Below the pieces are notes generated by a model. The model did not search any database. It had not been told where the DNA came from and was given only the letters and a program-made list of their open reading frames with translations. Source: Propionispira arboris (lineage in GTDB: Bacteria; Bacillota; Negativicutes; Selenomonadales; Selenomonadaceae). From it: 64,000 nucleotides of DNA. How positions within the stretch are numbered: position 1 is the first letter of the stretch; each line of letters begins with the position of its first letter. The stretch lies in the NCBI RefSeq assembly GCF_900109225.1, contig NZ_FNZK01000003.1:62001-126000 (forward strand), in the 5' to 3' direction. Both the position numbers and the translations under genes were made by a program. Below are positions 1-64,000 of this stretch, one piece after another.

Positions 1-1464
1 GTGGAACAGGCTCGCCAAAAATTAATTGAAGTAGTTGCTGAGTATAATAATGAATTATTAACAAAATACATAGAGGGGGAAGAAATTACCGAAGTGGAAT
101 TGGCCGCGGCACTCATTGAGGGAATTCATTCAGCTAAGATTTTTCCGGTACTTTGTGGTTCTGGTTATCGCAATGTTGGTGTAATGAAAATGATGAATGC
201 TATGGTTGAATATATGCCTGTCCCTTATTTTAAAACTTCACTCGGTACAGATCCTGACAACGGCGATTTGCTTGAACGTAAAACAGAAGGTGCTTTTTCC
301 GGTCAGGTTTTTAAAACATTGGTTGATCCATTTGTCGGTCGGCTTAGTTTTATAAAGGTTCTATCCGGTGTTTTAAAAAGTGAATCCTATGTTTACAATG
401 TCAATATTAAAAAGAATGAACGTATTGGTAATATTGTCACTATGCAGGGAAAACGGCAGGAACATGTTAATTGTATCAATGCTGGTGATATCTGTATGGT
501 GGGAAAACTACAAGAAACCAATACGGGAGATACTCTTTGTGATAAAAATTCACCAATTTTGTATGAAAAAATAGTGTATCCAAAATCAATGCTGACAATG
601 GCAATCAGTCCTAAAAACAAAGGCGATGAAGAAAAAATCGGTAGTGCTTTGACTAAGATGAAAGATGAAGATCCGACACTTTGTTTGGGGAAAAATTCCG
701 AGACAAAAGACTTTTTAATCAATGGGATTGGCGAAGTGCAGCTTGAAATCGTCATTGAAAAAATGAAGCGTAAATATGGAGTGGAAGCTTGTCTGCATCA
801 ATCTATTGTTCCATATCGTGAAACGATTAAGAAAAAGGTTAAGGTGGAAGGCAAACACAAAAAACAAAGTGGCGGGCATGGACAATTTGGTCATGTTTGG
901 CTGGAAATCGAACCCTTGGAACCAGGTGCAGGCAATGAATTTATCGAAAGTATTTTTGGTGGAGCAGTGCCAAGACAATATATACCAGCTGTGGAAAAAG
1001 GTACTTTTGAAACATTACAGGCTGGAGTGCTTGCCGGTTATCCTGTCGTTGATGTCAAAGTCAATTTAGTGGATGGTTCCTACCATAATGTCGATTCATC
1101 CGAACTGGCATTTAAGGTTGCAACAGCACAGGCAATAAAAAAAGGTGTTATGGATGCAGTGCCAGTGCTTTTAGAGCCGATTTATCAGGTGGTTATTGAG
1201 GCACCTGAATATTATACGGGTGATGTAATCGGCAGTCTTAATACCAAAAGAGCGCATATTTCATCTACGGATGTTCGGGATGATGGCAGCGGACGAATTT
1301 GTGCTGAAGTTCCATTAGCGGAATTAAATAAATATGCTACCCATTTGCGTTCATTGACGCAAGGCCGTGGCACGTTTGATATGGAATTTTCACATTATCA
1401 AGAGCTTCCTGTTAAACTTGCAGAATTGATTATTTTAGACTATCAGCATAAAAAAGCACAATAA
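1..1464 (+). CDS. Elongation factor G-like GTPase, C-terminal part (5' end outside window)
   Basis: The reading frame is open from base 1 to a TAA at 1462-1464. The visible 487 residues lack the GTP-binding P-loop, so the true start lies upstream; an intact EF-G is about 680-700 residues. Domain II is visible around residues 95-190, domain III around 195-270, domain IV around 285-390 with the GGHGQFG stretch, and domain V near the end (EAPEYYTGDVIG, then TQGRGTFDMEFSHY). The sequence looks like the second, EF-G-like paralogue found in many Firmicutes rather than the main fusA of the str operon. No ribosomal protein genes follow, and the next gene is convergent. Family is certain; the paralogue assignment is inference. 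Confidence 0.9.
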   Translation: MEQARQKLIEVVAEYNNELLTKYIEGEEITEVELAAALIEGIHSAKIFPVLCGSGYRNVGVMKMMNAMVEYMPVPYFKTSLGTDPDNGDLLERKTEGAFSGQVFKTLVDPFVGRLSFIKVLSGVLKSESYVYNVNIKKNERIGNIVTMQGKRQEHVNCINAGDICMVGKLQETNTGDTLCDKNSPILYEKIVYPKSMLTMAISPKNKGDEEKIGSALTKMKDEDPTLCLGKNSETKDFLINGIGEVQLEIVIEKMKRKYGVEACLHQSIVPYRETIKKKVKVEGKHKKQSGGHGQFGHVWLEIEPLEPGAGNEFIESIFGGAVPRQYIPAVEKGTFETLQAGVLAGYPVVDVKVNLVDGSYHNVDSSELAFKVATAQAIKKGVMDAVPVLLEPIYQVVIEAPEYYTGDVIGSLNTKRAHISSTDVRDDGSGRICAEVPLAELNKYATHLRSLTQGRGTFDMEFSHYQELPVKLAELIILDYQHKKAQ

Positions 1465-1508
1465 TACGAAAAAAGCAGCGATTACTAAATCGCTGCTTTT
1501 TTCGTATT
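1463..1508. terminator. Bidirectional intrinsic terminator
   Basis: A perfect inverted repeat with 20-base arms (AATACGAAAAAAGCAGCGAT and its complement) and a six-base loop starts inside the EF-G-like stop codon. A run of T follows the GC-rich core on both strands. It would end the EF-G-like transcript on the plus strand and the DUF4127/tRNA-Gln transcript on the minus strand. Confidence 0.9.
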
Positions 1509-1557
1509 GGATTTATAATATTGCGATTCCGATACTGGAATTACATAAAAAACATAA

Positions 1558-1633
1558 TGGCTGGGGTAGCTGGACTCGAACCAACGAATGCGGGATTCAG
1601 AATCCCGTGCCTTACCAACTTGGCGATACCCCA
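1558..1633 (-). tRNA. tRNA-Gln (anticodon CUG)
   Basis: On the minus strand the sequence starts TGGGGTATCGCCAAG and ends TACCCCA-G-CCA. The 7-bp acceptor stem is perfect and CCA is encoded. The anticodon stem CGGGA/TCCCG encloses the loop TTCTGAA, giving anticodon CTG, which reads CAG. The T arm has the usual GGTTCGAGTCC. The TGGGGTATCGCCAAG start is typical of bacterial glutamine tRNAs. The gene lies 51 bases downstream of the DUF4127 gene on the same strand and may be cotranscribed with it. Confidence 0.95.
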
Positions 1634-1683
1634 AAAGATGTGTTCTCAACAGTTCAACATTATACATAAATAAAGCATGAAAG

Positions 1684-3360
1684 TCAATAATCAATTTTCC
1701 CCAACGATAATGTAGCTTCTAAATAAATTTCAAAGGTTCGTGGCCAGGGATAAGACGCCTCGATTTGTATATCATTAATTTTGAGTAATAAATCACCATC
1801 GGTGGTATGTACCGGGATAGATTGTTTATAGGCTTTACTGTATTTTAAAAGTGTTGTTCGTTTCGTGAGACCTGTTTGCAGCATATCGTTGGCCCATTTG
1901 TAATTATGGTCAAGGTCCAGATCATTCACATTTGTAAAACCGGATTTTTTGAGATTTACATTTACAAGATCAATGACTTCTTTTAAATAATAATAATCTT
2001 CTACGTAGCGATTGTTCAGAAATGTAAGGTTGTTTTTATAGAGCAGCAATGCATTCGCTGATGAAAGTGGAGTCCTCAGTTTTTCGGTAAAAAGTGAAGC
2101 TTGGGTGATTGCCGTGCCAACCGCATTGCTGGTTGTATTCCAGCCGGCATAGGCAATTAACTGGTTTAACGGGATATTGTGGTTTAGTAAAATAGGAAAA
2201 AGGGTTTCCTCTGCTAAAAAATGTTTACTTAAATCAACTAAGGCAACTTTGTAATTTTGTTTCAGGAAACCTTCAATTTTTTTCGTGCTTTGTATTCGTT
2301 GACTGAGATTTTTTTCGTTGCCAATATAGACATATAAAATAAAGTCAGCTGCCACTGGATTATTCACGAGTTGTCCGTTTACCAAGGCTATCTTTTCTTT
2401 GACGGTTGTTGCTACGGAACATGGCATATAAGGCATGATGGTTTTAGGTGCTGCCTCATCGCAGTATTCAACGTAAATTTTAGGCTGATAAGACTCCTGC
2501 TTATTATTAATGTCGCTAAGTAGTGTAAGTGCAACTTCGTCGGCACCTCGTGTGCTGGTAACTTGACTGGAATAAATATTTTCTTGATGTAAGTACCTCT
2601 GGATTTGTCTTTTTTCCATATTGGGAATTCCAAAATCTTGGCCATCGTCTTGGGCGATGATGAGCTTGGTTAAGACACCCTGTTTAGCTAAAGCACTCAG
2701 CTTTTCATTGAGCAGTGTGTTTTTTGTGTAAAGTGATTTATATTTTTCAATAATTTCAGGTTTGATCTTTTTTTGTATTTGATTTAATTCATCAAGATCA
2801 AGGGGGTTTTCGAAAGTAGCAAGTTCATCAAGTAATCTTGAGTATTTTATGAGGGCTTTTTGATCTTTATAATTGTCAATACTGGCAGTGGGATAGATAC
2901 GCGGTAAGATATTGAAAGCATATATCGGGATTTTAAGATTATCAGCGTGCAGTTTTTCTAAAAAATCCAGAGCTTCTATTTCATCGCTTTCTTTACTGCG
3001 CGCTTCACGTGAGGCAAGCAAGCCGCCATGAATCAGCTGATCAATGGAAATAATGGCGGCATCTGCCTGCTTTATATTTTCTGCCAGCCATAAGCGCAGT
3101 GCTTTTGTATCACCGGATTGCGTATAGTAATCAAGGATGTTTGGTGGTGGAACGATTACTTTAATATTCGCAATTTTGCCCGCATCAACCACAAACTGTC
3201 GGCATGGGGGACGGCTGTCAAGGGGCAGCAAAATAACAGTATGCGTATAAATTTGTTTGGTTTCAACTGGTGCAGCTGCTTGAAACCTTTGGGTCGTATA
3301 ATTAAAATAAACAACTAGACTCGATATAAAAACAACGAAAAATAGCCAGCGCAGCTTCAC
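1684..3360 (-). CDS. DUF4127 family protein
   Basis: This is a 558-residue protein with a GTG start preceded by AAAGGATGATG. The N-terminus has a hydrophobic segment (about residues 5-20) that could be an uncleaved anchor or signal peptide. It is followed by the LLPLDSRPPCRQF stretch that marks the DUF4127 family, and by an IISIDQLIHGGLLASR motif. The biochemical function of the family is unknown to me; it is common in Firmicutes and often predicted to be exported. The gene is monocistronic apart from the tRNA downstream. The 260 bases upstream, shared with divergent rsmD, contain a dispersed repeat. Family assignment is confident; location at the cell envelope is inferred only from the N-terminal hydrophobic stretch. 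Confidence 0.8.
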   Translation of the reverse strand: MKLRWLFFVVFISSLVVYFNYTTQRFQAAAPVETKQIYTHTVILLPLDSRPPCRQFVVDAGKIANIKVIVPPPNILDYYTQSGDTKALRLWLAENIKQADAAIISIDQLIHGGLLASREARSKESDEIEALDFLEKLHADNLKIPIYAFNILPRIYPTASIDNYKDQKALIKYSRLLDELATFENPLDLDELNQIQKKIKPEIIEKYKSLYTKNTLLNEKLSALAKQGVLTKLIIAQDDGQDFGIPNMEKRQIQRYLHQENIYSSQVTSTRGADEVALTLLSDINNKQESYQPKIYVEYCDEAAPKTIMPYMPCSVATTVKEKIALVNGQLVNNPVAADFILYVYIGNEKNLSQRIQSTKKIEGFLKQNYKVALVDLSKHFLAEETLFPILLNHNIPLNQLIAYAGWNTTSNAVGTAITQASLFTEKLRTPLSSANALLLYKNNLTFLNNRYVEDYYYLKEVIDLVNVNLKKSGFTNVNDLDLDHNYKWANDMLQTGLTKRTTLLKYSKAYKQSIPVHTTDGDLLLKINDIQIEASYPWPRTFEIYLEATLSLGKIDY

Positions 3361-3489
3361 AAAACATCATCCTTTTGCTATGAAAAAATTATTACCATCG
3401 TATTATAACATAAATGGAGTACTATTGACCTACGTGTAATAGTTCACTAACACGGGAAAGTATGGTAAAATGAAAGCAATTAATTATTA

Positions 3490-3605
3490 ATATATAAGTG
3501 GCATTAAATATTCTATATCTCAATCGTCAGGAATAGGGTATCCCTATACCCCATTCCTGGCAGACTGATAGATTGGATGTAATTTCTTTAATGCGTTCTA
3601 TATAG
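3490..3605 (-). repeat. Dispersed terminally inverted element, copy A
   Basis: About 116 bp between the DUF4127 and rsmD genes. Read on the minus strand it begins ATATAGAACGCATTAAAG and ends TTTAATGCCACTTATATA, so the ends are imperfect inverted repeats of about 20 bp. A central hairpin is formed by GGGGTATAGGG and CCCTATTCC. Both end modules match copies B and C, but the central block of about 35 bases found in those copies is missing. No reading frame is present. Confidence 0.75.
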
Positions 3606-3620
3606 TTTTGGAGTAGATAT

Positions 3621-4196
3621 ATGAGAATCATAACAGGGAAAGCAAAGGGCTGCAAACTTAAAACACCAAAAGGAATGAGCACAAGACCAACAGCTGATCG
3701 CATTAAAGAATCTTTGTTTAATATTTTAAACGCGGATATAGCGGGCACGCATGTACTGGATATTTTTGCTGGAACTGGAAACTTGGGCTTAGAGGCGCTC
3801 AGTCGTGGTGCTATCGATGCAGTATTTATTGATCAAAGTGTCGATAGTGTAAATATCATTAAACAAAATGCTGAACATACAAAATTAACGGAAGCAACAG
3901 AAATTATCAAATGCGATGTGTTCACAGCAATGAAAAAATTACAACGGTTGGGTAAAAAATTTGATATTGTTTTTTGTGACCCACCATATAATAAAAATTT
4001 ATGCCAAAAAGCATTACTACTTTTTGACGAAATGGATCTATTGACAAGTGAAGCCCTTGTAATTATGGAACATGCCGCGGAGGATTCTTTGGAACTGAAT
4101 TTACAGAATATCGTACTTTTTCGGAATCAGCGCTATGGGGCGACGACGCAGATCAGTATTTTTATCAGAAAAACAGATTTTTTAACAGATTGTTAA
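3621..4196 (+). CDS. rsmD: 16S rRNA (guanine966-N2)-methyltransferase
   Basis: A 191-residue Rossmann-fold methyltransferase. It begins MRIITGKAKGCKL. The SAM-binding motif I is VLDIFAGTGNLGLEAL (about residues 45-60), and the catalytic motif IV is CDPPY (about residue 119), as expected for N2-guanine methyltransferases. Length and start match RsmD, which methylates G966 of 16S rRNA during 30S assembly. A TGGAG ribosome-binding site precedes the ATG. It sits 19 bases upstream of coaD, the usual rsmD-coaD arrangement of Firmicutes. Its promoter probably lies in or upstream of the repeat element at 3490-3605. Confidence 0.93.
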   Translation: MRIITGKAKGCKLKTPKGMSTRPTADRIKESLFNILNADIAGTHVLDIFAGTGNLGLEALSRGAIDAVFIDQSVDSVNIIKQNAEHTKLTEATEIIKCDVFTAMKKLQRLGKKFDIVFCDPPYNKNLCQKALLLFDEMDLLTSEALVIMEHAAEDSLELNLQNIVLFRNQRYGATTQISIFIRKTDFLTDC

Positions 4197-4215
4197 TTGA
4201 AATGGAGGCGGGAGT

Positions 4216-4701
4216 ATGAAAATTGCTGTATGTCCGGGGAGTTTTGACCCAGTGACGAATGGGCATATCGACATTATAGAACGAGCTAGTACGATGTTTG
4301 ATGAACTCATTGTTGGTGTATTTCATAATGTAAATAAAAAACCTTTATTTACGATGCAAGAGCGAGTAACTTTGCTGGCGGAGGCGACGAAACATCTTAA
4401 AAACGTACGAGTTACTTCTTTTCACGGATTGTTGAACGAATACGTAAAACAACAGGGTTCACGTATTATTGTAAGAGGTCTTCGGGCGATGAGTGATTTT
4501 GAATACGAATTTCAAAGAGCTCTTTTACTAAAACACCTGGATCCGGAAATCGAGACTGTTTTCATGATGACCAGTAATGAATATTCATTTTTGAGTTCAT
4601 CAGGAATTCGTGAATTAGCGAATTTTCAAGGTGAAATTAAAGGACTTGTGCCAAAATGTGTAGAAATAGCAATTAAACAAAAAGTTCAAAATAAAAGTTG
4701 A
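4216..4701 (+). CDS. coaD: Phosphopantetheine adenylyltransferase
   Basis: A 161-residue nucleotidyltransferase catalysing the penultimate step of coenzyme A synthesis (ATP + 4'-phosphopantetheine to dephospho-CoA). The N-terminal CPGSFDPVTNGH carries the (T/H)xGH nucleotide-binding motif. RGLRAMSDFEYEFQ and the late EYSFLSSSGIRE, which contains the ISSTxxR-like signature, are both present. The ATG is preceded by GGAGGCGGG. The gene follows rsmD, forming a two-gene unit, and the coiled-coil gene at 4749 continues in the same direction. Confidence 0.96.
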   Translation: MKIAVCPGSFDPVTNGHIDIIERASTMFDELIVGVFHNVNKKPLFTMQERVTLLAEATKHLKNVRVTSFHGLLNEYVKQQGSRIIVRGLRAMSDFEYEFQRALLLKHLDPEIETVFMMTSNEYSFLSSSGIRELANFQGEIKGLVPKCVEIAIKQKVQNKS

Positions 4702-4748
4702 ATAGAAATTTTATAAATTTAACGAAAAGATGAAGGTAGGCTGGATAT

Positions 4749-5198
4749 ATGGCTGTAAATGAAATTTTAGATGAAATTGAAAATTTAGTAGTGGATGCTA
4801 GACGCGTTGTTTTCACCAACAAATGCATTATTGAAGAAGATGATTTGATCCGTCTTGTTGATGATTTGAGAAATGCACTGCCAAATGAAATTCAAAATGC
4901 GGGTCAAGTTATGCAAGAACGCCAGCAAATACTTGATGAAGCAAAAAGAGAAGCAAATAAAATTGTTGAGCAGGCAAAAAATTATGGTGAAAAATTAGTA
5001 GCCGAACACGAGATCGTAAAGCAGGCTCAAAATCAAGCAAGTGAAATTATGGAAAAAACAATTCAAAATTCAAATGAACTTAAAGAGGATTCTGTAAAAT
5101 ATGCAAATCAGGTTTTTGATCATTTATTATCAGGGATGAATAGCACACTCGATGTTGTTCAACAAGCCAAAGCAGATTTAAACCAAGGCAGTAAATAA
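4749..5198 (+). CDS. Conserved coiled-coil protein (DivIVA/ATP synthase b-like), function unknown
   Basis: A 149-residue, highly charged, glutamine- and alanine-rich protein predicted to be almost wholly helical. No membrane segment or signal peptide is visible. The N-terminal 50 residues (DEIENLVVDARR, then KCIIEEDDLIRLVDDLR) resemble the short DivIVA-type proteins found beside coaD and tmcAL in Negativicutes. A long coiled coil follows from about residue 55 to 120. Similarity to the ATP synthase b subunit is probably only coiled-coil composition. A role in cell shape or division is a guess. A GAAGGTAGG sequence lies upstream of the ATG. It converges with tmcAL, the stop codons being only 14 bases apart. 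Confidence 0.75.
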   Translation: MAVNEILDEIENLVVDARRVVFTNKCIIEEDDLIRLVDDLRNALPNEIQNAGQVMQERQQILDEAKREANKIVEQAKNYGEKLVAEHEIVKQAQNQASEIMEKTIQNSNELKEDSVKYANQVFDHLLSGMNSTLDVVQQAKADLNQGSK

Positions 5199-5212
5199 TA
5201 TAGACGTATTAT

Positions 5213-6451
5213 TTAGCGTTTAATATACATAGGTGAGGTCAGAAAATCTAACCCGCCTATCTGGGCTGGGGAAAAGCAAAGTGCATATAGATCGGTTGCA
5301 TACGTATCGATGGCAAGCATGCTCTCAAGCAACGAAAGTTGAGAATGAGAGCGTTTTGTGCTGTCTAAAAAATTAGTTGTTTTCGTGATGATTGGGATGC
5401 TGGCAGTTCTTTTGAGTTCATGCAAGATTTCACGCCCTTTCATATTGAAGGCCAAAACTCTGGCATAGAGCGGTCCACTTTGATCAAAGGCGGCAATAGA
5501 TTGCTTGGTGGTACCCAGCAAACAATGCAGAACAAGTCTGTGCAGCCGACTCATGGGATAGCGTTTGCTTTTTGTTAAAGCTAAAAGCTCCGTTAAATCC
5601 CTGCTTTGCAAAGCGGCTTTGGCGATTTTGTATTCAAGACCTTCGGAAATCCCCGTGATATTTTTTAATTCTGGTTGTTTTATTTTGCGAAGTAAAGCAA
5701 GTATACTGGTACTGAGTAAATCCATTGATGGCAGGGCTGCACTATTTTGGCAGAATGTCTCAATTGTTTGATAAGTTTCTAACGGGACGGACTGCTTTAT
5801 TAAAGAAAAATTTGGAGAAGAGCTGTATAGTTCTTTGCGAATCGCACCAGCGCTGGCAAGATCACCTGAAATTATTCCACTGTGGTAAGGGGCAGCAGCA
5901 CGCTCGATTGGTAGTATTTTTTGCTTTGTTTTGAAAATTTTTATTGCATTTAAATATTCAACTGCTAAAATAGTATTTGGCTGTGATAAAATAGCTGCTG
6001 GAATGGAATGCGTTTTACTTATCGCAGTACTCAACGCCGCCGCATAGGATTGACCGGATTTTAAATTGGTGTGTAATTCTTCCGTGATGGCTGGATCAAG
6101 TGAGGCTGACGAAACTTTTTCCAGAAGTGAAAGGTCTGCATGTTCACTGCCAAAAGATATGTAACGAATGTTGAGGCTGTTTAAGAGCCGTATGCCGCCT
6201 CTGGCAAAGTCTTGTGCACTGCGCACGGTAAAGACACAAGGAAGCTCTATGACAAGATCTACACCTGAATTGACAGCCATAGCAGCGCGAGTCCATTTGC
6301 TAAAAAGTGCTGGTTCACCACGCTGCGTGAAGTTGCCGCTCATGATGCAGATTGTATAATCGAGTTTGGATTTTTTTTTTGCTTCCGTTATTTGATGGAG
6401 ATGTCCGTTGTGAAACGGATTATATTCAGCAATAATACCAATGGATTCCAT
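5213..6451 (-). CDS. tmcAL: tRNA(Met) cytidine acetate ligase (nucleotidyltransferase family)
   Basis: A 412-residue protein. The N-terminus IIAEYNPFHNGH holds the nucleotidyltransferase HxGH motif, followed by SGNFTQRGEPA and a conserved ARGGIRLLNSL stretch. These mark the YlbM/TmcAL family, which uses acetate and ATP to form N4-acetylcytidine at the wobble position of elongator tRNA-Met. The ATG has a strong GAAAGGTGGTC upstream. It is divergent from yceD, with a 144-base gap holding the yceD promoter. The position beside coaD is conserved in Firmicutes. Confidence 0.9.
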   Translation of the reverse strand: MESIGIIAEYNPFHNGHLHQITEAKKKSKLDYTICIMSGNFTQRGEPALFSKWTRAAMAVNSGVDLVIELPCVFTVRSAQDFARGGIRLLNSLNIRYISFGSEHADLSLLEKVSSASLDPAITEELHTNLKSGQSYAAALSTAISKTHSIPAAILSQPNTILAVEYLNAIKIFKTKQKILPIERAAAPYHSGIISGDLASAGAIRKELYSSSPNFSLIKQSVPLETYQTIETFCQNSAALPSMDLLSTSILALLRKIKQPELKNITGISEGLEYKIAKAALQSRDLTELLALTKSKRYPMSRLHRLVLHCLLGTTKQSIAAFDQSGPLYARVLAFNMKGREILHELKRTASIPIITKTTNFLDSTKRSHSQLSLLESMLAIDTYATDLYALCFSPAQIGGLDFLTSPMYIKR

Positions 6452-6547
6452 AAGAGACCACCTTTCGTTTACTATATTTTACCATGATAAATAAATTTTT
6501 GTATAGTTTGGCTGAGAAAAATCAAAAAGTAAGACAAGGAGAAACCC

Positions 6548-6576
6548 TTGACAAATGATATTCTGGCCGCTATAAT
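6548..6576 (+). promoter_or_regulatory. Consensus sigma-A promoter of yceD-rpmF
   Basis: Perfect TTGACA at 6548-6553 and TATAAT at 6571-6576 with a 17-base spacer. Transcription would begin near 6583, leaving a leader of only about 10-15 bases before the yceD ATG. This suggests strong, largely unregulated expression. Confidence 0.85.
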
Positions 6577-6595
6577 AGATTGAGGTTGATGCTAA

Positions 6596-7099
6596 ATGAT
6601 GAGAGTAAGTATTGTACAGTTGGAATCAGACATTGGAAGTGCATATTCATTTACATTTACGACTTCTGCTAATGAAATTGACTTAGTTCACGAAACCTAT
6701 TCTATTGAAGGAAAAATAGAAGTGAAAGGTTCTATTGTGAATACGGGAAAAGTTTATCGTGTGGAAGGCGTTATTTATTGTAAAAAATCTTTTCAATGTG
6801 ACCGCTGTCTCGAACATTTTGTACACGATCAGAAGCATTCTTTTGATGAAAGTTATAAAAAAGAAGCAGAAGATCAAAATGAAAATGTAAATTATTTTAA
6901 CGGTGACGCGCTTGACCTTACGGACTTAGTTCGTGATGTGATCTTGCTTTCACAGCCGTTGAATAATATATGTAGTCCTGATTGTCGCGGGTTATGCATG
7001 AAGTGCGGTGCTAATCTAAACGAAACAGAATGTGGTTGCGATCGCCATATTGTGGATCCTAGGCTTGCAGCATTACAAGAAGCTTTAAATAAGGAATAG
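6596..7099 (+). CDS. yceD: YceD family protein (DUF177)
   Basis: A 167-residue protein of the YceD/DUF177 family. Two CxxC pairs are visible: FQCDRCLEHF (about residue 63) and CSPDCRGLCMKCGANLN (about residues 123-139). The second is the family signature. DUF177 genes almost always precede rpmF; a role in 23S rRNA accumulation is reported for plant and bacterial members. The start is either the ATG at 6596 or the adjacent ATG at 6599; a GAGG lies 10 bases upstream. It is cotranscribed with rpmF from the consensus promoter directly upstream. Confidence 0.88.
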   Translation: MMRVSIVQLESDIGSAYSFTFTTSANEIDLVHETYSIEGKIEVKGSIVNTGKVYRVEGVIYCKKSFQCDRCLEHFVHDQKHSFDESYKKEAEDQNENVNYFNGDALDLTDLVRDVILLSQPLNNICSPDCRGLCMKCGANLNETECGCDRHIVDPRLAALQEALNKE

Positions 7100-7144
7100 C
7101 TTGGAATTGATCACAACGGTGATCCTTTTAAGGAGGTGTAATAA

Positions 7145-7327
7145 ATGGCAGTACCTAAGCGTAAAATGTCGAAAGCTCGTCGTGACAAACGCCGTGCAAA
7201 CTGGAAGTTAACAGCCCCTGGTTTTATTGCATGTCCGCAATGTCATGAACCAAAAATGCCACATCATGTATGTCTGGATTGTGGTTATTATGATGGTAAA
7301 CAAGTTATTGCAGCAGCAGCTGAATAA
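7145..7327 (+). CDS. rpmF: Ribosomal protein L32
   Basis: A 60-residue protein beginning [18 protein letters not shown], the invariant L32 start. It has a zinc-ribbon pair [18 protein letters not shown], so this is the C+ (zinc-binding) form. AAGGAGGTG is placed ideally upstream. It is the last gene before a terminator. The yceD-rpmF-(fapR)-plsX order is conserved in Firmicutes. Confidence 0.98.
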
Positions 7328-7335
7328 AAGTCTTC

Positions 7336-7381
7336 AGAATGAGCAAGATATAAGTTACTTATATCTTGCTCATTCTTTTTA
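7336..7381 (+). terminator. Intrinsic terminator after rpmF
   Basis: A near-perfect stem with 19-20-base arms (AGAATGAGCAAGATATAAG and its complement), a very small loop and a T run. It separates yceD-rpmF from the fatty-acid operon. Confidence 0.88.
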
Positions 7382-7382
7382 C

Positions 7383-7411
7383 TTGCCTTTTAGCTAAAAA
7401 GTCGTTATAAT
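7383..7411 (+). promoter_or_regulatory. Promoter of the fapR-plsX-fab operon
   Basis: TTGCCT at 7383-7388, a 17-base spacer, and TATAAT at 7406-7411. The predicted transcript start near 7418 lies just upstream of the FapR box. Confidence 0.7.
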
Positions 7412-7428
7412 ATTTAATTGTAACTGGT

Positions 7429-7447
7429 TATAGTATCTAGTACTAAA
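7429..7447 (+). promoter_or_regulatory. Probable FapR operator
   Basis: TATAGTATCTAGTACTAAA contains the inverted pair TAGTA/TACTA around TCTAG. It closely resembles the FapR box upstream of Bacillus fapR (TTAGTACCTAGTCTTAAT, recalled from the literature). It lies downstream of the promoter and 17 bases before the fapR ATG, so bound FapR would block the transcript. Malonyl-CoA is the known inducer in Bacillus. Confidence 0.7.
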
Positions 7448-7463
7448 AATAGGTGATAATCAT

Positions 7464-8021
7464 ATGGTGCGTATAAAAAAAAGAATCAGACAACAGTTGT
7501 TGTTGGATCAGGTAAAAGAAAAGCCGTTTCTTACGGATGAAGAACTGGCGAAAATTTTGCAGGTTAGCATCCAGACGATTCGGCTTGATCGATTAGAGCT
7601 TGGAATGCCTGAGTTGCGTGAACGTGTCAAAAAAATGGCAGAAAACGCACAAAATAAGGTTAAATCTATTGGCCGAGGCGAAGTAGTTGGAGAACTCATT
7701 GATCTTGAACTTGGAAAATCGGGTATATCACTCATGAAAATTACAGAAGAAATGGTGTTTGAAAAAACGCAGGTTGCACGTGGACATTATGTGTTTTCAC
7801 AAGCGAATTCTTTAGCACTTGCGATTATTGATGCACCTTTGGCTGTGACTGGTGTAGCGAATGTAAAATATAAAATTCCAGTTCATGTTGGTGAGAAGTT
7901 AGTTGCCAAGGCAGAAATTATGCGTAAACGAGGGAATAAATACTTTGTTTGGGTTAAAACAAAAAATGAAACACAGGAAGTATTTAGAGCTAAATTTATA
8001 ATGGTTTCATTGGAGAGTTAA
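7464..8021 (+). CDS. fapR: Fatty acid/phospholipid synthesis repressor FapR
   Basis: A 185-residue protein. An N-terminal DeoR-like helix-turn-helix lies at about residues 23-45 (LTDEELAKILQVSIQTIRLDR). A linker follows, then a hot-dog thioesterase-like domain from about residue 95 (TEEMVFEKTQVARGHYVFSQAN), which in FapR binds malonyl-CoA. In Firmicutes FapR represses the fab and plsX genes. The gene is directly followed by plsX with a 16-base gap, and a FapR-like box lies upstream, indicating autoregulation of the whole operon. Confidence 0.94.
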   Translation: MVRIKKRIRQQLLLDQVKEKPFLTDEELAKILQVSIQTIRLDRLELGMPELRERVKKMAENAQNKVKSIGRGEVVGELIDLELGKSGISLMKITEEMVFEKTQVARGHYVFSQANSLALAIIDAPLAVTGVANVKYKIPVHVGEKLVAKAEIMRKRGNKYFVWVKTKNETQEVFRAKFIMVSLES

Positions 8022-8037
8022 TGGAGGGACCTAGTGT

Positions 8038-9066
8038 ATGAAAATTGCAGTTGATGCTATGGGTGGGGATTTTGCTCCTGAACAAATCGTGCTAGGTGCG
8101 ATTGCAGCTGCGAAACAATATGATTGTGAAGTCGTTTTAGTTGGCGATGAAAATAAAGTAAAAGCGGAGCTAAATAAAAGTCCTCATTGGCAGGATTTGA
8201 AAATATCGATTTATCATGCAAGTGATGAAATTGGTATGGCCGAACATCCTGGTGCAGCCGTAAGACGAAAAAAAGATGCATCAATCGTTGTTGCTACCCG
8301 TCTTGTAAAAGACGGGACTTGCGATGCGGTGCTTTCAGCAGGCAGTACGGGTGCTGCAGTGGCTTCAGCTTTATTTGGCCTTGGCCGGATAAAGGGTATT
8401 GATCGTCCGACAATAGCAACGCCGATGCCAACGGTAAATGGTGTTACTCTTTTATTGGATTCAGGGGCAAATATCGACAGTAAACCACAACATTTGGTAC
8501 AAAGTGCTTTAATGGGATCAATTTATGCAGAATATGTTTTTGGTATAAAAAGTCCCAGAGTTGGACTTTTAAATATTGGTGAAGAATCAACAAAAGGTAA
8601 TGAACAGGCACTTGCTACGTATCCACTTTTGCAAGAGATGAAAACAATTAATTTTCAAGGGAATGCCGAAGGTCGGGATATTCCTCGCGGTACATTCGAT
8701 GTAGTGGTTTGTGATGGGTTTGTTGGGAATGTTGTGCTGAAATTTGCTGAAGGTTTAGCAAAAACTATTATGAAGCTGATTAAAGAGACAATCAAAGGCG
8801 GCGGCTGGTTAGCAAAAGCCGGGGCAGTTTTGCTTGTGCCAACATTTAAAAAATTAGCGAAGAAAATGGATTATGCTGAGTACGGCGGCGCTCCTTTGTT
8901 AGGTGTTAATGGATGCTATATCATTTGCCATGGCAGTTCTAATGCAAAAGCAATTCGTAGTGCCATTGGGGTTGCAAATGAATATGTGAAGAATAATGTT
9001 TTGGAACACATCAGTGATAGTATAGCAAAGGAGGAGATATTGAATAATGATAGTGACGGAAAATAG
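8038..9066 (+). CDS. plsX: Phosphate acyltransferase PlsX
   Basis: A 342-residue protein beginning MKIAVDAMGGDFAPEQIV, the family signature. It also has LSAGSTGAAVASALFGLGR and LLLDSGANID. PlsX converts acyl-ACP plus phosphate to acyl-phosphate for PlsY, starting phospholipid synthesis. Length is normal. The start has GGAGGGACC upstream. Its last 20 bases overlap the start of fabH, a sign of translational coupling. Confidence 0.97.
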   Translation: MKIAVDAMGGDFAPEQIVLGAIAAAKQYDCEVVLVGDENKVKAELNKSPHWQDLKISIYHASDEIGMAEHPGAAVRRKKDASIVVATRLVKDGTCDAVLSAGSTGAAVASALFGLGRIKGIDRPTIATPMPTVNGVTLLLDSGANIDSKPQHLVQSALMGSIYAEYVFGIKSPRVGLLNIGEESTKGNEQALATYPLLQEMKTINFQGNAEGRDIPRGTFDVVVCDGFVGNVVLKFAEGLAKTIMKLIKETIKGGGWLAKAGAVLLVPTFKKLAKKMDYAEYGGAPLLGVNGCYIICHGSSNAKAIRSAIGVANEYVKNNVLEHISDSIAKEEILNNDSDGK

Positions 9067-10051
9067 TGTTGGTATTATCGGCGTCGGGTATTATGTACCA
9101 GAAAAGATTTTAACCAATTTTGATTTAGAAAAAATGGTTGATACAAACGATGAATGGATTGTCGATCGGACCGGAATTCGTGAACGTCGAATTGCGGAAG
9201 ATGATGTTCCTACATCGCAGCTTGCCATTAAAGCTGCTCAAAATGCAATTGACAATGCAGGCATTAAAGCGGAAGAACTTGATTTGATTATTGTAGCTAC
9301 GCTCACATCAGACCGGACGATTCCATCTACAGCTTGTATTTTACAAGATAAATTAGGGGCAACGCATGCAGCTGCATTTGATTTATCGGCAGCGTGTTCG
9401 GGCTTTGTTTATGCAATGAGTGTTGGAACTCAGTTTATTAAAACGGGTGTTTATAAAAAAGTTTTGGTTGTTGCAGCTGAAACTTTATCGAAATATATTA
9501 ACTGGAAAGACCGCAATACCTGTGTCTTATTTGGTGATGGTGCTGGTGCGGCTGTTTTAGGTCAAGTAGACGATGGTTATGGGATACTGGGCATTGATCT
9601 TGGCTCGGATGGGGCTGGGGCAGAATGTCTTGATATACCGGCTAGCGGGAGTCTCCATCCAGCATCTTTGGAAACGATTGCTAGTAATATGCATTATATT
9701 CATATGAACGGCAGTGAAGTTTTTAAGTTTGCCATAAAAGTAATGGGCAGTACCGTTTTGAAATCTTTAGAACGGTCTGGTCTCACAAAAGATCAAATTG
9801 ATTGTCTTATTCCCCATCAGGCAAATATTCGTATTATCCAATCGGCAGCTAAAAGATTGCATTTGCCGATGGAAAAAGTAGTTGTTAATGTGGCACAGTA
9901 TGGTAATACTTCCGCAGCATCGATTCCCATTGCTTTGGCGGAAGCAGTGCAGGCAAAACGCTTTAAAAAAGGCGATGTAATAGCTATTGCCGGATTTGGT
10001 GCAGGGCTTACATGGGCATCGTGCATTATGAAATGGGCTAAGGAGGACTAG
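9047..10051 (+). CDS. fabH: 3-oxoacyl-ACP synthase III
   Basis: A 334-residue condensing enzyme that starts each fatty acid chain by joining acyl-CoA to malonyl-ACP. The catalytic triad is visible: Cys in SAACSGFVYAM, His in PHQANIRII and Asn in GNTSAASIP. The ATG at 9047 has AAAGGAGGAG 10 bases upstream and lies inside the end of plsX. The fabK ATG follows one base after its stop codon. Confidence 0.97.
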   Translation: MIVTENSVGIIGVGYYVPEKILTNFDLEKMVDTNDEWIVDRTGIRERRIAEDDVPTSQLAIKAAQNAIDNAGIKAEELDLIIVATLTSDRTIPSTACILQDKLGATHAAAFDLSAACSGFVYAMSVGTQFIKTGVYKKVLVVAAETLSKYINWKDRNTCVLFGDGAGAAVLGQVDDGYGILGIDLGSDGAGAECLDIPASGSLHPASLETIASNMHYIHMNGSEVFKFAIKVMGSTVLKSLERSGLTKDQIDCLIPHQANIRIIQSAAKRLHLPMEKVVVNVAQYGNTSAASIPIALAEAVQAKRFKKGDVIAIAGFGAGLTWASCIMKWAKED

Positions 10052-10052
10052 C

Positions 10053-11000
10053 ATGTTTGGTAATAATGTTATTTGCAAATTGTTACATATTCAGTATCCT
10101 ATATTTCAGGGTGGTATGGCATGGATTGGTACGGCTGAACTGGCTTCTGCGGTATCGAATGCTGGTGGTTTAGGGATTATTGGTGCTGGACATATGCCTC
10201 CAGATATTTTGCGAGCGGAAATTCAAAAAGTTAAAAGTTGGACGAATAAACCGTTTGGTGTTAATATCATGTTAATGTCACCTTTTGTTAAAGAAGTAAT
10301 GCAGGTTGTTGTTGATGAGAAAGTGCCGGTTGTTACAACTGGTGCAGGAAATCCTGGCGAGTATATTCCGGCTTTAAAAGCAATCGGTAGTAAAATCATT
10401 CCGGTTGTAGCTTCAGTAGCGTTAGCAAAACGCCTCGCACGTACTGGTGTTGATGCTGTTATTGCTGAAGGAACAGAAAGCGGCGGTCATATTGGTGAAA
10501 TCACTACAATGGCACTTGTGCCGCAAATTGTTGATGCCGTCGATATTCCTGTAATTGCAGCAGGTGGAATTGGTGATTCACGAGGTCTTGCGGCAGCGTT
10601 TGCCCTTGGTGCGCAAGGGGTCCAGATTGGTTCTCGTTTTGTGCTTTCGAAAGAATGCATTGCACATGACAATTATAAAAATTCTGTACTGAAAGCTAAA
10701 GATCGTGCGACTGTCGTCACGGGCAGATCAACAGGCCATCCAGTTCGTGTTATCGGTAATAAACTGACGCGTGAATATTTAGAACTGGAAAAAACAGGCG
10801 TATCTGTTGACGAATTAGAGAAACTTGGTGCTGGCAAACTTCATCTTGCAACGCATAAGGGTGATGTGGAGAATGGATCGGTTATGATCGGTCAAATTTC
10901 CGGACTGCTTCATGAATTGAAATCTGTGGATGAAATCATTCATGATCTTGTAGATGGATTGTCTGGTGTTATGAATACAATAGAAGAAAATTGTAAATAA
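10053..11000 (+). CDS. fabK: Enoyl-ACP reductase II (FMN-dependent)
   Basis: A 315-residue TIM-barrel flavoprotein of the FabK/nitronate monooxygenase superfamily. PIFQGGMAWIGTAELASAVS, AEGTESGGHIGEITTM and IPVIAAGGIGDSRGLAAAF carry the FMN-binding and active-site features of FabK. Within the fabH-fabK-fabD order it is the reductase that completes each elongation cycle, in place of FabI. AAGGAGGAC precedes the ATG. A second, more distant relative lies at 13069 in the same operon. Confidence 0.93.
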   Translation: MFGNNVICKLLHIQYPIFQGGMAWIGTAELASAVSNAGGLGIIGAGHMPPDILRAEIQKVKSWTNKPFGVNIMLMSPFVKEVMQVVVDEKVPVVTTGAGNPGEYIPALKAIGSKIIPVVASVALAKRLARTGVDAVIAEGTESGGHIGEITTMALVPQIVDAVDIPVIAAGGIGDSRGLAAAFALGAQGVQIGSRFVLSKECIAHDNYKNSVLKAKDRATVVTGRSTGHPVRVIGNKLTREYLELEKTGVSVDELEKLGAGKLHLATHKGDVENGSVMIGQISGLLHELKSVDEIIHDLVDGLSGVMNTIEENCK

Positions 11001-11021
11001 AATACATAGAGGAGCATTGTA

Positions 11022-11963
11022 ATGAGTAAAATTGCATTTGTATTTCCAGGTCAGGGTTCGCAGACTGTTGGCATGGGAAAAGAATTCTATGAAAAATATG
11101 ATGTAGCAAAAAAAATATTTAAAGCAGCGGATGAATCCTTGGGGTTTTCCATTATGGATATGTGTTTTAATGGTCCTGAAGAATCTCTCCGTTTGACAGC
11201 AAATACACAACCAGCTATTCTTACGATAAGTGTAATTTGTCATGAAATATTAAAAGAGCATGGGATTGCACCTGAAATAGTTGGGGGACATAGTCTTGGT
11301 GAGTATTCGGCTCTTGTGGCAGCGGGTGTTTTGAAATTTGAAGATGCTGTATGCCTTGTCAATAAACGTGGTGCTTTCATGCAGGAAGCTGTTCCAGTTG
11401 GACAGGGAGGCATGGCTGCTGTTATTGGGCTTGACAGGAATGTTATAATTGAAATTTGTGAAAAGATTTCAAAAGATAATCTTGTACAGGCTGTTAATTT
11501 TAATTGTCCAGGACAGGTTGTAATTGCCGGCACGACAAAAGGCGTGGAACAAGCATCAGAACTCTTAAAAGAAGCTGGTGCGAAGAAATGTGTGATTTTA
11601 CCAGTGAGCGCGCCATTTCATAGTGCACTCATGAAACCAGCAGCTGATAAATTGGCAGTTGAACTCGATAAAGTAACGATTGCTGATGCATTGATACCAG
11701 TGGTAACAAATGTTACTGGGACAATCTTAACAAAGGCAGATGAAATAAAAGCAAGTCTTATTGCCCAAGCTGCAAGTCCAGTGAAATGGGAAGACTGTGT
11801 TGCTGAAATGAAAAATTTTGGTGCGGATATCTATGTAGAAGTGGGACCAGGTAAAGTTTTGAATGGTTTTAACAAACGTATTGATAAAACACTGAAGAGT
11901 TTAAATGTGGAAAATCTTGAATCTTTACAAAAAACGCTTGATTATTTCAAGGAGGTTCGCTAA
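11022..11963 (+). CDS. fabD: Malonyl-CoA:ACP transacylase
   Basis: A 313-residue protein beginning MSKIAFVFPGQGSQTVGMG. The catalytic serine lies in GGHSLGEYSALVAAG and the catalytic histidine in SAPFHSALM. It moves malonyl from CoA to ACP for FabH and FabF. Length is normal, and AGAGGAGC lies upstream of the ATG. The fabG ATG begins two bases after the stop codon. Confidence 0.97.
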   Translation: MSKIAFVFPGQGSQTVGMGKEFYEKYDVAKKIFKAADESLGFSIMDMCFNGPEESLRLTANTQPAILTISVICHEILKEHGIAPEIVGGHSLGEYSALVAAGVLKFEDAVCLVNKRGAFMQEAVPVGQGGMAAVIGLDRNVIIEICEKISKDNLVQAVNFNCPGQVVIAGTTKGVEQASELLKEAGAKKCVILPVSAPFHSALMKPAADKLAVELDKVTIADALIPVVTNVTGTILTKADEIKASLIAQAASPVKWEDCVAEMKNFGADIYVEVGPGKVLNGFNKRIDKTLKSLNVENLESLQKTLDYFKEVR

Positions 11964-11964
11964 A

Positions 11965-12708
11965 ATGCTTTTAGACGGTAAGGTTGCTCTTGTTACTGGG
12001 GCATCGCGTGGAATTGGCCGTGCCATTGCAATTACATTAGCGAAAGCCGGTGCAGCTGTTGTAGTGAACTATGCAGGTAATGTAGCGGCTGCCAAAGAAG
12101 TAGAACAGATTATAGTGAGTGCCGGCGGTAAAGTGATGCTGGTGCAAGCGGACGTTGCAGATAGTGAATCTGTCGATGCCATGATTCAACAAACAATGGC
12201 TGAATTTGGTCGGATCGACATTCTTATAAATAATGCTGGAATTACGCGTGATGGACTTTTGATGCGTATGAAAGAAAGTGACTGGAATGCAGTCATTCAA
12301 ACAAATTTAACAGGTGTTTTTTATTGTACAAAGGCTGTTTCAAAAATCATGATGAAGCAACGAATTGGTCGTGTTATTAATATGACATCCGTGGTAGGTT
12401 TGACTGGTAATGCAGGTCAGGCAAATTATGCAGCAGCAAAGGCTGGTGTAATTGGGTTTTCTAAATCTATGGCGAAAGAATTGGCTTCAAGAGGTATCAC
12501 AGTAAACTTGGTAGCTCCGGGTTTTATTCAAACCGATATGACAGCCGTTCTTTCTGATAAGATTAAAGAAGATATGGTGGAAAATATTCCACTCGCAAGA
12601 ATGGGAACTCCTGAGGATGTAGCACAGGCCGTCTTATTCTTAGCATCTGATAATGCTTCTTACATCACTGGCCAAACTATCAATGTAGATGGCGGTATGG
12701 TAATGTAA
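11965..12708 (+). CDS. fabG: 3-oxoacyl-ACP reductase
   Basis: A 247-residue short-chain dehydrogenase. The NADPH-binding motif is TGASRGIGRAIA. NNAGITRDGLLMRM, a catalytic serine in NMTSVVG and YAAAKAG (YxxxK) complete the active site. I chose the ATG at 11965 over an upstream in-frame ATG at 11905, which lies inside fabD. The chosen start has AAGGAGG eight bases upstream and yields the usual length. Confidence 0.96.
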   Translation: MLLDGKVALVTGASRGIGRAIAITLAKAGAAVVVNYAGNVAAAKEVEQIIVSAGGKVMLVQADVADSESVDAMIQQTMAEFGRIDILINNAGITRDGLLMRMKESDWNAVIQTNLTGVFYCTKAVSKIMMKQRIGRVINMTSVVGLTGNAGQANYAAAKAGVIGFSKSMAKELASRGITVNLVAPGFIQTDMTAVLSDKIKEDMVENIPLARMGTPEDVAQAVLFLASDNASYITGQTINVDGGMVM

Positions 12709-12742
12709 TTATAATTTTTCTTAGTGGGAGGAGGTGAACGAC

Positions 12743-12973
12743 TTGTCAACTTTTGAAAAAGTTAGAGATATCGTAGTAGAACAATTAGGTGTGGAAGCAG
12801 ACGATGTAGCAATCGAATCGACTTTCATCGATGATTTAGGTGCAGACTCTCTTGATATTGTTGAATTAATCATGGCATTCGAAGAAGAATTCAGTATTGA
12901 AATTCCGGACGAAGCTGCTGAAAAGATTAAAACTGTTAATGATGTTGTAACCTATATAGACCAAAGCAAATAA
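12743..12973 (+). CDS. acpP: Acyl carrier protein
   Basis: A 76-residue acidic protein. The serine that receives the phosphopantetheine arm is in [13 protein letters not shown] chose the TTG at 12743 because GGAGGAGGTG is placed correctly before it and the product then begins (M)[15 protein letters not shown], as in other ACPs. The in-frame GTG at 12734 lies inside that ribosome-binding site. It is the shared carrier for all enzymes of this operon. A strong stem-loop lacking a T run follows it. Confidence 0.96.
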
Positions 12974-12986
12974 GTTTGAGAGTCTT

Positions 12987-13037
12987 ACCTTTTAGAAGAA
13001 AAGTCCCGTGAATTCGTTCTCGGGACTTTCTAAAGGT
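12987..13037 (+). promoter_or_regulatory. Stem-loop between acpP and the downstream flavoprotein gene
   Basis: The arms ACCTTTTAGAAGAAAAGTCCCG and CGGGACTTTCTAAAGGT (paired with small bulges) enclose a loop of about 12 bases. No T run follows, so simple termination is unlikely. It may protect the acpP mRNA 3' end after processing or act as a weak attenuator, raising acpP output relative to the genes after it. That role is inference. Confidence 0.55.
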
Positions 13038-13068
13038 AATATGCATTGAATTGATTGGAGGAGTTATT

Positions 13069-14013
13069 TTGAAACTTCCAGAGCTGAAAATTGGCACTAA
13101 AATTGCAAGAATACCTATCATTCAAGGTGGTATGGCTATTCGCTTATCCACTGCTAAATTAGCTGCTTCAGTAGCTAATCAGGGTGGTATTGGACTGATT
13201 GCGGCTTCCGGTATGACAAATGACGAGTTGCGTTATGAAATCAGACTGGCTAGATCTTTAACGTCCGGAATTGTTGGCATTAACGTGATGGTTGCAGCAA
13301 GAAAGTTTAGCGAGATTGTAAAAACCGCAATTGATGAAGGTATAGATTTAGTTGTTGCAGGTGCCGGATTTTCGCGCGATATGTTTGGTTTAGGTCAGGA
13401 GTCTGGTACTCCAATCGTACCTATTGTTTCTTCTGTTAAATTAGCGAAAATTTCTCAACGTCTTGGTGCAGCAGCCATTGTTGTAGAAGGAAAAGAAGCA
13501 GGCGGACATTTGGGAACCGATACATCGGTAAGAAATTTAATTCCCGATATCCGTAGGGCTGTGGATATTCCTGTAATTGCAGCAGGTGGTGTAATGAATG
13601 GTCAAGATATTGTTGATCTGATAAAAATGGGGGCAAATGGTGTACAAATGGGTACACGTTTTGCAGCCAGTGAAGAGTCTAATGCAGCTCCAGCATTAAA
13701 AGAATTTTATTTAAAAGCTAGAGCTGAAGATGTAGTTGTAATTCAAAGTCCAGTAGGTCTTCCGGGACGTGCAGTTCGAAATCCGTTTGTAGAAAAAATA
13801 TTAGTGGGGTCAGTCCCTGTTAAAACCTGTGATGCCTGTTTGAAAAATTGCAAACAGAATTTTTGCATTATTCGAGCCCTGATTCGAGCCCAACAGGGCG
13901 ATGTAGAAACAGGGTTGGTATTCACAGGAGAATATATTCATCGTATAAAAGAAATTTTATCGGTTAAGGAAATATTTTCAAGATTACAGGCGGAAATTGC
14001 AATTATAGATTAA
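13069..14013 (+). CDS. FabK/nitronate monooxygenase-like flavoprotein with C-terminal cysteine cluster
   Basis: A 314-residue TIM-barrel flavoprotein related to the fabK product at 10053: PIIQGGMAIRLSTAKLA, VEGKEAGGHLGTD and IPVIAAGGVMNGQDIVDL. It differs by a cysteine cluster near residues 247-258 (CDACLKNCKQNFC), absent from the first paralogue. The TTG at 13069 follows GGAGGAG. It lies between acpP and fabF, 95 bases after acpP, inside the operon. It may be a second enoyl reductase, a nitronate monooxygenase, or a reductase involved in unsaturated fatty acid formation. The sequence does not decide, and the four cysteines could bind metal or be redox-active. Confidence 0.75.
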   Translation: MKLPELKIGTKIARIPIIQGGMAIRLSTAKLAASVANQGGIGLIAASGMTNDELRYEIRLARSLTSGIVGINVMVAARKFSEIVKTAIDEGIDLVVAGAGFSRDMFGLGQESGTPIVPIVSSVKLAKISQRLGAAAIVVEGKEAGGHLGTDTSVRNLIPDIRRAVDIPVIAAGGVMNGQDIVDLIKMGANGVQMGTRFAASEESNAAPALKEFYLKARAEDVVVIQSPVGLPGRAVRNPFVEKILVGSVPVKTCDACLKNCKQNFCIIRALIRAQQGDVETGLVFTGEYIHRIKEILSVKEIFSRLQAEIAIID

Positions 14014-14032
14014 GTTGTGAGGTGTTTAGAGT

Positions 14033-15277
14033 TTGGAAAATAGAGTAGTAATTACAGGTATAGGGGCGATTACTCCAATCGGTATTGGTAAAGATGCATT
14101 CTGGGAAGCTCTGTTAGCAGGAAAGTCTGGAATCAAAAAAACCAGCCGATTTGATGCGTCTGACTATACTGCACAAGTAGCTGGAGAAGTTCAAGATTTT
14201 GAGCCATTCAACTATATTGATAAAAAAGAAGCAAAGCGCATGGATCGTTATACGCAGTTTGCGGTGGCGGCAAGTAAGCTTGCTTTAGAAGATTCAAAAA
14301 TTGATTTAGATCAAGAAGATCGGGATCGCATCGGAGTTATCATTGGTACTGGTATTGGTGGTATTGAGACATTGCATACACAATATACGACGTTATTCGA
14401 TAAAGGTCCTGGTCGTATCAGCCCATTTTTTATTCCGATGATGATTGGCAATATGGCAGCTGGCCAAACGTCGATTACCTTTGGTCTTAAAGGTCCAAGC
14501 AGCTGTGTCGTAACAGCATGTGCTACCGGAACCAATTCAATTGGTGATGCTTGTCGTTTGATTCAACGCGGCGATGCGGATGCTATGGTTGCTGGTGGGA
14601 CAGAAGCATGTATTTCACCTGCAGCGGTTGCTGGATTTTGTTCAATGAAAGCATTATGTTCCGATCATAACGCAGATCCGGAAAAAGCATCTCGTCCATT
14701 TGATAAAACACGTAGTGGGTTTGTTATGGGTGAGGGCGCTGGTGTAGTTTTATTAGAAAGTTTAGAACATGCCGAAAAGCGTGGGGCTCATATTTATGCT
14801 GAGATTGTAGGCTATGGTTCCAATTCGGATGCTTTTCATATTACATCTCCTGCTCCAGGTGGTGCACAGGCTGCAAAATGCATGCAAATTGCGTTAAAAG
14901 ACGCAAAGCTTGCTCCTGAATCGGTTGATTATATCAATGCCCATGGTACATCCACTCATTTGAATGATGAAACAGAAACAGCGGCTGTTAAAACTGTTTT
15001 TGGTGATCATGCCTATAAATTGGCTATGAGCTCAATTAAGTCCATGACAGGACATTTGCTTGGTGCTGCTGGTGGAATTGAATGTATTGCAACGGCGCTC
15101 ACAATTGAAAATGATATTATGCCGCCAACGATCAATTATGAAGTGCCAGATGAAGGTTTAGATCTTGATTATGTACCAAATAAATCCCGTGAAAAAGTTG
15201 TCAATGTTGCTTTATCAAATTCCTTAGGTTTTGGTGGTCATAATGCATGTCTCATTTTAAAGAAATATGTAAAGTAA
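14033..15277 (+). CDS. fabF: 3-oxoacyl-ACP synthase II
   Basis: A 414-residue condensing enzyme for chain elongation. The catalytic Cys is in [14 protein letters not shown], and the two His are in [11 protein letters not shown] and [11 protein letters not shown]. The TTG start at 14033 is preceded by GTGAGGTG and gives the usual [17 protein letters not shown]. It is the last fatty-acid gene; rnc follows one base later. Confidence 0.97.
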
Positions 15278-15278
15278 A

Positions 15279-16010
15279 ATGAATGTAGCTAAGAAATTGA
15301 CTGAGGAAAGAAAAGCAGCATTAGTTACATTTGCCAAGAAATTGGGTGTTGCATTTACGGATTGGAATTTGCTCCATCAGGCGTTGACTCATACTTCTTA
15401 TGCGAACGAAGCGAAACGGTCGCATATTGTTCATAATGAACGGTTGGAATTTTTGGGTGATGCAGTGTTGGAACTAGCAACCAGTTCGTATTTGTTTAAA
15501 CATTTTCCCAATTTGCCCGAAGGCGAATTGACAAAAGCAAGAGCCTCTGTCGTTTGTGAGGCGACTCTTGCTAAACGGGCTTCCAAGCTTAATGTAGGGG
15601 AGTATCTTCTGTTTGGTAAGGGTGAGCTTGCAACTGGTGGTAAAACGCGTGCATCTATTTTGGCTGATGCTTTTGAGGCGGTTATTGGTGCTATTTATAT
15701 GGATCAAGGCATGCAAAAAGCATCCGCTTATATTCTAAAACAGTTGCAAGATGATTTATTGATGATTGAAACGGGAAAAAATATTCAAGATTATAAAACA
15801 TTATTGCAAGAGGTTATTCAAAAAAATATCGATCAAAAAATTCACTATGCATTGCTTTCGGAAGATGGTCCAGATCATAATAAAATCTTTGAAATTGCTG
15901 TTATGGTAAATGATGAGAAATATGGAATTGGCTTCGGCAAGAGCAAAAAAGAGGCGGAGCAGCACGCTGCTAAGGCAGCTTTAGCAAAAATGAATAAAAT
16001 TGATGAATAA
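15279..16010 (+). CDS. rnc: Ribonuclease III
   Basis: A 243-residue double-strand-specific RNase. The catalytic signature NERLEFLGDAVLEL lies at about residues 49-62. A C-terminal dsRNA-binding domain covers about residues 170-240 (KTLLQEVIQ, then GKSKKEAEQHAAKAAL). The start is one base after the fabF stop codon, so translation is probably coupled. The acpP-fabF-rnc-smc order is widespread in Firmicutes. It processes rRNA precursors. Confidence 0.96.
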   Translation: MNVAKKLTEERKAALVTFAKKLGVAFTDWNLLHQALTHTSYANEAKRSHIVHNERLEFLGDAVLELATSSYLFKHFPNLPEGELTKARASVVCEATLAKRASKLNVGEYLLFGKGELATGGKTRASILADAFEAVIGAIYMDQGMQKASAYILKQLQDDLLMIETGKNIQDYKTLLQEVIQKNIDQKIHYALLSEDGPDHNKIFEIAVMVNDEKYGIGFGKSKKEAEQHAAKAALAKMNKIDE

Positions 16011-16039
16011 AATTGGATGGCTGAGGCCATCCAATTTTT
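16011..16039 (+). terminator. Intrinsic terminator after rnc
   Basis: AATTGGATGGC and GCCATCCAATT form an 11-bp perfect stem followed by TTTTT. It begins at the base after the rnc stop codon and ends 13 bases before the next ATG, so some readthrough may feed the radical SAM gene. Confidence 0.8.
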
Positions 16040-16052
16040 GTATGAGGCAAAT

Positions 16053-17105
16053 ATGAAAAATTATATTATTCCAATTTTTATACCGCATTATGGGTGTCCT
16101 CATACCTGTGTATTTTGTAATCAACGCAAAATAACTGGTATCCAAACTGACGTGACGCAAGAGTTTATCCAAAACACAATTGAATATCATTTAAATCGAA
16201 TCCGGGGAAATAAATTTATTGAAGTTGCTTTTTATGGTGGCAGCTTTACGGCACTGCCGCTTTCTTTGCAAAGAAAATTATTAGAGCCGGCTTATCGCTA
16301 TATGCAAGCAAAAAAAATAAAATCGATTCGCATATCGACTCGCCCAGACTGTATTAGTAGTGATATTTTGGATAATTTAGCTGCTTTTGGTGTAAAGACG
16401 ATTGAACTCGGTGCCCAATCTTTTAATGATTCAATCCTTGCACGATCGGAACGTGGTCACACCGTGGACGACATTTTAAGAGCAGCTGAACTTGTGCGTG
16501 GGCATGGATTTTGTTTGGGAATTCAATTGATGCCAGGACTGCCTGGAGATACTTGGCAAACTATTATGGATTCCCTTTCACAGACGATTGCACTTTGTCC
16601 TGATTTTGTGCGTATTTATCCTACCTTGGTTTTAATTCAGACAAAATTAGCACAGCTTTATCAAAAAGGAGATTATCAGCCTTTGTCATTAAAACAGGCC
16701 ATTCAATATGCTGCGCTCATGAAGCTGACTTTTATTCGTCATGATATTCAGGTCATTCGTGTTGGGCTTCAGGCTAGTGAACAACTTGACGATGGTGAAA
16801 CGATTCTGGCTGGACCGTATCATCCTGCTTTTGGCGAATTAGTGGATTCGTATTTATTTAAAATCCAAATGGATCAGCTGTTAGAAGGCCTTCCCACTAA
16901 ATATGGAGAAATTATTGTGCACCATCATCCGAAAGATACTTCTAAACTACGAGGTAATAAAAATTGCAATCTGGGCCTTTGGTATAAAGAGTATCAGTTA
17001 AAAAATATTATTTTAAAACAGGATTTGGCAACGTTACATCACGTTGTTGTAGAATTTCAAAACATAAAATACAGTTTGAATAGTGATTTATTAGTCATGA
17101 TATAA
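16053..17105 (+). CDS. Radical SAM protein, Elp3-like
   Basis: A 350-residue protein. The [4Fe-4S]-binding motif is CPHTCVFCNQ (CxxxCxxC) at about residues 14-23, followed by EVAFYGGSFTALP and TIELGAQSFND, typical of the Elp3-like radical SAM group. No acetyltransferase domain is present, so it is not a full Elp3. Genes like this are found between rnc and smc in many Clostridia and Negativicutes, but I know of no assigned reaction; tRNA modification is a reasonable guess. I chose the ATG at 16053, preceded by TGAGGC, because the earlier in-frame ATG lies in the terminator. Confidence 0.85.
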   Translation: MKNYIIPIFIPHYGCPHTCVFCNQRKITGIQTDVTQEFIQNTIEYHLNRIRGNKFIEVAFYGGSFTALPLSLQRKLLEPAYRYMQAKKIKSIRISTRPDCISSDILDNLAAFGVKTIELGAQSFNDSILARSERGHTVDDILRAAELVRGHGFCLGIQLMPGLPGDTWQTIMDSLSQTIALCPDFVRIYPTLVLIQTKLAQLYQKGDYQPLSLKQAIQYAALMKLTFIRHDIQVIRVGLQASEQLDDGETILAGPYHPAFGELVDSYLFKIQMDQLLEGLPTKYGEIIVHHHPKDTSKLRGNKNCNLGLWYKEYQLKNIILKQDLATLHHVVVEFQNIKYSLNSDLLVMI

Positions 17106-17114
17106 AAAGATATA

Positions 17115-17152
17115 CAAATAAACTCTGCCCGAATTGAGCAGAGTTTATTTTG
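17115..17152 (+). terminator. Intrinsic terminator after the radical SAM gene
   Basis: AAATAAACTCTGC and GCAGAGTTTATTTT form a 13-bp stem with a nine-base loop and a T-rich tail. It also faces the 3' end of the convergent thioesterase gene. Confidence 0.8.
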
Positions 17153-17210
17153 TGTAGGTTTCGTAATTTTCTAATTGTATAGTAGCGTTCGTGCAAAAGT
17201 CTTTTTTACT

Positions 17211-17684
17211 TTAAGCAGATTTGCGCTTACTTTGACGATGTTCTTCATAACGGCGTTTGCCTTCCATGAAAGCTCTTTTTTCTGTATCTGTTTCTAATTT
17301 TAATGGTGGTACTGGCAATGGTTTACCATTACGATCCATTGCTACCATTGTAAAATAAGCGGATAAAGCTTGTTGTGGTGTGGACTCATCGTCCAGATCT
17401 TCAACTTCTACTTTTACGGAAATTTCCATTGATGTATGACCGACAAATACAATTTCAGCTGTACAAATAACTAAATCACCAATTAAAATTGGTTCATGAA
17501 ATTGCAATTCATCAACTCGGGCTGTGACAACATTGGTATGTGCATATCTACGAGCTGCTGTATAAGCAGTTGAATCCATGATTTTCATGATTTCGCCGCC
17601 ATGAACATTGCCAGCTACATTCGCTTGATTCGGCAGCATAATTTGGCTGATGATTACTTGTTTTTTAATTTTTTGGTTCAACAT
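17211..17684 (-). CDS. Acyl-CoA thioesterase (hot-dog fold, YciA/BACH-like)
   Basis: A 157-residue single hot-dog domain. LPNQANVAGNVHGGEIMKIMD carries the catalytic Asn and the HGG(E) motif of the acyl-CoA hydrolase family. VTARVDELQFHEPI and VFVGHTSMEISVKVEVED follow. The C-terminus is basic. The start at 17684 has AGAGGTG eight bases upstream; a GTG at 17693 is in frame but lies within that site. Likely substrates are medium- or long-chain acyl-CoAs; specificity cannot be read from sequence. It is transcribed away from the hxlR gene. Confidence 0.85.
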   Translation of the reverse strand: MLNQKIKKQVIISQIMLPNQANVAGNVHGGEIMKIMDSTAYTAARRYAHTNVVTARVDELQFHEPILIGDLVICTAEIVFVGHTSMEISVKVEVEDLDDESTPQQALSAYFTMVAMDRNGKPLPVPPLKLETDTEKRAFMEGKRRYEEHRQSKRKSA

Positions 17685-17802
17685 ATAAAGCACCTCTAAG
17701 TTTTCAATTGTATTTTATTTGTTACATGCAAATCTTTAATTTGTATGTTAAGATAGTAACATTACACTATTTATTTTGCAAGTAGGCACTTATTTGTATT
17801 GT

Positions 17803-17820
17803 AGTATCAATAATGATACT
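17803..17820 (+). promoter_or_regulatory. Inverted repeat upstream of the HxlR-type regulator gene
   Basis: AGTATCA-ATAA-TGATACT, with perfect 7-bp arms, lies about 17 bases before the regulator GTG. HxlR-family proteins bind such short dyads near their own promoters, so it is a candidate autoregulatory site. Confidence 0.4.
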
Positions 17821-17837
17821 GTAAAGGAGGGGTATTT

Positions 17838-18248
17838 GTGAAAGAAATTAAAAAACATGAAGAATGTCATATGAAAGACACTTGTGTCCAATATGCGATT
17901 TGTCCAATGGATTTAGTACAACATCTTTTATCAGGGAAACGAAAATTGATTATTCTTTGGTATTTAAGCTATAAAGTGCTTCGTTTTAGTGATATAAAAA
18001 GGCGCTTGCCCGATATTACGCAAAGGATGCTGACCTTGCAGCTTAGAAGTTTAGAGGAAGATAAACTTATTTTTCGTAAAGTGTATCCGGTCATTCCACC
18101 AAAAGTTGAATATGGTCTGACGGATAATGGCAGAAAGATGATTCCTATTTTAGAAATGATGCATCAGTTTGGGTCAAGTTATCTAGAAGCAGGCTTGTAT
18201 GAAACGGCAGCGGAACATCAAAAAATTGTTGAAAAACCATGCCAATAA
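17838..18248 (+). CDS. HxlR family winged-helix transcriptional regulator
   Basis: A 136-residue protein with one HxlR domain (about residues 22-115): HLLSGKRKLIILWYL, LRFSDIKRRLPDITQRMLT and VEYGLTDNGRKMIPIL. N-terminal cysteines (CHMKDTCVQYAICP) recall thiol- or aldehyde-sensing members such as HypR and YodB, but this is only suggestive. The GTG at 17838 follows AAAGGAGGGG. It is divergent from the thioesterase; an MBL-fold hydrolase gene follows 74 bases later, with a repeat fragment in the gap. The target genes are unknown. Confidence 0.88.
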   Translation: MKEIKKHEECHMKDTCVQYAICPMDLVQHLLSGKRKLIILWYLSYKVLRFSDIKRRLPDITQRMLTLQLRSLEEDKLIFRKVYPVIPPKVEYGLTDNGRKMIPILEMMHQFGSSYLEAGLYETAAEHQKIVEKPCQ

Positions 18249-18249
18249 T

Positions 18250-18296
18250 GTTTTCTGACGATTGCCAGATAAAATATTTAATGAAACTTATATAAT
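18250..18296 (+). repeat. Dispersed element, copy E (right-end module only)
   Basis: About 47 bases beginning right after the hxlR stop codon, TGACGATTGCC and then ATAAAATATTTAATG. They match the right end of copies B and C with only a few substitutions. The left module and central block are absent, so this is a solo end or decayed copy. Confidence 0.65.
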
Positions 18297-18322
18297 TATG
18301 AAATGAAAAGGTGATTTGAGAG

Positions 18323-19126
18323 ATGGAAGAATTAATTATGCTGGGAACTGGTTCGGCTATGGTGACAAATTGTTTTAATACGTGTTTTGCCATACATTTA
18401 TCCGAAGAATATTTTTTAGTGGATGCGGGGGGTGGCAATGGTATTTTGCGCCAATTGGAACAAACAAATATTCCCTGTGAAAATATTCACCATATGTTTG
18501 TGACACATAGTCACACCGATCATGTGCTTGGAGTAATCTGGGTCATTCGAAAAATAGCAACCCTCATGAACCAAAATAAATATCAGGGGAATTTTACGAT
18601 ATATTGTCACAGGGAATTAATCGATATCATAACCACCATCACCACATTAACTTTGAAAAAGAAGGATGTGCAGCAATTAGAACGACGCATTTTCTTTAAA
18701 GAAGTGCAAGATGGTCAATCTTTGTCGATATTAGATATGAAAATGACATTTTTTGATATTGCATCGATAAAAGCAAAGCAATTTGGGTTTACAGCAGTTT
18801 TGCCAAGTGGGAAACGTTTTTCCTGTCTGGGTGATGAACCATTTAATGTACGTTGTCAGGGTTATGTTGAAAACAGTGAATGGCTTTTATCAGAAGCGTT
18901 TTGTCTTTATGCGGATCGTGATGTTTTCAAGCCATATGAAAAGAATCATAGTACTGTAAAAGAAGCTTGTGAGACAGCTGAACTACTTAAAGCAAAGAAT
19001 TTGGTGCTTTATCATACCGAAGATAAAAACATGAAAAATCGTCAGTATTCTTATACAACTGAAGGTGTAGCGTATTATAAGGGGCAGATCTATGTACCAG
19101 ATGATTTGGCTGTAATTGTTTTATAA
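18323..19126 (+). CDS. MBL-fold metallo-hydrolase, RNase Z-like
   Basis: A 267-residue metallo-beta-lactamase-fold protein. LGTGSAMVTNCFNTCFAI opens the fold as in RNase Z-like enzymes. The zinc motif is THSHTDHVLG (HxHxDH) at about residues 57-66, with later ligands probably in CLGDEP and in HTEDKN. No long exosite for tRNA is visible, so tRNA 3' processing is uncertain. The ATG is preceded by AGGTGATTTGAGAG. Its position after an HxlR regulator suggests it may be under that regulator's control; substrate unknown. Confidence 0.8.
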   Translation: MEELIMLGTGSAMVTNCFNTCFAIHLSEEYFLVDAGGGNGILRQLEQTNIPCENIHHMFVTHSHTDHVLGVIWVIRKIATLMNQNKYQGNFTIYCHRELIDIITTITTLTLKKKDVQQLERRIFFKEVQDGQSLSILDMKMTFFDIASIKAKQFGFTAVLPSGKRFSCLGDEPFNVRCQGYVENSEWLLSEAFCLYADRDVFKPYEKNHSTVKEACETAELLKAKNLVLYHTEDKNMKNRQYSYTTEGVAYYKGQIYVPDDLAVIVL

Positions 19127-19226
19127 AGGTTGTTTGTGATACAATAAATTTGAGAGTTATTTTAAGGTATAGAACGACTGAAAAAATTTATTTCTATATA
19201 GCAATAATATTAGGTTGGTGAATAGA

Positions 19227-22200
19227 TTGCAATTACGTAAATTAGAAGCGTATGGCTTCAAATCGTTTGCTGATAAGCTGGAAATTGAATTTGATAAGGG
19301 AATTACGGCAATTGTTGGTCCAAATGGCAGCGGAAAAAGTAATATTACCGATGCAATTCGCTGGGTTTTGGGTGAGCAAAATGTACGGAATTTACGTGGA
19401 GCAAAAGCGGAAGATATTATTTTTACAGGAAGCTCTACCAGAAGAGCATTAGGTTTAGCTGAAGTTTCTCTGACCTTTGATAATAGTGATGGACAGCTGT
19501 CGGTCGATTTTAATGAAGTTGTCATAACACGCCGTTTGTACCGATCCGGTGAAAGTGAATATTATATTAATAAAGCACGTTGTCGTTTAAAAGACATCTA
19601 TGATCTTTTTGCCGATACGGGATTAGGGCGTGATGCGATCAGCGTCATCAGCCAAAATAAAATTGATCAGGTTTTAAATAGTAAACCGGAAGAGCGACGT
19701 CTTTTATTCGAAGAAACAGCAGGTATTACCAAGTATCGTAATCGAAAGAAAGAATCCTTACGTAAACTAGAAGATACCGAACAAAATTTGCTGCGTGTGA
19801 TGGATATTATTCATGAAATTGAACATCAGTTAGGGCCACTGGCTGAATATGCAGAAAAAACAAAACAGTATAATGTGTTACATGAAGAATATAAAAAATC
19901 AAAATTAACCGTATTACTAAATCGGTACGAACAATATAATCATGATTTTGAAATGAATAAGAAACAAATTTTGGAATTGCAGCAATCTAGTCAGGCAAGT
20001 GAAGTGAGAGTTAATTTATTAGAGGTCACAAAGGAACAGTTAAATAATGAATTGACCCAAGTAGAGAAATCACTGCAAATACTTTCGGTTAAAAATAGTG
20101 AACTCGCTACTGCGATTGAAAAAAACAATAGTGATATGGCTATATGCAAGGAACGCTTAGAACGAAGCAATGAGAATGGTCAGCGATTACAAACCAATCA
20201 AGCCGAACTGGAGAACAATAAGCTGGAAATGTCAGACCAACTTTTTGAATCACAGAAAAAGATAGAACAATTTGAAGAAAAAGCTAAACGAATTGTTTTA
20301 CAGATTCAAGAGGAATCTGTCCGTGAAGAAATCCTGCAGGGGCAAATTTCTGAAATTGAACTGGCAATAAAAATGATTCAGGAAAAATCGTTGGAACAAG
20401 TCCAAAAATTAACGAATCGGCGCAATGATTTGCTTCTTTTAGAGCATGATATAAAAGAACTTCAAGTACAATTGGTTCAACTAAATGAAGAAGCTGTGAA
20501 TGAACAACACAAGATGACGGATAATCAGGTCCTTTTAATGGATTTAAATACGCAGGCACAAGTTTTGTTTGATAACATGATGAAAGCACAGCATGAAAAA
20601 ATGTTGGTGGAAAAAAACCTTGAAGCGGCTGGCATTGAGCAGCATGAAATGGATGAAAAACAACGCAATCTGCAGCAAGGACTCAGTGCGGCTCAATCAA
20701 AAGTTGAATTTTTGGCAAATATGCAGAAAGAATACGAAGGCTTTGGTCGTGCTACAAAAAGTGTGTTAAAAAGCAATGAAAAATGGCAGGCTGGTATTTG
20801 CGGTGCTGTAGTGGAACTCATTGATGTTCAATCGGATTATATTACGGCAGTTGAAATTGCTTTAGGCGGCAGTCTGCAAAATATCGTTACCGATCATGAT
20901 ATGACAGCAAAAGCAGCAATTAATTTTTTAAAACGCGAGAAACTAGGACGTGTAACCTTTTTGCCTTTGAATACAATTGTTGTTCGTAAATCATTTGATG
21001 ATGGCAGTCTGCAAATGGCACCAGGTTTTATTGGATATGCAAACGAACTCGTTTCCACCAATGTAAAATATAAAAAAATCGTTGATTTTTTACTCGCTAG
21101 AACATTAGTAGTCGATACGATTGAACATGCAGTTGAATTGGCGAAAAAGCAAGGCTTTAAAGCGCGAATTGTCACTCTGGCAGGCGAACTTATCAATCCA
21201 GGCGGATCTATTTCTGGCGGTAGTACGGGTCGGCGTGAGGCGAGTTTCTTAAATCGCAGTGGCGAAATTGCAGCCTTTCATCAGGAAATCGCAAGCAAGC
21301 AGAGTGAACTCATAGAATTGAATCAAAAAAAGATTCTACAGGAAAATAGTTTGCGAGAATTGGAAATGCAAGCTCAAACTGCTAGTAAGCAAGAGCACCT
21401 CTTGACAGTACAACAGGCGGAACTGAAAATTTATATTGAAAAAGCGACGATGGAATTAGCTGATAAGAAAACCAAGCTGCATTCTTTACAGGAACTGGGC
21501 GATACGTTACAGGCAAAAGAAATTCGTATCAAACAGCAGATGACAGATGTTAAAGCTGAAATTGAATATATGCAGCATACGGATAATCAACAAAAAGGTC
21601 AAGATGAAACGACGGAAAATCAGCTTATACAATTAAAAAAAGAACAAGAAACACTTCGACAGATTTCTGTGAATAGTAAAATAGAACAAACCGTTGCTGA
21701 GCAGGAATTAATCCGCCATCATGAACTTCGAACTAATATGCAGCAGACTATGGATCGGTATAACAGCGATTTACTAAAAATCAAACAGGAACAAGAGTCA
21801 CTGCATCAGGTGACTGTTGCGACGCAGCGAGAATTAACGGAATTGGCGAAGAAAAATGTACAGTTCGTTACACTCCGTGAGATTGGCACGAAAGATTATG
21901 ATAATTTTTATCAAGTTAAAATGGAAAAAATGGTGTCAATTCAAAGTAATGATCGCGAAATAAAAGATGCGAATAAACAACAAAATGACTTGCAAAATAA
22001 AATTCATCAAACGGAACTGTTACAAACAAAATCTGAATTTGAACGGCAGCAATGTCTTGAAATATTCGAGAGTGAGTATCATTTGTCGATTGAACAGGCA
22101 CAAACATATAGACTCGATGAGACGAATACCTCACTTGGTAAAAAAATTCGTTTACTGGAAAAAGAAATGGAAGAATTAGGACCGATCAATCCCAATGCGA

Positions 22201-22781
22201 TAACGGAATATGAAAATCTCAATACAAGGTATACATTCATGCAAAAGCAGTTAACGGATCTTAGTGTCGCAAAAGAGTATTTGGCGGGTATTATTCGTGA
22301 TATGGATATTACAATGTCTAAACAGTTTTCAGAAGCTTTTGCCCAAATCAGCCTGTACTTCAGCGAGATTTTTGTGAAATTATTTGGTGGCGGTCAAGCT
22401 AAATTGGAACTTACTGATACACAAAATGTATTGGAAGCCGGGGTGGAAATTGCTGTTCAACCGCCCGATAAAAAGCTGCAAAATCTTGCAGTCTTATCAG
22501 GCGGCGAACGGGCACTTACGGTTATTGCTCTGCTGTTCTCCTTTTTACAATATCGTCCGGCACCATTTAGTGTAGTCGATGAAATCGATGCACCGCTTGA
22601 CGAGGCGAACGTGGATCGATTTAGTGCTTTTTTGAAAGAATATGCTCTAAAAACACAATTTATTGTTGTAACACATCGTAAAGGAACGATGGAGGCCGCG
22701 GATATCATGTATGGAGTAACCGTTGAAGATGCAGGTGTTTCGAGACTTGTTTCCGTAAGGCTGGAAGAAGCGTTGAAATAA
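19227..22781 (+). CDS. smc: Chromosome segregation protein SMC
   Basis: A 1184-residue ATPase of the condensin complex. The Walker A region is GPNGSGKSNITDAIRWVLG near the N-terminus. A long coiled coil (about 170-500) and a hinge follow (about 515-680, GFIGYANELV, GGSISGGSTGRREASF), then a second coiled coil. A C-terminal signature LSGGERALTVIALLF and Walker B FSVVDEIDAPLDEANV complete the ATPase head. I chose the TTG at 19227, with AGGTTGGTG upstream, giving (M)QLRKLEAYGFKSFADK as in relatives; an in-frame TTG at 19215 is possible. ftsY follows 16 bases later. Confidence 0.96.
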   Translation: MQLRKLEAYGFKSFADKLEIEFDKGITAIVGPNGSGKSNITDAIRWVLGEQNVRNLRGAKAEDIIFTGSSTRRALGLAEVSLTFDNSDGQLSVDFNEVVITRRLYRSGESEYYINKARCRLKDIYDLFADTGLGRDAISVISQNKIDQVLNSKPEERRLLFEETAGITKYRNRKKESLRKLEDTEQNLLRVMDIIHEIEHQLGPLAEYAEKTKQYNVLHEEYKKSKLTVLLNRYEQYNHDFEMNKKQILELQQSSQASEVRVNLLEVTKEQLNNELTQVEKSLQILSVKNSELATAIEKNNSDMAICKERLERSNENGQRLQTNQAELENNKLEMSDQLFESQKKIEQFEEKAKRIVLQIQEESVREEILQGQISEIELAIKMIQEKSLEQVQKLTNRRNDLLLLEHDIKELQVQLVQLNEEAVNEQHKMTDNQVLLMDLNTQAQVLFDNMMKAQHEKMLVEKNLEAAGIEQHEMDEKQRNLQQGLSAAQSKVEFLANMQKEYEGFGRATKSVLKSNEKWQAGICGAVVELIDVQSDYITAVEIALGGSLQNIVTDHDMTAKAAINFLKREKLGRVTFLPLNTIVVRKSFDDGSLQMAPGFIGYANELVSTNVKYKKIVDFLLARTLVVDTIEHAVELAKKQGFKARIVTLAGELINPGGSISGGSTGRREASFLNRSGEIAAFHQEIASKQSELIELNQKKILQENSLRELEMQAQTASKQEHLLTVQQAELKIYIEKATMELADKKTKLHSLQELGDTLQAKEIRIKQQMTDVKAEIEYMQHTDNQQKGQDETTENQLIQLKKEQETLRQISVNSKIEQTVAEQELIRHHELRTNMQQTMDRYNSDLLKIKQEQESLHQVTVATQRELTELAKKNVQFVTLREIGTKDYDNFYQVKMEKMVSIQSNDREIKDANKQQNDLQNKIHQTELLQTKSEFERQQCLEIFESEYHLSIEQAQTYRLDETNTSLGKKIRLLEKEMEELGPINPNAITEYENLNTRYTFMQKQLTDLSVAKEYLAGIIRDMDITMSKQFSEAFAQISLYFSEIFVKLFGGGQAKLELTDTQNVLEAGVEIAVQPPDKKLQNLAVLSGGERALTVIALLFSFLQYRPAPFSVVDEIDAPLDEANVDRFSAFLKEYALKTQFIVVTHRKGTMEAADIMYGVTVEDAGVSRLVSVRLEEALK

Positions 22782-22797
22782 ATTTTGGAGGAAAATT

Positions 22798-23715
22798 ATG
22801 GGATTTTTTGATAAATTAAAAAAAGGGTTAGAAAAAACACGTAAATCGTTTACAGAAAAAATTGAACAAATTGTTGTGGGTTACGCAAAAATAGACGATG
22901 ATTTACTCGATGAGTTGGAAGAAGCATTGATTTCAGCAGATGTTGGGGTAAAGACATCAACGCTGTTAATGGAAGAGGTTCACCACGGCATCAAAAAGAA
23001 AGAAATTAATACACCAGAAGATTTACGACCGTTCCTGGAGGAAAAAATCAGTGCGCTTTTAATGACCGGGTCGGATGCAAGTACATTGGCAGTGAATCCG
23101 CCTACCGTTATTTTGGTTATTGGTGTTAATGGAGTCGGTAAGACGACAACCATTGGTAAGCTGGGAAATTACTATAAGGAACAAGGCAAAACCGTTATGC
23201 TGGCTGCTGCGGATACATTTCGTGCCGCAGCGATTGATCAGTTGGAAATATGGGGCACTCGAATTGGGGCAACTGTCATTAAACATGACGAGGGATCGGA
23301 CCCGGCATCGGTTGCTTTTGATGCAGTAAAAGCTGCAAAAGCCAGAAATATTGATGTACTTATTATTGATACGGCTGGTCGTTTGCATACAAAATCAAAT
23401 TTAATGGAAGAATTGAAAAAAATAAATCGGGTCATTCAACGCGAAATTCCCGAAGCTCCCCACGAAACATTGCTTGTGCTAGATGCAACAACGGGACAAA
23501 ATGCGATTAATCAGGCCGATGTTTTTTCACAGTCGGCACCAATTTCTGGTGTAGTATTGACGAAACTGGATGGTACGGCAAAAGGCGGCGTTGTTGTTGG
23601 CATCAAAGCCGAACTAAAAATGCCAGTGAAGTGGATTGGCATCGGTGAAGCAGTAGATGATTTGAGACCATTTAATTCAGAAGACTTTGCAAAAGCTTTA
23701 TTCTCCGACAAGTAA
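22798..23715 (+). CDS. ftsY: Signal recognition particle receptor FtsY
   Basis: A 305-residue SRP GTPase. The N domain is at about residues 1-90. The P-loop is GVNGVGKTTTIGKL, followed by DTFRAAAIDQLEIW, DTAGRLHTKSNLMEEL and TKLDGTAKGG. It lacks the long acidic A domain of Escherichia coli FtsY, as usual for Firmicutes. It docks Ffh-bound ribosomes at the membrane. TTTTGGAGGAAAATT precedes the ATG. Together with ffh 450 bases downstream, both halves of the SRP targeting cycle are encoded here. Confidence 0.97.
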   Translation: MGFFDKLKKGLEKTRKSFTEKIEQIVVGYAKIDDDLLDELEEALISADVGVKTSTLLMEEVHHGIKKKEINTPEDLRPFLEEKISALLMTGSDASTLAVNPPTVILVIGVNGVGKTTTIGKLGNYYKEQGKTVMLAAADTFRAAAIDQLEIWGTRIGATVIKHDEGSDPASVAFDAVKAAKARNIDVLIIDTAGRLHTKSNLMEELKKINRVIQREIPEAPHETLLVLDATTGQNAINQADVFSQSAPISGVVLTKLDGTAKGGVVVGIKAELKMPVKWIGIGEAVDDLRPFNSEDFAKALFSDK

Positions 23716-23721
23716 AAAAGC

Positions 23722-23750
23722 TTGACAATAATAAATAAGTTCTGTATAAT
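23722..23750 (+). promoter_or_regulatory. Consensus sigma-A promoter of ylxM-ffh
   Basis: Perfect TTGACA at 23722-23727 and TATAAT at 23745-23750 with a 17-base spacer, only seven bases after the ftsY stop codon. A small dyad (CAAGT/ACTTG, near 23760-23775) follows the start point. Confidence 0.85.
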
Positions 23751-23807
23751 AGCAAAGTCAAGTGAATTTACTTGGCAGAATAAATGTAGTAGTCAGGGTG
23801 ATCCGAC

Positions 23808-24164
23808 GTGCTGGAAAAACTTTTGCACATGAGTGCATTGTTTGATTTTTACGGGGCTTTACTTACAGAGAAGCAACAACGTTGCCTGGAAATGCATTTT
23901 TTTGATGACTTGTCTTTATCAGAAATTGCAAATGAACTGGGAATATCGAGGCAAGCTATTTATGATATTATCCATCGTTCAGAGCAGTCTTTGAATGATT
24001 ATGAAATAAAGCTGGGTTTAGTCGCAAGATATAAAGAAGAACGCTTGGAGCTGCAATCGATTTCAGAATCGGTAGAGAAACTTCGGGGTTTAGATAATAA
24101 AACAGAAATAAATGATATATTGAAAAGGCTTTCCAGCCTAATTGGTAAGGTTAAGGAGGCATGA
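23808..24164 (+). CDS. ylxM: YlxM/p13-type SRP-associated DNA-binding-like protein
   Basis: A 118-residue protein with a sigma-70 region 4-type helix-turn-helix: ALLTEKQQRCLEMHFFDDLSL, then SEIANELGISRQAIYDII (about residues 20-58). A charged helical tail follows. YlxM is always next to ffh in Firmicutes and is reported to modulate the SRP in streptococci. The GTG at 23808 has AGGGTGATCC upstream. The ffh ATG begins one base after the stop codon, so the two are coupled. Confidence 0.92.
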   Translation: MLEKLLHMSALFDFYGALLTEKQQRCLEMHFFDDLSLSEIANELGISRQAIYDIIHRSEQSLNDYEIKLGLVARYKEERLELQSISESVEKLRGLDNKTEINDILKRLSSLIGKVKEA

Positions 24165-24165
24165 A

Positions 24166-25527
24166 ATGATTTTTGAAGGTTTAGCGGATCGTCTCCAAGA
24201 GACTTTTAAGAAGTTACGCGGTCATGGCAAGTTAACAGAAGCTGATGTTAATGAAGCAATGCGTGAAGTGCGTATGGCACTTTTAGAAGCAGATGTTAAC
24301 TTTAAAGTTGTAAAAGAATTTGTTGCAAAAGTAAAAGAACGTGCAATTGGTCAAGATGTTTTAGAAACATTGACACCGGCGCAAGTTGTCATAAAGATTG
24401 TTAATGAAGAATTAACGGCTTTAATGGGTGGCACACAAAGCCGAATTATGATTGCATCTAAACCGCCAACGGTTATCATGCTGGTTGGTCTGCAAGGCGC
24501 AGGGAAAACAACATCGGCAGGAAAACTTGGTTTAGCAATGAAAAAGCAAGGCAAAAGGCCTCTTTTAGTGGCAGCGGATATTTATCGTCCGGCAGCAATC
24601 AAGCAACTGCAAGTATTAGGCGAACAGCTTAATATTCCAGTTTTTGCAATGCCGGAAGGCACGGATGTTGTGACAATCACTGAAAAAGCGATGGAACAAG
24701 CAAACTCACATATCAATGATATTGTAATTATAGATACAGCCGGTCGTTTGCATATCAATGAAGAGTTGATGCAGGAATTAAAATCAATTAAGCAGCACGT
24801 CAAACCACATGAAATTTTACTTGTAGTTGATGCTATGACGGGGCAAGATGCAGTTAATGTTGCGGAAAGTTTTAATGCTGATTTAGGCTTAGATGGTGTA
24901 ATCCTCACCAAATTAGATGGTGATGCCCGCGGTGGTGCGGCATTATCTGTTAAGGCAGTAACAGGCTGCCCAATTAAATTTGTCGGTATGGGCGAAAAGC
25001 TAGAAGCTCTTGAACCATTTTATCCAGACCGTATGGCATCACGAATTCTTGGTATGGGTGATATGCTTTCTTTAATTGAAAAAGCACAATCAACGTTTGA
25101 TGCCGATGAAACCAAAAAAATGGAAAAGAAATTCCGTAAAGATGAATTTACTTTAGATGATTTTTTAGCACAGATGCAGCAGGTTCGTAAATTAGGATCG
25201 TTAGATCAGATTCTTGGTATGATTCCGGGTATGGGTAATATCAAGAAAAAGCTAGGCGATGTAGATCTTGATTTGAATGGTAAAGAAATAAAACATATTG
25301 AAGCTATTATTTATTCCATGACGCCGAAAGAACGTCGTGATGTAAATATTATAAATGGCAGCCGACGTAAACGTATTGCTGTAGGCAGTGGTACAAAAGT
25401 CCAAGAGGTTAATAAACTCATCAAACAATTTTCTGAAGCTAAAAAGATGATGAAAAAGATGCAGGGAATGACCAAAGGTAAAGGTAAACAAGGTCTGGGC
25501 GGTTTTAAAATGCCGTTTATGAATTAA
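24166..25527 (+). CDS. ffh: Signal recognition particle protein Ffh
   Basis: A 453-residue SRP54 GTPase. The N domain begins MIFEGLADRLQETFKKL. The G domain has GLQGAGKTTSAGKL, DIYRPAAIKQL, DTAGRLHINEELM and TKLDGDARGGAAL. The methionine-rich M domain (from about residue 300; PGMGNIKKK, MTPKERR, GSGTKVQEVNKLI) binds 4.5S RNA and signal sequences. I chose the ATG at 24166 with AAGGAGGC upstream; an earlier in-frame codon at 24142 lies inside ylxM. Confidence 0.97.
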   Translation: MIFEGLADRLQETFKKLRGHGKLTEADVNEAMREVRMALLEADVNFKVVKEFVAKVKERAIGQDVLETLTPAQVVIKIVNEELTALMGGTQSRIMIASKPPTVIMLVGLQGAGKTTSAGKLGLAMKKQGKRPLLVAADIYRPAAIKQLQVLGEQLNIPVFAMPEGTDVVTITEKAMEQANSHINDIVIIDTAGRLHINEELMQELKSIKQHVKPHEILLVVDAMTGQDAVNVAESFNADLGLDGVILTKLDGDARGGAALSVKAVTGCPIKFVGMGEKLEALEPFYPDRMASRILGMGDMLSLIEKAQSTFDADETKKMEKKFRKDEFTLDDFLAQMQQVRKLGSLDQILGMIPGMGNIKKKLGDVDLDLNGKEIKHIEAIIYSMTPKERRDVNIINGSRRKRIAVGSGTKVQEVNKLIKQFSEAKKMMKKMQGMTKGKGKQGLGGFKMPFMN

Positions 25528-25570
25528 AGTTTATAGAATTTATTATTTTTAGAAGGAGGTGAATTTTTTT

Positions 25571-25846
25571 ATGGCAGTTAAAATTCGTTTAAACCGTATG
25601 GGTGCGAAAAAGAACCCTTTCTATCGTGTGGTAGTAGCTGATTCTCGTTCACCACGTGATGGTCGTTTTATTGAAATATTAGGACATTATGATTCCACTA
25701 AAGAACCTGCAATTATTAAGATTGATGAAGAAAAAGCTCTTGAGTGGATGAATAAAGGTGCTCAACCAACTGATACCGTTAAGTCTTTATTTAGAAAAGA
25801 AGGTATCATGGCTAAATTTGATGAAGCAAAACGCACAAAGAACTAA
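25571..25846 (+). CDS. rpsP: Ribosomal protein S16
   Basis: A 91-residue protein, [20 protein letters not shown], the typical S16 start. An ideal AGAAGGAGGTG lies 8 bases before the ATG at 25571. It heads the conserved rpsP-khpA-ylqD-rimM-trmD-rplS block. Confidence 0.97.
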
Positions 25847-25864
25847 GAAAGAGGCATAATAGAT

Positions 25865-26092
25865 ATGAAACAAATTGTTGAAATTATCGCCAAATCATTA
25901 GTACAAAATCCGGAACAGGTAGTAGTAGAAGAAAAAGATAATACTAGTATTACTGTATATGAATTACATGTTGCTCCGGATGATATGGGCAAAGTCATCG
26001 GCAAACAAGGTCGCATTGCGAAAGCAATGCGGACTGTTGTGAAAGCGGCGGCTACTCGCGAAAACAAAAAAGTCACTGTTGAGATCGTTTAA
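25865..26092 (+). CDS. khpA: KH-domain RNA-binding protein KhpA (YlqC)
   Basis: A 75-residue single KH domain. The nucleic-acid-binding GxxG loop is GKQG within DMGKVIGKQGRIAKAMR. KhpA pairs with KhpB/Jag in other Firmicutes and influences cell division and sRNA binding. It lies between rpsP and rimM, its standard place. A weak ribosome-binding site (AAAGAGGC) precedes the ATG. Confidence 0.94.
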   Translation: MKQIVEIIAKSLVQNPEQVVVEEKDNTSITVYELHVAPDDMGKVIGKQGRIAKAMRTVVKAAATRENKKVTVEIV

Positions 26093-26147
26093 AAACTGCG
26101 GCAACGAATCCATTATTTTAGAATAGGGATTATTGCCGCTGTTTCTT
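26093..26147 (+). terminator. Stem-loop, probable terminator after khpA
   Basis: GCGGCAA and TTGCCGC, extended by AATCC/GGGATT, form a stem around an A/T-rich loop; GTTTCTTT follows. The T run is interrupted, so termination may be partial and let part of the transcript continue into ylqD-rimM-trmD. Confidence 0.55.
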
Positions 26148-26210
26148 TATAAAAAAATTAATGGAAAATGATAGATTATTTACATAAAATAGAGTGGGAG
26201 TGACCGTATA

Positions 26211-26618
26211 ATGGATAGTATGACTTTGAAATGTCCTGTAACTATCAAGGCAAAAGTTACGGAAGACTTAAAAAAACAATTAGCGAGTGAGATTCAAAAC
26301 AATATCAAGAAAACAGATTTAGAATTGCAGCAGATTGAATTTCAGGCAAAGCGTATCATGGCAGAACAAGCAAAACAGGATATGCAGGGATTGGAAGCAG
26401 TTCGCCAACAAATTGATGCGGAAACTAAGAAGCGCCTTGATTTTAAAAATCATTTAGTTGATCAGTTAAAAGAAAGTGGACAGCTTGAAATTGGCGCGGA
26501 AATCGTTCAGGGGACATTGGAAAGAATTGTTGAAATCAAAGTTGGCGATGAAATGCCACAAATCATGAATGCTGAAATTTTGGTGGAAGATGGAAAAATC
26601 ATTGCCTTCCGCAACTAA
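26211..26618 (+). CDS. ylqD: YlqD family protein
   Basis: A 135-residue, mostly helical and charged protein. It opens MTLKCPVTIKAKVTEDLKKQL (from the second ATG), has a coiled middle (LQQIEFQAKRIM, then RQQIDAETKKRL) and ends in a short beta-rich part. It matches the YlqD family, encoded between khpA and rimM in Firmicutes, with no known biochemical role. GGAGTGACC lies upstream of the ATG at 26211. The rimM ATG follows 4 bases after its stop codon. Confidence 0.8.
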   Translation: MDSMTLKCPVTIKAKVTEDLKKQLASEIQNNIKKTDLELQQIEFQAKRIMAEQAKQDMQGLEAVRQQIDAETKKRLDFKNHLVDQLKESGQLEIGAEIVQGTLERIVEIKVGDEMPQIMNAEILVEDGKIIAFRN

Positions 26619-26622
26619 ACCA

Positions 26623-27123
26623 ATGGAAAAATTAATTGTAATTGGTAAGATTGGTGCCCCGCACGGTGTGCGGGGTGAAGTTCGTATTATTTCTTTGTCT
26701 GATTTCCCTGATCGATTTGAGTCTTTGAAAAAAGTTTATTTGGAAGATTCCACAACACTTGAGGTGGAATCAATGAAATACAATAAACAGTTCATTATTA
26801 TGAAATTTAAGCAATTCAATGAACGGAATGATATCACGCCTTTTAATGGGGAATTGATCCATGTGAAACGCAGTGAAGTTCCACCACTTTCTGAAGGTGA
26901 ATATTATTCTTTTGATATCATTGGTTTGTCTGTGTACGATGAAAATAATGAGCTTGTTGGAAACATTACGGAAATATTAAAAACAGGCAGCAATGATGTA
27001 TATATTGTTTCGCAAAAAGGGCAAGCAAAACAGATTTTAGTACCAGCACTTAAAAAGGTTGTAACAGAGATTGATCTCGTGAATGGTAAAATGAAAATTA
27101 TTCGTCCGGAAGAGTTGGATTAA
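26623..27123 (+). CDS. rimM: Ribosome maturation factor RimM
   Basis: A 166-residue protein, MEKLIVIGKIGAPHGVRGEVR, with the N-terminal RimM domain (GKIGAPHGVRGE) and a C-terminal PRC barrel (SFDIIGLSVYDEN, then LVPALKKVVTEID). It helps assemble the 30S head together with S19. I chose the ATG at 26623, which lacks an obvious ribosome-binding site and is likely coupled to the ylqD stop codon. An in-frame ATG at 26590 with GGTGGAAG upstream would add 11 residues. trmD follows 2 bases later. Confidence 0.92.
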   Translation: MEKLIVIGKIGAPHGVRGEVRIISLSDFPDRFESLKKVYLEDSTTLEVESMKYNKQFIIMKFKQFNERNDITPFNGELIHVKRSEVPPLSEGEYYSFDIIGLSVYDENNELVGNITEILKTGSNDVYIVSQKGQAKQILVPALKKVVTEIDLVNGKMKIIRPEELD

Positions 27124-27125
27124 TT

Positions 27126-27872
27126 ATGCAGATAGATATCATTTCTTTATTTCCTGAGATGTTTGCGGGTCCTTTTGGTCAAAGCATTACCAAAAGAGCA
27201 ATTGAAAACAATCTTTTAAATGTACAAATTACAAATCCTCGTCAATTTGCTTATGACAAACATCAGCAGGTCGATGATGCTCCTTTTGGCGGCGGCAACG
27301 GTATGGTTTTGAAACCAGAACCGTTTTTTCGTGCGGTCAAGCATATTAAAGACAATACAGAATTTATCAATCGTCGCATCGTATTGATGTGTCCGAGTGG
27401 ACAGCCTTTTACGCAAGCTAAAGCAAAAGAATTGGCAGGCTATGATCAGTTGATTTTTGTTTGTGGTCATTATGAAGGTTTTGATGCTCGGATTACGGAT
27501 CATCTAGTTGATGAAGCTATTTCCATTGGTGATTATGTTCTTACTGGTGGTGAATTGCCCGCAATGGTGATTGTTGATGCATTGTCTAGAATGCTGCCTG
27601 GCGTGCTTGGTTCAGCTGAGTCAGCGCCAACGGATTCATTTTATGCAGGCCTCTTAGAGTGTCCGCAATATACTCGTCCGCGAGAATATCATGGGTTTTC
27701 AGTACCAGATATTCTTCTTTCTGGGGATCATGCGAAAATTAATTTGTGGCGTCGCCGAGAAGCTTTGCGTGTAACATTGTACGCACGTCCTGATTTATTA
27801 GAAAAGATTGAACTTGATGCGACGGACCTCAAACTATTAGCTGAAATAAAAGCAGAACGCAGGGGCAGCTAA
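27126..27872 (+). CDS. trmD: tRNA (guanine37-N1)-methyltransferase
   Basis: A 248-residue SPOUT-class methyltransferase that makes m1G37 and prevents frameshifting at proline codons. Motifs: IDIISLFPEMFAGPF, DDAPFGGGNGMVLKPEP, VCGHYEGFDARI and the trefoil-knot SIGDYVLTGGELPAMV. Length is standard. Start two bases after rimM; one base separates it from the next gene. Confidence 0.97.
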   Translation: MQIDIISLFPEMFAGPFGQSITKRAIENNLLNVQITNPRQFAYDKHQQVDDAPFGGGNGMVLKPEPFFRAVKHIKDNTEFINRRIVLMCPSGQPFTQAKAKELAGYDQLIFVCGHYEGFDARITDHLVDEAISIGDYVLTGGELPAMVIVDALSRMLPGVLGSAESAPTDSFYAGLLECPQYTRPREYHGFSVPDILLSGDHAKINLWRRREALRVTLYARPDLLEKIELDATDLKLLAEIKAERRGS

Positions 27873-27873
27873 T

Positions 27874-28440
27874 ATGACGGTGTATATTGGTTTGGTACAT
27901 TATCCGATTTATAATCGCAATATGGAAGTTGTAACGACCTCTTTGACCAATTATGATTTGCATGATATTGCACGAACTGCACGAACTTATGGTATGGTTA
28001 AATATTTTATTATTCAACCAAATGAAGCGCAGGCAAAGCTGGCTCAGGCTGTTATTGATTATTGGCAAACTGGTTATGGCAGCGAATATCATAAAGATCG
28101 TAAGGAAGCATTTTCTATTTTGCAACAGGTTGCTACGATTGAAGACGCCATTCAACAAATTCAAGAACGAGAAGGTCAGAGACCTTTTGTTGTAACAACA
28201 GATGCACGAACCTATCCCAATACGATATCATATCAGCTGCTACGAAATAAGCTGGCTACGAACGATCAGCCATATTTACTGCTATTTGGTACGGGCTGGG
28301 GTATTGAAAAAGAGACCATGGCAAAGTTTGATTTTATTCTTGCTCCAATTTATGGTGCTGTTGATTATAATCATTTACCAGTTCGTGCCGCTGCAGCGAT
28401 TATTTTAGATCGCCTATTAGGTGAAATCTGGTGGAAATGA
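27874..28440 (+). CDS. SPOUT-class RNA methyltransferase (COG4752 type)
   Basis: A 188-residue protein starting MTVYIGLVHYPIYNRN, with TSLTNYDLHDIARTARTYG, FVVTTDARTY and a knot-like YLLLFGTGWGIEKETM. These features match the SAM-dependent RNA methyltransferase family (Methyltrn_RNA_4) that commonly sits between trmD and rplS in Clostridia and Thermotogae. The specific target nucleotide is unknown to me. GGGGCAGC lies upstream of the ATG, which overlaps no gene but follows trmD by one base. Confidence 0.82.
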   Translation: MTVYIGLVHYPIYNRNMEVVTTSLTNYDLHDIARTARTYGMVKYFIIQPNEAQAKLAQAVIDYWQTGYGSEYHKDRKEAFSILQQVATIEDAIQQIQEREGQRPFVVTTDARTYPNTISYQLLRNKLATNDQPYLLLFGTGWGIEKETMAKFDFILAPIYGAVDYNHLPVRAAAAIILDRLLGEIWWK

Positions 28441-28449
28441 AAAAAGTGT

Positions 28450-28478
28450 TTGAAACAAATTATAATATATGATATAAT
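28450..28478 (+). promoter_or_regulatory. Promoter of rplS
   Basis: TTGAAA at 28450-28455, a 17-base spacer, and TATAAT at 28473-28478. It gives rplS independent transcription with a leader of about 70 bases. Confidence 0.75.
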
Positions 28479-28484
28479 GAAAAA

Positions 28485-28542
28485 GTATGTGGACGGTCCT
28501 CTGAGTAATGATTATATGATTTACCATGAACGTCTGAATTAA
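28485..28542 (+). promoter_or_regulatory. rplS leader, possible L19 autoregulatory RNA
   Basis: The 5' leader between the promoter and the AAGGAGG of rplS contains GGACGGTCC and a distal GACG/CGTC pairing (near 28492 and 28531). An L19 leader motif is known upstream of rplS in Firmicutes. The position fits, but I could not verify the full consensus by eye. Confidence 0.35.
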
Positions 28543-28556
28543 GGAGGAAATTATCA

Positions 28557-28898
28557 ATGAACATTATTCAAGCTTTAGAACAAGAACAACTTCGCTCAGA
28601 TATTCCTGAATTTGCACCTGGTGACAGTGTACGTGTACATGTAAAAGTCGTCGAAGGTACGCGTGAACGTATTCAGATGTTTGAAGGCGTTGTAATTGGT
28701 CGTCAGAGTACCGGCGTTCGTGAAACATTTACAGTAAGACGTATATCTTATGGTGTTGGTGTTGAACGTACTTTCCCTGTACATTCTCCAAGACTTGAAA
28801 AAATCGACGTTATTCGTAGAGGTGTTGTACGCCGCGCGAAACTTTATTATCTTCGTAGCCTTACTGGTAAAGCTGCTCGTATTAAAGAAAGACGTTAG
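28557..28898 (+). CDS. rplS: Ribosomal protein L19
   Basis: A 113-residue protein with [32 protein letters not shown] and a C-terminal [19 protein letters not shown], the L19 signature. It sits at the 30S-50S interface. TTAAGGAGGAAATT precedes the ATG. It has its own promoter and terminator. Confidence 0.98.
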
Positions 28899-28906
28899 TA
28901 GTAATG

Positions 28907-28940
28907 ATAGGGACTGTATTTCCAGTCCCTATTCTTTGTT
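28907..28940 (+). terminator. Intrinsic terminator after rplS
   Basis: ATAGGGACTG and CAGTCCCTAT form a perfect 10-bp stem with a six-base loop, followed by TCTTTGTTTTT. Confidence 0.85.
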
Positions 28941-28961
28941 TTTATAGGGAGGCTTGCGTTT

Positions 28962-29489
28962 GTGAGTAATATGTCGCTGGGTGAAGAACTTAAAGACTGG
29001 ATCATATCCATACTTATTGCTGTAATATTAGCGTTTTTCATTCGATATTTTATTGTTGAATTATATTTAGTAGATGGACCTTCCATGCGTCCTACTTTAC
29101 TAAGTCAGGAACGTTTGGTGGTAAATAAATTTATTTATCGCTTTAGAGCCCCTGAGCGTGGCGAAGTCTTGATTTTTCAATATCCAAAAGACACTAGTCG
29201 CGATTTTATTAAGAGAGTTATTGCTGTACCTGGCGATACAATTGAGATAAAAGAAGGCAGAGTTTTTGTGAATCAACAATTGATGAATGAACCTTATATT
29301 TTAAGTAAAACAATGGGAGATTACCCATTATCGACTGTGCCGGATGGTCACATCTTCGTTATGGGCGATAATCGAAATAATTCAGAAGACAGCAGATTTT
29401 CTGATGTTGGATTTGTTCCGTTTGAATTAATAAAAGGAAAAGCGGTTATGGTATTTTGGCCGTTTGATCATTTAAAGACATTATCTTAA
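28962..29489 (+). CDS. lepB: Type I signal peptidase
   Basis: A 175-residue protein with one N-terminal membrane segment (about residues 12-32, IISILIAVILAFFIRYFIV). The catalytic Ser is in DGPSMRPTL (about residue 41) and the Lys in DFIKRVIAVPGDTIEI (about residue 84). MGDNRNNSEDSR is the third conserved box. It cleaves signal peptides of exported proteins, such as the SLH-porin in this window. The GTG start follows AGGGAGG. The position after rplS and before rbgA is typical of Firmicutes. Confidence 0.96.
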   Translation: MSNMSLGEELKDWIISILIAVILAFFIRYFIVELYLVDGPSMRPTLLSQERLVVNKFIYRFRAPERGEVLIFQYPKDTSRDFIKRVIAVPGDTIEIKEGRVFVNQQLMNEPYILSKTMGDYPLSTVPDGHIFVMGDNRNNSEDSRFSDVGFVPFELIKGKAVMVFWPFDHLKTLS

Positions 29490-29499
29490 TTAGACAACA

Positions 29500-29534
29500 A
29501 CGCCAGTATATAGAACCTATATACTGGCGTTTTA
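29500..29534 (+). terminator. Intrinsic terminator after lepB
   Basis: ACGCCAGTATATAG and CTATATACTGGCGT form a 14-bp perfect stem with a three-base loop, then TTTTATTTA. Confidence 0.85.
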
Positions 29535-29545
29535 TTTATAGAAAT

Positions 29546-29583
29546 AAAAAAAGTGGCTGCATCTAAAACCACAGCCACTTTTA
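29546..29583 (-). terminator. Intrinsic terminator for the minus-strand KTSC gene
   Basis: AAGTGGCTG and CAGCCACTT form a 9-bp stem with a 12-base loop. A-rich sequence on the plus-strand left side gives the T run on the minus strand, just past the KTSC stop codon. Confidence 0.75.
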
Positions 29584-29587
29584 TAAG

Positions 29588-29788
29588 TTAAACTCGATGA
29601 TAATGATGGATTATTTCAATACGGGAAAGAGCAGAACCTAAAGACGCGGAATTAAGAAAATTATCATATTCCGCTTTAGAAACATCTGCATATTGATATA
29701 GTAATCCGCCTGGAAATTTAATTTCCAAGACGTTATTTTCCCAACCAACACTATCTATTCGACTAGATGATACAGTGTGTCTCTGCAT
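29588..29788 (-). CDS. Small KTSC-domain protein
   Basis: A 66-residue protein, MQRHTVSSSRIDSVGWENN, with the KTSC domain features: SSSRIDSVGW, then ALEIKFPGG-like LEIKFPGGLLYQYADV and a YDNFLNSASLGSAL tail. KTSC domains occur alone in bacteria and fused to lysyl-tRNA synthetase-like proteins; no activity is established. I chose the ATG at 29788, with GGAAGGGA upstream. An in-frame extension to 29932 would add 48 residues with one hydrophobic segment. That stretch has no good ribosome-binding site, so I consider it non-coding, though a membrane form cannot be excluded. Confidence 0.65.
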   Translation of the reverse strand: MQRHTVSSSRIDSVGWENNVLEIKFPGGLLYQYADVSKAEYDNFLNSASLGSALSRIEIIHHYHRV

Positions 29789-30002
29789 TATAAACCATTC
29801 CCTTCCAGACCATTTCAACAAATTATGTTGATACTGTAAGTATACGCAAAAAACAACAATTAAACAATAGATAATATTTATAAATAAATAATCAAGAATA
29901 TGCTTGATGTTAAGCGATTTGTCTACCGCCATCTACCATTTCAGTTTAAAATCATATATAAAGAAAAAGATAATACAGGAAAATTAAAAAATAAAAATGC
30001 GA

Positions 30003-30034
30003 AACCATTGAAAAATCCAGTATTGTCAATGGTT
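30003..30034 (+). promoter_or_regulatory. Stem-loop directly before the rbgA ribosome-binding site
   Basis: AACCATTGA and TCAATGGTT form a 9-bp perfect stem with a 14-base loop, five bases before the CAGGAGGA of rbgA. It could influence translation or mRNA stability. No T run follows, so it is not a terminator. Confidence 0.35.
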
Positions 30035-30053
30035 CACAGGAGGATAATAAAAG

Positions 30054-30944
30054 ATGACTGAAGAAATGAAAAATGATTTGCCAACGGTTCATTGGTTTCC
30101 GGGACATATGGCAAAAGCACGTCGTTTAATTACCGAAAATTTAAAACTTGTTGATGTGGTGATTGAACTTCTTGATGCACGCATTCCCTATAGTAGTGCT
30201 AACCCTATGCTTCTTGAACTTATTGGTGAAAAACCGCGCGTAGTGGCTTTAAATAAATCGGATCTGGCAGATCCGGCAACGACAAAGGCGTGGATTGACT
30301 TGTATAAAAAGCAGCAGGTACAAGCTGTTTCTATTGATGCAATGACCGGTGTTGGTATGAAAACTTTAGTGAAGATGGCCGAAGAATTAGCAAGGGTAAA
30401 AACAGAAAAATTAGTGAGTCGTGGTGCGAATGCCAGAGCAGCACGTGTTATGATTTTAGGTATACCTAATGTAGGGAAATCTTCTTTGATTAATCGTTTA
30501 GCTGGTGCATCGGTCACACGGACCGCCGATAAACCAGGTGTGACAAAATCAAAGCAATGGATTAAAATAGGAAAAAATCTAGATTTACTTGATACACCGG
30601 GTATATTATGGCCGAAATTTGAAGATATGACGGTAGGGTTAAAGCTCGCCTTTACTGGAGCAATTAATGATGAAGCATATGATATGGAAAAGGTAATGAG
30701 TGTTTTTTTAGAAACGATGGCAGCAGATTATCCAGAAAGACTCATAGAACGTTATAAATTAATCGGTGAATTGCCAAAAACATCGGCCGAAATTTTAGAG
30801 ATGATTGGTAAAAAACGTGGATTCCTTTTAAAAGGTGGTATTATCGATCATGAAAAAGGTAGACGTATTATCATAAATGAATTTCGTGCCGGCAAGCTTG
30901 GTTTGATTAGTTTGGATCAGCCCAATGCGCAGCAGGTTCATTAA
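30054..30944 (+). CDS. rbgA: Ribosome biogenesis GTPase RbgA (YlqF)
   Basis: A 296-residue circularly permuted GTPase. The G4 motif LNKSDLADP comes first (about residue 65), G1 GIPNVGKSSLINRL next (about residue 136), then G3 DTPGILWPKF (about residue 180). WFPGHMAKARR opens the protein, as in RbgA, which acts late in 50S assembly. CACAGGAGGA lies upstream of the ATG. The rplS-lepB-rbgA-rnhB order is conserved. Confidence 0.95.
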   Translation: MTEEMKNDLPTVHWFPGHMAKARRLITENLKLVDVVIELLDARIPYSSANPMLLELIGEKPRVVALNKSDLADPATTKAWIDLYKKQQVQAVSIDAMTGVGMKTLVKMAEELARVKTEKLVSRGANARAARVMILGIPNVGKSSLINRLAGASVTRTADKPGVTKSKQWIKIGKNLDLLDTPGILWPKFEDMTVGLKLAFTGAINDEAYDMEKVMSVFLETMAADYPERLIERYKLIGELPKTSAEILEMIGKKRGFLLKGGIIDHEKGRRIIINEFRAGKLGLISLDQPNAQQVH

Positions 30945-30951
30945 ACCTTTG

Positions 30952-30988
30952 CTAAAAGCTGTTTACAATATCGTAGACAGCTTTTTTA
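30952..30988 (+). terminator. Intrinsic terminator after rbgA
   Basis: AAAAGCTGT and ACAGCTTTT form a 9-bp stem, extended by TTAC/GTAG, followed by TTTTTTA. Confidence 0.75.
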
Positions 30989-31047
30989 GTCGGAAGAAAA
31001 AAAGTACTTTTTACAAGGAAACAAATCTTTTGCTATCGAATACAGAT

Positions 31048-31196
31048 TATATATAACGCATTAAAGAAATTCCATCCAGTCTACCAGTCTGCCAAAATGA
31101 GGTATAGGGCATCGTTTGCTTCCTACGTAACGCCACGGAGCCCTATACCCCATTCTTGACGATTGCCATATAAAATGTTTAATGCGTTCTATATAT
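31048..31196 (+). repeat. Dispersed terminally inverted element, copy B (longest intact form)
   Basis: About 149 bp between the rbgA terminator and rnhB. The ends ATATAACGCATTAAAG and TTTAATGCGTTCTATAT are inverted repeats of about 20 bp. Inner arms GGTATAGGGC and GCCCTATACC form a hairpin with a loop containing GTAACGCCACG. The right end carries TGACGATTGCC. It has no coding frame. Copy C matches over almost the full length, copies A, D, E and F over parts. Confidence 0.8.
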
Positions 31197-31243
31197 GTAA
31201 TATATTTTTAGAAGAATTATGAGATGGGGCGCAGAATTAATTA

Positions 31244-32011
31244 ATGGATATTCAAAAAATGACGATAAAAGAAATAGAGATATTAGTTAAGCAAAAAGAT
31301 TTAAAGGCAGAAACAATCACAGCGTTAACAAATGATACACGCAGTGCGGTTCAGAGACTTTTTCGTAAATGGGAACGTGAGCAAAATGAAATACAGCGAG
31401 TCGATGCTTTATATAAATATGAATATCAATTTCAAAAGCAAGGCATTGAATACATTGCTGGTGTAGATGAGGCTGGACGTGGACCTTTAGCTGGTCCTGT
31501 ATTTGTCGCTTCTGTTATTTTACCGATCGGTTTATATATTCCTAAAATAAATGATTCAAAAAAAATATCAGCGAAAGTCAGAGAGTCAATTTATGAATTG
31601 CTGATAAAAGAAGCAATTGCTATTGAAAGATCAATTGTGGATGAGAAAACGATTGATCGGATTAATATTTATCAAGCAACGATTAATGGTATGTATAATG
31701 CGATTTTATCACTAAAGCCAAAACCACAGCAGGTTTTGATTGATGCAGTTCCTTTAGAACAACTAGAGATACCATCATTGTCTTTGATAAAAGGAGATGC
31801 TATCAGTGCTTCAATTGCAGCAGCCTCAATTGTGGCAAAAGTAGAACGTGATCATATGATGGATGAATATGATAAAATGTATCCTGAATATGGTTTTGCG
31901 CAGCACAAGGGATATGGAACAGCCCAACATGTAGCGGCTCTTAAAAAATACGGTCCTTGCCCAATCCATCGTCGCTCTTTTGAACCAGTGAAGTCGCTTG
32001 TGAAGTGTTAA
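31244..32011 (+). CDS. rnhB: Ribonuclease HII
   Basis: A 255-residue RNase H2. The catalytic DEAGRGPLAGPV lies at about residues 74-85, with DAVPLEQL and the C-terminal GFAQHKGYGTAQH typical of RnhB. The extra N-terminal 70 residues (coiled, basic) are the usual Firmicutes extension. It removes ribonucleotides from DNA. The ribosome-binding site is weak (GATGGGGCG about 14 bases upstream). Confidence 0.95.
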   Translation: MDIQKMTIKEIEILVKQKDLKAETITALTNDTRSAVQRLFRKWEREQNEIQRVDALYKYEYQFQKQGIEYIAGVDEAGRGPLAGPVFVASVILPIGLYIPKINDSKKISAKVRESIYELLIKEAIAIERSIVDEKTIDRINIYQATINGMYNAILSLKPKPQQVLIDAVPLEQLEIPSLSLIKGDAISASIAAASIVAKVERDHMMDEYDKMYPEYGFAQHKGYGTAQHVAALKKYGPCPIHRRSFEPVKSLVKC

Positions 32012-32027
32012 GTATGGAGGAATAACT

Positions 32028-34046
32028 ATGGCAATAGAAACGAATGCTGCGGGTGTAAATAATATATCTCCAGTAGAACGGACACAACCTATTTCAAATA
32101 ATAGCACAGTCATTAATGAAGAAGTAGGCGATCAAGCAAGTTCGCCTTTTCAGCCACAAACACATGTAACAATAGAAAATTCAGTAACGGACATGCTGAA
32201 TGTGTTATCAAAAGCTGCAACAGAGACCGCAGATGGAACACAAAAAATACCGGCTGAATTACAGAAATTTATCAATACTTTGCTGCAAAATTCTTTTTCG
32301 GTAGATTCTTCTTTAGCAGAAGGTCTTGGTAGTGTGTTGCAAAGCCAACGGTTTACGCTTGATCAATTGCATGTCGCAGCAAAAATTTTAGATCAAATGG
32401 GCACTCTGGCAGAAATGGATCAAGCAAATGTTTTACCGGATGATTTGAAAATACTTTTAAGTAATTTAACGCAGTTAGATGGAAATAACGGAAAAACGCT
32501 TAATTCCGTAAATTTGATGAAAATGGCATTTCAATTGTTAGAGGGGAAATCAATCGAAGATTTTCCTGCACAATTACAACTTTTGCTAGGAAATAGCAGT
32601 CGTTCTATGCCCGCTTTGCCACAATCAGAAACGGAAAGTTTAGGCTTTTTGAAACAGTTGGTTAAAATGTTTTTGCCGACACCTTCCTCGATAAATGCTG
32701 CATCGCAAAATCAGCAAAATATGGGACAGCCTAACGCATCCTCAACCACGGCTTCAACGAATGTACCTCAGCAAAAATTAGGAACAGGCAATTTGGAAAA
32801 TGAAAATCAAACGGTGGCGACGAATACAAAACAATCAATGCCAAATGAAGGCAGTCCAAGAAATCCCTTACAGACAACAACACAGTCTTTGGCTTCGGCA
32901 ACTTATGCCATGCAGAAAAATTTTGGTACAGCAAATGAAAATTTACTGAATACGATGACACTGCAGGAGCCTATTGAAGATTCATTAAATGAATCGATGG
33001 ATCAAGAAAATGGAGCCAACAAACAAAATAATCAAGCTGGAACCAATCCACAAATGAAAGGGCAAGCAATGGCTTCTTCTTTACAGCAAAATGCAGGGAC
33101 GAGAACCTTGGCAAATGATACATTAAATCAGCCACTTACCACAAAAACGGATGCAACCTTATCAAGTCATGGTACATCAGCTGAAACTGAATCGATGGAT
33201 CAACAAGCCAACAAGCAAAATAATCAAGCTGGAACCAATCCACAAATGAAAGGGCAAGCAATGGCTTCTTCCTTACTGCAAAATGCAGAGACGAGAACCT
33301 TGGCAAATGATACATTAAAGCAGACAGTGGGCACAAAGACGGATTCCAATCTGACTTTAACAAATGCTGGTACGGCTGGATTTGATGAAAATGAAATGAT
33401 GCAAACACAAACTAAACTGCAAAATTCTACAGGATCCGTACCTGGTCAAGCCAATTCTACTATGATGAGACAATTCGTAGTAAGTTCAGCTGTGAATCCG
33501 CAAACCTTGAGTCAACTACTCGCATCGCCGCTGGAAAATACAGAGCAGACGATGCAGACATTGAAAAATTTAGCAAACCAGCTGATGAATAACTCTTCAT
33601 TAGATGAAAAAAGTCTTATTTTGTTGAAAAATTTTATGAATAACAAACAGCAAATGATGCCTGAAGAAGATGCAAAGCAATTGCAACTGTTACTGAAACT
33701 CAGCGAAAAAAACATACCAACATCTATTTCACAGGCGGCAATCAAGCAAAACCTGCCTGAATTACCAAAACTATGGACATTTGTTCAACTGTGTGATTTG
33801 AGTGAATTAAAGGATATGCAAGCGAATGAATTAAAAAATGCCAGTAAAAATATGAACGATTTTGCCTCGCTATTACGTAAATCAATGGGGAATGAAAACT
33901 CAATTTCGGAAAATCATCGGTCGATGGCATTTATGACACCGCTGTATTTAGGTGAGAATCAAAAAAATTATCCAACCTATGTTCATATATATGACCAGTC
34001 TGAAAATGAGAATGGTCAAAATAATGAAAAAAAGAAACTTGGCTGA
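32028..34046 (+). CDS. FliK-like (flagellar hook-length-control-like) protein, 0-frame part
   Basis: A 672-residue glutamine-, asparagine- and serine-rich protein without signal peptide. The helical N-terminal part (about 50-230) is followed by a low-complexity region (about 225-480) with an internal direct duplication. The C-terminal part (about 560-665) has TPLYLGENQKNYPTYVHIYD, resembling FliK-like proteins encoded between rnhB and an FlhB-like gene in Negativicutes. It is preceded by TGGAGGAATAACT. The frame ends in TGA at 34044. The conserved-looking C-terminal tail continues in the -1 frame (see 34028-34249). Function is inferred from family resemblance and the FlhB-like neighbour; no flagellar genes are in the window. 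Confidence 0.65.
   Translation: MAIETNAAGVNNISPVERTQPISNNSTVINEEVGDQASSPFQPQTHVTIENSVTDMLNVLSKAATETADGTQKIPAELQKFINTLLQNSFSVDSSLAEGLGSVLQSQRFTLDQLHVAAKILDQMGTLAEMDQANVLPDDLKILLSNLTQLDGNNGKTLNSVNLMKMAFQLLEGKSIEDFPAQLQLLLGNSSRSMPALPQSETESLGFLKQLVKMFLPTPSSINAASQNQQNMGQPNASSTTASTNVPQQKLGTGNLENENQTVATNTKQSMPNEGSPRNPLQTTTQSLASATYAMQKNFGTANENLLNTMTLQEPIEDSLNESMDQENGANKQNNQAGTNPQMKGQAMASSLQQNAGTRTLANDTLNQPLTTKTDATLSSHGTSAETESMDQQANKQNNQAGTNPQMKGQAMASSLLQNAETRTLANDTLKQTVGTKTDSNLTLTNAGTAGFDENEMMQTQTKLQNSTGSVPGQANSTMMRQFVVSSAVNPQTLSQLLASPLENTEQTMQTLKNLANQLMNNSSLDEKSLILLKNFMNNKQQMMPEEDAKQLQLLLKLSEKNIPTSISQAAIKQNLPELPKLWTFVQLCDLSELKDMQANELKNASKNMNDFASLLRKSMGNENSISENHRSMAFMTPLYLGENQKNYPTYVHIYDQSENENGQNNEKKKLG
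33015..33324 (+). repeat. Internal direct duplication in the FliK-like gene
   Basis: A unit of about 118 bp at 33015-33132 recurs at 33207-33324 with a 192-base offset and about 95% identity. It encodes NKQNNQAGTNPQMKGQAMAS twice, with matching residues continuing after it. The high DNA identity indicates a recent in-frame duplication within the low-complexity linker. Confidence 0.9.
34027..34034 (+). other. Candidate -1 slippery site (A AAA AAG)
   Basis: In the FliK-like frame the codons are GAA AAA AAG, so the heptamer A AAA AAG sits in the phase required for a -1 shift, as in dnaX of Escherichia coli. After the shift the reading is AAA AAA GAA ACT TGG. A small stem (GAGAC/GTCTT) lies about 12 bases downstream; it is weak. 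The A7 run would also support transcriptional slippage. Confidence 0.5.
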
Positions 34047-34249
34047 GACTTTGTCTTCTTACCGAAAATATTGGTGCGGTAGAAATGGTATTTCGATTGT
34101 ATGAAAAAGAAAATATAAATGTGCGGCTGTCTTTTTCAAATACAGACATGGTAGAGTCGTTTAATCAATATATACCAGAACTGAAAGCTTCTTTTGAAAA
34201 TTATCCTTTGGTTTTGAAAGATTTTAAAGTGCGGGCGATAGGTGAATAA
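34028..34249 (+). CDS. FliK-like protein, C-terminal tail in -1 frame
   Basis: This frame is closed by TGA at 34025-34027 and then open to TAA at 34247-34249. It encodes KK-ETWLRLCLLTENIGAVE, then VFRLYEKENINVRLSFS, and ends in KVRAIGE. The 70-odd residues look like a genuine C-terminal domain continuing the upstream protein. The tail has no start codon or ribosome-binding site of its own near its beginning. It could be joined by programmed -1 frameshifting, by polymerase slippage in the A7 run, or the gene may be broken or mis-sequenced by one missing A. The FlhB-like ATG follows 2 bases after the stop. Confidence 0.6.
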   Translation, partial: KKETWLRLCLLTENIGAVEMVFRLYEKENINVRLSFSNTDMVESFNQYIPELKASFENYPLVLKDFKVRAIGE

Positions 34250-34251
34250 CT

Positions 34252-34554
34252 ATGATCAATGATGAAAAAAGTGAAAAACAAGAAACTATTAAAGCCGTTG
34301 CCTTACAATATAGGGAAGATGAAAATACGGCACCAAAAATTATTGCAAAAGGTAAGGGGAACGTTGCAGAAAACATTCTGCTTACTGCGCAAAATAATGC
34401 TGTGCCTGTCTATAAGAATAAAACATTAACAGCAATGCTTATGGCACTTGAAATTGATAAGGAAATCCCACCAGATCTGTATGCCATGGTTGCTGAAGTT
34501 TTAGCGTATGTATATCGAATGGACCAAAAAAGAATGAAGGATTTTAATTTGTAA
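34252..34554 (+). CDS. FlhB C-terminal-like protein (EscU/YscU/HrcU export switch type)
   Basis: A 100-residue cytoplasmic protein equivalent to the C-terminal domain of FlhB: IKAVALQYREDENTAPKIIAKG, then VPVYKNKTLTAMLMALEIDKEI and MVAEVLAYVYRMDQ. The autocleavage site NPTH of true FlhB is absent; the protein begins just after that point. Stand-alone proteins of this kind (FlhX/YlqH type) follow rnhB and FliK-like genes in Firmicutes. In Bacillus the YlqH/FlhX type can partly replace the FlhB tail. It probably interacts with the FliK-like protein encoded just upstream, but this is inference. Confidence 0.85.
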   Translation: MINDEKSEKQETIKAVALQYREDENTAPKIIAKGKGNVAENILLTAQNNAVPVYKNKTLTAMLMALEIDKEIPPDLYAMVAEVLAYVYRMDQKRMKDFNL

Positions 34555-34556
34555 TG

Positions 34557-34707
34557 TTATATAGAATGTATTAAATAAATGATATCTAGCCTATTAGTCT
34601 GTCGGGAATTTAGTACAGGGCATCGTTTGATTCCTCCGTAACGCCACGCAACCCTATACCAAATTCCTGACGATTGCCATATAAAATATTTAATGTAACT
34701 TATGATA
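34557..34707 (+). repeat. Dispersed terminally inverted element, copy C
   Basis: About 151 bp starting two bases after the FlhB-like stop codon. It begins TATATAGAATGTATTAAAT, contains the central GCATCGTTTGATTCC and GTAACGCCACG nearly identical to copy B, and ends TGACGATTGCC, TTTAATGTAACTTATGATA. Inner arms and ends have diverged more than the central block. No coding frame. Confidence 0.78.
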
Positions 34708-34749
34708 GTTTGATTTTTTTATTAAATTGCTTGAAATGGAAGCGTTTTT

Positions 34750-35112
34750 ATGGATAATAAATGTTTGGGGGCACTTGGAGAAGCGATTGCAGCAACCTAT
34801 TTACATAGAAATGGGTATTCTGTTTTAGTGAAAAATTTTAAAGTTAAAATTGGTGAAATTGATCTTATTGTAAAAGACAAAGACGTTCTTGTTTTTGTTG
34901 AAGTAAAAACAAGGCGCAGCTTGAAATTTGGTAATGCAGCGGAAGCTGTCAATTATTATAAGCAGAGAAAAATCATTAAAGTGGCGCAGTGGTATTTGCA
35001 GCAAAAAAATATGTTGGATCAACCTTGTCGATTTGATGTGGTTGAAGTTTATTATGAAAATACAGAAAATTATCGGGTGCATCAGATAAAAAATGCATTT
35101 GAAGTGTGCTGA
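34750..35112 (+). CDS. yraN: YraN family endonuclease-like protein (UPF0102)
   Basis: A 120-residue protein with the restriction-endonuclease-like core LGALGEAIAATYLHRNGY, then GEIDLIVKDKDVLVFVEVKTRR (D-x(n)-ExK). It belongs to the YraN/UPF0102 family, which is usually next to rnhB. The catalytic residues appear present. The role is not established; Holliday-junction-type nuclease folds are the nearest relatives. The ATG follows TTGAAATGGAAGCG. Confidence 0.92.
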   Translation: MDNKCLGALGEAIAATYLHRNGYSVLVKNFKVKIGEIDLIVKDKDVLVFVEVKTRRSLKFGNAAEAVNYYKQRKIIKVAQWYLQQKNMLDQPCRFDVVEVYYENTENYRVHQIKNAFEVC

Positions 35113-35136
35113 AACAGAAAGTGAGCGAGGTCTAAA

Positions 35137-35697
35137 ATGCGTGTTATTGTTGGTATAACGGGAGCAAGCGGCTCTATTTATGGAGTTAGACTCATTGAAG
35201 TGTTAAAAGAAAAAAACTGCGAAGTGCATGCTGTTGTGACAAAAAGCGGCTTGCAAGTCATGGAATATGAATGCGGTATTTCCAAGGTGGATTTTGCGAA
35301 AAAAGTAGATGTTTTACATGAAGTCGATAATATTGGTGCATCAATCGCCAGTGGATCTTTTAAAAATGATGCAATGGTTATTGTTCCTTGCTCAATGAAG
35401 ACGTTGGGAAGTATTGCACATGGTATAGCGGATAATTTATTGACTCGAGCGGCAGATGTTACGTTAAAAGAAAGCCGCCCGCTGATTATTGTGCCCCGCG
35501 AAACCCCTGTTAATGCGATTCATTTGGAGAATATGTTGAAATTGTCACGTTTAGGCGTTCGGATTATTCCAGCTTGTCCGGGATTTTATCATCGTCCGCA
35601 GACAATCACAGATATTATTGATATGCTTGTGGGGAAAATTTGTGATTCTATGGGAATAGAACATACACTTTTTGAACGATGGACAGGAGCAAAATAA
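35137..35697 (+). CDS. ubiX: Flavin prenyltransferase UbiX
   Basis: A 186-residue flavoprotein: VGITGASGSIYGVRLIEVL, VPCSMKTLGSIAHGIADNLLTRAADV and ESRPLIIVPRETPVN. UbiX makes the prenylated FMN cofactor used by UbiD-type decarboxylases. No ubiD is visible in the window. The start ATG is preceded by GTGAGCGAGGTC. The 121 bases after it hold no clear feature apart from a probable aroE promoter region. Confidence 0.94.
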   Translation: MRVIVGITGASGSIYGVRLIEVLKEKNCEVHAVVTKSGLQVMEYECGISKVDFAKKVDVLHEVDNIGASIASGSFKNDAMVIVPCSMKTLGSIAHGIADNLLTRAADVTLKESRPLIIVPRETPVNAIHLENMLKLSRLGVRIIPACPGFYHRPQTITDIIDMLVGKICDSMGIEHTLFERWTGAK

Positions 35698-35817
35698 AGA
35701 TAAAAAATGTGCTTATTTCGTGCAGGAATTGAAAATTGTGCAGCGAAGTTTTTATTATTATAGGACAATTGAAAAAATATGTAGTTCACGTAGGTAAATG
35801 TATCTAAAAAAGTAAGG

Positions 35818-36678
35818 ATGATGAATTTGTTATATACAGGTAAGACAAAAATTTTGGGAGTTATTGGCTGCCCCGTGGAACATTCACTTTCACCAGCGAT
35901 GCAAAATGCAGCATTATTGAAGGCTGGACTGGATTATGCTTATATCGCTATGCCCGTGCAGCCAGAATGTTTACAAAATGCAGTTGCAGGAATTGTTGCG
36001 TTAGGGTTTCGCGGCTTTAATGTTACGATTCCTCATAAGGTCAATATTATGTCGCTTTTGGATACAATCGATGAAAATTCCAGAATGATTGGTGCTGTAA
36101 ATACTGTGGTGATTGAGCAGGGGAAATTAGCTGGATACAACACAGATTCCATCGGATTTATTGTCGCATTAAAAAAACAAAATTTTGTAATTGAGCATAA
36201 AAAAGCTGCTCTTTTGGGTGCTGGTGGTGCAGCTCGGGCAATTATTTGGGGTTTGATTTCCAATAAAATTCAGCAAATTGTCATTGGTGTTCGCAATATC
36301 GAAAAAGTAAAACCTCTAGTTGAAGAATTTAAGAAATTTATCGATATTGAATTATTCCACTGGGAAGATCCGGTGTTTCAGAAAAAATTAGGTTCAGTTG
36401 ATTTATTGATTAATACGACGCCTTTGGGTATGCATCCTAAAATAGATGAAAGTCCGGCCGTCAATTGGCAGTATATAAAAAATGATACATTTGTTTATGA
36501 CATTATTTATACGCCTCAGGAAACCAAGTTTTTAGCTGCGGCTAAAAAACACGGCAATCCGACGCTAAATGGTGAACAGATGTTAGTAGAACAAGGAGCA
36601 GCTGCGTTTGAATTATGGACGAAACAAAGACCTGATACACAGATTATGACCGAACAATTACAAAAAGCCCTCGGTTAA
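35818..36678 (+). CDS. aroE: Shikimate dehydrogenase
   Basis: A 286-residue NADP-dependent dehydrogenase converting 3-dehydroshikimate to shikimate. Motifs: GCPVEHSLSPAMQNAALL, FNVTIPHKVNIM (catalytic Lys), GAVNTVV, GAGGAARAIIWGL and NTTPLGMHP. GTAAGG lies before the ATG at 35818. It is separated from aroCKB by the pilus cluster. Its stop codon coincides with the start of repeat copy F. Confidence 0.95.
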   Translation: MMNLLYTGKTKILGVIGCPVEHSLSPAMQNAALLKAGLDYAYIAMPVQPECLQNAVAGIVALGFRGFNVTIPHKVNIMSLLDTIDENSRMIGAVNTVVIEQGKLAGYNTDSIGFIVALKKQNFVIEHKKAALLGAGGAARAIIWGLISNKIQQIVIGVRNIEKVKPLVEEFKKFIDIELFHWEDPVFQKKLGSVDLLINTTPLGMHPKIDESPAVNWQYIKNDTFVYDIIYTPQETKFLAAAKKHGNPTLNGEQMLVEQGAAAFELWTKQRPDTQIMTEQLQKALG

Positions 36679-36719
36679 ATCCTGGCAGACTAATAGGATA
36701 AATGCAACTTATATATATG
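36677..36719 (-). repeat. Dispersed element, copy F (left-end module only)
   Basis: About 43 bases starting at the aroE stop codon. On the minus strand it reads CATATATATAAGTTGCATT, then TCCTATTAGTCTGCCAGG, matching the left module of copies A-C (AGTCTGCC) in an internally deleted form. Confidence 0.55.
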
Positions 36720-36760
36720 TTTTTGTAAATTTTTATTTTGAGTAGATGGGGTGATATACC

Positions 36761-38041
36761 ATGCCAATAATGCTGGAAGATCATTATACAATGGAAATGC
36801 TCATACATAAAATGCTGCATAGCATTGAGGTGGAGACAAGTCCTTATAAGCCGCCTCAGCCAAAAGCTCCAAATGATGCGCCAGTTATTATGCTTGTTGA
36901 TAAAATTATCCAACAAGCAATTGACGTCAATGCGAGTGATATTCATATTGAACCAACAGCTGAGATAGTTCGGATACGGTTTCGTATTGATGGACAGCTT
37001 TGCGAAACGCATGAACTGCCGATCTCAGTTCATGCGTTTTTTGTTTCGCGCCTCAAAATTATGAGCTCTTTAGATACAACAGAAACACGTATGCCGCAAG
37101 ATGGTCGCATCCATTATGAATATGCGCAGAAAAAAATTGATTTGCGGATATCAACAATGCCGGTTATGTATGGTGAAAAAGTGGTAATTCGTATTTTAGA
37201 TAAATCGGCATCCTTGCTGCAGACGAGTGAATTAGGATTTTCACCCGCAAATTTTAAGCTTTTTACAGATATTTGCCACCGGTCATATGGGATGATATTA
37301 AATACCGGTCCAGTTAACTCGGGTAAAACTACAACTTTATATGCAGCCTTAAACGCAATCAATACACCTAGTAAAAATATCATTACCATAGAAGATCCAG
37401 TGGAGTATTGTTTGGATGGAATTAGCCAGATTCAGGTGAATCCTAAAAAGGGACTCAGCTTTTCGGTTGGCCTGCGGTCAATTTTGCGGCAAGACCCGAA
37501 CATCATTATGGTTGGTGAAATTCGTGATAACGAAACAGCTGAAATTGCTGTGCGAGCTGCTTTAACAGGACATCTTGTTTTTAGTACGCTGCATACGAAT
37601 AATGCAATTGGGGCGATTGTTCGTCTCTTTGATATGGGAATTGAACCTTTTTTAATCGCATCCTCTATTTTAGGTGTTTTGGCACAGCGTTTAGTTCGTA
37701 AAATTTGCCCAGACTGCAAAGAGGCCTATATTGTAAAAGAAAATTCTCCTGAACGTAAATATTTAGAAAATTTCTATCAACCAGGGATCGTCCTTTACCG
37801 TGGCAGAGGGTGCGGGTCTTGTGGCGGAACGGGTTATAAAGGGCGCATGGCTATTCAGGAAGTTTTGGTGATGAATGATACAGTTCGTGCGTCTTTTCAA
37901 AATGGAATATCGATTTCTCTGATAAAACATAGTGTTTCTCAAGCAAATATGGTGCCAATTTATCAAGATGGCATTCAAAAAGCATTAGCAGGGAATACAT
38001 CGTTAGCAGAGGTTGTGAGAGTAACCTATGGAAATTTGTAA
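36761..38041 (+). CDS. pilB: Type IV pilus assembly ATPase PilB
   Basis: A 426-residue GspE/PilB-type secretion ATPase. ASDIHIEPTAEIVRIRFRIDG is the N2 domain, the Walker A is GPVNSGKTTT (about residue 186), and the Asp and His boxes are present. A zinc tetracysteine CPDC ... CGSCGGTG is conserved. The long N-terminal MshEN-type domain of larger PilB proteins is missing. It powers pilus extension. The last 14 bases overlap pilT. Confidence 0.93.
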   Translation: MPIMLEDHYTMEMLIHKMLHSIEVETSPYKPPQPKAPNDAPVIMLVDKIIQQAIDVNASDIHIEPTAEIVRIRFRIDGQLCETHELPISVHAFFVSRLKIMSSLDTTETRMPQDGRIHYEYAQKKIDLRISTMPVMYGEKVVIRILDKSASLLQTSELGFSPANFKLFTDICHRSYGMILNTGPVNSGKTTTLYAALNAINTPSKNIITIEDPVEYCLDGISQIQVNPKKGLSFSVGLRSILRQDPNIIMVGEIRDNETAEIAVRAALTGHLVFSTLHTNNAIGAIVRLFDMGIEPFLIASSILGVLAQRLVRKICPDCKEAYIVKENSPERKYLENFYQPGIVLYRGRGCGSCGGTGYKGRMAIQEVLVMNDTVRASFQNGISISLIKHSVSQANMVPIYQDGIQKALAGNTSLAEVVRVTYGNL

Positions 38042-39098
38042 CGAATCACTTAAATTGGCAGAAAATTTTGTTTATATTATTTTAAAAGAAGGTGTTGAAC
38101 AAAAAGCATCGGATATCCATTTGACAGTGGGTGCGCCACCCGCTTTTCGTAAAAATGGCCTTTTACATTTCCAAAAACAACAAGCGTTAGAAAAAACAGA
38201 GTTAGATGCTATTTTTTGCTTTATGACAAATTCGGACCAGCAAATAAAATTAGACCAAAAAGCAGAATTGGATTTTATCTATGAGTTTCCCCAAGTGGGA
38301 CGTTTCAGGGTTCATGCTTTTCGACAGCGAAGCTGTATTGCAATGGCGATACGCATTGTCGAAAAGACGATCCGCAGCTTGTCGATGCTGAATCAAACAA
38401 GTATTTTACAGAATATGTTGCTCAAAAAACATGGTCTTATTTTATTGACAGGGAGCACTGGATCAGGAAAATCGACGACTTTAGCCGCAATGGTGGATTG
38501 GCTGAATCAAACCCAAGCCTACCATATCGTTACATTAGAAGATCCTATTGAATATATTTATCCGCATCAAAAAAGTTTGGTGAATCAGCGAGAATACGGG
38601 CTGGACTTTTTTTCCTTTCATGAAGCACTACGAGCTGCTTTACGTGAAGACCCCGACGTTATTATGGTGGGTGAACTGCGCGATGCAGAGACCATGCTCA
38701 CGGCGATTACAGCCGCAGAAACAGGCCATCTTGTTTTAGGAACTTTACATACATTTGACACCATCGAGGCAATCAATCGTATTATTAGTATGTTTCCAAC
38801 TCACCAACAAGGTCAGATCCGTATGCAGATGGCAATGACTTTGCAAGGAATTATTGCGCAGCAGCTTATTTTACGTAAAGATGGAAATGGGAGGGTATGT
38901 GCCATGGAAATTCTGGTTGTTACCGCAGCTATTCGTAATTTGATTCGCGAGGGAAAAATACAGCAGATTTTTTCACAATTGCAAACGGGTAGAAAATTTG
39001 GGATGAATACGATGGCTATGGCATTACAAGCATTGTTGGAAAAAGATATCATCACCCAAGAGGTGGCGGCTTCATGTCAACGAGGTGATGCATTTTGA
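38028..39098 (+). CDS. pilT: Type IV pilus retraction ATPase PilT
   Basis: A 356-residue ATPase: ASDIHLTVGAPPAFRKNG, Walker A GSTGSGKSTTLAAM, EDPIEY, REDPDVIMVGELRD and AAETGHLVLGTLHT. Absence of the zinc tetracysteine and the PilT-specific AIRNLIREGKIQQIFSQLQTG point to the retraction motor, implying twitching or DNA uptake. The ATG at 38028 overlaps pilB. Confidence 0.95.
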   Translation: MEICNESLKLAENFVYIILKEGVEQKASDIHLTVGAPPAFRKNGLLHFQKQQALEKTELDAIFCFMTNSDQQIKLDQKAELDFIYEFPQVGRFRVHAFRQRSCIAMAIRIVEKTIRSLSMLNQTSILQNMLLKKHGLILLTGSTGSGKSTTLAAMVDWLNQTQAYHIVTLEDPIEYIYPHQKSLVNQREYGLDFFSFHEALRAALREDPDVIMVGELRDAETMLTAITAAETGHLVLGTLHTFDTIEAINRIISMFPTHQQGQIRMQMAMTLQGIIAQQLILRKDGNGRVCAMEILVVTAAIRNLIREGKIQQIFSQLQTGRKFGMNTMAMALQALLEKDIITQEVAASCQRGDAF

Positions 39099-39104
39099 AC
39101 GGGG

Positions 39105-40319
39105 GTGCTTTTGCTGGATCGCTATGGGTATGAAATACGGAATATAGCAGGACGTGTAATGGTAGGCGAAATTCGAGCCGAATCAAAGCAGGCGGCGGTG
39201 CATTTAATTAGGGAAGATGGCTATTACATTACGAAAATCAAAAAAATTACAACAATCAAAAACATGGTTACTATGGGAAATGGCGTTAAAGACAAAGAAA
39301 TCGTTCTTTTATGCCGACAATTGGCCATTATGGTGACAGCTGGTATTCCATTAGCTGATAGTCTGGGAATTCTGATGAACCAAACCGGGACAGGGACATT
39401 AAGAGATATTTTGCGTGTGATTTATATGCAGTTGCAAGAAGGACAAACGTTGTCGAATGCATTAGCTTCATATGCATCGGTTTTTCCATCGGTTATGGTT
39501 TATATGATTGCTGCGGGAGAGCGTGGCGGAGTTTTGGATATAGTACTGAATCGTTTGTCTGTTTATTTGGAAAAAGATTATCAAATGCGTGAAAAATTAA
39601 AATCAGCGATGTTATATCCATTGTTACTTATGTCGTTGTCTGTCATTGTATTGGTTTTCATTTTAGTATTTATTATGCCGCTTTTTGTGACACTATTTGA
39701 TAATGCAAATGTACAGCTGCCTCTCGTAACGCGTCTTTTATTAGCAGGAAGCTATTTTGTGGTGAATTATGGATGGACACTTATCTTATTTTTTAGTCTA
39801 ATTGGTGCAATAGGGTATTCTGTTTATCAAAGACCGCCCTGCCGGGAGCGTCTGGATCAAATGTTGTTAAAAATACCGTTCCTGGGTGAATTTTTTACTA
39901 AAATGGCAATTGCGAGGTTTAGTTCAACCTTAGCAGCTCTTCTTAAAGGTGGAGTTCCTATCGATAAGGCAGTGGGGATTGTAACAAAGATTATTGATAA
40001 TTTGTATTTAATAAAAATTTTTTTAATTGCAAAAAGCGACTTACAAAAAGGTGTTTCTTTATCGAAATCCCTGCAAGATCAGACGGTGTTTGAACCTATG
40101 TTTTTACAAATGATGGTGGTAGGTGAAACGACAGGAGAATTGGATCAGATTTTGCAGAAAGCAGCCCAGTATTATGAAAATGACGTAGATCGTATTTCTG
40201 AACGAATGGGAACTTTACTCGAACCTCTGATGATTATAATTTTAGGGATTATCATAGGCAGTATTGTATTGTCAATTGCTTGGCCAATGTTTGATTCGCT
40301 TACATATATCAACCAATAA
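39105..40319 (+). CDS. pilC: Type IV pilus inner-membrane platform protein PilC
   Basis: A 404-residue GspF/PilC-family protein with two T2SSF domains (about 70-190 and 275-395) and three membrane segments (about 172-196, 222-246, 372-394). LLCRQLAIMVTAGIPLADSL and FSSTLAALLKGGVPIDKAV are the repeated domain signatures. Start uncertain: GTG at 39105 or TTG at 39111 beside GGGGG. It follows pilT by six bases. Confidence 0.92.
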   Translation: MLLLDRYGYEIRNIAGRVMVGEIRAESKQAAVHLIREDGYYITKIKKITTIKNMVTMGNGVKDKEIVLLCRQLAIMVTAGIPLADSLGILMNQTGTGTLRDILRVIYMQLQEGQTLSNALASYASVFPSVMVYMIAAGERGGVLDIVLNRLSVYLEKDYQMREKLKSAMLYPLLLMSLSVIVLVFILVFIMPLFVTLFDNANVQLPLVTRLLLAGSYFVVNYGWTLILFFSLIGAIGYSVYQRPPCRERLDQMLLKIPFLGEFFTKMAIARFSSTLAALLKGGVPIDKAVGIVTKIIDNLYLIKIFLIAKSDLQKGVSLSKSLQDQTVFEPMFLQMMVVGETTGELDQILQKAAQYYENDVDRISERMGTLLEPLMIIILGIIIGSIVLSIAWPMFDSLTYINQ

Positions 40320-40343
40320 AATTAAGCAAGGGGAGCGCTTCGC

Positions 40344-40745
40344 ATGTTTAAATATATTAAAAATAATCAAAATGGTTTTACTTTATTAGAATTAATGATC
40401 GTAATTGCCATCGTTAGCATTTTATCGCTGATCGCCATTCCTAAATTTAATGATGCAATTGCCCAAGCGAATACAGCTCGAATACAATCTGACTTACAGA
40501 CAATTGATACAGCTATTGTAATGTATCAGGCACAAAATGGTAAATATCCCAGTAATATTGGTACGGATTTAAATTCTTTTATTACGGGAGCTGATACATT
40601 AAAAGCCCCTAAGGGATTCTGTTTTGTTAAGAATGGTGGTACGGATGGAAAAGTTAAAATTGAAAATACGGCCTATGAGTTAAATGCCGATGGTGATCAT
40701 GCTTTGTGCCAAGGTAAAATGGCAAATGAATTTGGTACTACCTAA
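40344..40745 (+). CDS. Major-type prepilin (type IV pilin)
   Basis: A 133-residue prepilin. The leader ends in NG, followed by FTLLELMIVIAIVSILSLIA with Glu at +5, the classical site for prepilin peptidase. The mature part has two cysteines (about residues 93 and 122) that could form the pilin D-loop. GGGGAGCGC precedes the ATG. As the first pilin after pilC with the strictest leader, it is probably the major subunit. It may polymerise with the minor pilins below. Confidence 0.9.
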   Translation: MFKYIKNNQNGFTLLELMIVIAIVSILSLIAIPKFNDAIAQANTARIQSDLQTIDTAIVMYQAQNGKYPSNIGTDLNSFITGADTLKAPKGFCFVKNGGTDGKVKIENTAYELNADGDHALCQGKMANEFGTT

Positions 40746-40797
40746 AAAACAAACAGGTGTTTGGAACGGATCAAATAAAACGATGGGAGATAGTTTT

Positions 40798-41544
40798 ATG
40801 GACATCTGGATTGGCATAATTGGCTTGAGTTTAGGGAGCTTTTTGAATACGTGTATTTATCGAATACCACGTCATCAGTCTATTATATGGCCACGTTCTT
40901 ATTGTACAAGTTGCGGCAGGCAAATTCGCAGCATCGATTTAGTGCCATTTTTTAGTTGGATTTTCCTTCATGGTCACTGCTATTATTGTCGAGCGCCTAT
41001 CTCCTGCCGCTATGCAGTGATTGAAGTGTTAACAAGTCTTACAAGCGTGATTGTTTACAAAAACGAAAACGGAAGTGCAGCTTTTTTTGCGGGAATCTTA
41101 CTAATAGGTTTTTTGATTAGTATCGCTTTTATCGATTATGACTGGCATTTGATTTTTGATAAAGTTTTGCTTAGTTTTGCTTTTTGTGGAGGTATTGTTC
41201 AAATGTTTTTAGGACAGACTTCTTATCTAAATATGTTTTTGGGTTTTTTGACGGGCGGTGGCTGTTTGCTTCTTTTTATGATTTTGAGCCATGGTGGTAT
41301 GGGAGGCGGGGATGTTAAATTTGCCGCAGTACTAGGTATTTGGTTTGGTTGGCAGGATATTTTATTGATTTTATGGATCGCGTTTGTTTTAGGCGGTTTG
41401 GTGGGAATTCTACTTTTAGCAACAGGCAAAAAAACACGGAAAGATTTTGTGCCGTTCGGACCATTTTTAGCATTTGCTGCATTTTTCATTTATTTATATG
41501 GAAACATTATTCTATCTGTTTATCAGGCAATTGCTTATGGATGA
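40798..41544 (+). CDS. pilD: Prepilin peptidase / N-methyltransferase
   Basis: A 248-residue multi-pass membrane aspartic peptidase. Two CxxC pairs (CTSCGRQIRS and CYYCRAPISC, about residues 36-66) are typical of PilD. Aspartates at IAFIDYDWHLIFD and GGGDVKFAAVLG (GxGD) form the active site. I chose the ATG at 40798 with GGGAGA upstream; an earlier in-frame ATG lies inside the pilin gene. It cleaves and methylates the prepilins of this cluster. Its last 8 bases overlap the next gene. Confidence 0.93.
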   Translation: MDIWIGIIGLSLGSFLNTCIYRIPRHQSIIWPRSYCTSCGRQIRSIDLVPFFSWIFLHGHCYYCRAPISCRYAVIEVLTSLTSVIVYKNENGSAAFFAGILLIGFLISIAFIDYDWHLIFDKVLLSFAFCGGIVQMFLGQTSYLNMFLGFLTGGGCLLLFMILSHGGMGGGDVKFAAVLGIWFGWQDILLILWIAFVLGGLVGILLLATGKKTRKDFVPFGPFLAFAAFFIYLYGNIILSVYQAIAYG

Positions 41545-41992
41545 GCAGGGAACGTCCTATATTGAGCTATTGTGTGTCTTATTGATTATAAATATACTGG
41601 CTGCCCTGATTTTACCTAAACTTACGATGATAGATAAAACAAGTTTGGATTATGAGGCAAGATATCTGGTTTCTGATTTACGTTGGATGCAGGAACAATC
41701 GATTTATCGAATGAATGGGAATGCAAAATTCAATCGAATTGAGTTTGACACCATGCCAAAGCTGGTGATGGATCAGAATCCAGAGTCTGGTTATGTTATT
41801 TTTCAAGGTTCAAATATCGTAAAACAACATACTTTTACGAAACCAATTACAATTCCCACTAATTATGTGAATGTACGTTTTACGATTGATGGACGCATGA
41901 ATCCGCCCCGGACCATTTATTTATATAAAGGGCATGAACGGCTGGCGGTAATAATTGATGTGGCAGGACGGATTCGGATAGAAAAGCCATGA
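41537..41992 (+). CDS. Minor pilin, GspH/FimT-like
   Basis: A 151-residue pseudopilin. The leader MDEQG is followed by TSYIELLCVLLIINILAALI with Glu at +5. The mature part is beta-rich and has the RWMQEQSIY stretch of GspH/FimT proteins. I chose the ATG at 41537, inside the pilD end. It is likely a tip or priming component. Confidence 0.8.
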   Translation: MDEQGTSYIELLCVLLIINILAALILPKLTMIDKTSLDYEARYLVSDLRWMQEQSIYRMNGNAKFNRIEFDTMPKLVMDQNPESGYVIFQGSNIVKQHTFTKPITIPTNYVNVRFTIDGRMNPPRTIYLYKGHERLAVIIDVAGRIRIEKP

Positions 41993-42017
41993 AGTTTCTT
42001 TAAGTGAGGTTATATTT

Positions 42018-42413
42018 ATGCATGAAAATGGATTTTTTTTAGTGGAGGTAATGGTACTATCGGCTATTGCTTTTGCGATTGCGGCATTGTTTAGTTTATA
42101 TACCATTAGTGGAAAATCAATGGAACATACAACAATTCAAATTACCGCTGGTTTCTTAGCGCAAAAGCAATTAGCGTATATTAAAGGTGATACAGCAGTA
42201 TTGCAAATGTATCAAAATGGCATAATTCCCTGGCAAGATAGTGATGATCCTATTCCTGTCAAAAAAAATGGTATAGCTTATGTTATAAATACTACAGTCG
42301 ATTCTGTGCCAAATAATGAGGCATTGAAAAAAGTAGTTGTGGTGGTTTCATGGGAAGAAAATCATATAAATAAACAAGTCAGCATGGCAACGCTGGTTTC
42401 CTGCCATGGATAA
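42018..42413 (+). CDS. Minor pilin, PilV-like
   Basis: A 131-residue pseudopilin. Leader MHENG, then FFLVEVMVLSAIAFAIAALF with Glu at +5. The rest resembles PilV/GspI. AAGTGAGG is upstream. It overlaps the next gene by 8 bases, so translation is coupled. Confidence 0.78.
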   Translation: MHENGFFLVEVMVLSAIAFAIAALFSLYTISGKSMEHTTIQITAGFLAQKQLAYIKGDTAVLQMYQNGIIPWQDSDDPIPVKKNGIAYVINTTVDSVPNNEALKKVVVVVSWEENHINKQVSMATLVSCHG

Positions 42414-42909
42414 ACTGCGGCAGGTCCTACATAATAAAAAGGGAGCGTCACTGGTCGAGATGTTAGTGACTATGCCTCTGCTATGTTTTTTATTGCTTAC
42501 AATTGGAACGAGTTTTCTTTTATTGATGAAATTTTATAGTAGCTATCTAGGTGATTTAGAATTACAGCAACAGATGCGATTTGCGCTACTTAGTATGACG
42601 CGAGATATTGCAGCGGCAAAGATCGTTGAAATAGGGGAGGATAAACTGGAAATTACGACTAAACGCCATTTAGAGCAAGAAAAACAGATTCTTTATGAAT
42701 TAAATACGGGACCCACGATCAATCGTTTAATGAAAGATAATCAACCGTTGACGGGAGAAAGTAAAGTTGCTGCTATTTCTATTACAAAATTCAATTGCAA
42801 AAAAATCAAGCATCATATTATCAATATAGCAATCGAAGGGGTAAATGAAAATACGAATAAAAAAATTTCACTAGAAACAGCTGTTGCTACGATGGTGGAT
42901 GGATCATAA
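42406..42909 (+). CDS. Minor pilin, PilW/GspJ-like
   Basis: A 167-residue pseudopilin with leader MDKLRQVLHNKKG, followed by ASLVEMLVTMPLLCFLLL with Glu at +5. The helical LQQQMRFALLSMTRDIAAAK is typical of PilW/GspJ. Translation is coupled to the preceding minor pilin gene. Confidence 0.78.
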   Translation: MDKLRQVLHNKKGASLVEMLVTMPLLCFLLLTIGTSFLLLMKFYSSYLGDLELQQQMRFALLSMTRDIAAAKIVEIGEDKLEITTKRHLEQEKQILYELNTGPTINRLMKDNQPLTGESKVAAISITKFNCKKIKHHIINIAIEGVNENTNKKISLETAVATMVDGS

Positions 42910-42935
42910 GTGTTTAAGAGGATTAAGGTGAAAGG

Positions 42936-43343
42936 ATGCAAAAAGGTTTTGGCTCAATTTTGGGATTATGCATTATGGTTGTTCTTTTATTTTTAGGAAC
43001 AGGTTTGTTTCTTATTAGTCAGAATGAACAGCATATGGCAAATGATTTTGTGTCGGGCATGCAGGCTCAAAATTTGGCGGAAGCAGGAGTGCAGGATGGG
43101 CTGTGCTTTTTAAAAAATGATTCAGACCTATTTTACCGAGCCCGAAACGGGTTACTAGATAATGATTCGATATTGAAATCACGTACAGACGCTTTTAGAG
43201 AAGGCACCTATGAAGTTTATATGACGAATGCGGATGACCAATTGCTAGTCATGTCTATTGGACATGTGGGCAAGATAAAAGCTCAGATTGTTGTTTATTT
43301 ACAATTTAAAAATGATGAATTTGAGATTGTACGTTGTGAATAA
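42936..43343 (+). CDS. Minor pilin, PilX/GspK-like
   Basis: A 135-residue protein with leader MQKG, followed by FGSILGLCIMVVLLFLGTGL. It lacks Glu at +5, as is usual for PilX/GspK-type subunits, and has AQNLAEAGVQDGLCFL. It completes a set of four minor pilins that in other bacteria form the pilus-priming tip complex. Confidence 0.75.
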   Translation: MQKGFGSILGLCIMVVLLFLGTGLFLISQNEQHMANDFVSGMQAQNLAEAGVQDGLCFLKNDSDLFYRARNGLLDNDSILKSRTDAFREGTYEVYMTNADDQLLVMSIGHVGKIKAQIVVYLQFKNDEFEIVRCE

Positions 43344-43370
43344 TATGTTTTAATGGGGAGCTTCAGAGGA

Positions 43371-44597
43371 ATGCATAAAAATATAAAATTTTGGCAGGAA
43401 AAAATTTTTGTTAAAACATATGAAGTTGTTTTGGGTATTGTTATCGGAGAACATACGATACAGATTGTAAAACTGGATTGCAGAGACAAAATCCCGCTTT
43501 TATTACGAAGTATAGAGATTCAAATTCCACAAATATATGAAGAGGATTCATTGGCGTTGCTTTATAAAGCTTTGCTGCAAAAAACAATTGACGTTGAAGG
43601 GTTGGCTAAATGTGCAGCTGTGGTTGCTTTTTCGGCAAAAAACATTTTTTCTTGTCTGGCAGATTTTCCTGTTTTAGAAGGGGCGGCTTTACGTGAAGCA
43701 ATAAAATGGGATGTAGAAAAATATATCCCATTTTTAGAAGGTGAATATCATTATGATTTTCAAATTGTTGAAAAAAAAGAAATGAAGATCACCGTGCGTA
43801 TTGCGGCGATGGACAAAGTCTTGTTAGACACGGTAGCGACAGTTTTTCAGGTGAATTCGATGCCGCTGTTAGGTGTTTTGGAAGCAGATGCGTTGCAGGG
43901 AGAGCTTATTGAAGCAACTGAATTGGGCTTCGTTTGGCAATCACATGCCGCGGTAGAGCAAAACATAGCTATTTCATCCGCGCTCGATAGCCAGTCAATT
44001 CTATCGCAGCCTGATAAAATTTTGCCAGCCGTAGAGACGATATTTTATAAAAATATTGAACGGCAGCAAATTAATTTGTTACCGTTTGCGCAGCGTGCCG
44101 ATGACTTTGTCTTGTATAGATTATTTGCTGGTGTTTTAATTTTATTGATCTGCTGTTTTAGTAGTTGGTATGCTTATACTTGTGTAAAAATCTATAATAT
44201 GGAACAGCAGCTGACAAAAAATGATGCCGCCTTACAATTACTTGATGAGAGTGTTAGCCGCCGAGTAAAATTGACTGAAACTAAACAGGAAATTGATGAT
44301 AAAAATTCTATTTTAATCAATTTGTCGAATCAAAAAATTTCTTGGTATGCCATGATGGTCCATTTAGGCAATTTAGTTGTTGATGATGTATGGCTTACGG
44401 AAGTATATCTAAGTGATAAAAATGAATTGAGTCTGCAAGGCAAAAGTTTAGATTATCAAGCTTTGGCATCTTTTGTAAAAAAATTTGAAAAAGATACATT
44501 GTTTTCTGAGGCGGCATTAATCAATTCAAAAAATATGCACGATGAAGCTTTTAACAAAGATATTACGGTATTTGAAATTACAGCAAAATTTAAATAA
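43371..44597 (+). CDS. PilM-PilN fusion (shortened PilM lobe plus PilN)
   Basis: A 408-residue protein. Residues about 20-195 resemble the N-terminal lobe of actin-like PilM (LGIVIGEHTIQIVKL, AIKWDVEKYIPF, AAMDKVLLDTV). The C-terminal ATP-binding lobe of a full PilM (about 350 residues) is missing. From about residue 230, QQINLLPFAQR, a membrane segment (RLFAGVLILLICCFSSWYAY) and a coiled coil follow, typical of PilN. It would link the cytoplasmic ring to PilO. I chose the ATG at 43371 with GGGGAG upstream. Confidence 0.75.
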   Translation: MHKNIKFWQEKIFVKTYEVVLGIVIGEHTIQIVKLDCRDKIPLLLRSIEIQIPQIYEEDSLALLYKALLQKTIDVEGLAKCAAVVAFSAKNIFSCLADFPVLEGAALREAIKWDVEKYIPFLEGEYHYDFQIVEKKEMKITVRIAAMDKVLLDTVATVFQVNSMPLLGVLEADALQGELIEATELGFVWQSHAAVEQNIAISSALDSQSILSQPDKILPAVETIFYKNIERQQINLLPFAQRADDFVLYRLFAGVLILLICCFSSWYAYTCVKIYNMEQQLTKNDAALQLLDESVSRRVKLTETKQEIDDKNSILINLSNQKISWYAMMVHLGNLVVDDVWLTEVYLSDKNELSLQGKSLDYQALASFVKKFEKDTLFSEAALINSKNMHDEAFNKDITVFEITAKFK

Positions 44598-44610
44598 AAG
44601 TGGTGATATC

Positions 44611-45135
44611 ATGAAGTCTAAAAAACTGATGTATCAGCTGAGTTTTTTTCTGTTGGGTGTGATTCTTTTGAGTGTTACGGTGTACACGTTTGTTTATGTA
44701 CCTCGCCAGCAAGAACTATTGGATTTGACAGCAACTGTTACAGAAAAAGAAACAAGTGTAATTTCAATTGAGAATTTTATGAATGAACATCCTGATATGG
44801 CTGCTTATGAGCAAGAACTTAGGAAAAAAAATGATTTTTTGTCACAAATGTTACCCAATAATATGGAATTAAGCAGTTTTTTAAGCGAAGTTGAGAAAAT
44901 GGCCGCCGCCAGCCAAGTTACTTTATTACAGATAAAACCGAATAAACTGATTTCAAAAGATAACTATCAAGAAATTCCCATTCTACTTGAGTTTCAGGGT
45001 AATTATTTTCAGATACTTCATTTTTTGCGACAAATAGAGGCTGCACGGCGCTTTAATAAAGGAAGCCATTTAAGTATCCAGACGCAAGATGGTGTTTTAG
45101 TTTGTAAACTGGTTCTTAGTATTTATTCATTGTAA
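44611..45135 (+). CDS. pilO: Type IV pilus alignment protein PilO
   Basis: A 174-residue bitopic membrane protein: one N-terminal membrane segment (about 10-30, LSFFLLGVILLSVTVYTFVY), a coiled coil and a ferredoxin-like domain (LPNNMELSSFLSEVEKMAAAS, then FQGNYFQILHFLRQIE). It pairs with PilN in the inner-membrane complex. I chose the ATG at 44611 with AGTGGTGAT upstream. No pilQ secretin or pilP follows; the cluster ends here. Confidence 0.85.
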   Translation: MKSKKLMYQLSFFLLGVILLSVTVYTFVYVPRQQELLDLTATVTEKETSVISIENFMNEHPDMAAYEQELRKKNDFLSQMLPNNMELSSFLSEVEKMAAASQVTLLQIKPNKLISKDNYQEIPILLEFQGNYFQILHFLRQIEAARRFNKGSHLSIQTQDGVLVCKLVLSIYSL

Positions 45136-45216
45136 ATTGAGATAGAGTAGGAACTTATCGTATAATCCACTACAATGAGACAATTTTTTCTTTACCATAC
45201 ACTTGATTTGTACTGC

Positions 45217-45247
45217 TTGATAGAATAAACTATTAAATATGTATAAT
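45217..45247 (+). promoter_or_regulatory. Possible promoter of aroC-aroK-aroB
   Basis: TTGATA at 45217-45222 and TATAAT at 45242-45247, with a 19-base spacer, longer than ideal. The 160 bases between pilO and aroC show no terminator. Confidence 0.45.
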
Positions 45248-45296
45248 TGAACTGTTGATTTACATATTTAATAATTTATGGATGAGGTGCGTTACT

Positions 45297-46436
45297 ATGT
45301 TTCGTTTTTTGACGGCTGGGGAGTCTCACGGACAGTGCTTAACAGCAATTGTAGAAGGTATGCCAGCGGGACTGACAATTGATGTTGATCAAATCAATAA
45401 AGATATGGCACGCCGCCAACAAGGCTATGGCAGAGGCGGACGTATGTTAATTGAGACAGATAAAATGGAAATTCTTTCAGGTGTGCGTTTTGGCGAAACA
45501 ATGGGAGATCCAGTTACAGTTAAAATTGCTAATAAAGATTGGGAAAACTGGACGGGGCGAATGTCAGTTTCAGGTAAACCAGAAGGACCTGTTGTAACAG
45601 CGGCACGTCCTGGTCATGCGGATTTAACTGGAATTAAAAAATATGATCGCAAAGATATTCGTGATATATTAGAACGTTCCAGCGCCCGAGAAACTGCAGC
45701 AAGAGTGGCTGTTGGCGGTTTGGCAAAACAACTTTTAAAAGCATGTGGAATCAAAATTGTGTCACAGGTTACGAATATTGGCGGTATTCAGATTGATGAG
45801 GCAAACATCGCTTATGATACGTGGGGAGAGAATCTTTCCGAGTTAAATTGTTGTGATGCTATCGCAGAAGAAAAAATGAAAGAGAAAATAAGACAGGCAA
45901 AAACCGATGGTGATACGTTAGGGGGCATTTTTGAAATTGCTGTTTTAGGGGTTATGCCGGGATTAGGCAGTCATATCCAATGGGATCGACGTTTGGATGC
46001 AAGAATAAGCGGCGCCTTAATGTCGATTCAAGCCATTAAAGGTGTAGAAATTGGTGCTGGATTTGAGTATGCAAATCTACCAGGAAGTTTGGCTCACGAT
46101 GAAATATTTTTAGATGAATCGCAGCATGTATATCGAAAAACGAATCATGCGGGTGGAATTGAAGGCGGTATGAGCAACGGTGAAGCAATTGTTGTACGAG
46201 TGGTAATGAAGCCGATACCAACATTAATGAAACCACTGCGTTCAATCGATATTAAGTTGAAAGAAGCCGTCCTGGCTTGCAAAGAACGCAGTGATGTTTG
46301 TGCAGTATCCGCAGCATCGGTCGTTGGTGAAGCGATGACCGCGATTGTAGTGGCGCAGGAACTTTTAGAAAAATTTGGCGGGGATTCTATTGGTGATTTA
46401 AAAGCAGCAATTGCACATTACCAAAAACGGATTTAA
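45297..46436 (+). CDS. aroC: Chorismate synthase
   Basis: A 379-residue FMN-dependent enzyme, final step to chorismate. Motifs: MFRFLTAGESHGQ, RQQGYGRGGRMLIETD, RPGHADLTG, RSSARETAARVA and NHAGGIEGGMSNG. I chose the ATG at 45297 with GATGAGGTGC upstream. It heads aroC-aroK-aroB. Confidence 0.97.
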   Translation: MFRFLTAGESHGQCLTAIVEGMPAGLTIDVDQINKDMARRQQGYGRGGRMLIETDKMEILSGVRFGETMGDPVTVKIANKDWENWTGRMSVSGKPEGPVVTAARPGHADLTGIKKYDRKDIRDILERSSARETAARVAVGGLAKQLLKACGIKIVSQVTNIGGIQIDEANIAYDTWGENLSELNCCDAIAEEKMKEKIRQAKTDGDTLGGIFEIAVLGVMPGLGSHIQWDRRLDARISGALMSIQAIKGVEIGAGFEYANLPGSLAHDEIFLDESQHVYRKTNHAGGIEGGMSNGEAIVVRVVMKPIPTLMKPLRSIDIKLKEAVLACKERSDVCAVSAASVVGEAMTAIVVAQELLEKFGGDSIGDLKAAIAHYQKRI

Positions 46437-46447
46437 GGTACGTACGG

Positions 46448-46978
46448 ATGAAAAATATTATTTTGATTGGGTTTATGGGAACAGGTAAGACGAGTACGGG
46501 GCGATTACTGGCAAGTCGCTTGGGTTACTCTTTTATCGATACAGATCATAAAATTGAAGTGGATCATAAAATAACTATAAAAGCTATGTTTGCAAAATAC
46601 GGAGAAGCATATTTTCGCAAAAAAGAAGCTGAAACGATTCAAAAAGTTGCAAAGTATCGTAATGTTGTCATATCGACTGGTGGCGGTACCGTTTTAAATC
46701 CTGCTAATTTGCAAATCTTACAAGAAAGCGGCATTGTTATTTCCTTGACCGCAGAGATTGATGTTATTTTAGATCGAACCGGTAGAAAATCATCACGTCC
46801 TTTACTTGCACTTGAAGACGCAACGCAACGCCGAGAAATGATTGTAAATTTATTGGATAGTAGAAAAGATCTTTATCAACAAGCTAATCTTAGTATTGAT
46901 ACAAGTAATTTATCGCCGTTACAAGTGGTGGAGCAGATTTTGCTATTTCTGCGGAAGGAGGTTGGTGCTCATGTGTAA
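46448..46978 (+). CDS. aroK: Shikimate kinase
   Basis: A 176-residue P-loop kinase: GFMGTGKTSTGRLLASRLG, FIDTDHKIE, FRKKEAETI (substrate-binding Arg), STGGGTV and a LID region RKSSRPLL. It phosphorylates shikimate. It overlaps aroB by 8 bases. Confidence 0.96.
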   Translation: MKNIILIGFMGTGKTSTGRLLASRLGYSFIDTDHKIEVDHKITIKAMFAKYGEAYFRKKEAETIQKVAKYRNVVISTGGGTVLNPANLQILQESGIVISLTAEIDVILDRTGRKSSRPLLALEDATQRREMIVNLLDSRKDLYQQANLSIDTSNLSPLQVVEQILLFLRKEVGAHV

Positions 46979-48056
46979 GGTAATGGTTGATCTTGGCACA
47001 GAAAGTTATGAGATCCTTATTGGTACCAAACTAACAGAAAATATTAGAACGTTTGTTTTACAAGCGAGTTTTTCTAAAACAGTTTTGGTTATTTCGGATA
47101 ATAATGTTGGGACGTTGTATGGCAATGCCTTATTAGACTTACTAAAACAAGCAGGGTTTCAAGCAGAAATCATTTTTGTGGTTCCCGGTGAAAGTTCAAA
47201 ATCGCTGACGGTGGCTGATGGAATCTATACAAAAGCAATTGAACTTGGACTTGATCGTAAATCACCGATTGTGGCTTTGGGTGGTGGTGTTGTTGGTGAT
47301 CTTGCGGGTTTTGTGGCCGCAACATATATGCGGGGGGTACCATTCATTCAGATCCCGACAAGTTTACTAGCGCAGGTAGACTCTAGTGTGGGCGGCAAGG
47401 TTGCCGTCAATCATCGGCTTGGCAAAAATTTAATTGGTGCATTCTATCAGCCAAGTGCAGTCTTTATGGACTTAGATATGCTAAAAACGCTGCCAAATCG
47501 TGAAATTTATACTGGCTTAGCTGAAATTATAAAATATGGTATTATTTATGATCAAGATTTTTTTTCTTATCTTGACCAGCACGCGAAAAAAATCCTTGCT
47601 TTGGAATCAACGGTTCTAGCTCATATTATCCATCGTTCTTGTGAGATAAAAGCAGAGGTGGTAAGTCAAGATGAAAAAGAATCCGGTTTGCGGATTATTT
47701 TAAACTTTGGTCATACGCTGGCACATGCTATTGAAAGTGAAACAAACTATGAAGTATATAATCATGGTGAAGCAGTCGCTATTGGTATGTATGGGGCGGC
47801 ACGCCTCAGCTGGAAACTAGGATTGATCCACTCAACAGATGTAGAGCTGGTAAAGAACATGCTAGAAAAATTTCATTTACCAATCAAAGCACAACAATGT
47901 ACAGTAGACGGTTTATTTAAAAGTATATTCCATGATAAAAAAGCGGTTAATGGTAAAGTGAAATGGGTATTGATAGAATCCATTGGAAAAGTAAGGACAA
48001 TGACCGACATCGCAGATGATTTAGTAAAAGAAGTTATGTCTGAAATTATCTTATAA
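46971..48056 (+). CDS. aroB: 3-dehydroquinate synthase
   Basis: A 361-residue NAD-dependent, metal-binding enzyme. Motifs: VVPGESSKSLTVAD, ALGGGVVGDLAGFVAATYMRG, PTSLLAQVDSSVGGKVAVNH and NFGHTLAHAIE (metal His). The ATG at 46971 is preceded by AAGGAGGTTGGTG; an earlier in-frame ATG lies within aroK. The chain of aroE, aroC, aroK and aroB in this window covers four shikimate steps. Confidence 0.96.
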   Translation: MCKVMVDLGTESYEILIGTKLTENIRTFVLQASFSKTVLVISDNNVGTLYGNALLDLLKQAGFQAEIIFVVPGESSKSLTVADGIYTKAIELGLDRKSPIVALGGGVVGDLAGFVAATYMRGVPFIQIPTSLLAQVDSSVGGKVAVNHRLGKNLIGAFYQPSAVFMDLDMLKTLPNREIYTGLAEIIKYGIIYDQDFFSYLDQHAKKILALESTVLAHIIHRSCEIKAEVVSQDEKESGLRIILNFGHTLAHAIESETNYEVYNHGEAVAIGMYGAARLSWKLGLIHSTDVELVKNMLEKFHLPIKAQQCTVDGLFKSIFHDKKAVNGKVKWVLIESIGKVRTMTDIADDLVKEVMSEIIL

Positions 48057-48171
48057 GGTAGAAAACAGAGCAATAGAACGTACGTTTATACTGGCTTTTA
48101 GTTAAATTAAACAAAAAATACTTTTTTATAAAAATTTTTTGTTTTCAAAGAAAAATCCAAGATTTTATAAG

Positions 48172-48274
48172 TATAATAAGAATTGTAAGGTAACACTTTA
48201 CGACTACCCGTATCATAAAAATATAACACACAAAAAAGCAGGGCTATTGCTGTAGCCTTGCTTTTTTGTGTGTT
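48172..48274 (+). other. aroB-scrA gap: possible short transcript plus terminator region
   Basis: The 437-base gap between aroB and scrA first holds A/T-rich DNA. TATAAT at 48172-48177 is not backed by a clear -35 box. A hairpin (GTAAGG/CTTTAC, 48186-48202) follows and then the terminator at 48225-48274. This could be a short RNA of about 95 bases or simply the aroB 3' end. Repeat copy D and the scrA promoter occupy the rest of the gap. Confidence 0.25.
48225..48274 (+). terminator. Intrinsic terminator of the aro operon
   Basis: AACACACAAAAAAGCAGGG and CCTTGCTTTTTTGTGTGTT form a long stem of about 19 bp (one G-T pair). T-rich arms give a U tract in either direction. Confidence 0.8.
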
Positions 48275-48303
48275 AGAACTGGAATCTATAACGAATCATA
48301 AAT

Positions 48304-48394
48304 TTTATAGTTTCTTTTAACGGGCGAATAAATATTTTATATCCCATTCCTGACAAGCGGATAGGCGGCATTTCTTTAATGCATTATCTATAGT
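48304..48394 (-). repeat. Dispersed element, copy D (internally deleted)
   Basis: About 91 bp. On the minus strand it begins CTATAGATAATGCATTAAAG, continues GTCAGGAATGGGATATAAAA and TATTTATTCG, and ends near AACTATAAA. The left module is joined almost directly to the right end, with the central block and inner right arm deleted. Confidence 0.6.
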
Positions 48395-48424
48395 GTTGAA
48401 TAAATTAAATTTTCTAACTTTTAA

Positions 48425-48453
48425 TTGACAAAAATATATGGAACTGATATCAT
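48425..48453 (+). promoter_or_regulatory. Promoter of scrA
   Basis: TTGACA at 48425-48430, a 17-base spacer, and TATCAT at 48448-48453. It overlaps the first of two operator-like boxes, consistent with repression. Confidence 0.75.
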
Positions 48454-48476
48454 ATCAAATATGGAACCGATTTCAT
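48436..48476 (+). promoter_or_regulatory. Tandem LacI-type operator boxes
   Basis: ATGGAACTGATATCAT (48438-48453) and ATGGAACCGATTTCAT (48461-48476) repeat at 23-base spacing. They cover the -10 region and transcript start. The second is an imperfect palindrome centred on CG, typical of LacI-family sites. Similar boxes occur near 50363 and 51902, so the LacI-type product of 52067 is the likely binder. Confidence 0.65.
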
Positions 48477-48493
48477 AAAGGAGGATTTATACT

Positions 48494-50326
48494 ATGCAAG
48501 ATATTTGTATTGAAAGCCCACTTGCCGGTGAGCTGATTGAGTTGTCCAAGGTAAAGGATGTCGGATTTTCGAACGGTGCTATGGGAAGAGGTGCTGCTGT
48601 AAAGCCAATTGATGGTAAGGTGTATGCACCTTTTGATGGTGTTGTAGAAGTCCTGTTTCCAACGATGCATGCGATTGGATTAAAATCGATGACAGGTATA
48701 GATATACTCATTCACATCGGTTTTGATACAGTGAAATTGGCGGGTCAATATTTCACAGCACATGTGAAGCAAGGTGACCGGGTAAGTAAAGGACAAATGC
48801 TGGTTGAATTTGATCTGGCAGCGATTGAAAATGCAGGTTATGATACAACAACTGTTATCGTTGTAACCAATTCAGCAGATTATACTACGATCACACTGCT
48901 ATTAGGTGATACGATCATAAAATCAATAGGAGGGGAAACTAACGTGAAGGACAGTATACCAGACAACATGGTAAAGGAAGAATATGTTGCCGCCGAAATA
49001 TTGAAATATATCGGTGGTAAGTCAAATATTCGTTCTGTAGAACATTGTGCCACCAGATTGCGCCTTATTTTGAAAGATAAGAGTCAGATCAATGAAAAGT
49101 CTATTGAAAATATTGATGGGGTAAAAGGACAATTTTTTGCGGCAGCACAGTTCCAGATTATTTTAGGAACAGGCTTTGTTGATAAAGTCTATGCGGTTAT
49201 TGTCCGTGATTCGGAAAGCTTAGCTGGCAGCAGTAATAATGAAACAGCTTACCAAGAGATGACAATGCTGCAAAAAATTTCAAGAACACTGGGCGATGTT
49301 TTCGTACCAATCATACCAGTACTTGTAGCTACTGGTATTTTTATGGGATTGCGTGGAATGGCGCAGAGTTTAGGAATACAGTTCAGTGAAAATTTTTTAC
49401 GAATGTCACAAATTCTTACGGATACGGCTTTTGCTTTTTTACCGGCGCTCGTTACGTGGTCTACAATGAAAAAATTTGGTGGTACACCTGTTATTGGGAT
49501 TGTGCTTGGTCTTATGCTGGTTGCGCCACAATTACCAAATGCGTATGCGGTAGCAAGTGGAGATGCACAGGTTATTTCAATGAGTATTTTTGGTCTTACC
49601 GTTCCGGTTGTAGGTTATCAAGGGTCTGTTTTACCCGCCCTGGTACTCGGAATTCTTGCGGCAAAATTGCAGAAATGGTTTAAATCTTTTGTGCCAGATG
49701 TACTTGATCTTATTATAACTCCATTTATGACATTATTCATTTCAATGCTTATTGGCATTCTTGTTGTTGGTCCAATTATGCATTCCGTTGAGTCTAATAT
49801 ATTTAGTGCAGTTAAGGCATTCTTGGATTTACCGTTTGGCCTTGGCGGTCTTGTTGTTGGCGGCTTACATCAGGTAATTGTTGTAACTGGCGTACATCAT
49901 GTATTCAATGCACTCGAAATAGAGCTTTTGGCCACGACTGGACAAGATGCTTTTAATGCAATTATTACTGGAGCTATTGTCGCACAAGGCGGGGCAGCTT
50001 TAGCCGTTGCTTTGAAGACAAAAAACCCTAAAAAACGTTCTTTATATATTTCTTCCGTCATTCCAGCTTTTCTTGGTATTACGGAACCAGCTATCTTTGG
50101 GATCAATCTCCGATTTGTTAAACCTTTTATTTATGCACTAATAGGCGGCGCTGCTGCTGGTATGGCCGCAAGCCTCATGCATCTTGCCGGCACTGGAATG
50201 GGAATTACTGTTATTCCGGGAACACTTTTATACATGAATCATTTACTTGAGTATCTTTTTGTCAATGCAATCGGTTTTGGTGTAGCCTTTACGCTTACGT
50301 TCATGCTGTTTAAGCAGAGCGAATAA
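48494..50326 (+). CDS. scrA: PTS sucrose-type transporter, IIA-IIB-IIC fusion
   Basis: A 610-residue phosphotransferase permease of the glucose/sucrose superfamily. IIA is N-terminal (about 1-150; phosphorylated His in DILIHIGFDTVKL). IIB follows (about 165-245; Cys in VEHCATRLRL), then the IIC membrane domain (about 265-605; FLGITEPAIFGINLRF). In many ScrA proteins IIA is absent or C-terminal, so the order here is less usual. It imports sucrose as sucrose-6-phosphate, given the GH32 and LacI genes in the same locus; other beta-fructosides or beta-glucosides are possible. AAAGGAGGA precedes the ATG. Confidence 0.85.
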   Translation: MQDICIESPLAGELIELSKVKDVGFSNGAMGRGAAVKPIDGKVYAPFDGVVEVLFPTMHAIGLKSMTGIDILIHIGFDTVKLAGQYFTAHVKQGDRVSKGQMLVEFDLAAIENAGYDTTTVIVVTNSADYTTITLLLGDTIIKSIGGETNVKDSIPDNMVKEEYVAAEILKYIGGKSNIRSVEHCATRLRLILKDKSQINEKSIENIDGVKGQFFAAAQFQIILGTGFVDKVYAVIVRDSESLAGSSNNETAYQEMTMLQKISRTLGDVFVPIIPVLVATGIFMGLRGMAQSLGIQFSENFLRMSQILTDTAFAFLPALVTWSTMKKFGGTPVIGIVLGLMLVAPQLPNAYAVASGDAQVISMSIFGLTVPVVGYQGSVLPALVLGILAAKLQKWFKSFVPDVLDLIITPFMTLFISMLIGILVVGPIMHSVESNIFSAVKAFLDLPFGLGGLVVGGLHQVIVVTGVHHVFNALEIELLATTGQDAFNAIITGAIVAQGGAALAVALKTKNPKKRSLYISSVIPAFLGITEPAIFGINLRFVKPFIYALIGGAAAGMAASLMHLAGTGMGITVIPGTLLYMNHLLEYLFVNAIGFGVAFTLTFMLFKQSE

Positions 50327-50359
50327 ATAGTGTTGCTTTATTTATCAATTTAGAATTCT

Positions 50360-50376
50360 ATCGAAACGGTTCCTTT
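50360..50376 (+). promoter_or_regulatory. Operator-like box upstream of the porin gene
   Basis: TATCGAAACGGTTCCTT; on the minus strand it contains GGAACCGTTTC, one base shorter than the GGAACCGATTTC of the scrA box. It lies 160 bases before the porin ATG in the scrA-porin gap. It could also be a catabolite (cre-like) site. Confidence 0.4.
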
Positions 50377-50535
50377 ACCATGTATTCAATAAAAAACATT
50401 AAGTGGATCAACAAATGTTCAAAAGGTATTTTGAGGCAGCGGCAACTGTTTTTTTTATACAAAGAACTATATTGATCAACTTTAAAGATTACTCAGAGAG
50501 TGCAGTGAAATTATAAAACATGAGGGGTAATGAAA

Positions 50536-51870
50536 ATGAATATGAGAAAAAATACGATATGTGTACTTACAGCAGCAATTTTTTTGGCAACAACTGGAAC
50601 CGGTTCCGCAAATAAAAATCCATTTGCCGATGTGCTACAGGGCGATTGGTCATATAATGCGATTGAAAGTTTAATCCACAAAGGTATGGTTCGTGGTTAT
50701 GATGATATGAGCTTACCTAAAAATCAGATCCTTACACGTAATGAAATGGCTGTACTTGTGGCAAAAGCCATGTCTAAAGACAATATGGCTGATGCGGATA
50801 CAAAAGTAGTACTTGATAATTTAGCCAAAGAGTATTCGGATGAATTGCAAGCAATTGGTGTGTACAATGAAAAAACACAAGGGCCTGTTGTCAAAGAAAA
50901 CAAACTAGATCGTTTGAGCTTTGATGGAATGGGACGGATACGTTTTGATAAAGGCAATACGGGCGGATTGACCGTTCAAAGGGGAACAAAGCAAGGCAGC
51001 TATACACCCAATAGTCACATTAATATTGATATAAACTATGCTTATAAAATTAATGATGCGTGGTCTTTACATGGTGAAAATGAGTACGGACGTCAATTAA
51101 ATTATGGTGGCGAAAATGAAACGCTGCAGCATTCTGTTTTTGAACAAATGTATTTAGCGGGACCCGTTTTACCAAATGTAAATATTAAAGCTGGTCGATT
51201 TAGTGCCTATTCGCCACAGGGACTTGTATACGATGATAAAGTAACGGGTGCACAGATTTCCTTTGGTAACGTAGTGAAAACAACATTAGAAGGTGGTTTG
51301 GCAACTTCTACCGATGATGATACAACCGTTACGATTGATGGCACAAATTATGAATATAAGTCGGGAAATTATCAAGCGGCATTATTTGATGTGCCATTAA
51401 GTAAAATAAGCAATATACATTTAGGTTATTATCATATTGGTGGTAATATTTTGCAGCATCAATCTTCGGTCAATGATTATGTCAATTATTATACCGTTGG
51501 GTTCGACAGCAAGGTTGCCGATAATTTAAGTCTTTGTGCAGTTTACGCGAAATCGGATGCGAAAGGAATAGCATCTTCTGGTATTACAAGTACCGATCAA
51601 AAAGCATATCTTATGAAACTTACATATAAAGCGGCTGATTTGACAAAACCAAAAAGCTTTGATGTTTTTGCAATGTATCGGAAAAGTCCGCAACTGGCAA
51701 GTTACAGCAATACCGATGATTGGTGTCAGAATGTAAAAGGAATCCGCATTGGGCTGGATTATGTGTTTACCAAAAATATGGGGCTTACAACTTGGTATGC
51801 ATGGGGAAAAGATGTAGACACAAAAGAAACAAACGATATGTATAGAGTTCAGTGGAATTTCTTATTATAA
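50536..51870 (+). CDS. S-layer homology domain porin (outer membrane)
   Basis: About 444 residues. A signal peptide (MRKNTICVLTAAIFLATTG, then ANKNPF) is followed by one SLH domain (about 28-85: FADVLQGDWSYNAIESL, LTRNEMAVLVAKAM) and a beta-barrel part with alternating strands to the end (YRVQWNFLL). SLH-porins of this type tether the outer membrane to peptidoglycan polyamines in Negativicutes and form channels. Sitting inside the sucrose locus behind an operator-like box, it may serve sucrose or oligosaccharide entry. I prefer the ATG at 50536 (GAGGGG at proper distance); ATGs at 50530 and 50542 are also in frame. Confidence 0.85.
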   Translation: MNMRKNTICVLTAAIFLATTGTGSANKNPFADVLQGDWSYNAIESLIHKGMVRGYDDMSLPKNQILTRNEMAVLVAKAMSKDNMADADTKVVLDNLAKEYSDELQAIGVYNEKTQGPVVKENKLDRLSFDGMGRIRFDKGNTGGLTVQRGTKQGSYTPNSHINIDINYAYKINDAWSLHGENEYGRQLNYGGENETLQHSVFEQMYLAGPVLPNVNIKAGRFSAYSPQGLVYDDKVTGAQISFGNVVKTTLEGGLATSTDDDTTVTIDGTNYEYKSGNYQAALFDVPLSKISNIHLGYYHIGGNILQHQSSVNDYVNYYTVGFDSKVADNLSLCAVYAKSDAKGIASSGITSTDQKAYLMKLTYKAADLTKPKSFDVFAMYRKSPQLASYSNTDDWCQNVKGIRIGLDYVFTKNMGLTTWYAWGKDVDTKETNDMYRVQWNFLL

Positions 51871-51901
51871 GATAAAACAATATAACATGTCGATTTCTTT
51901 T

Positions 51902-51917
51902 AGTAGATCGGTTCCAT
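51902..51917 (-). promoter_or_regulatory. LacI-type operator box upstream of the regulator gene
   Basis: On the minus strand ATGGAACCGATCTACT, sharing ATGGAACCGAT with the box at 48461. It lies 31 bases after the porin stop codon and 150 bases before the regulator ATG, where it could mediate autoregulation. Confidence 0.55.
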
Positions 51918-52066
51918 ATAAAAGCTTGATGAATCCAGTAATAACGTAATTCTTTCACTTTAAATTCATGCAAAATCCTCTTGTGTGGCAGGGCTTTCTT
52001 TTTTTTTGACGAATATTTGTAATAAAGAATATCATCAGATTTTTGGAAAAGCACAGGAGGATTTTC

Positions 52067-53086
52067 ATGGATAGTAAGTATACGATTCAAGATATAGCAG
52101 ATATGGCAAAAGTTTCTAAAAGTACCGTATCACGTTATTTAAATCAGGGGTATATAAGCCAAGAGAAAATGGATAAAATAAAACAAGTCATTAAAGAAAC
52201 GGGTTTTCAATCGAATTTTTTTGCCAAACGTCTGAAAATGAAGCAAAGCAAGCTAATTGGCATAATTTTGCCACGTATGGATTCTGTAACGGTTGGAAAA
52301 TTGCTGGAAGGAGTGAATCGTATCCTGGAACCGGAAGGGTATCAAGGACTCATTCTTGTAAGTGACTTAAAAAAGCAAAAAGAAATTTGTAATATAAGTA
52401 ATCTACAGCAACAGGGTGTTGACGGTATTATTATTGATTCTTTAGGTATTACCCGAGGACATTTGCAGTTATTGAAGTCTTTTGATATTCCAGTCGTTTT
52501 TACGGGACAACAGCATACTGCAGTTCATTACGTCAAAATTGATGATGAAGGAGCTGGCCGTATTATGGGAGCTTATGTGCGGCAAAAAGGACATCATCAT
52601 GTAGTGTTTGCCGGAGTAACAAATATGGATCGTGCGGTTGGCATTGAACGTAAACAGGGGTTTATTGATGCATTTATGGAAAATCATCCAAAAGCAAAAG
52701 TTGATTTTGTTAAAACCGGTTTTAGTTTTGAATCAGCCTATGCAAGTGGTAGTGAAATCCTCGCCTTTAAACCAACGGCGGTGGTTTGTGCTACGGATAA
52801 TATCGGTTTGGGTGTTCTGCGATATTTGCATGAACAAAAAATTAAAGTGCCACAGGAAATATCAGTAGCTGGTTTTGGGGGATATGCAGTAGGGGTGGTA
52901 TCTTATCCAGCACTAACGACGGTGGCTTTTGATTATGAACTTGTAGGTATGAAAACGGCGCAAGGGCTGTTGGATCTTATAGCAGGTAAAAAAATGGAAT
53001 CACAAAGTAATTTACCGTTGTCATTTATAGAGAGAGAAAGCGTTTGCGGGAGGCAAAGAGATGGTGTGGACAAAGACAGAATATAA
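52067..53086 (+). CDS. LacI family sucrose-operon regulator
   Basis: A 339-residue repressor. The helix-turn-helix is YTIQDIADMAKVSKSTVSRY (about residues 4-23) with the hinge NQGYISQEKMDKI. A periplasmic-binding-protein-like sensor domain follows (IGIILPRMDSVTVGKLLEGV, VVCATDNIGLGVLRYL). I chose the ATG at 52067 with AGGAGGATTTTC upstream. It resembles ScrR/SacR; the effector is probably a fructose or sucrose derivative. It overlaps the GH32 gene by 26 bases, so both are made from one transcript. Confidence 0.9.
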   Translation: MDSKYTIQDIADMAKVSKSTVSRYLNQGYISQEKMDKIKQVIKETGFQSNFFAKRLKMKQSKLIGIILPRMDSVTVGKLLEGVNRILEPEGYQGLILVSDLKKQKEICNISNLQQQGVDGIIIDSLGITRGHLQLLKSFDIPVVFTGQQHTAVHYVKIDDEGAGRIMGAYVRQKGHHHVVFAGVTNMDRAVGIERKQGFIDAFMENHPKAKVDFVKTGFSFESAYASGSEILAFKPTAVVCATDNIGLGVLRYLHEQKIKVPQEISVAGFGGYAVGVVSYPALTTVAFDYELVGMKTAQGLLDLIAGKKMESQSNLPLSFIERESVCGRQRDGVDKDRI

Positions 53087-54494
53087 AGAAAAAATCATAG
53101 CTGCTTTGCCAATGAAACACTTTTGGCACAATCGGTTTCATATAGAAATGCCATTTGGCTTGATCAACGACCCAAATGGCTTGAGTTTTTATCAAGGAGA
53201 ATATCATATTTTTTATCAATGGAATCCTTATAGTTGTGAACATAAACATAAAAGCTGGGGTTATATAAAAACAACTGATTTTGTGCATTATACGATTCCC
53301 TGTCTGGCTTTAGTACCTGGTGAATCTTTTGATAAGGACGGCTGTTATACGGGCTGCGGGTTTGTGGAGGAAGACAAATTACAATTTGTGTATACTGGCA
53401 ATGTGAAAAATGATAAAAATGAGCGTGAATCTTATCAATGTCTGGGCAGCCTGCAAGCAGATGGTAGGATAAAAAAAGAGGGTGTCCTTATTGCAAAGCA
53501 GCCCAGTGGATATACAGCACATTTTCGTGATCCTTATATATTTTATCGGGCGGGCGAACAATACATGGTTCTTGGTATTCAAACTGAAGCGCTGAAAGGT
53601 CGTGTGGTTTTATATCATAAAAAAGCAGGGTGTTGGGAATTTTCCGGTGAAATCAAGACAAGCTTAGGTGATTTTGGGTATATGTGGGAATGTCCGAATA
53701 TGCTGCGTTTTGCGGATGCAGATGTACTGGTTTTTTCGCCGCAGGGACTTCAAGCAAAGGAGACTAAGTGGCAGAACCTCTATCAGACTGGCTATATAGT
53801 TGGAAATTTAAATTTGTCGACTCCAGAGTTTAGCCATGGAGACTTCGAGGAGGTTGATATGGGGTTTGATTTTTATGCCCCGCAGGTCTTTAAAGCGAAT
53901 GGTCGTTATTTGATGCTTGGCTGGATTGGAATGCCAGACCGCAGTGAGGACTATCCCACAAGCGATAAAGGCTGGATGTTTGCTTTAACGATGATGCGAG
54001 AGCTTACTATGAAAAATGGGCGGCTTTATCAACAGCCTATCTATGAAATTGAAAAGTTACGAAGTGATAAAACAGAAATTTTTAAGCGGGAGTTTACCAA
54101 CTATCAAGGTGAATTGCCACGTGGCTCAGAGATTTTATTGGATCTAGTACTTGGTGAAGCTAAACAGATTACGATAAAGTTCTATTTTGCGCTGGAAAAA
54201 ATCACTTTTACGTATGACCGGCAAAAAGAACTATTCTGTATTGATCGTAATAAAATGAAGCTTGGGGGAAAAGGCATACGGAAATTCAAATTGGCGGCAA
54301 AAGCTAATTTACGCTTACATTTCTTTATCGATCGTACCGTAATTGAACTATTTTGCCAAGATGGAGAAAAAACAGCCACCTTGATGTATTTTCCGGAAGA
54401 AGACCGCAGTCCTCAGCTAGTAATTCAGGCGGACGATATCGTAACCTCCATGAAGGGGGGATTTTGGCAGATGGGATGTATTGAATATAAATAA
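53061..54494 (+). CDS. scrB: Sucrose-6-phosphate hydrolase (glycoside hydrolase family 32)
   Basis: A 477-residue GH32 enzyme. The nucleophile is in MPFGLINDPNGLSFYQG (about residue 37), the transition-state stabiliser in HFRDPY, and the acid/base Glu in WECPN. A C-terminal beta-sandwich (FFIDRTVIELFCQDGEK) is present. No signal peptide, so it acts in the cytosol on sucrose-6-phosphate made by the PTS transporter. The ATG overlaps the end of the regulator gene and follows GGGAGGC. A terminator comes right after. Confidence 0.93.
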   Translation: MVWTKTEYKEKIIAALPMKHFWHNRFHIEMPFGLINDPNGLSFYQGEYHIFYQWNPYSCEHKHKSWGYIKTTDFVHYTIPCLALVPGESFDKDGCYTGCGFVEEDKLQFVYTGNVKNDKNERESYQCLGSLQADGRIKKEGVLIAKQPSGYTAHFRDPYIFYRAGEQYMVLGIQTEALKGRVVLYHKKAGCWEFSGEIKTSLGDFGYMWECPNMLRFADADVLVFSPQGLQAKETKWQNLYQTGYIVGNLNLSTPEFSHGDFEEVDMGFDFYAPQVFKANGRYLMLGWIGMPDRSEDYPTSDKGWMFALTMMRELTMKNGRLYQQPIYEIEKLRSDKTEIFKREFTNYQGELPRGSEILLDLVLGEAKQITIKFYFALEKITFTYDRQKELFCIDRNKMKLGGKGIRKFKLAAKANLRLHFFIDRTVIELFCQDGEKTATLMYFPEEDRSPQLVIQADDIVTSMKGGFWQMGCIEYK

Positions 54495-54497
54495 AAA

Positions 54498-54530
54498 ATC
54501 GCACAGAGAAAGAATCTGTGCGATGAAAAA
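54498..54530 (+). terminator. Intrinsic terminator of the sucrose locus
   Basis: ATCGCACAGA and TCTGTGCGAT form a 10-bp perfect stem with a seven-base loop, but the downstream run is GAAAAAAGG. A T tract is present only on the minus strand, so function on the plus strand is less certain. Confidence 0.5.
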
Positions 54531-54752
54531 AGGAATTAAACTTACAACTTCAATACTTTGAAAATCGAGATTAATATATGGAGAAGTATCAATCTCAAGA
54601 TTTATAATAGAGCATATTTGTGATGATTTTATGAAGAAAATATGAATATTTTATGAATTTTAGATTAACTGCACGATATAAAACTTCCTCTTGATATTCA
54701 ATCATGTATTATAGAAAAAGTAGGGTCAGTTTATTAAATAACAGATTAAATT

Positions 54753-54779
54753 GGTGATCATAAATGGTCGCCTTTTTTA
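54753..54779 (+). terminator. Terminator hairpin upstream of the MBL-fold gene
   Basis: GGTGATCA and TGGTCGCC pair over 8 bp (two G-T pairs) around the loop TAAA, followed by TTTTTTATTTTG. It ends a transcript inside the 339-base gene-free stretch between scrB and the MBL gene, as an attenuator or as the 3' end of a short RNA. I see no other feature in that stretch. Confidence 0.6.
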
Positions 54780-54833
54780 TTTTGTTTTGGAGTGATATAC
54801 TGGAATAAAATCCATATGTAAAGCGAGGTTATT

Positions 54834-55655
54834 ATGAAAATTACAATGTTAGTGGATAATAACACGATTATAGATTCATATTATGTAGGAGAACCTGCGG
54901 TATCTTATTTTATTGAAGAATCCGGGCATAAATATTTATTTGATGCAGGTTACTCTGATGTCTTTCTACAAAATGCAGAGGCCATGAATATTTCGCTTGA
55001 TGATCTTTCAGGCGTCATTTTATCACATGGACATAATGATCATACGCGTGGTTTAACCTATTTAATAAAACAGAAGTTTCGAAACATATTACCGAAGCCA
55101 AGTTTAATTGCCCATCCAGAAGTATTTTTAACAAGGACTGAAAATGGTGAAGAGATTGGCTGCCCAATTAAAAAAAGTGTATTAGAAAAATTTTTTTCGT
55201 TTAATTTAAGCCGCAAGCCACTTTGGCTTACGAATCGCCTGGTTTTCTTAGGCGAAATTGAACGGTTAAATGATTTTGAAGCAAAAAATCCAGTGGGGAT
55301 GTTTCAAGAAGATCTTAAAAATATCCCTGATTATGTTATGGATGATAGTGCTCTAGTGTATCGAGCTAAAAATGGTTTGGTTATCATAGCGGGCTGTTCG
55401 CATTCTGGAATATGCAATATCATTGAACAGGCGAAAAAAGTTTGTCAGGAAGAACGCGTGATTAATGTTATCGGAGGTTTTCATCTTTTACATACATCAC
55501 CTGAGCGCATGAAAAGAACATGTGATTATTTTAGAGCGTTACAACCTGTTGAAGTTTATGCAGCACATTGTACGGACCTTAATGCTAAAATAGCACTTTC
55601 AGCTGTGACATCAGTAAAAGAGGCAGGCGTAGGCGTAGAGTTATACTATGAATAA
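54834..55655 (+). CDS. MBL-fold metallo-hydrolase (COG1237 type)
   Basis: A 273-residue metallo-beta-lactamase-fold protein. ILSHGHNDHTRGL is the HxHxDH zinc motif (about residues 63-75). GCSHSGICNIIEQAKKV and a late YAAHCTD give further ligands, as in the family annotated near dihydropterin-aminobenzene phosphate synthase. The real substrate is unknown. GCGAGG lies upstream of the ATG. The gene stands alone and may be controlled by the terminator hairpin upstream. Confidence 0.8.
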   Translation: MKITMLVDNNTIIDSYYVGEPAVSYFIEESGHKYLFDAGYSDVFLQNAEAMNISLDDLSGVILSHGHNDHTRGLTYLIKQKFRNILPKPSLIAHPEVFLTRTENGEEIGCPIKKSVLEKFFSFNLSRKPLWLTNRLVFLGEIERLNDFEAKNPVGMFQEDLKNIPDYVMDDSALVYRAKNGLVIIAGCSHSGICNIIEQAKKVCQEERVINVIGGFHLLHTSPERMKRTCDYFRALQPVEVYAAHCTDLNAKIALSAVTSVKEAGVGVELYYE

Positions 55656-55737
55656 AATATGAAGTTAGCATATAAAATGGTCTTTTTTTATTTGTTTTTA
55701 GCGGTAGTGCCTATATTGTAGACTTGATTTTTTGCAT

Positions 55738-55818
55738 AAAAAGAGCCTACCCCATTAGCCGCAGAACTGAGGGCAGGCTTTTGCACTTTCGACTTGCTTG
55801 GTACAAATGAGAAATGCA
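55738..55818 (-). ncRNA. Candidate small RNA (antisense-antitoxin-like)
   Basis: On the minus strand TATAAT (55829-55824) is followed at about +1 by GACTTGC, which pairs with GCAAGTC 25 bases on. Then comes a terminator with AGCCTGCCC and GGGGTAGGCT plus five T. The same hairpin with TTTT also works on the plus strand. The layout recalls antitoxin RNAs of type I toxin loci, but I see no convincing toxin; only a 14-codon hydrophobic frame (MVFFYLFLAVVPIL) from 55669 without ribosome-binding site. Assignment by layout only. Confidence 0.4.
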
Positions 55819-55884
55819 AGTCCATTATAACATACAAATAATATAAAATAATAGTTGCTAATTATTAATTTTTTCATTTAAAGC

Positions 55885-56004
55885 ATGAATTTACTAGTAC
55901 CACAAGAAGAAAAAAGAGTAACAAAGTTACATTTATTTCGTTTATGGGCATCACCCCGATTTTGGGGTAATATTGATCGCCTACCGTATAATGTAGTACC
56001 TTGA
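55885..56004 (+). CDS. Possible 39-residue small protein
   Basis: ATG at 55885 to TGA at 56002-56004, beginning MNLLVPQEEKRVTKLHLFRL and ending YNVVP. No ribosome-binding site is visible and I do not recognise it. It overlaps a small ACCCC/GGGGT hairpin and lies just before the FMN riboswitch fragment, so it may be a chance frame or remnant. Confidence 0.15.
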   Translation: MNLLVPQEEKRVTKLHLFRLWASPRFWGNIDRLPYNVVP

Positions 56005-56045
56005 AACATAACAACATAATATGGATGCAGATACAAAAAGGTATT

Positions 56046-56089
56046 CAGCGGTATAGCCTGCAAGCCGAAAGGTAAGATCCGGTTGGAAG
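56046..56089 (+). repeat. Decayed FMN riboswitch fragment
   Basis: The stretch CAGCGGTATAGCC, then GCAAGCCGAAAGG and AAGATCCGGTTGGA repeats the middle of the intact riboswitch at 56285-56327 with only a few changes. The conserved 5' part (AGGCGGGGTG) and the 3' part (GAGCCGACAGT ... CTGGATG) are missing. A CCACC/GGTGG hairpin follows. It cannot fold as a complete FMN aptamer. Confidence 0.75.
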
Positions 56090-56201
56090 AATATAACCAC
56101 CAAATCGGGTGGCATTAAAATATTGAATCAATAAATAATACATTTTCTAGTCTGCTTTCATGTAAAAGATAACGGTTATATAACGAATTTTTCCTTGGAA
56201 T

Positions 56202-56230
56202 TTGACAATGAATTGGTAAAGTGTTAATAT
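56202..56230 (+). promoter_or_regulatory. Promoter of the riboflavin operon
   Basis: Perfect TTGACA at 56202-56207, a 17-base spacer and TAATAT at 56225-56230. The start would fall near 56237, about 20 bases before the riboswitch. Confidence 0.85.
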
Positions 56231-56255
56231 GAATTCGTAAAGTTAATATAAAACA

Positions 56256-56362
56256 GTCTTTGAGGCGGGGTGTGATTCCCTACCGGCGGTATAGCCCGCA
56301 AGCCGAAAGGCAAGATCCGGTTGGATTCCGGAGCCGACAGTACAGTCTGGATGAGAAAAGAC
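56256..56362 (+). promoter_or_regulatory. FMN riboswitch (RFN element)
   Basis: Closing stem GTCTTT/AAAGAC, then AGGCGGGGTGTGATTCCCTA, CCGGCGGTATAGCCCGC, AAGCCGAAAGGC, AAGATCCGGT and GAGCCGACAGTACAGTCTGG ATGAGA, all conserved RFN segments in order. FMN binding would favour the downstream terminator at 56412, shutting off ribDEBAH. Confidence 0.95.
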
Positions 56363-56411
56363 AAAAATTTAGAATGCATTTTTGTGTAGTTTTTTTGTAT
56401 ATGCGTTTTGG

Positions 56412-56450
56412 AGGCTGTTAAAAAGAGAAATCTTTTTGGCAGCCTTTTTT
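56412..56450 (+). terminator. Riboswitch-controlled terminator before ribD
   Basis: AGGCTGTTAAAAAG and CTTTTTGGCAGCCT pair over 14 bp (two G-T pairs) with a six-base loop, then TTTTTT. It is placed between the FMN aptamer and the ribD ATG, the usual expression platform. Confidence 0.88.
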
Positions 56451-56472
56451 AGTGGAAAAGTGGGGCGATGAA

Positions 56473-57561
56473 ATGCAGCATGAAGATTATATGAGACAGG
56501 CACTGATGTTAGCTCGTTATGCTGAAGGACGGACGAGTCCAAATCCTTTAGTTGGTGCCGTAATTGTAAAAGAAGGACGCATCGTAGGCCAGGGCTGGCA
56601 TAAAAAATCAGGTACACCGCATGCAGAGATCCATGCATTGGCACAGGCTGGTGCAGCAGCCAAAGGTGCAACGATTTATGTAACACTGGAGCCGTGTTCC
56701 CATTACGGGCGCACACCACCATGCAGCAAAGCATTGATTGAAGCTGGTATTGGGCGGGTGGTAATTGCCATGAAAGATCCAAATCCTCTGGTGGCGGGAC
56801 GCGGCATACAGATGCTTCGTGATGCTGGGATAGAAGTGATAGATGGAATTTTAAAACAAGAAGCCATTGAGCTGAATGAGGTCTTTTTGAAATGGATTAT
56901 GACAAAACAGCCATTTATTATCCTGAAAACAGCAATGACTTTAGATGGTAAAATTGCAACCTGCACGGGGAATTCTCAGTGGATTACAAATGAAAAATCG
57001 CGTGAGCGTGTACATAAAATGCGGGATTTATATGATGGTATTCTTGTTGGCATTGGAACTGTTTTAGCGGATAACCCAAGTCTAACGACAAGGCTGGCAG
57101 GTATAAAAGGGGAAAATCCAATTCGGATTATCGTTGATAGTAAAGCGCGCACCCCGCTTACAGCTCAGGTGGTGACGGATCATGCGGCGCAGACAATCAT
57201 TGCCGTGACAAAAGAAGCACCGCAAATTCGGGTTGAAGCACTTAGGCAGTCAGGTGTAGAAGTTTTAGTTGTTAATGATGGCAGGCAGGTTGATTTGAAG
57301 ATTTTATTTTGCCAATTGGGTGAGCGTGCTATCAGTAGTATTTTTATTGAAGGTGGCGCAACAATCAATTATTCATTAATATCTGAACATTTGGTTGATA
57401 AAATCCATGTCTTTATTGCTCCCAAACTGGTTGGTGGTAAAGATGCAGTAACAGCTTTTGAGGGAAGTGGCATTGAGAATTTACAAGATGCATTTTTGCT
57501 TGAAAAGATGCAGACGGAATTGATCGATGGTGACATTTTAATTAGCGGTTATGCTAAATAG
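56473..57561 (+). CDS. ribD: Bifunctional riboflavin deaminase/reductase
   Basis: A 362-residue enzyme for two early riboflavin steps. The deaminase domain has zinc motifs HAEIHAL and PCSHYGRTPPC; the reductase domain (about 150-360) has LKTAMTLDGKIAT, GILVGIGTVLADNPSLTTR and FIEGGATINYSL. I chose the ATG at 56473 (GGGG 6 bases upstream); an earlier in-frame GTG at 56452 abuts the terminator T run. Confidence 0.95.
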   Translation: MQHEDYMRQALMLARYAEGRTSPNPLVGAVIVKEGRIVGQGWHKKSGTPHAEIHALAQAGAAAKGATIYVTLEPCSHYGRTPPCSKALIEAGIGRVVIAMKDPNPLVAGRGIQMLRDAGIEVIDGILKQEAIELNEVFLKWIMTKQPFIILKTAMTLDGKIATCTGNSQWITNEKSRERVHKMRDLYDGILVGIGTVLADNPSLTTRLAGIKGENPIRIIVDSKARTPLTAQVVTDHAAQTIIAVTKEAPQIRVEALRQSGVEVLVVNDGRQVDLKILFCQLGERAISSIFIEGGATINYSLISEHLVDKIHVFIAPKLVGGKDAVTAFEGSGIENLQDAFLLEKMQTELIDGDILISGYAK

Positions 57562-57576
57562 AAAGTGAGGAATTCT

Positions 57577-58230
57577 ATGTTTACCGGAATAGCAGAAGAA
57601 CTTGGAAAAATAAAGACAATGGATTTCGCTGCGAAGTCTGTTAAAATTACGATCGAGGCAAAAAAAGTACTAGTCGGGTTAAAGATTGGCGACAGTATTT
57701 CTGTCAATGGAACTTGCTTGACGGTTGTGAGCTTTACAGAGCATAACTTTACGGCAGATGTAATGCCGGAGACAGTAAAATCAACCGTGCTTTCTCAATT
57801 GAAAAATGGCAGTGTAGTGAATCTGGAGCCAGCACTTATGCTGACGAGTCGTTTAGGCGGGCATATGGTGAGTGGCCATGTTGATGGATTGGGAACTATT
57901 AACGGCATTGAAAAAGATGATAATGCCATTGTGTTTACGATTGATGTTAAGGCAGATATTGCTAAATATATTGTTAAAAAAGGGTCAGTGGCGATCGATG
58001 GTATAAGCCTCACGGTTGTTGATTGCACGGCGCATTCTTTTAAGGTATCGTTAATACCTCATACTGCTGAAGTTACAGCATTTGGTGTAAAAAAAATCGG
58101 TGACATTGTAAATATTGAAACCGATATGGTTGGAAAATATATTGAACGATTTTTAACATATCAGGAAGATACAAAATCGTTGTCAGAAACAAAAATAACA
58201 GCGGATTTTTTGCAAAAATACGGGTTTTAA
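57577..58230 (+). CDS. ribE: Riboflavin synthase alpha subunit
   Basis: A 217-residue protein with two homologous barrels: [26 protein letters not shown], then [14 protein letters not shown] and [11 protein letters not shown]. It dismutates dimethylribityllumazine to riboflavin. The ATG at 57577 follows AAGTGAGG. Confidence 0.96.
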
Positions 58231-58246
58231 AGAGGAGAGTTCAGTT

Positions 58247-59446
58247 ATGGGATTTAGTAAAATAGAAGATGCAATTGAAGATATTAGACAGGGGAAAATG
58301 ATTGTTGTAGTAGATGATGAAGATCGAGAAAATGAAGGGGATGTCATTATTGCTGCGGATAAAGTAACACCGGAAGCAATTAACTTTATGGCAACGTATG
58401 CGCGCGGCTTGATTTGTATGCCGATCAATGGTGAACGTTTAGATGCTCTGGATGTTGGTCCGATGGTTGCCAATAATACCGATAATCATGAAACAGCTTT
58501 TACTGTTTCTGTCGATGCCTATGATACCGAAACGGGAATTTCTGCTTATGAAAGGGCACAGACTGTCAAAGCTGTTTTGGACCCAGCGACAAAATCGACA
58601 GGGCTGCGTCGTCCAGGACATGTATTTCCGTTGCGTTCTGTTGACGGTGGTGTGTTAAGACGAACCGGTCATACAGAAGCGGCTGTCGACATGGCAACAC
58701 TGGCAGGATTTTCTCCTGCCGGGGTAATCTGCGAAATTATGAATGATGATGGACATATGGCGCGTGTACCGGATTTGATGAAATTTGTTGAGAAACATGA
58801 TTTGAAATTAATTACGATTACAGATTTAATTAAATATCGCAAAAGTACGGAAAATTTCATTCATAAAGTAGCAGAAACAAAATTTCCGAGTAAATATGGT
58901 CAGTTTAAATTGATTGCGTACGAAAATGATTTAGATAATAAATGCCATATTGCGATTGTTAAGGGCGATATTAAGGGGAAAGAAAATGTTTTAGTCCGTG
59001 TTCATTCGGAATGTTTGACGGGAGATGCACTCGGCTCCATGCGCTGCGATTGTGGTGATCAATTGGCAACGGCTTTAAAGCGTATTGAAGCAGAAGGCAC
59101 GGGAGTTGTGCTTTATATGCGTCAAGAAGGCCGCGGAATCGGTTTGGCCAATAAAATTCGTGCCTATGCACTCCAAGATCAGGGCAAAGATACAGTAGAA
59201 GCGAATTTGCTTTTAGGTTTTGCACCAGACTTGCGGGATTATGGGATCGGAGCACAAATTTTAGTGGATCTTGGACTCACCAGTATTCGGTTATTGACAA
59301 ATAATCCAGCAAAAAGAGCTGGACTGGAAGGATATGGACTGGAAATTGTCGAAAGAGTACCATTAGAAATAAAATCCAATAAATTCAATAAGAAATATTT
59401 GAATATCAAAAAAGTGAAAATGGGGCATATTTTAAAAGATGAGTAG
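58247..59446 (+). CDS. ribBA: Bifunctional DHBP synthase / GTP cyclohydrolase II
   Basis: A 399-residue fusion. The N-terminal DHBP synthase domain (about 1-200) has [19 protein letters not shown] and [20 protein letters not shown]. The C-terminal GTP cyclohydrolase II domain has [20 protein letters not shown] (zinc cysteines) and [17 protein letters not shown]. It makes both precursors of lumazine. AGAGGAGAG precedes the ATG. Confidence 0.97.
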
Positions 59447-59458
59447 GAGGATTTTAGT

Positions 59459-59923
59459 ATGGCAAATGTAATTGAAGGAAAACTGCTTGCAGAGGGATTG
59501 AAATTTGGGATTGTGGTGTCTAGATTCAATGAATTTATTACGAGTAAATTATTATCAGGTGCTCTTGATGCGTTAAAACGTCATGGTGCTAAAGATATAG
59601 ATGTGGATGTTGCTTGGGTTCCCGGAGCCTTTGAAATTCCGCTTGCCGCAAAAAAAATGGCGGAAAGCACAAAATATCATGCTGTGATTTGCCTTGGTGC
59701 AGTCATTCGTGGGTCGACGTCTCATTATGACTATGTTTGCAGCGAAGTTTCGAAAGGTGTTGCAACCGTTGGTTTATCAACGGGTGTTCCGACGATTTTC
59801 GGTGTGGTAACAACAGAAAATATTGAACAGGCAATTGAACGTGCCGGTACAAAAGCTGGTAATAAAGGTACAGATGCTGCTGTTTCAGCAATTGAAATGG
59901 CAAACTTGTTCAGAAATCTTTAA
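59459..59923 (+). CDS. ribH: 6,7-dimethyl-8-ribityllumazine synthase
   Basis: A 154-residue protein forming icosahedral or pentameric lumazine synthase: [55 protein letters not shown] and [30 protein letters not shown] lies upstream. It ends the ribDEBAH operon. The 70 bases before the terminator contain a 13-codon frame without support. Confidence 0.97.
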
Positions 59924-59993
59924 TTTTTCAAGATATAGGGGCGACAAAATGACGGTAAATCAAACGATTATCGCATTGAAACTGAAATAAGAA

Positions 59994-60035
59994 AAAAGTA
60001 AGTTGATATGTCATTTGCATATCAACTTACTTTTA
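59994..60035 (+). terminator. Intrinsic terminator of the riboflavin operon
   Basis: AAAAGTAAGTTGATATG and CATATCAACTTACTTTT form a 17-bp perfect stem with a seven-base loop and a T tail, ending 15 bases before the hslO ATG. Confidence 0.85.
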
Positions 60036-60049
60036 TTTAGGAGGATTTT

Positions 60050-60919
60050 ATGAAAGATCATTTAATAAAAGCAACAGCCAATGGTATTAGAGCTTATGCA
60101 GCAGTCACTACAGAGCTTGTCGCAGAAGCTGCAACTCGTCATGACTGTTATCCGATTGCTGCCGCAGCCTTAGGACGGACAATGACGGGGGGGCTTTTAC
60201 TCGCGGCAAATTTGAAAAACAAGGAATGCCTGACTGTTAAATTTGCGGGGGATGGTCCACTGGGCAGTGTTGTTGCTGATGCAAGTTCAGAAGGATTTGT
60301 GCGTGGTTATGTGGATCAACCGCATGTGGATTTACCGCTCAATAATGGTAAGCTGGCCGTCGGGGAAGCAGTAGGACATGGTATTGTATCCGTTACGCGT
60401 TTTACCGGTCTTAAAGAAGCCGTGACGGGAAGTTCTGAGATTTTGACTGGTGAAATTGCAGAAGACTTTACCCAATATCTTTATACGTCAGAACAAACCC
60501 CTAGTAGTATTGGTTTAGGCGTTTTAGTGAGTCCTGATCTAAAAGTTATTGCTGCCGGTGGATTTTTCATTCAAGCTCTGCCAGATGTCGAAGAAGCGAT
60601 GCTTGATAAGCTGGAAGAAAACTTAAAGACGCTGCGACCTGTTTCAACCATGGTACATGATGGCTTTGATGCAAAACAAATTATTGGAGCTATTTTTGCG
60701 GGAATGGATATTACGTATTTTGAGACGACAGATTTAACTTTTAAATGCCAATGTTCAAAACGCCGAATTGAAGAAGTTTTAATGAGTCTTGGCAAAAACG
60801 ATCTTGCTTCCTTGGTTGATGATGGCAAAGCGGAAGTTTGCTGCCATTTCTGCGGGGAAAAATATCAATTTAACAAAGAAGAACTTACCGCTCTGTTTAA
60901 TGTCAGCCAAATGGGGTGA
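60050..60919 (+). CDS. hslO: Redox-regulated chaperone Hsp33
   Basis: A 289-residue chaperone. The N-terminal domain shows GRTMTGGLLLAANLK and KFAGDGPLGSVVADA. The C-terminal zinc/redox switch CQC (KCQCSKRRIEEVLMSLG) and CHFCGEKY (CxC ... CxxC) is intact. Oxidation releases zinc and activates holding of unfolded proteins. AGGAGGATTTT precedes the ATG. Confidence 0.96.
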   Translation: MKDHLIKATANGIRAYAAVTTELVAEAATRHDCYPIAAAALGRTMTGGLLLAANLKNKECLTVKFAGDGPLGSVVADASSEGFVRGYVDQPHVDLPLNNGKLAVGEAVGHGIVSVTRFTGLKEAVTGSSEILTGEIAEDFTQYLYTSEQTPSSIGLGVLVSPDLKVIAAGGFFIQALPDVEEAMLDKLEENLKTLRPVSTMVHDGFDAKQIIGAIFAGMDITYFETTDLTFKCQCSKRRIEEVLMSLGKNDLASLVDDGKAEVCCHFCGEKYQFNKEELTALFNVSQMG

Positions 60920-60944
60920 CATTAGCTGCTCTCGATAAAAACAT

Positions 60945-60984
60945 AAAAATAAGCGACCTAATCAAAATTAGGTCGCTTATTTTT
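60945..60984. terminator. Bidirectional terminator between hslO and rpmB
   Basis: AAAAATAAGCGACCTAAT and its complement form an 18-bp perfect stem with a CAAA loop and T-rich sequence on both strands. It serves the convergent hslO and rpmB genes. Confidence 0.88.
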
Positions 60985-61015
60985 ATGATATATCATTTGA
61001 TATTAATAGCACGGA

Positions 61016-61207
61016 TTAAATTGCACGTGCAACTTTACCGGAACGTAAGCAACGAGTACAAACATTAATTCGTTTAACTTCACCACTAACTACAGCACGA
61101 ACACGTTGGATATTAGGTTTCCAAGTCCGTTTTGTTTTTAAGTGAGAATGGCTGACGTTCATACCAGCTACTTCACCTTTTGCGCAAATTTCACAAACAT
61201 TTGCCAT
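61016..61207 (-). CDS. rpmB: Ribosomal protein L28
   Basis: A 63-residue protein, MANVCEICAKGEVAGMNVSH, with CxxC pairs (CEIC, CTRC) of the zinc-binding form. I chose the ATG at 61207, where AAAGGAGGTGG is at the right distance; an ATG three codons earlier lies in that site. It is transcribed toward hslO. Confidence 0.97.
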   Translation of the reverse strand: MANVCEICAKGEVAGMNVSHSHLKTKRTWKPNIQRVRAVVSGEVKRINVCTRCLRSGKVARAI

Positions 61208-61307
61208 GTAGTCCACCTCCTTTAAGTAAAGGACAGAGCTATCCTCATACGTAATACAAGTATTCTATCACAAAATTGGCATTGATTGCAAGAAGTTTTA
61301 TAAATAC

Positions 61308-61342
61308 TACCATAGATTGGAGACGAATACCAATCTATGGTA
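61308..61342. repeat. Perfect 13-bp inverted repeat
   Basis: TACCATAGATTGG and CCAATCTATGGTA flank the nine-base loop AGACGAATA, between the RidA-like gene and rpmB. No T run adjoins it on either strand. It may be the weak terminator of the RidA-like gene or a protein-binding site for rpmB. Confidence 0.6.
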
Positions 61343-61383
61343 ACACATTTCAGCGGGAAGGTAAACTAAATTTTTGCCAATGA

Positions 61384-61716
61384 TCAGCAGTTTGCGTAGG
61401 TCATCTTTTTGGCGACCATTTCAAATGAAATTGGCGCTTGTTCATCATATGTTGGTATGATTGAATTATTAGGCTGAGCACTGCCAAAAAAATTCTGATA
61501 ACAATCTTTCATGGAAGACCAATAGTCGAGATTTGGCACATAAATATTTACTTTGATGATGTTATATTTATTGCTGTGATGTCGGTCGAGTTTAATTTCC
61601 ATTTGTTTTAAGGTTTTATAAGTTTGTTCACCTAGATTAGGGCTGAACGTACTCATTTGATTGGATATATAGATTACGTCGCTATGGACGACAGGCTCAT
61701 CTTGATTCAGGCGCAT
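61384..61716 (-). CDS. RidA/YjgF-like protein (YoaB subgroup)
   Basis: A 110-residue protein from the ATG at 61716 (GGGGA upstream). Features fit a single chorismate-mutase-like RidA domain: VVHSDVIYISNQMS, LGEQTYKTLKQMEIKL, IIKVNIYVPNLDYWSSM and NFFGSAQPNNSIIP. The Arg that binds substrate carboxylates in RidA (PxRSTV region) is replaced (QPNNSIIP). It is therefore probably not an enamine deaminase but a diverged YoaB-type member of unknown role. An in-frame start at 61767 would add 17 residues. Confidence 0.65.
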   Translation of the reverse strand: MRLNQDEPVVHSDVIYISNQMSTFSPNLGEQTYKTLKQMEIKLDRHHSNKYNIIKVNIYVPNLDYWSSMKDCYQNFFGSAQPNNSIIPTYDEQAPISFEMVAKKMTYANC

Positions 61717-61869
61717 AAAAATTCCCCATTTCCATGTTGGCAGCATCCATAAAATGTTCGCTGTCAAATAATATAATTCTATAGTAACTATTTTTCTTGT
61801 TATAGTAAATAGGATTACGTCGGATTGTGTCGGATTTTACAAAGTATACACGAATACAAAGAGCTTTAG

Positions 61870-61898
61870 TTGTAGATTGAGTCCATATTTGTTAAAAT
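61870..61898 (+). promoter_or_regulatory. Promoter of recG
   Basis: TTGTAG at 61870-61875, a 17-base spacer, and TAAAAT at 61893-61898. The start is about 50 bases before the recG ATG. Confidence 0.6.
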
Positions 61899-61951
61899 GA
61901 AGAATACGAATGTAAGTTCTTATTTTAAGATAAATAATTTGGAGCAGAATA

Positions 61952-64000
61952 ATGAATACAGATCTTGAGACAAAAGTACAATATTTAAAAGGCGTAGGTC
62001 CGGTAAAAAGTAAAGCTTTCGTAAATTTGGGCATTACTACTGTTTATGATTTGCTAACGCATTATCCGCGGCGGTATGAAGATCGCAGTGTTGTTACCAA
62101 ACTTTCCGAAGCTAAAGTCGGCGAGACAGAGACTATCAGCGGCATTTTGATAAATGTGACAGAGCATAATCCCAGGCGAGGATTGAAACTTTTGAAAGCA
62201 TTGGTTAATGATGGTTCAGGTTTTTTGCAAATAACTTGGTTCAATCAGCCCTTTGTTAAAAAAAATCTAAAAATTGGTCGACGAATCTTTGCTACAGGAA
62301 AAGTGAATTATGCATATGGTGGACAGGGTCAATTTGAAATGAATCCTATTATTGATTATGAGGTTGCCGAAGAACAGGCAGAAGATACCCATAAAATCTT
62401 ACCGGTTTACATGGCAACAGATGCCTTACCACAAAAATTTTTACGTAAACTCATAGAGCAGGTTTTAGATGAGTCTATTAAGATTCCCGAAAATCTTCCA
62501 AAACATTTGCAACTCGAGTATCAATTGATGGATCGAAAAGACGCTATGTATAAAATTCATTTTCCCACAACAATGGAGGAAATGACAAAGGCTCGTTATC
62601 GATTAGCATTTGAAGAACTGTATTTGATTCAATGTGGTCTTTTAGTTTTGAAAAAACAAAGCCGTGATAAACAAAAAGGTATCCGGCATTTAATGAATAG
62701 TACTTTATTGAAGAAAGTACTACATAAAATTCCGTTTAAATTGACTACGGATCAAAAGTTGGTTTTGGAAGAAATTTATCATGATATGGAGTCCAGTTTG
62801 CCAATGCGGCGTTTAATTCAAGGGGATGTTGGTTCTGGTAAGACAATTGTATCGGTGCTTGCTCTAGTAAAAACGATTGAAAATGGTTACCAGGGAGCGT
62901 TGATGGCACCAACTGAAATTCTAGCAGAACAGCATCTTGCCAGCTTTACAAATTTACTGGATTCTTGCGGCATACGAATTGGCTTTTTGAGCGGCAAGCT
63001 TACGAAAAAAAATCGTGAAGTAACACTTGAAAAAATTGCGGCGGGGGAAGTAGATCTTGTGATTGGTACGCATGCACTCATTCAGGAAGCAGTTCAGTTT
63101 AAAAATCTCGGGCTGGTTGTGACGGATGAACAGCATCGGTTTGGAATTCGTCAGCGGGCCCTGTTAGAAGAAAAAGGTCAGCTTATGCCGGATGTTTTAG
63201 TAATGACAGCGACGCCAATTCCACGAACTATGACTCTTACAGTGTATGGTGATTTGGATGTATCTGTCATTAAACAACTGCCGCCGGGACGTAAACCGAT
63301 ACGGACGTTTGTCCGGACAAGCAGTAAGCGAGACCTCATCTATCAGTTTGTTAAAGCAGAGATTGCCAAAGGTCGCCAAGCTTATGTAGTTTGTCCTTTG
63401 ATCGAAATGTCAGAGACGCTCAATGTACAATCCGCGACTGAGGTTTATGAAGAACTTACCGGTGGGATATTTCGTGATATAGAATGTGGACTTGTCCATG
63501 GGAAACTTTCTTCCAAAGAAAAAGAGAAAATCATGTTGGAATTTCATGCGGGAACAATTAAACTACTGGTTGCAACGACGGTAATAGAAGTTGGTGTCAA
63601 TGTGCCAAATGCTAGTATCATGGTAATTGAAGGAGCTGATCGTTTTGGGCTGGCACAGCTTCATCAGCTGCGTGGGCGAATCGGACGCGGTCAATACCAG
63701 TCCTATTGTATTTTAATTTCCCAAGGAAAGTCTGCTGTGGCGAAAGAGCGGCTTGGTATCATGGAAAAGACGAATAGTGGATTTGCTTTGGCAGAAGAGG
63801 ATTTAAAATTGCGTGGGCCAGGTCAATTTTTTGGTTCGATGCAGCATGGTTTGGCAGATCTGAAAATAGCCGATGTCTTGAATGATCTGGATATTTTATT
63901 AAAAGCTAGAGATGCTGCCTTAAAGACTCTGGCAAGTGTGGATGATTTACGTTATATCTTAGAGATTTTATCGTTGCAATATAAAGATCAGTTTATGAAA
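61952..64000 (+). CDS. recG: ATP-dependent DNA helicase RecG (3' end outside window)
   Basis: The visible 683 residues run to the window edge without a stop; a full RecG is about 680-700, so nearly all is present. The wedge/OB domain (LKGVGPVKSKAFVNLGI, HYPRRYEDRS, ETISGILINV) is followed by helicase motifs: GDVGSGKT (Walker A), APTEILAEQH, TDEQHRFG (DExH box as in RecG), MTATPIPRTMTLTVYGD and QLRGRIGRG. It remodels stalled replication forks and Holliday junctions. GGAGCAGA precedes the ATG. Confidence 0.96.
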   Translation, partial: MNTDLETKVQYLKGVGPVKSKAFVNLGITTVYDLLTHYPRRYEDRSVVTKLSEAKVGETETISGILINVTEHNPRRGLKLLKALVNDGSGFLQITWFNQPFVKKNLKIGRRIFATGKVNYAYGGQGQFEMNPIIDYEVAEEQAEDTHKILPVYMATDALPQKFLRKLIEQVLDESIKIPENLPKHLQLEYQLMDRKDAMYKIHFPTTMEEMTKARYRLAFEELYLIQCGLLVLKKQSRDKQKGIRHLMNSTLLKKVLHKIPFKLTTDQKLVLEEIYHDMESSLPMRRLIQGDVGSGKTIVSVLALVKTIENGYQGALMAPTEILAEQHLASFTNLLDSCGIRIGFLSGKLTKKNREVTLEKIAAGEVDLVIGTHALIQEAVQFKNLGLVVTDEQHRFGIRQRALLEEKGQLMPDVLVMTATPIPRTMTLTVYGDLDVSVIKQLPPGRKPIRTFVRTSSKRDLIYQFVKAEIAKGRQAYVVCPLIEMSETLNVQSATEVYEELTGGIFRDIECGLVHGKLSSKEKEKIMLEFHAGTIKLLVATTVIEVGVNVPNASIMVIEGADRFGLAQLHQLRGRIGRGQYQSYCILISQGKSAVAKERLGIMEKTNSGFALAEEDLKLRGPGQFFGSMQHGLADLKIADVLNDLDILLKARDAALKTLASVDDLRYILEILSLQYKDQFMK

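Follow-up and report, generated by a model that had tools for sequence, protein, structure and literature searches.

A FliK-like gene of Propionispira arboris split at an A AAA AAG heptamer: very probably a private one-base loss and no programmed frameshift

In dnaX-type systems, ribosomes undergo programmed −1 frameshifting at in-phase heptamers of the form X XXY YYZ, and one of these, A_AAA_AAG, is described in the available part of a published survey of stimulators (PMC4066793) as being among the most efficient motifs in Escherichia coli, provided that stimulators are present. The rescue of disrupted ORFs at runs of A has also been described: in the extract of that account on which we draw (PMC1088944), selection against slippery A/T runs is evident at nine bases in many genomes, and runs of eight bases are thought to be productive for slippage in some organisms. 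A third parallel is provided by the GeneTack survey (PMC3711429), in the available portion of which single, unclustered frameshifts are expected to be sequencing errors where intact homologues confirm them, and indels otherwise; frameshifts are also over-represented towards the ends of genes, and this is linked to real indels. The FliK-like gene considered here resembles a dnaX-type site in its in-phase A AAA AAG, but differs from it in that the motif is not conserved, no stimulators were found, and the short product is not bounded by a domain. Its likeness to the singleton frameshifted genes, as these appear in that portion of the GeneTack survey, lies in its occurrence in one genome, at a homopolymer, with intact homologues that span the break.

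The gene is located in a window of 64,000 nucleotides (the whole stretch of DNA that was analysed), where its 0-frame part occupies positions 32028–34046 of the forward strand (672 codons, ending with the TGA at 34044–34046). From 34026, the codons of this frame read directly as GAA AAA AAG AAA CTT GGC TGA: a run of seven A residues (A7; 34027–34033, forward strand) is followed immediately on its 3′ side by G34034, and the in-phase heptamer A AAA AAG spans 34028–34034 of the same strand. The −1 frame is shut by the TGA at 34025–34027 and is thereafter open for 73 codons (34028–34246) up to a stop at 34247–34249, such that the −1 frame tail (34028–34249 of the forward strand, stop included) overlaps the 0 frame by 19 bases (34028–34046). 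All of this agrees with a previous sequence-only reading, which had given both stops, an open frame of about 72 codons, an overlap of about 19 bases and a GAA AAA AAG in the X XXY YYZ phase.

Just upstream, also on the forward strand, lies the ribonuclease HII gene (rnhB; 31244–32011; Pfam RNase_HII, E 6.6e-39), and just downstream, at 34252–34554 of the forward strand, a stand-alone FlhB C-terminal-like protein of 100 residues is encoded (Pfam Bac_export_2 positions 262–335, E 9.4e-21), the top NCBIfam match of which, TIGR00789 flhB_rel, scores 92.2 bits, under the cut-off of 117.35. The latter gene adjoins the FliK-like gene and has housekeeping genes around it. The cluster of these three genes is flanked by an intergenic repeat with the core GGGCATCGTTTG-TTCCT-CGTAACGCCAC, at 31107–31136 and 34618–34647; at neither site was an Rfam family matched at the gathering score. 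Additionally, alignment with the relative discussed below revealed that the FliK-like gene carries, at its middle, an internal repeat of ~165 bases (32987–33156 and 33184–33344).

The closest relative among the genomes compared is P. raffinosivorans DSM 20765, the one other species of the genus Propionispira in the comparison, which aligns with the window in two long blocks (97.3% and 94.9%). At the equivalent spot, it has a run of eight A residues (A8) within an unbroken gene of 742 codons; the two junctions thus differ by one base, as the sequence-only reading had allowed in its alternative of a simple loss of one A, from A8 to A7. The 0-frame part shares 92% amino acid identity with residues 1–672 of the 742-residue P. 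raffinosivorans protein, and all 73 residues of the tail are identical to the in-frame end of that protein (100%), which places the open −1 frame beyond chance. In the tail, there are five synonymous substitutions and none that change an amino acid, compared with 80 and 55, respectively, in the rest of the gene. Five out of five synonymous changes would have a chance of ~0.0005 in the absence of constraint; the tail and the remainder of the gene do not, however, differ significantly in this respect (Fisher p 0.16). Under simple assumptions, and depending on the rate used, the tail has been free of constraint for at most ~19–43% of this branch, suggesting that the loss of the A is either recent or not real.

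The surroundings of the junction show a further peculiarity: relative to P. raffinosivorans, five substitutions (34018, 34039, 34045, 34048 and 34063) cluster with the indel in 46 bases, amid sequence that is elsewhere almost identical. Outside this cluster, a single substitution is found in the other 183 bases of the tail. The four cluster substitutions that fall within the tail are all synonymous there and, therefore, look like real substitutions rather than random miscalls; moreover, the 0-frame TGA at 34044–34046 depends on one member of the cluster (34045). The cluster is a counterpoint to the reading of the split as a one-base loss.

The tail comprises most of a conserved C-terminal domain of FliK type and is part of the FliK-like gene. 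It matches the Pfam family Flg_hook (PF02120) with an E-value of 1.4e-6 and 28.4 bits over profile positions 13–78 of 85, just under the curated cut-off of 29.8 bits; the end of the P. raffinosivorans protein, taken at two lengths, scores 27.7 and 29.1 bits against the same profile, and the match of the gene was again under the cut-off in a genome-wide profile search. The full 742-residue P. raffinosivorans protein gave no Pfam match, this being obtained with C-terminal pieces only, and nothing was found for the FliK-like protein in NCBIfam. An AlphaFold2 model of the last 143 residues of the P. raffinosivorans protein (mean pLDDT 79.5, pTM 0.69) was compared with the PDB using Foldseek: the PscP SS domain (5cuk) was ranked first (probability 1.00, E 0.027) and the FliK C-terminal domain (2rrl) ninth (probability 0.99, E 0.24), and there was no match at E ≤0.001. 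Thus, the likeness to FliK/YscP-type substrate-switch domains consists of the PF02120 match of the tail and the PscP/FliK fold of the relative's modelled domain, and is qualified by scores just under the cut-off and by weak Foldseek E-values; on this basis, the assignment of the gene as FliK-like in the sequence-only reading is upheld.

The junction corresponds to a loop between strands 50–62 and 71–81 of the model, which is its lowest-confidence region. Most of the C-terminal domain is missing from the 0-frame product: judging from the model, it would retain two strands, with the loss of four others and of two helices, and would not constitute a tidy alternative product. When 25 relatives were aligned (drawn from one fetched set of 31 loci), the junction residues KKETWLRLC (called as K71–L78, plus C79) were all invariant; in loci from other genera, the first two of them are variable.

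Across the family, the tail was present in 132 of the 151 genomes searched, with no match in the other 19. The open frame that holds it amounts to 73 codons in this genome versus 154–1254 in the other 131, of which the shortest, 154 codons, begins near a contig end. Only here, in one of 132 tail-bearing genomes, is the tail a frame by itself; the split is absent from all of the others found. The junction itself was inspected at 61 loci, made up of the best 30 of the 132 family matches together with 31 of 31 from a second set; the sets overlap, with this genome counted once and P. raffinosivorans twice. At least 258 open codons precede the junction at 60 of these loci, and none in this genome. 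The longest single-base run at the junction is of 2–6 bases in 56 of the 61, seven in three (this genome being one) and eight in two (both P. raffinosivorans). A scan of viral contigs found no relative.

Comparison of the wider region with the sister species was carried out in both directions. Of the 136 ORFs of at least 100 residues in the sister, 135 were matched within 144 kb of this genome; the FliK-like gene alone was split across two frames, the other 134 shared ORFs being free of such a split. Five sister ORFs, this gene included, were flagged. Two of the others have a stop (codon 4 of 628 and codon 154 of 158), one, of 106 residues, diverges in its last part, and one is truncated where the stretch ends. 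When the comparison was reversed, 136 of 137 ORFs were matched and four flagged, two for stops (codon 19 of 172 and codon 14 of 127) and two because the match was partial (65 of 101 residues in one, 91 of 100 in the other). No two-frame split was found among these eight other flagged ORFs, and the other non-triplet indels in called ORFs lay near ORF ends, in short ORFs judged to be doubtful or in alignments of paralogues with 67% identity. Elsewhere in the window, a segment of ~1.55 kb (50344–51897) is absent from P. raffinosivorans at the equivalent place; it holds an ORF of 446 residues (50530–51870) for which there was no Pfam match at 1e-3, and which, by eye, resembles an outer-membrane porin, S-layer homology being apparent at its start. 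Additionally, an FMN riboswitch (RF00050, 102.7 bits) is present at 56252–56366, upstream of an ORF at 56452.

We are confident that the split represents a private one-base loss, due to either a sequencing or assembly error or a recent ordinary mutation, and that it is not a programmed frameshift; between error and mutation, the odds are roughly even. The ancestral gene would have been a single frame of ~742 codons, the state that the sister species retains, and one A of the A8 run would have been lost some 73 codons before the gene end, whether in the assembly, through a homopolymer miscall, or in the strain, through replication slippage. If the A7 is real, the protein would be devoid of a working C-terminal substrate-switch domain and the allele would probably be a recent null or near-null, and chance slippage at the A7 could give back a little full-length protein; of regulation, there is no sign. 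A counterpoint is that the gene is otherwise clean, as are the 144 kb around it, which would not be expected if the assembly were poor throughout or the region were decaying. Besides independent reads with A8, the sequence-only reading had named two joint observations as telling against recoding, namely, homologues that are all in frame and decay elsewhere in the gene. The former was made for the homologues found, but the latter was not: decay of the region or elsewhere in the gene was looked for across the 144 kb and not found.

The alternative that fares best is itself a sub-case of a real mutation, and its odds overlap with those given above: a genuine A7 at which slippage of RNA polymerase or the ribosome incidentally restores some full-length protein, without being programmed to do so. 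The described rescue of disrupted ORFs at A runs offers a precedent, and the exclusively synonymous change in the tail is in keeping with it. However, the nine bases at which selection against slippery runs becomes evident in many genomes exceed the run here, which, at seven, is also short of the eight that serve in some organisms (according to the same extract of PMC1088944); furthermore, coding A8 runs are common in this genome (29 in 129 kb) and seemingly tolerated. We, therefore, consider such rescue to be improbable.

In Campylobacter, flagellar genes are known to undergo phase variation at homopolymers, and the run could similarly act as an on/off switch, with the A8 of the sister being 'on' and the A7 of this genome 'off'. 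This is very unlikely: the run is not conserved across the other loci read and is unexceptional in the sampled coding DNA (29 A8 runs and six longer A runs), and one genome per state is no evidence for switching. We would give similarly little credence to a real and recently fixed A7 at which slippage at GAA AAA AAG sustains a second FliK-like protein at a reduced level, that is, a recoding site at birth from an ordinary indel.

The sequence-only reading had put first the possibility of programmed −1 frameshifting or slippage, yielding two FliK-like products, one of which lacks the tail. In support of a dnaX-type event, the heptamer is exact and in phase, the frames overlap by 19 bases, the tail is conserved and the motif is efficient in E. 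coli when accompanied by stimulators. However, the removal of one A from GAA AAA AAA GAA gives GAA AAA AAG AAA with the same phase; hence, the heptamer is a by-product of the one-base difference and not independent evidence. Nor does its occurrence exceed chance: considering ORFs of 100 codons or more, A_AAA_AAG is found in phase seven times in 129,261 coding bases of this genome (this site included) and seven times in 130,443 of P. raffinosivorans, with 29 coding A8 runs in the sample from each genome. To our knowledge, E. coli, where A_AAA_AAG shifts strongly, lacks a tRNA-Lys with a CUU anticodon; here, ARAGORN, applied to 30 of the 73 tRNA matches, identified tRNA-Lys species with UUU and with CUU anticodons, so that the decoding of AAG does not have to rely on the slippery UUU tRNA. 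Convincing stimulators were likewise not found. The Shine–Dalgarno-like words of the published search, as given in the available part of PMC4066793 (GAGG, GGAG, AGGA, GGNGG and AGGKG), are all absent from 34012–34023. Of three downstream stretches compared with shuffled sequences, one folds moderately well (z −1.81, equalled by 7 of 200 shuffles), but the remaining two are ordinary (z −0.32 and −0.05). Moreover, the short product would, according to the model, stop inside a folded domain. In a literature search for FliK and recoding, FliK featured in none of the matches listed. If programmed, the site should be common to relatives, but the split occurs in none of the other 131 tail-bearing genomes, and the sister has A8. 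Overall, programmed frameshifting is highly improbable, and this part of the sequence-only reading is not sustained; its alternative, the loss of one A, is supported. Least credible of all is that the tail is translated, alone or by coupling, as a small gene in its own right: its open frame does adjoin the stop, but the tail forms the C-terminal end of a longer frame in each of the other 131 tail-bearing genomes, and it contains just part of one domain.

The FliK-like gene is not the sole FliK homologue of this genome, as a second gene, on another contig (C24), matches PF02120 more strongly (66.5 bits) and has a 598-codon open frame with no internal stop. If the private one-base loss is real, its effect may, in view of this second gene, be mild. 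In annotations, the split gene should carry a frameshift flag and be named from its intact homologue. The case is mainly a cautionary one: the loss of one base from a Glu-Lys-Lys A8 run before a G is always enough to create an in-phase slippery heptamer, and the motif is, therefore, no evidence for recoding unless it is conserved.
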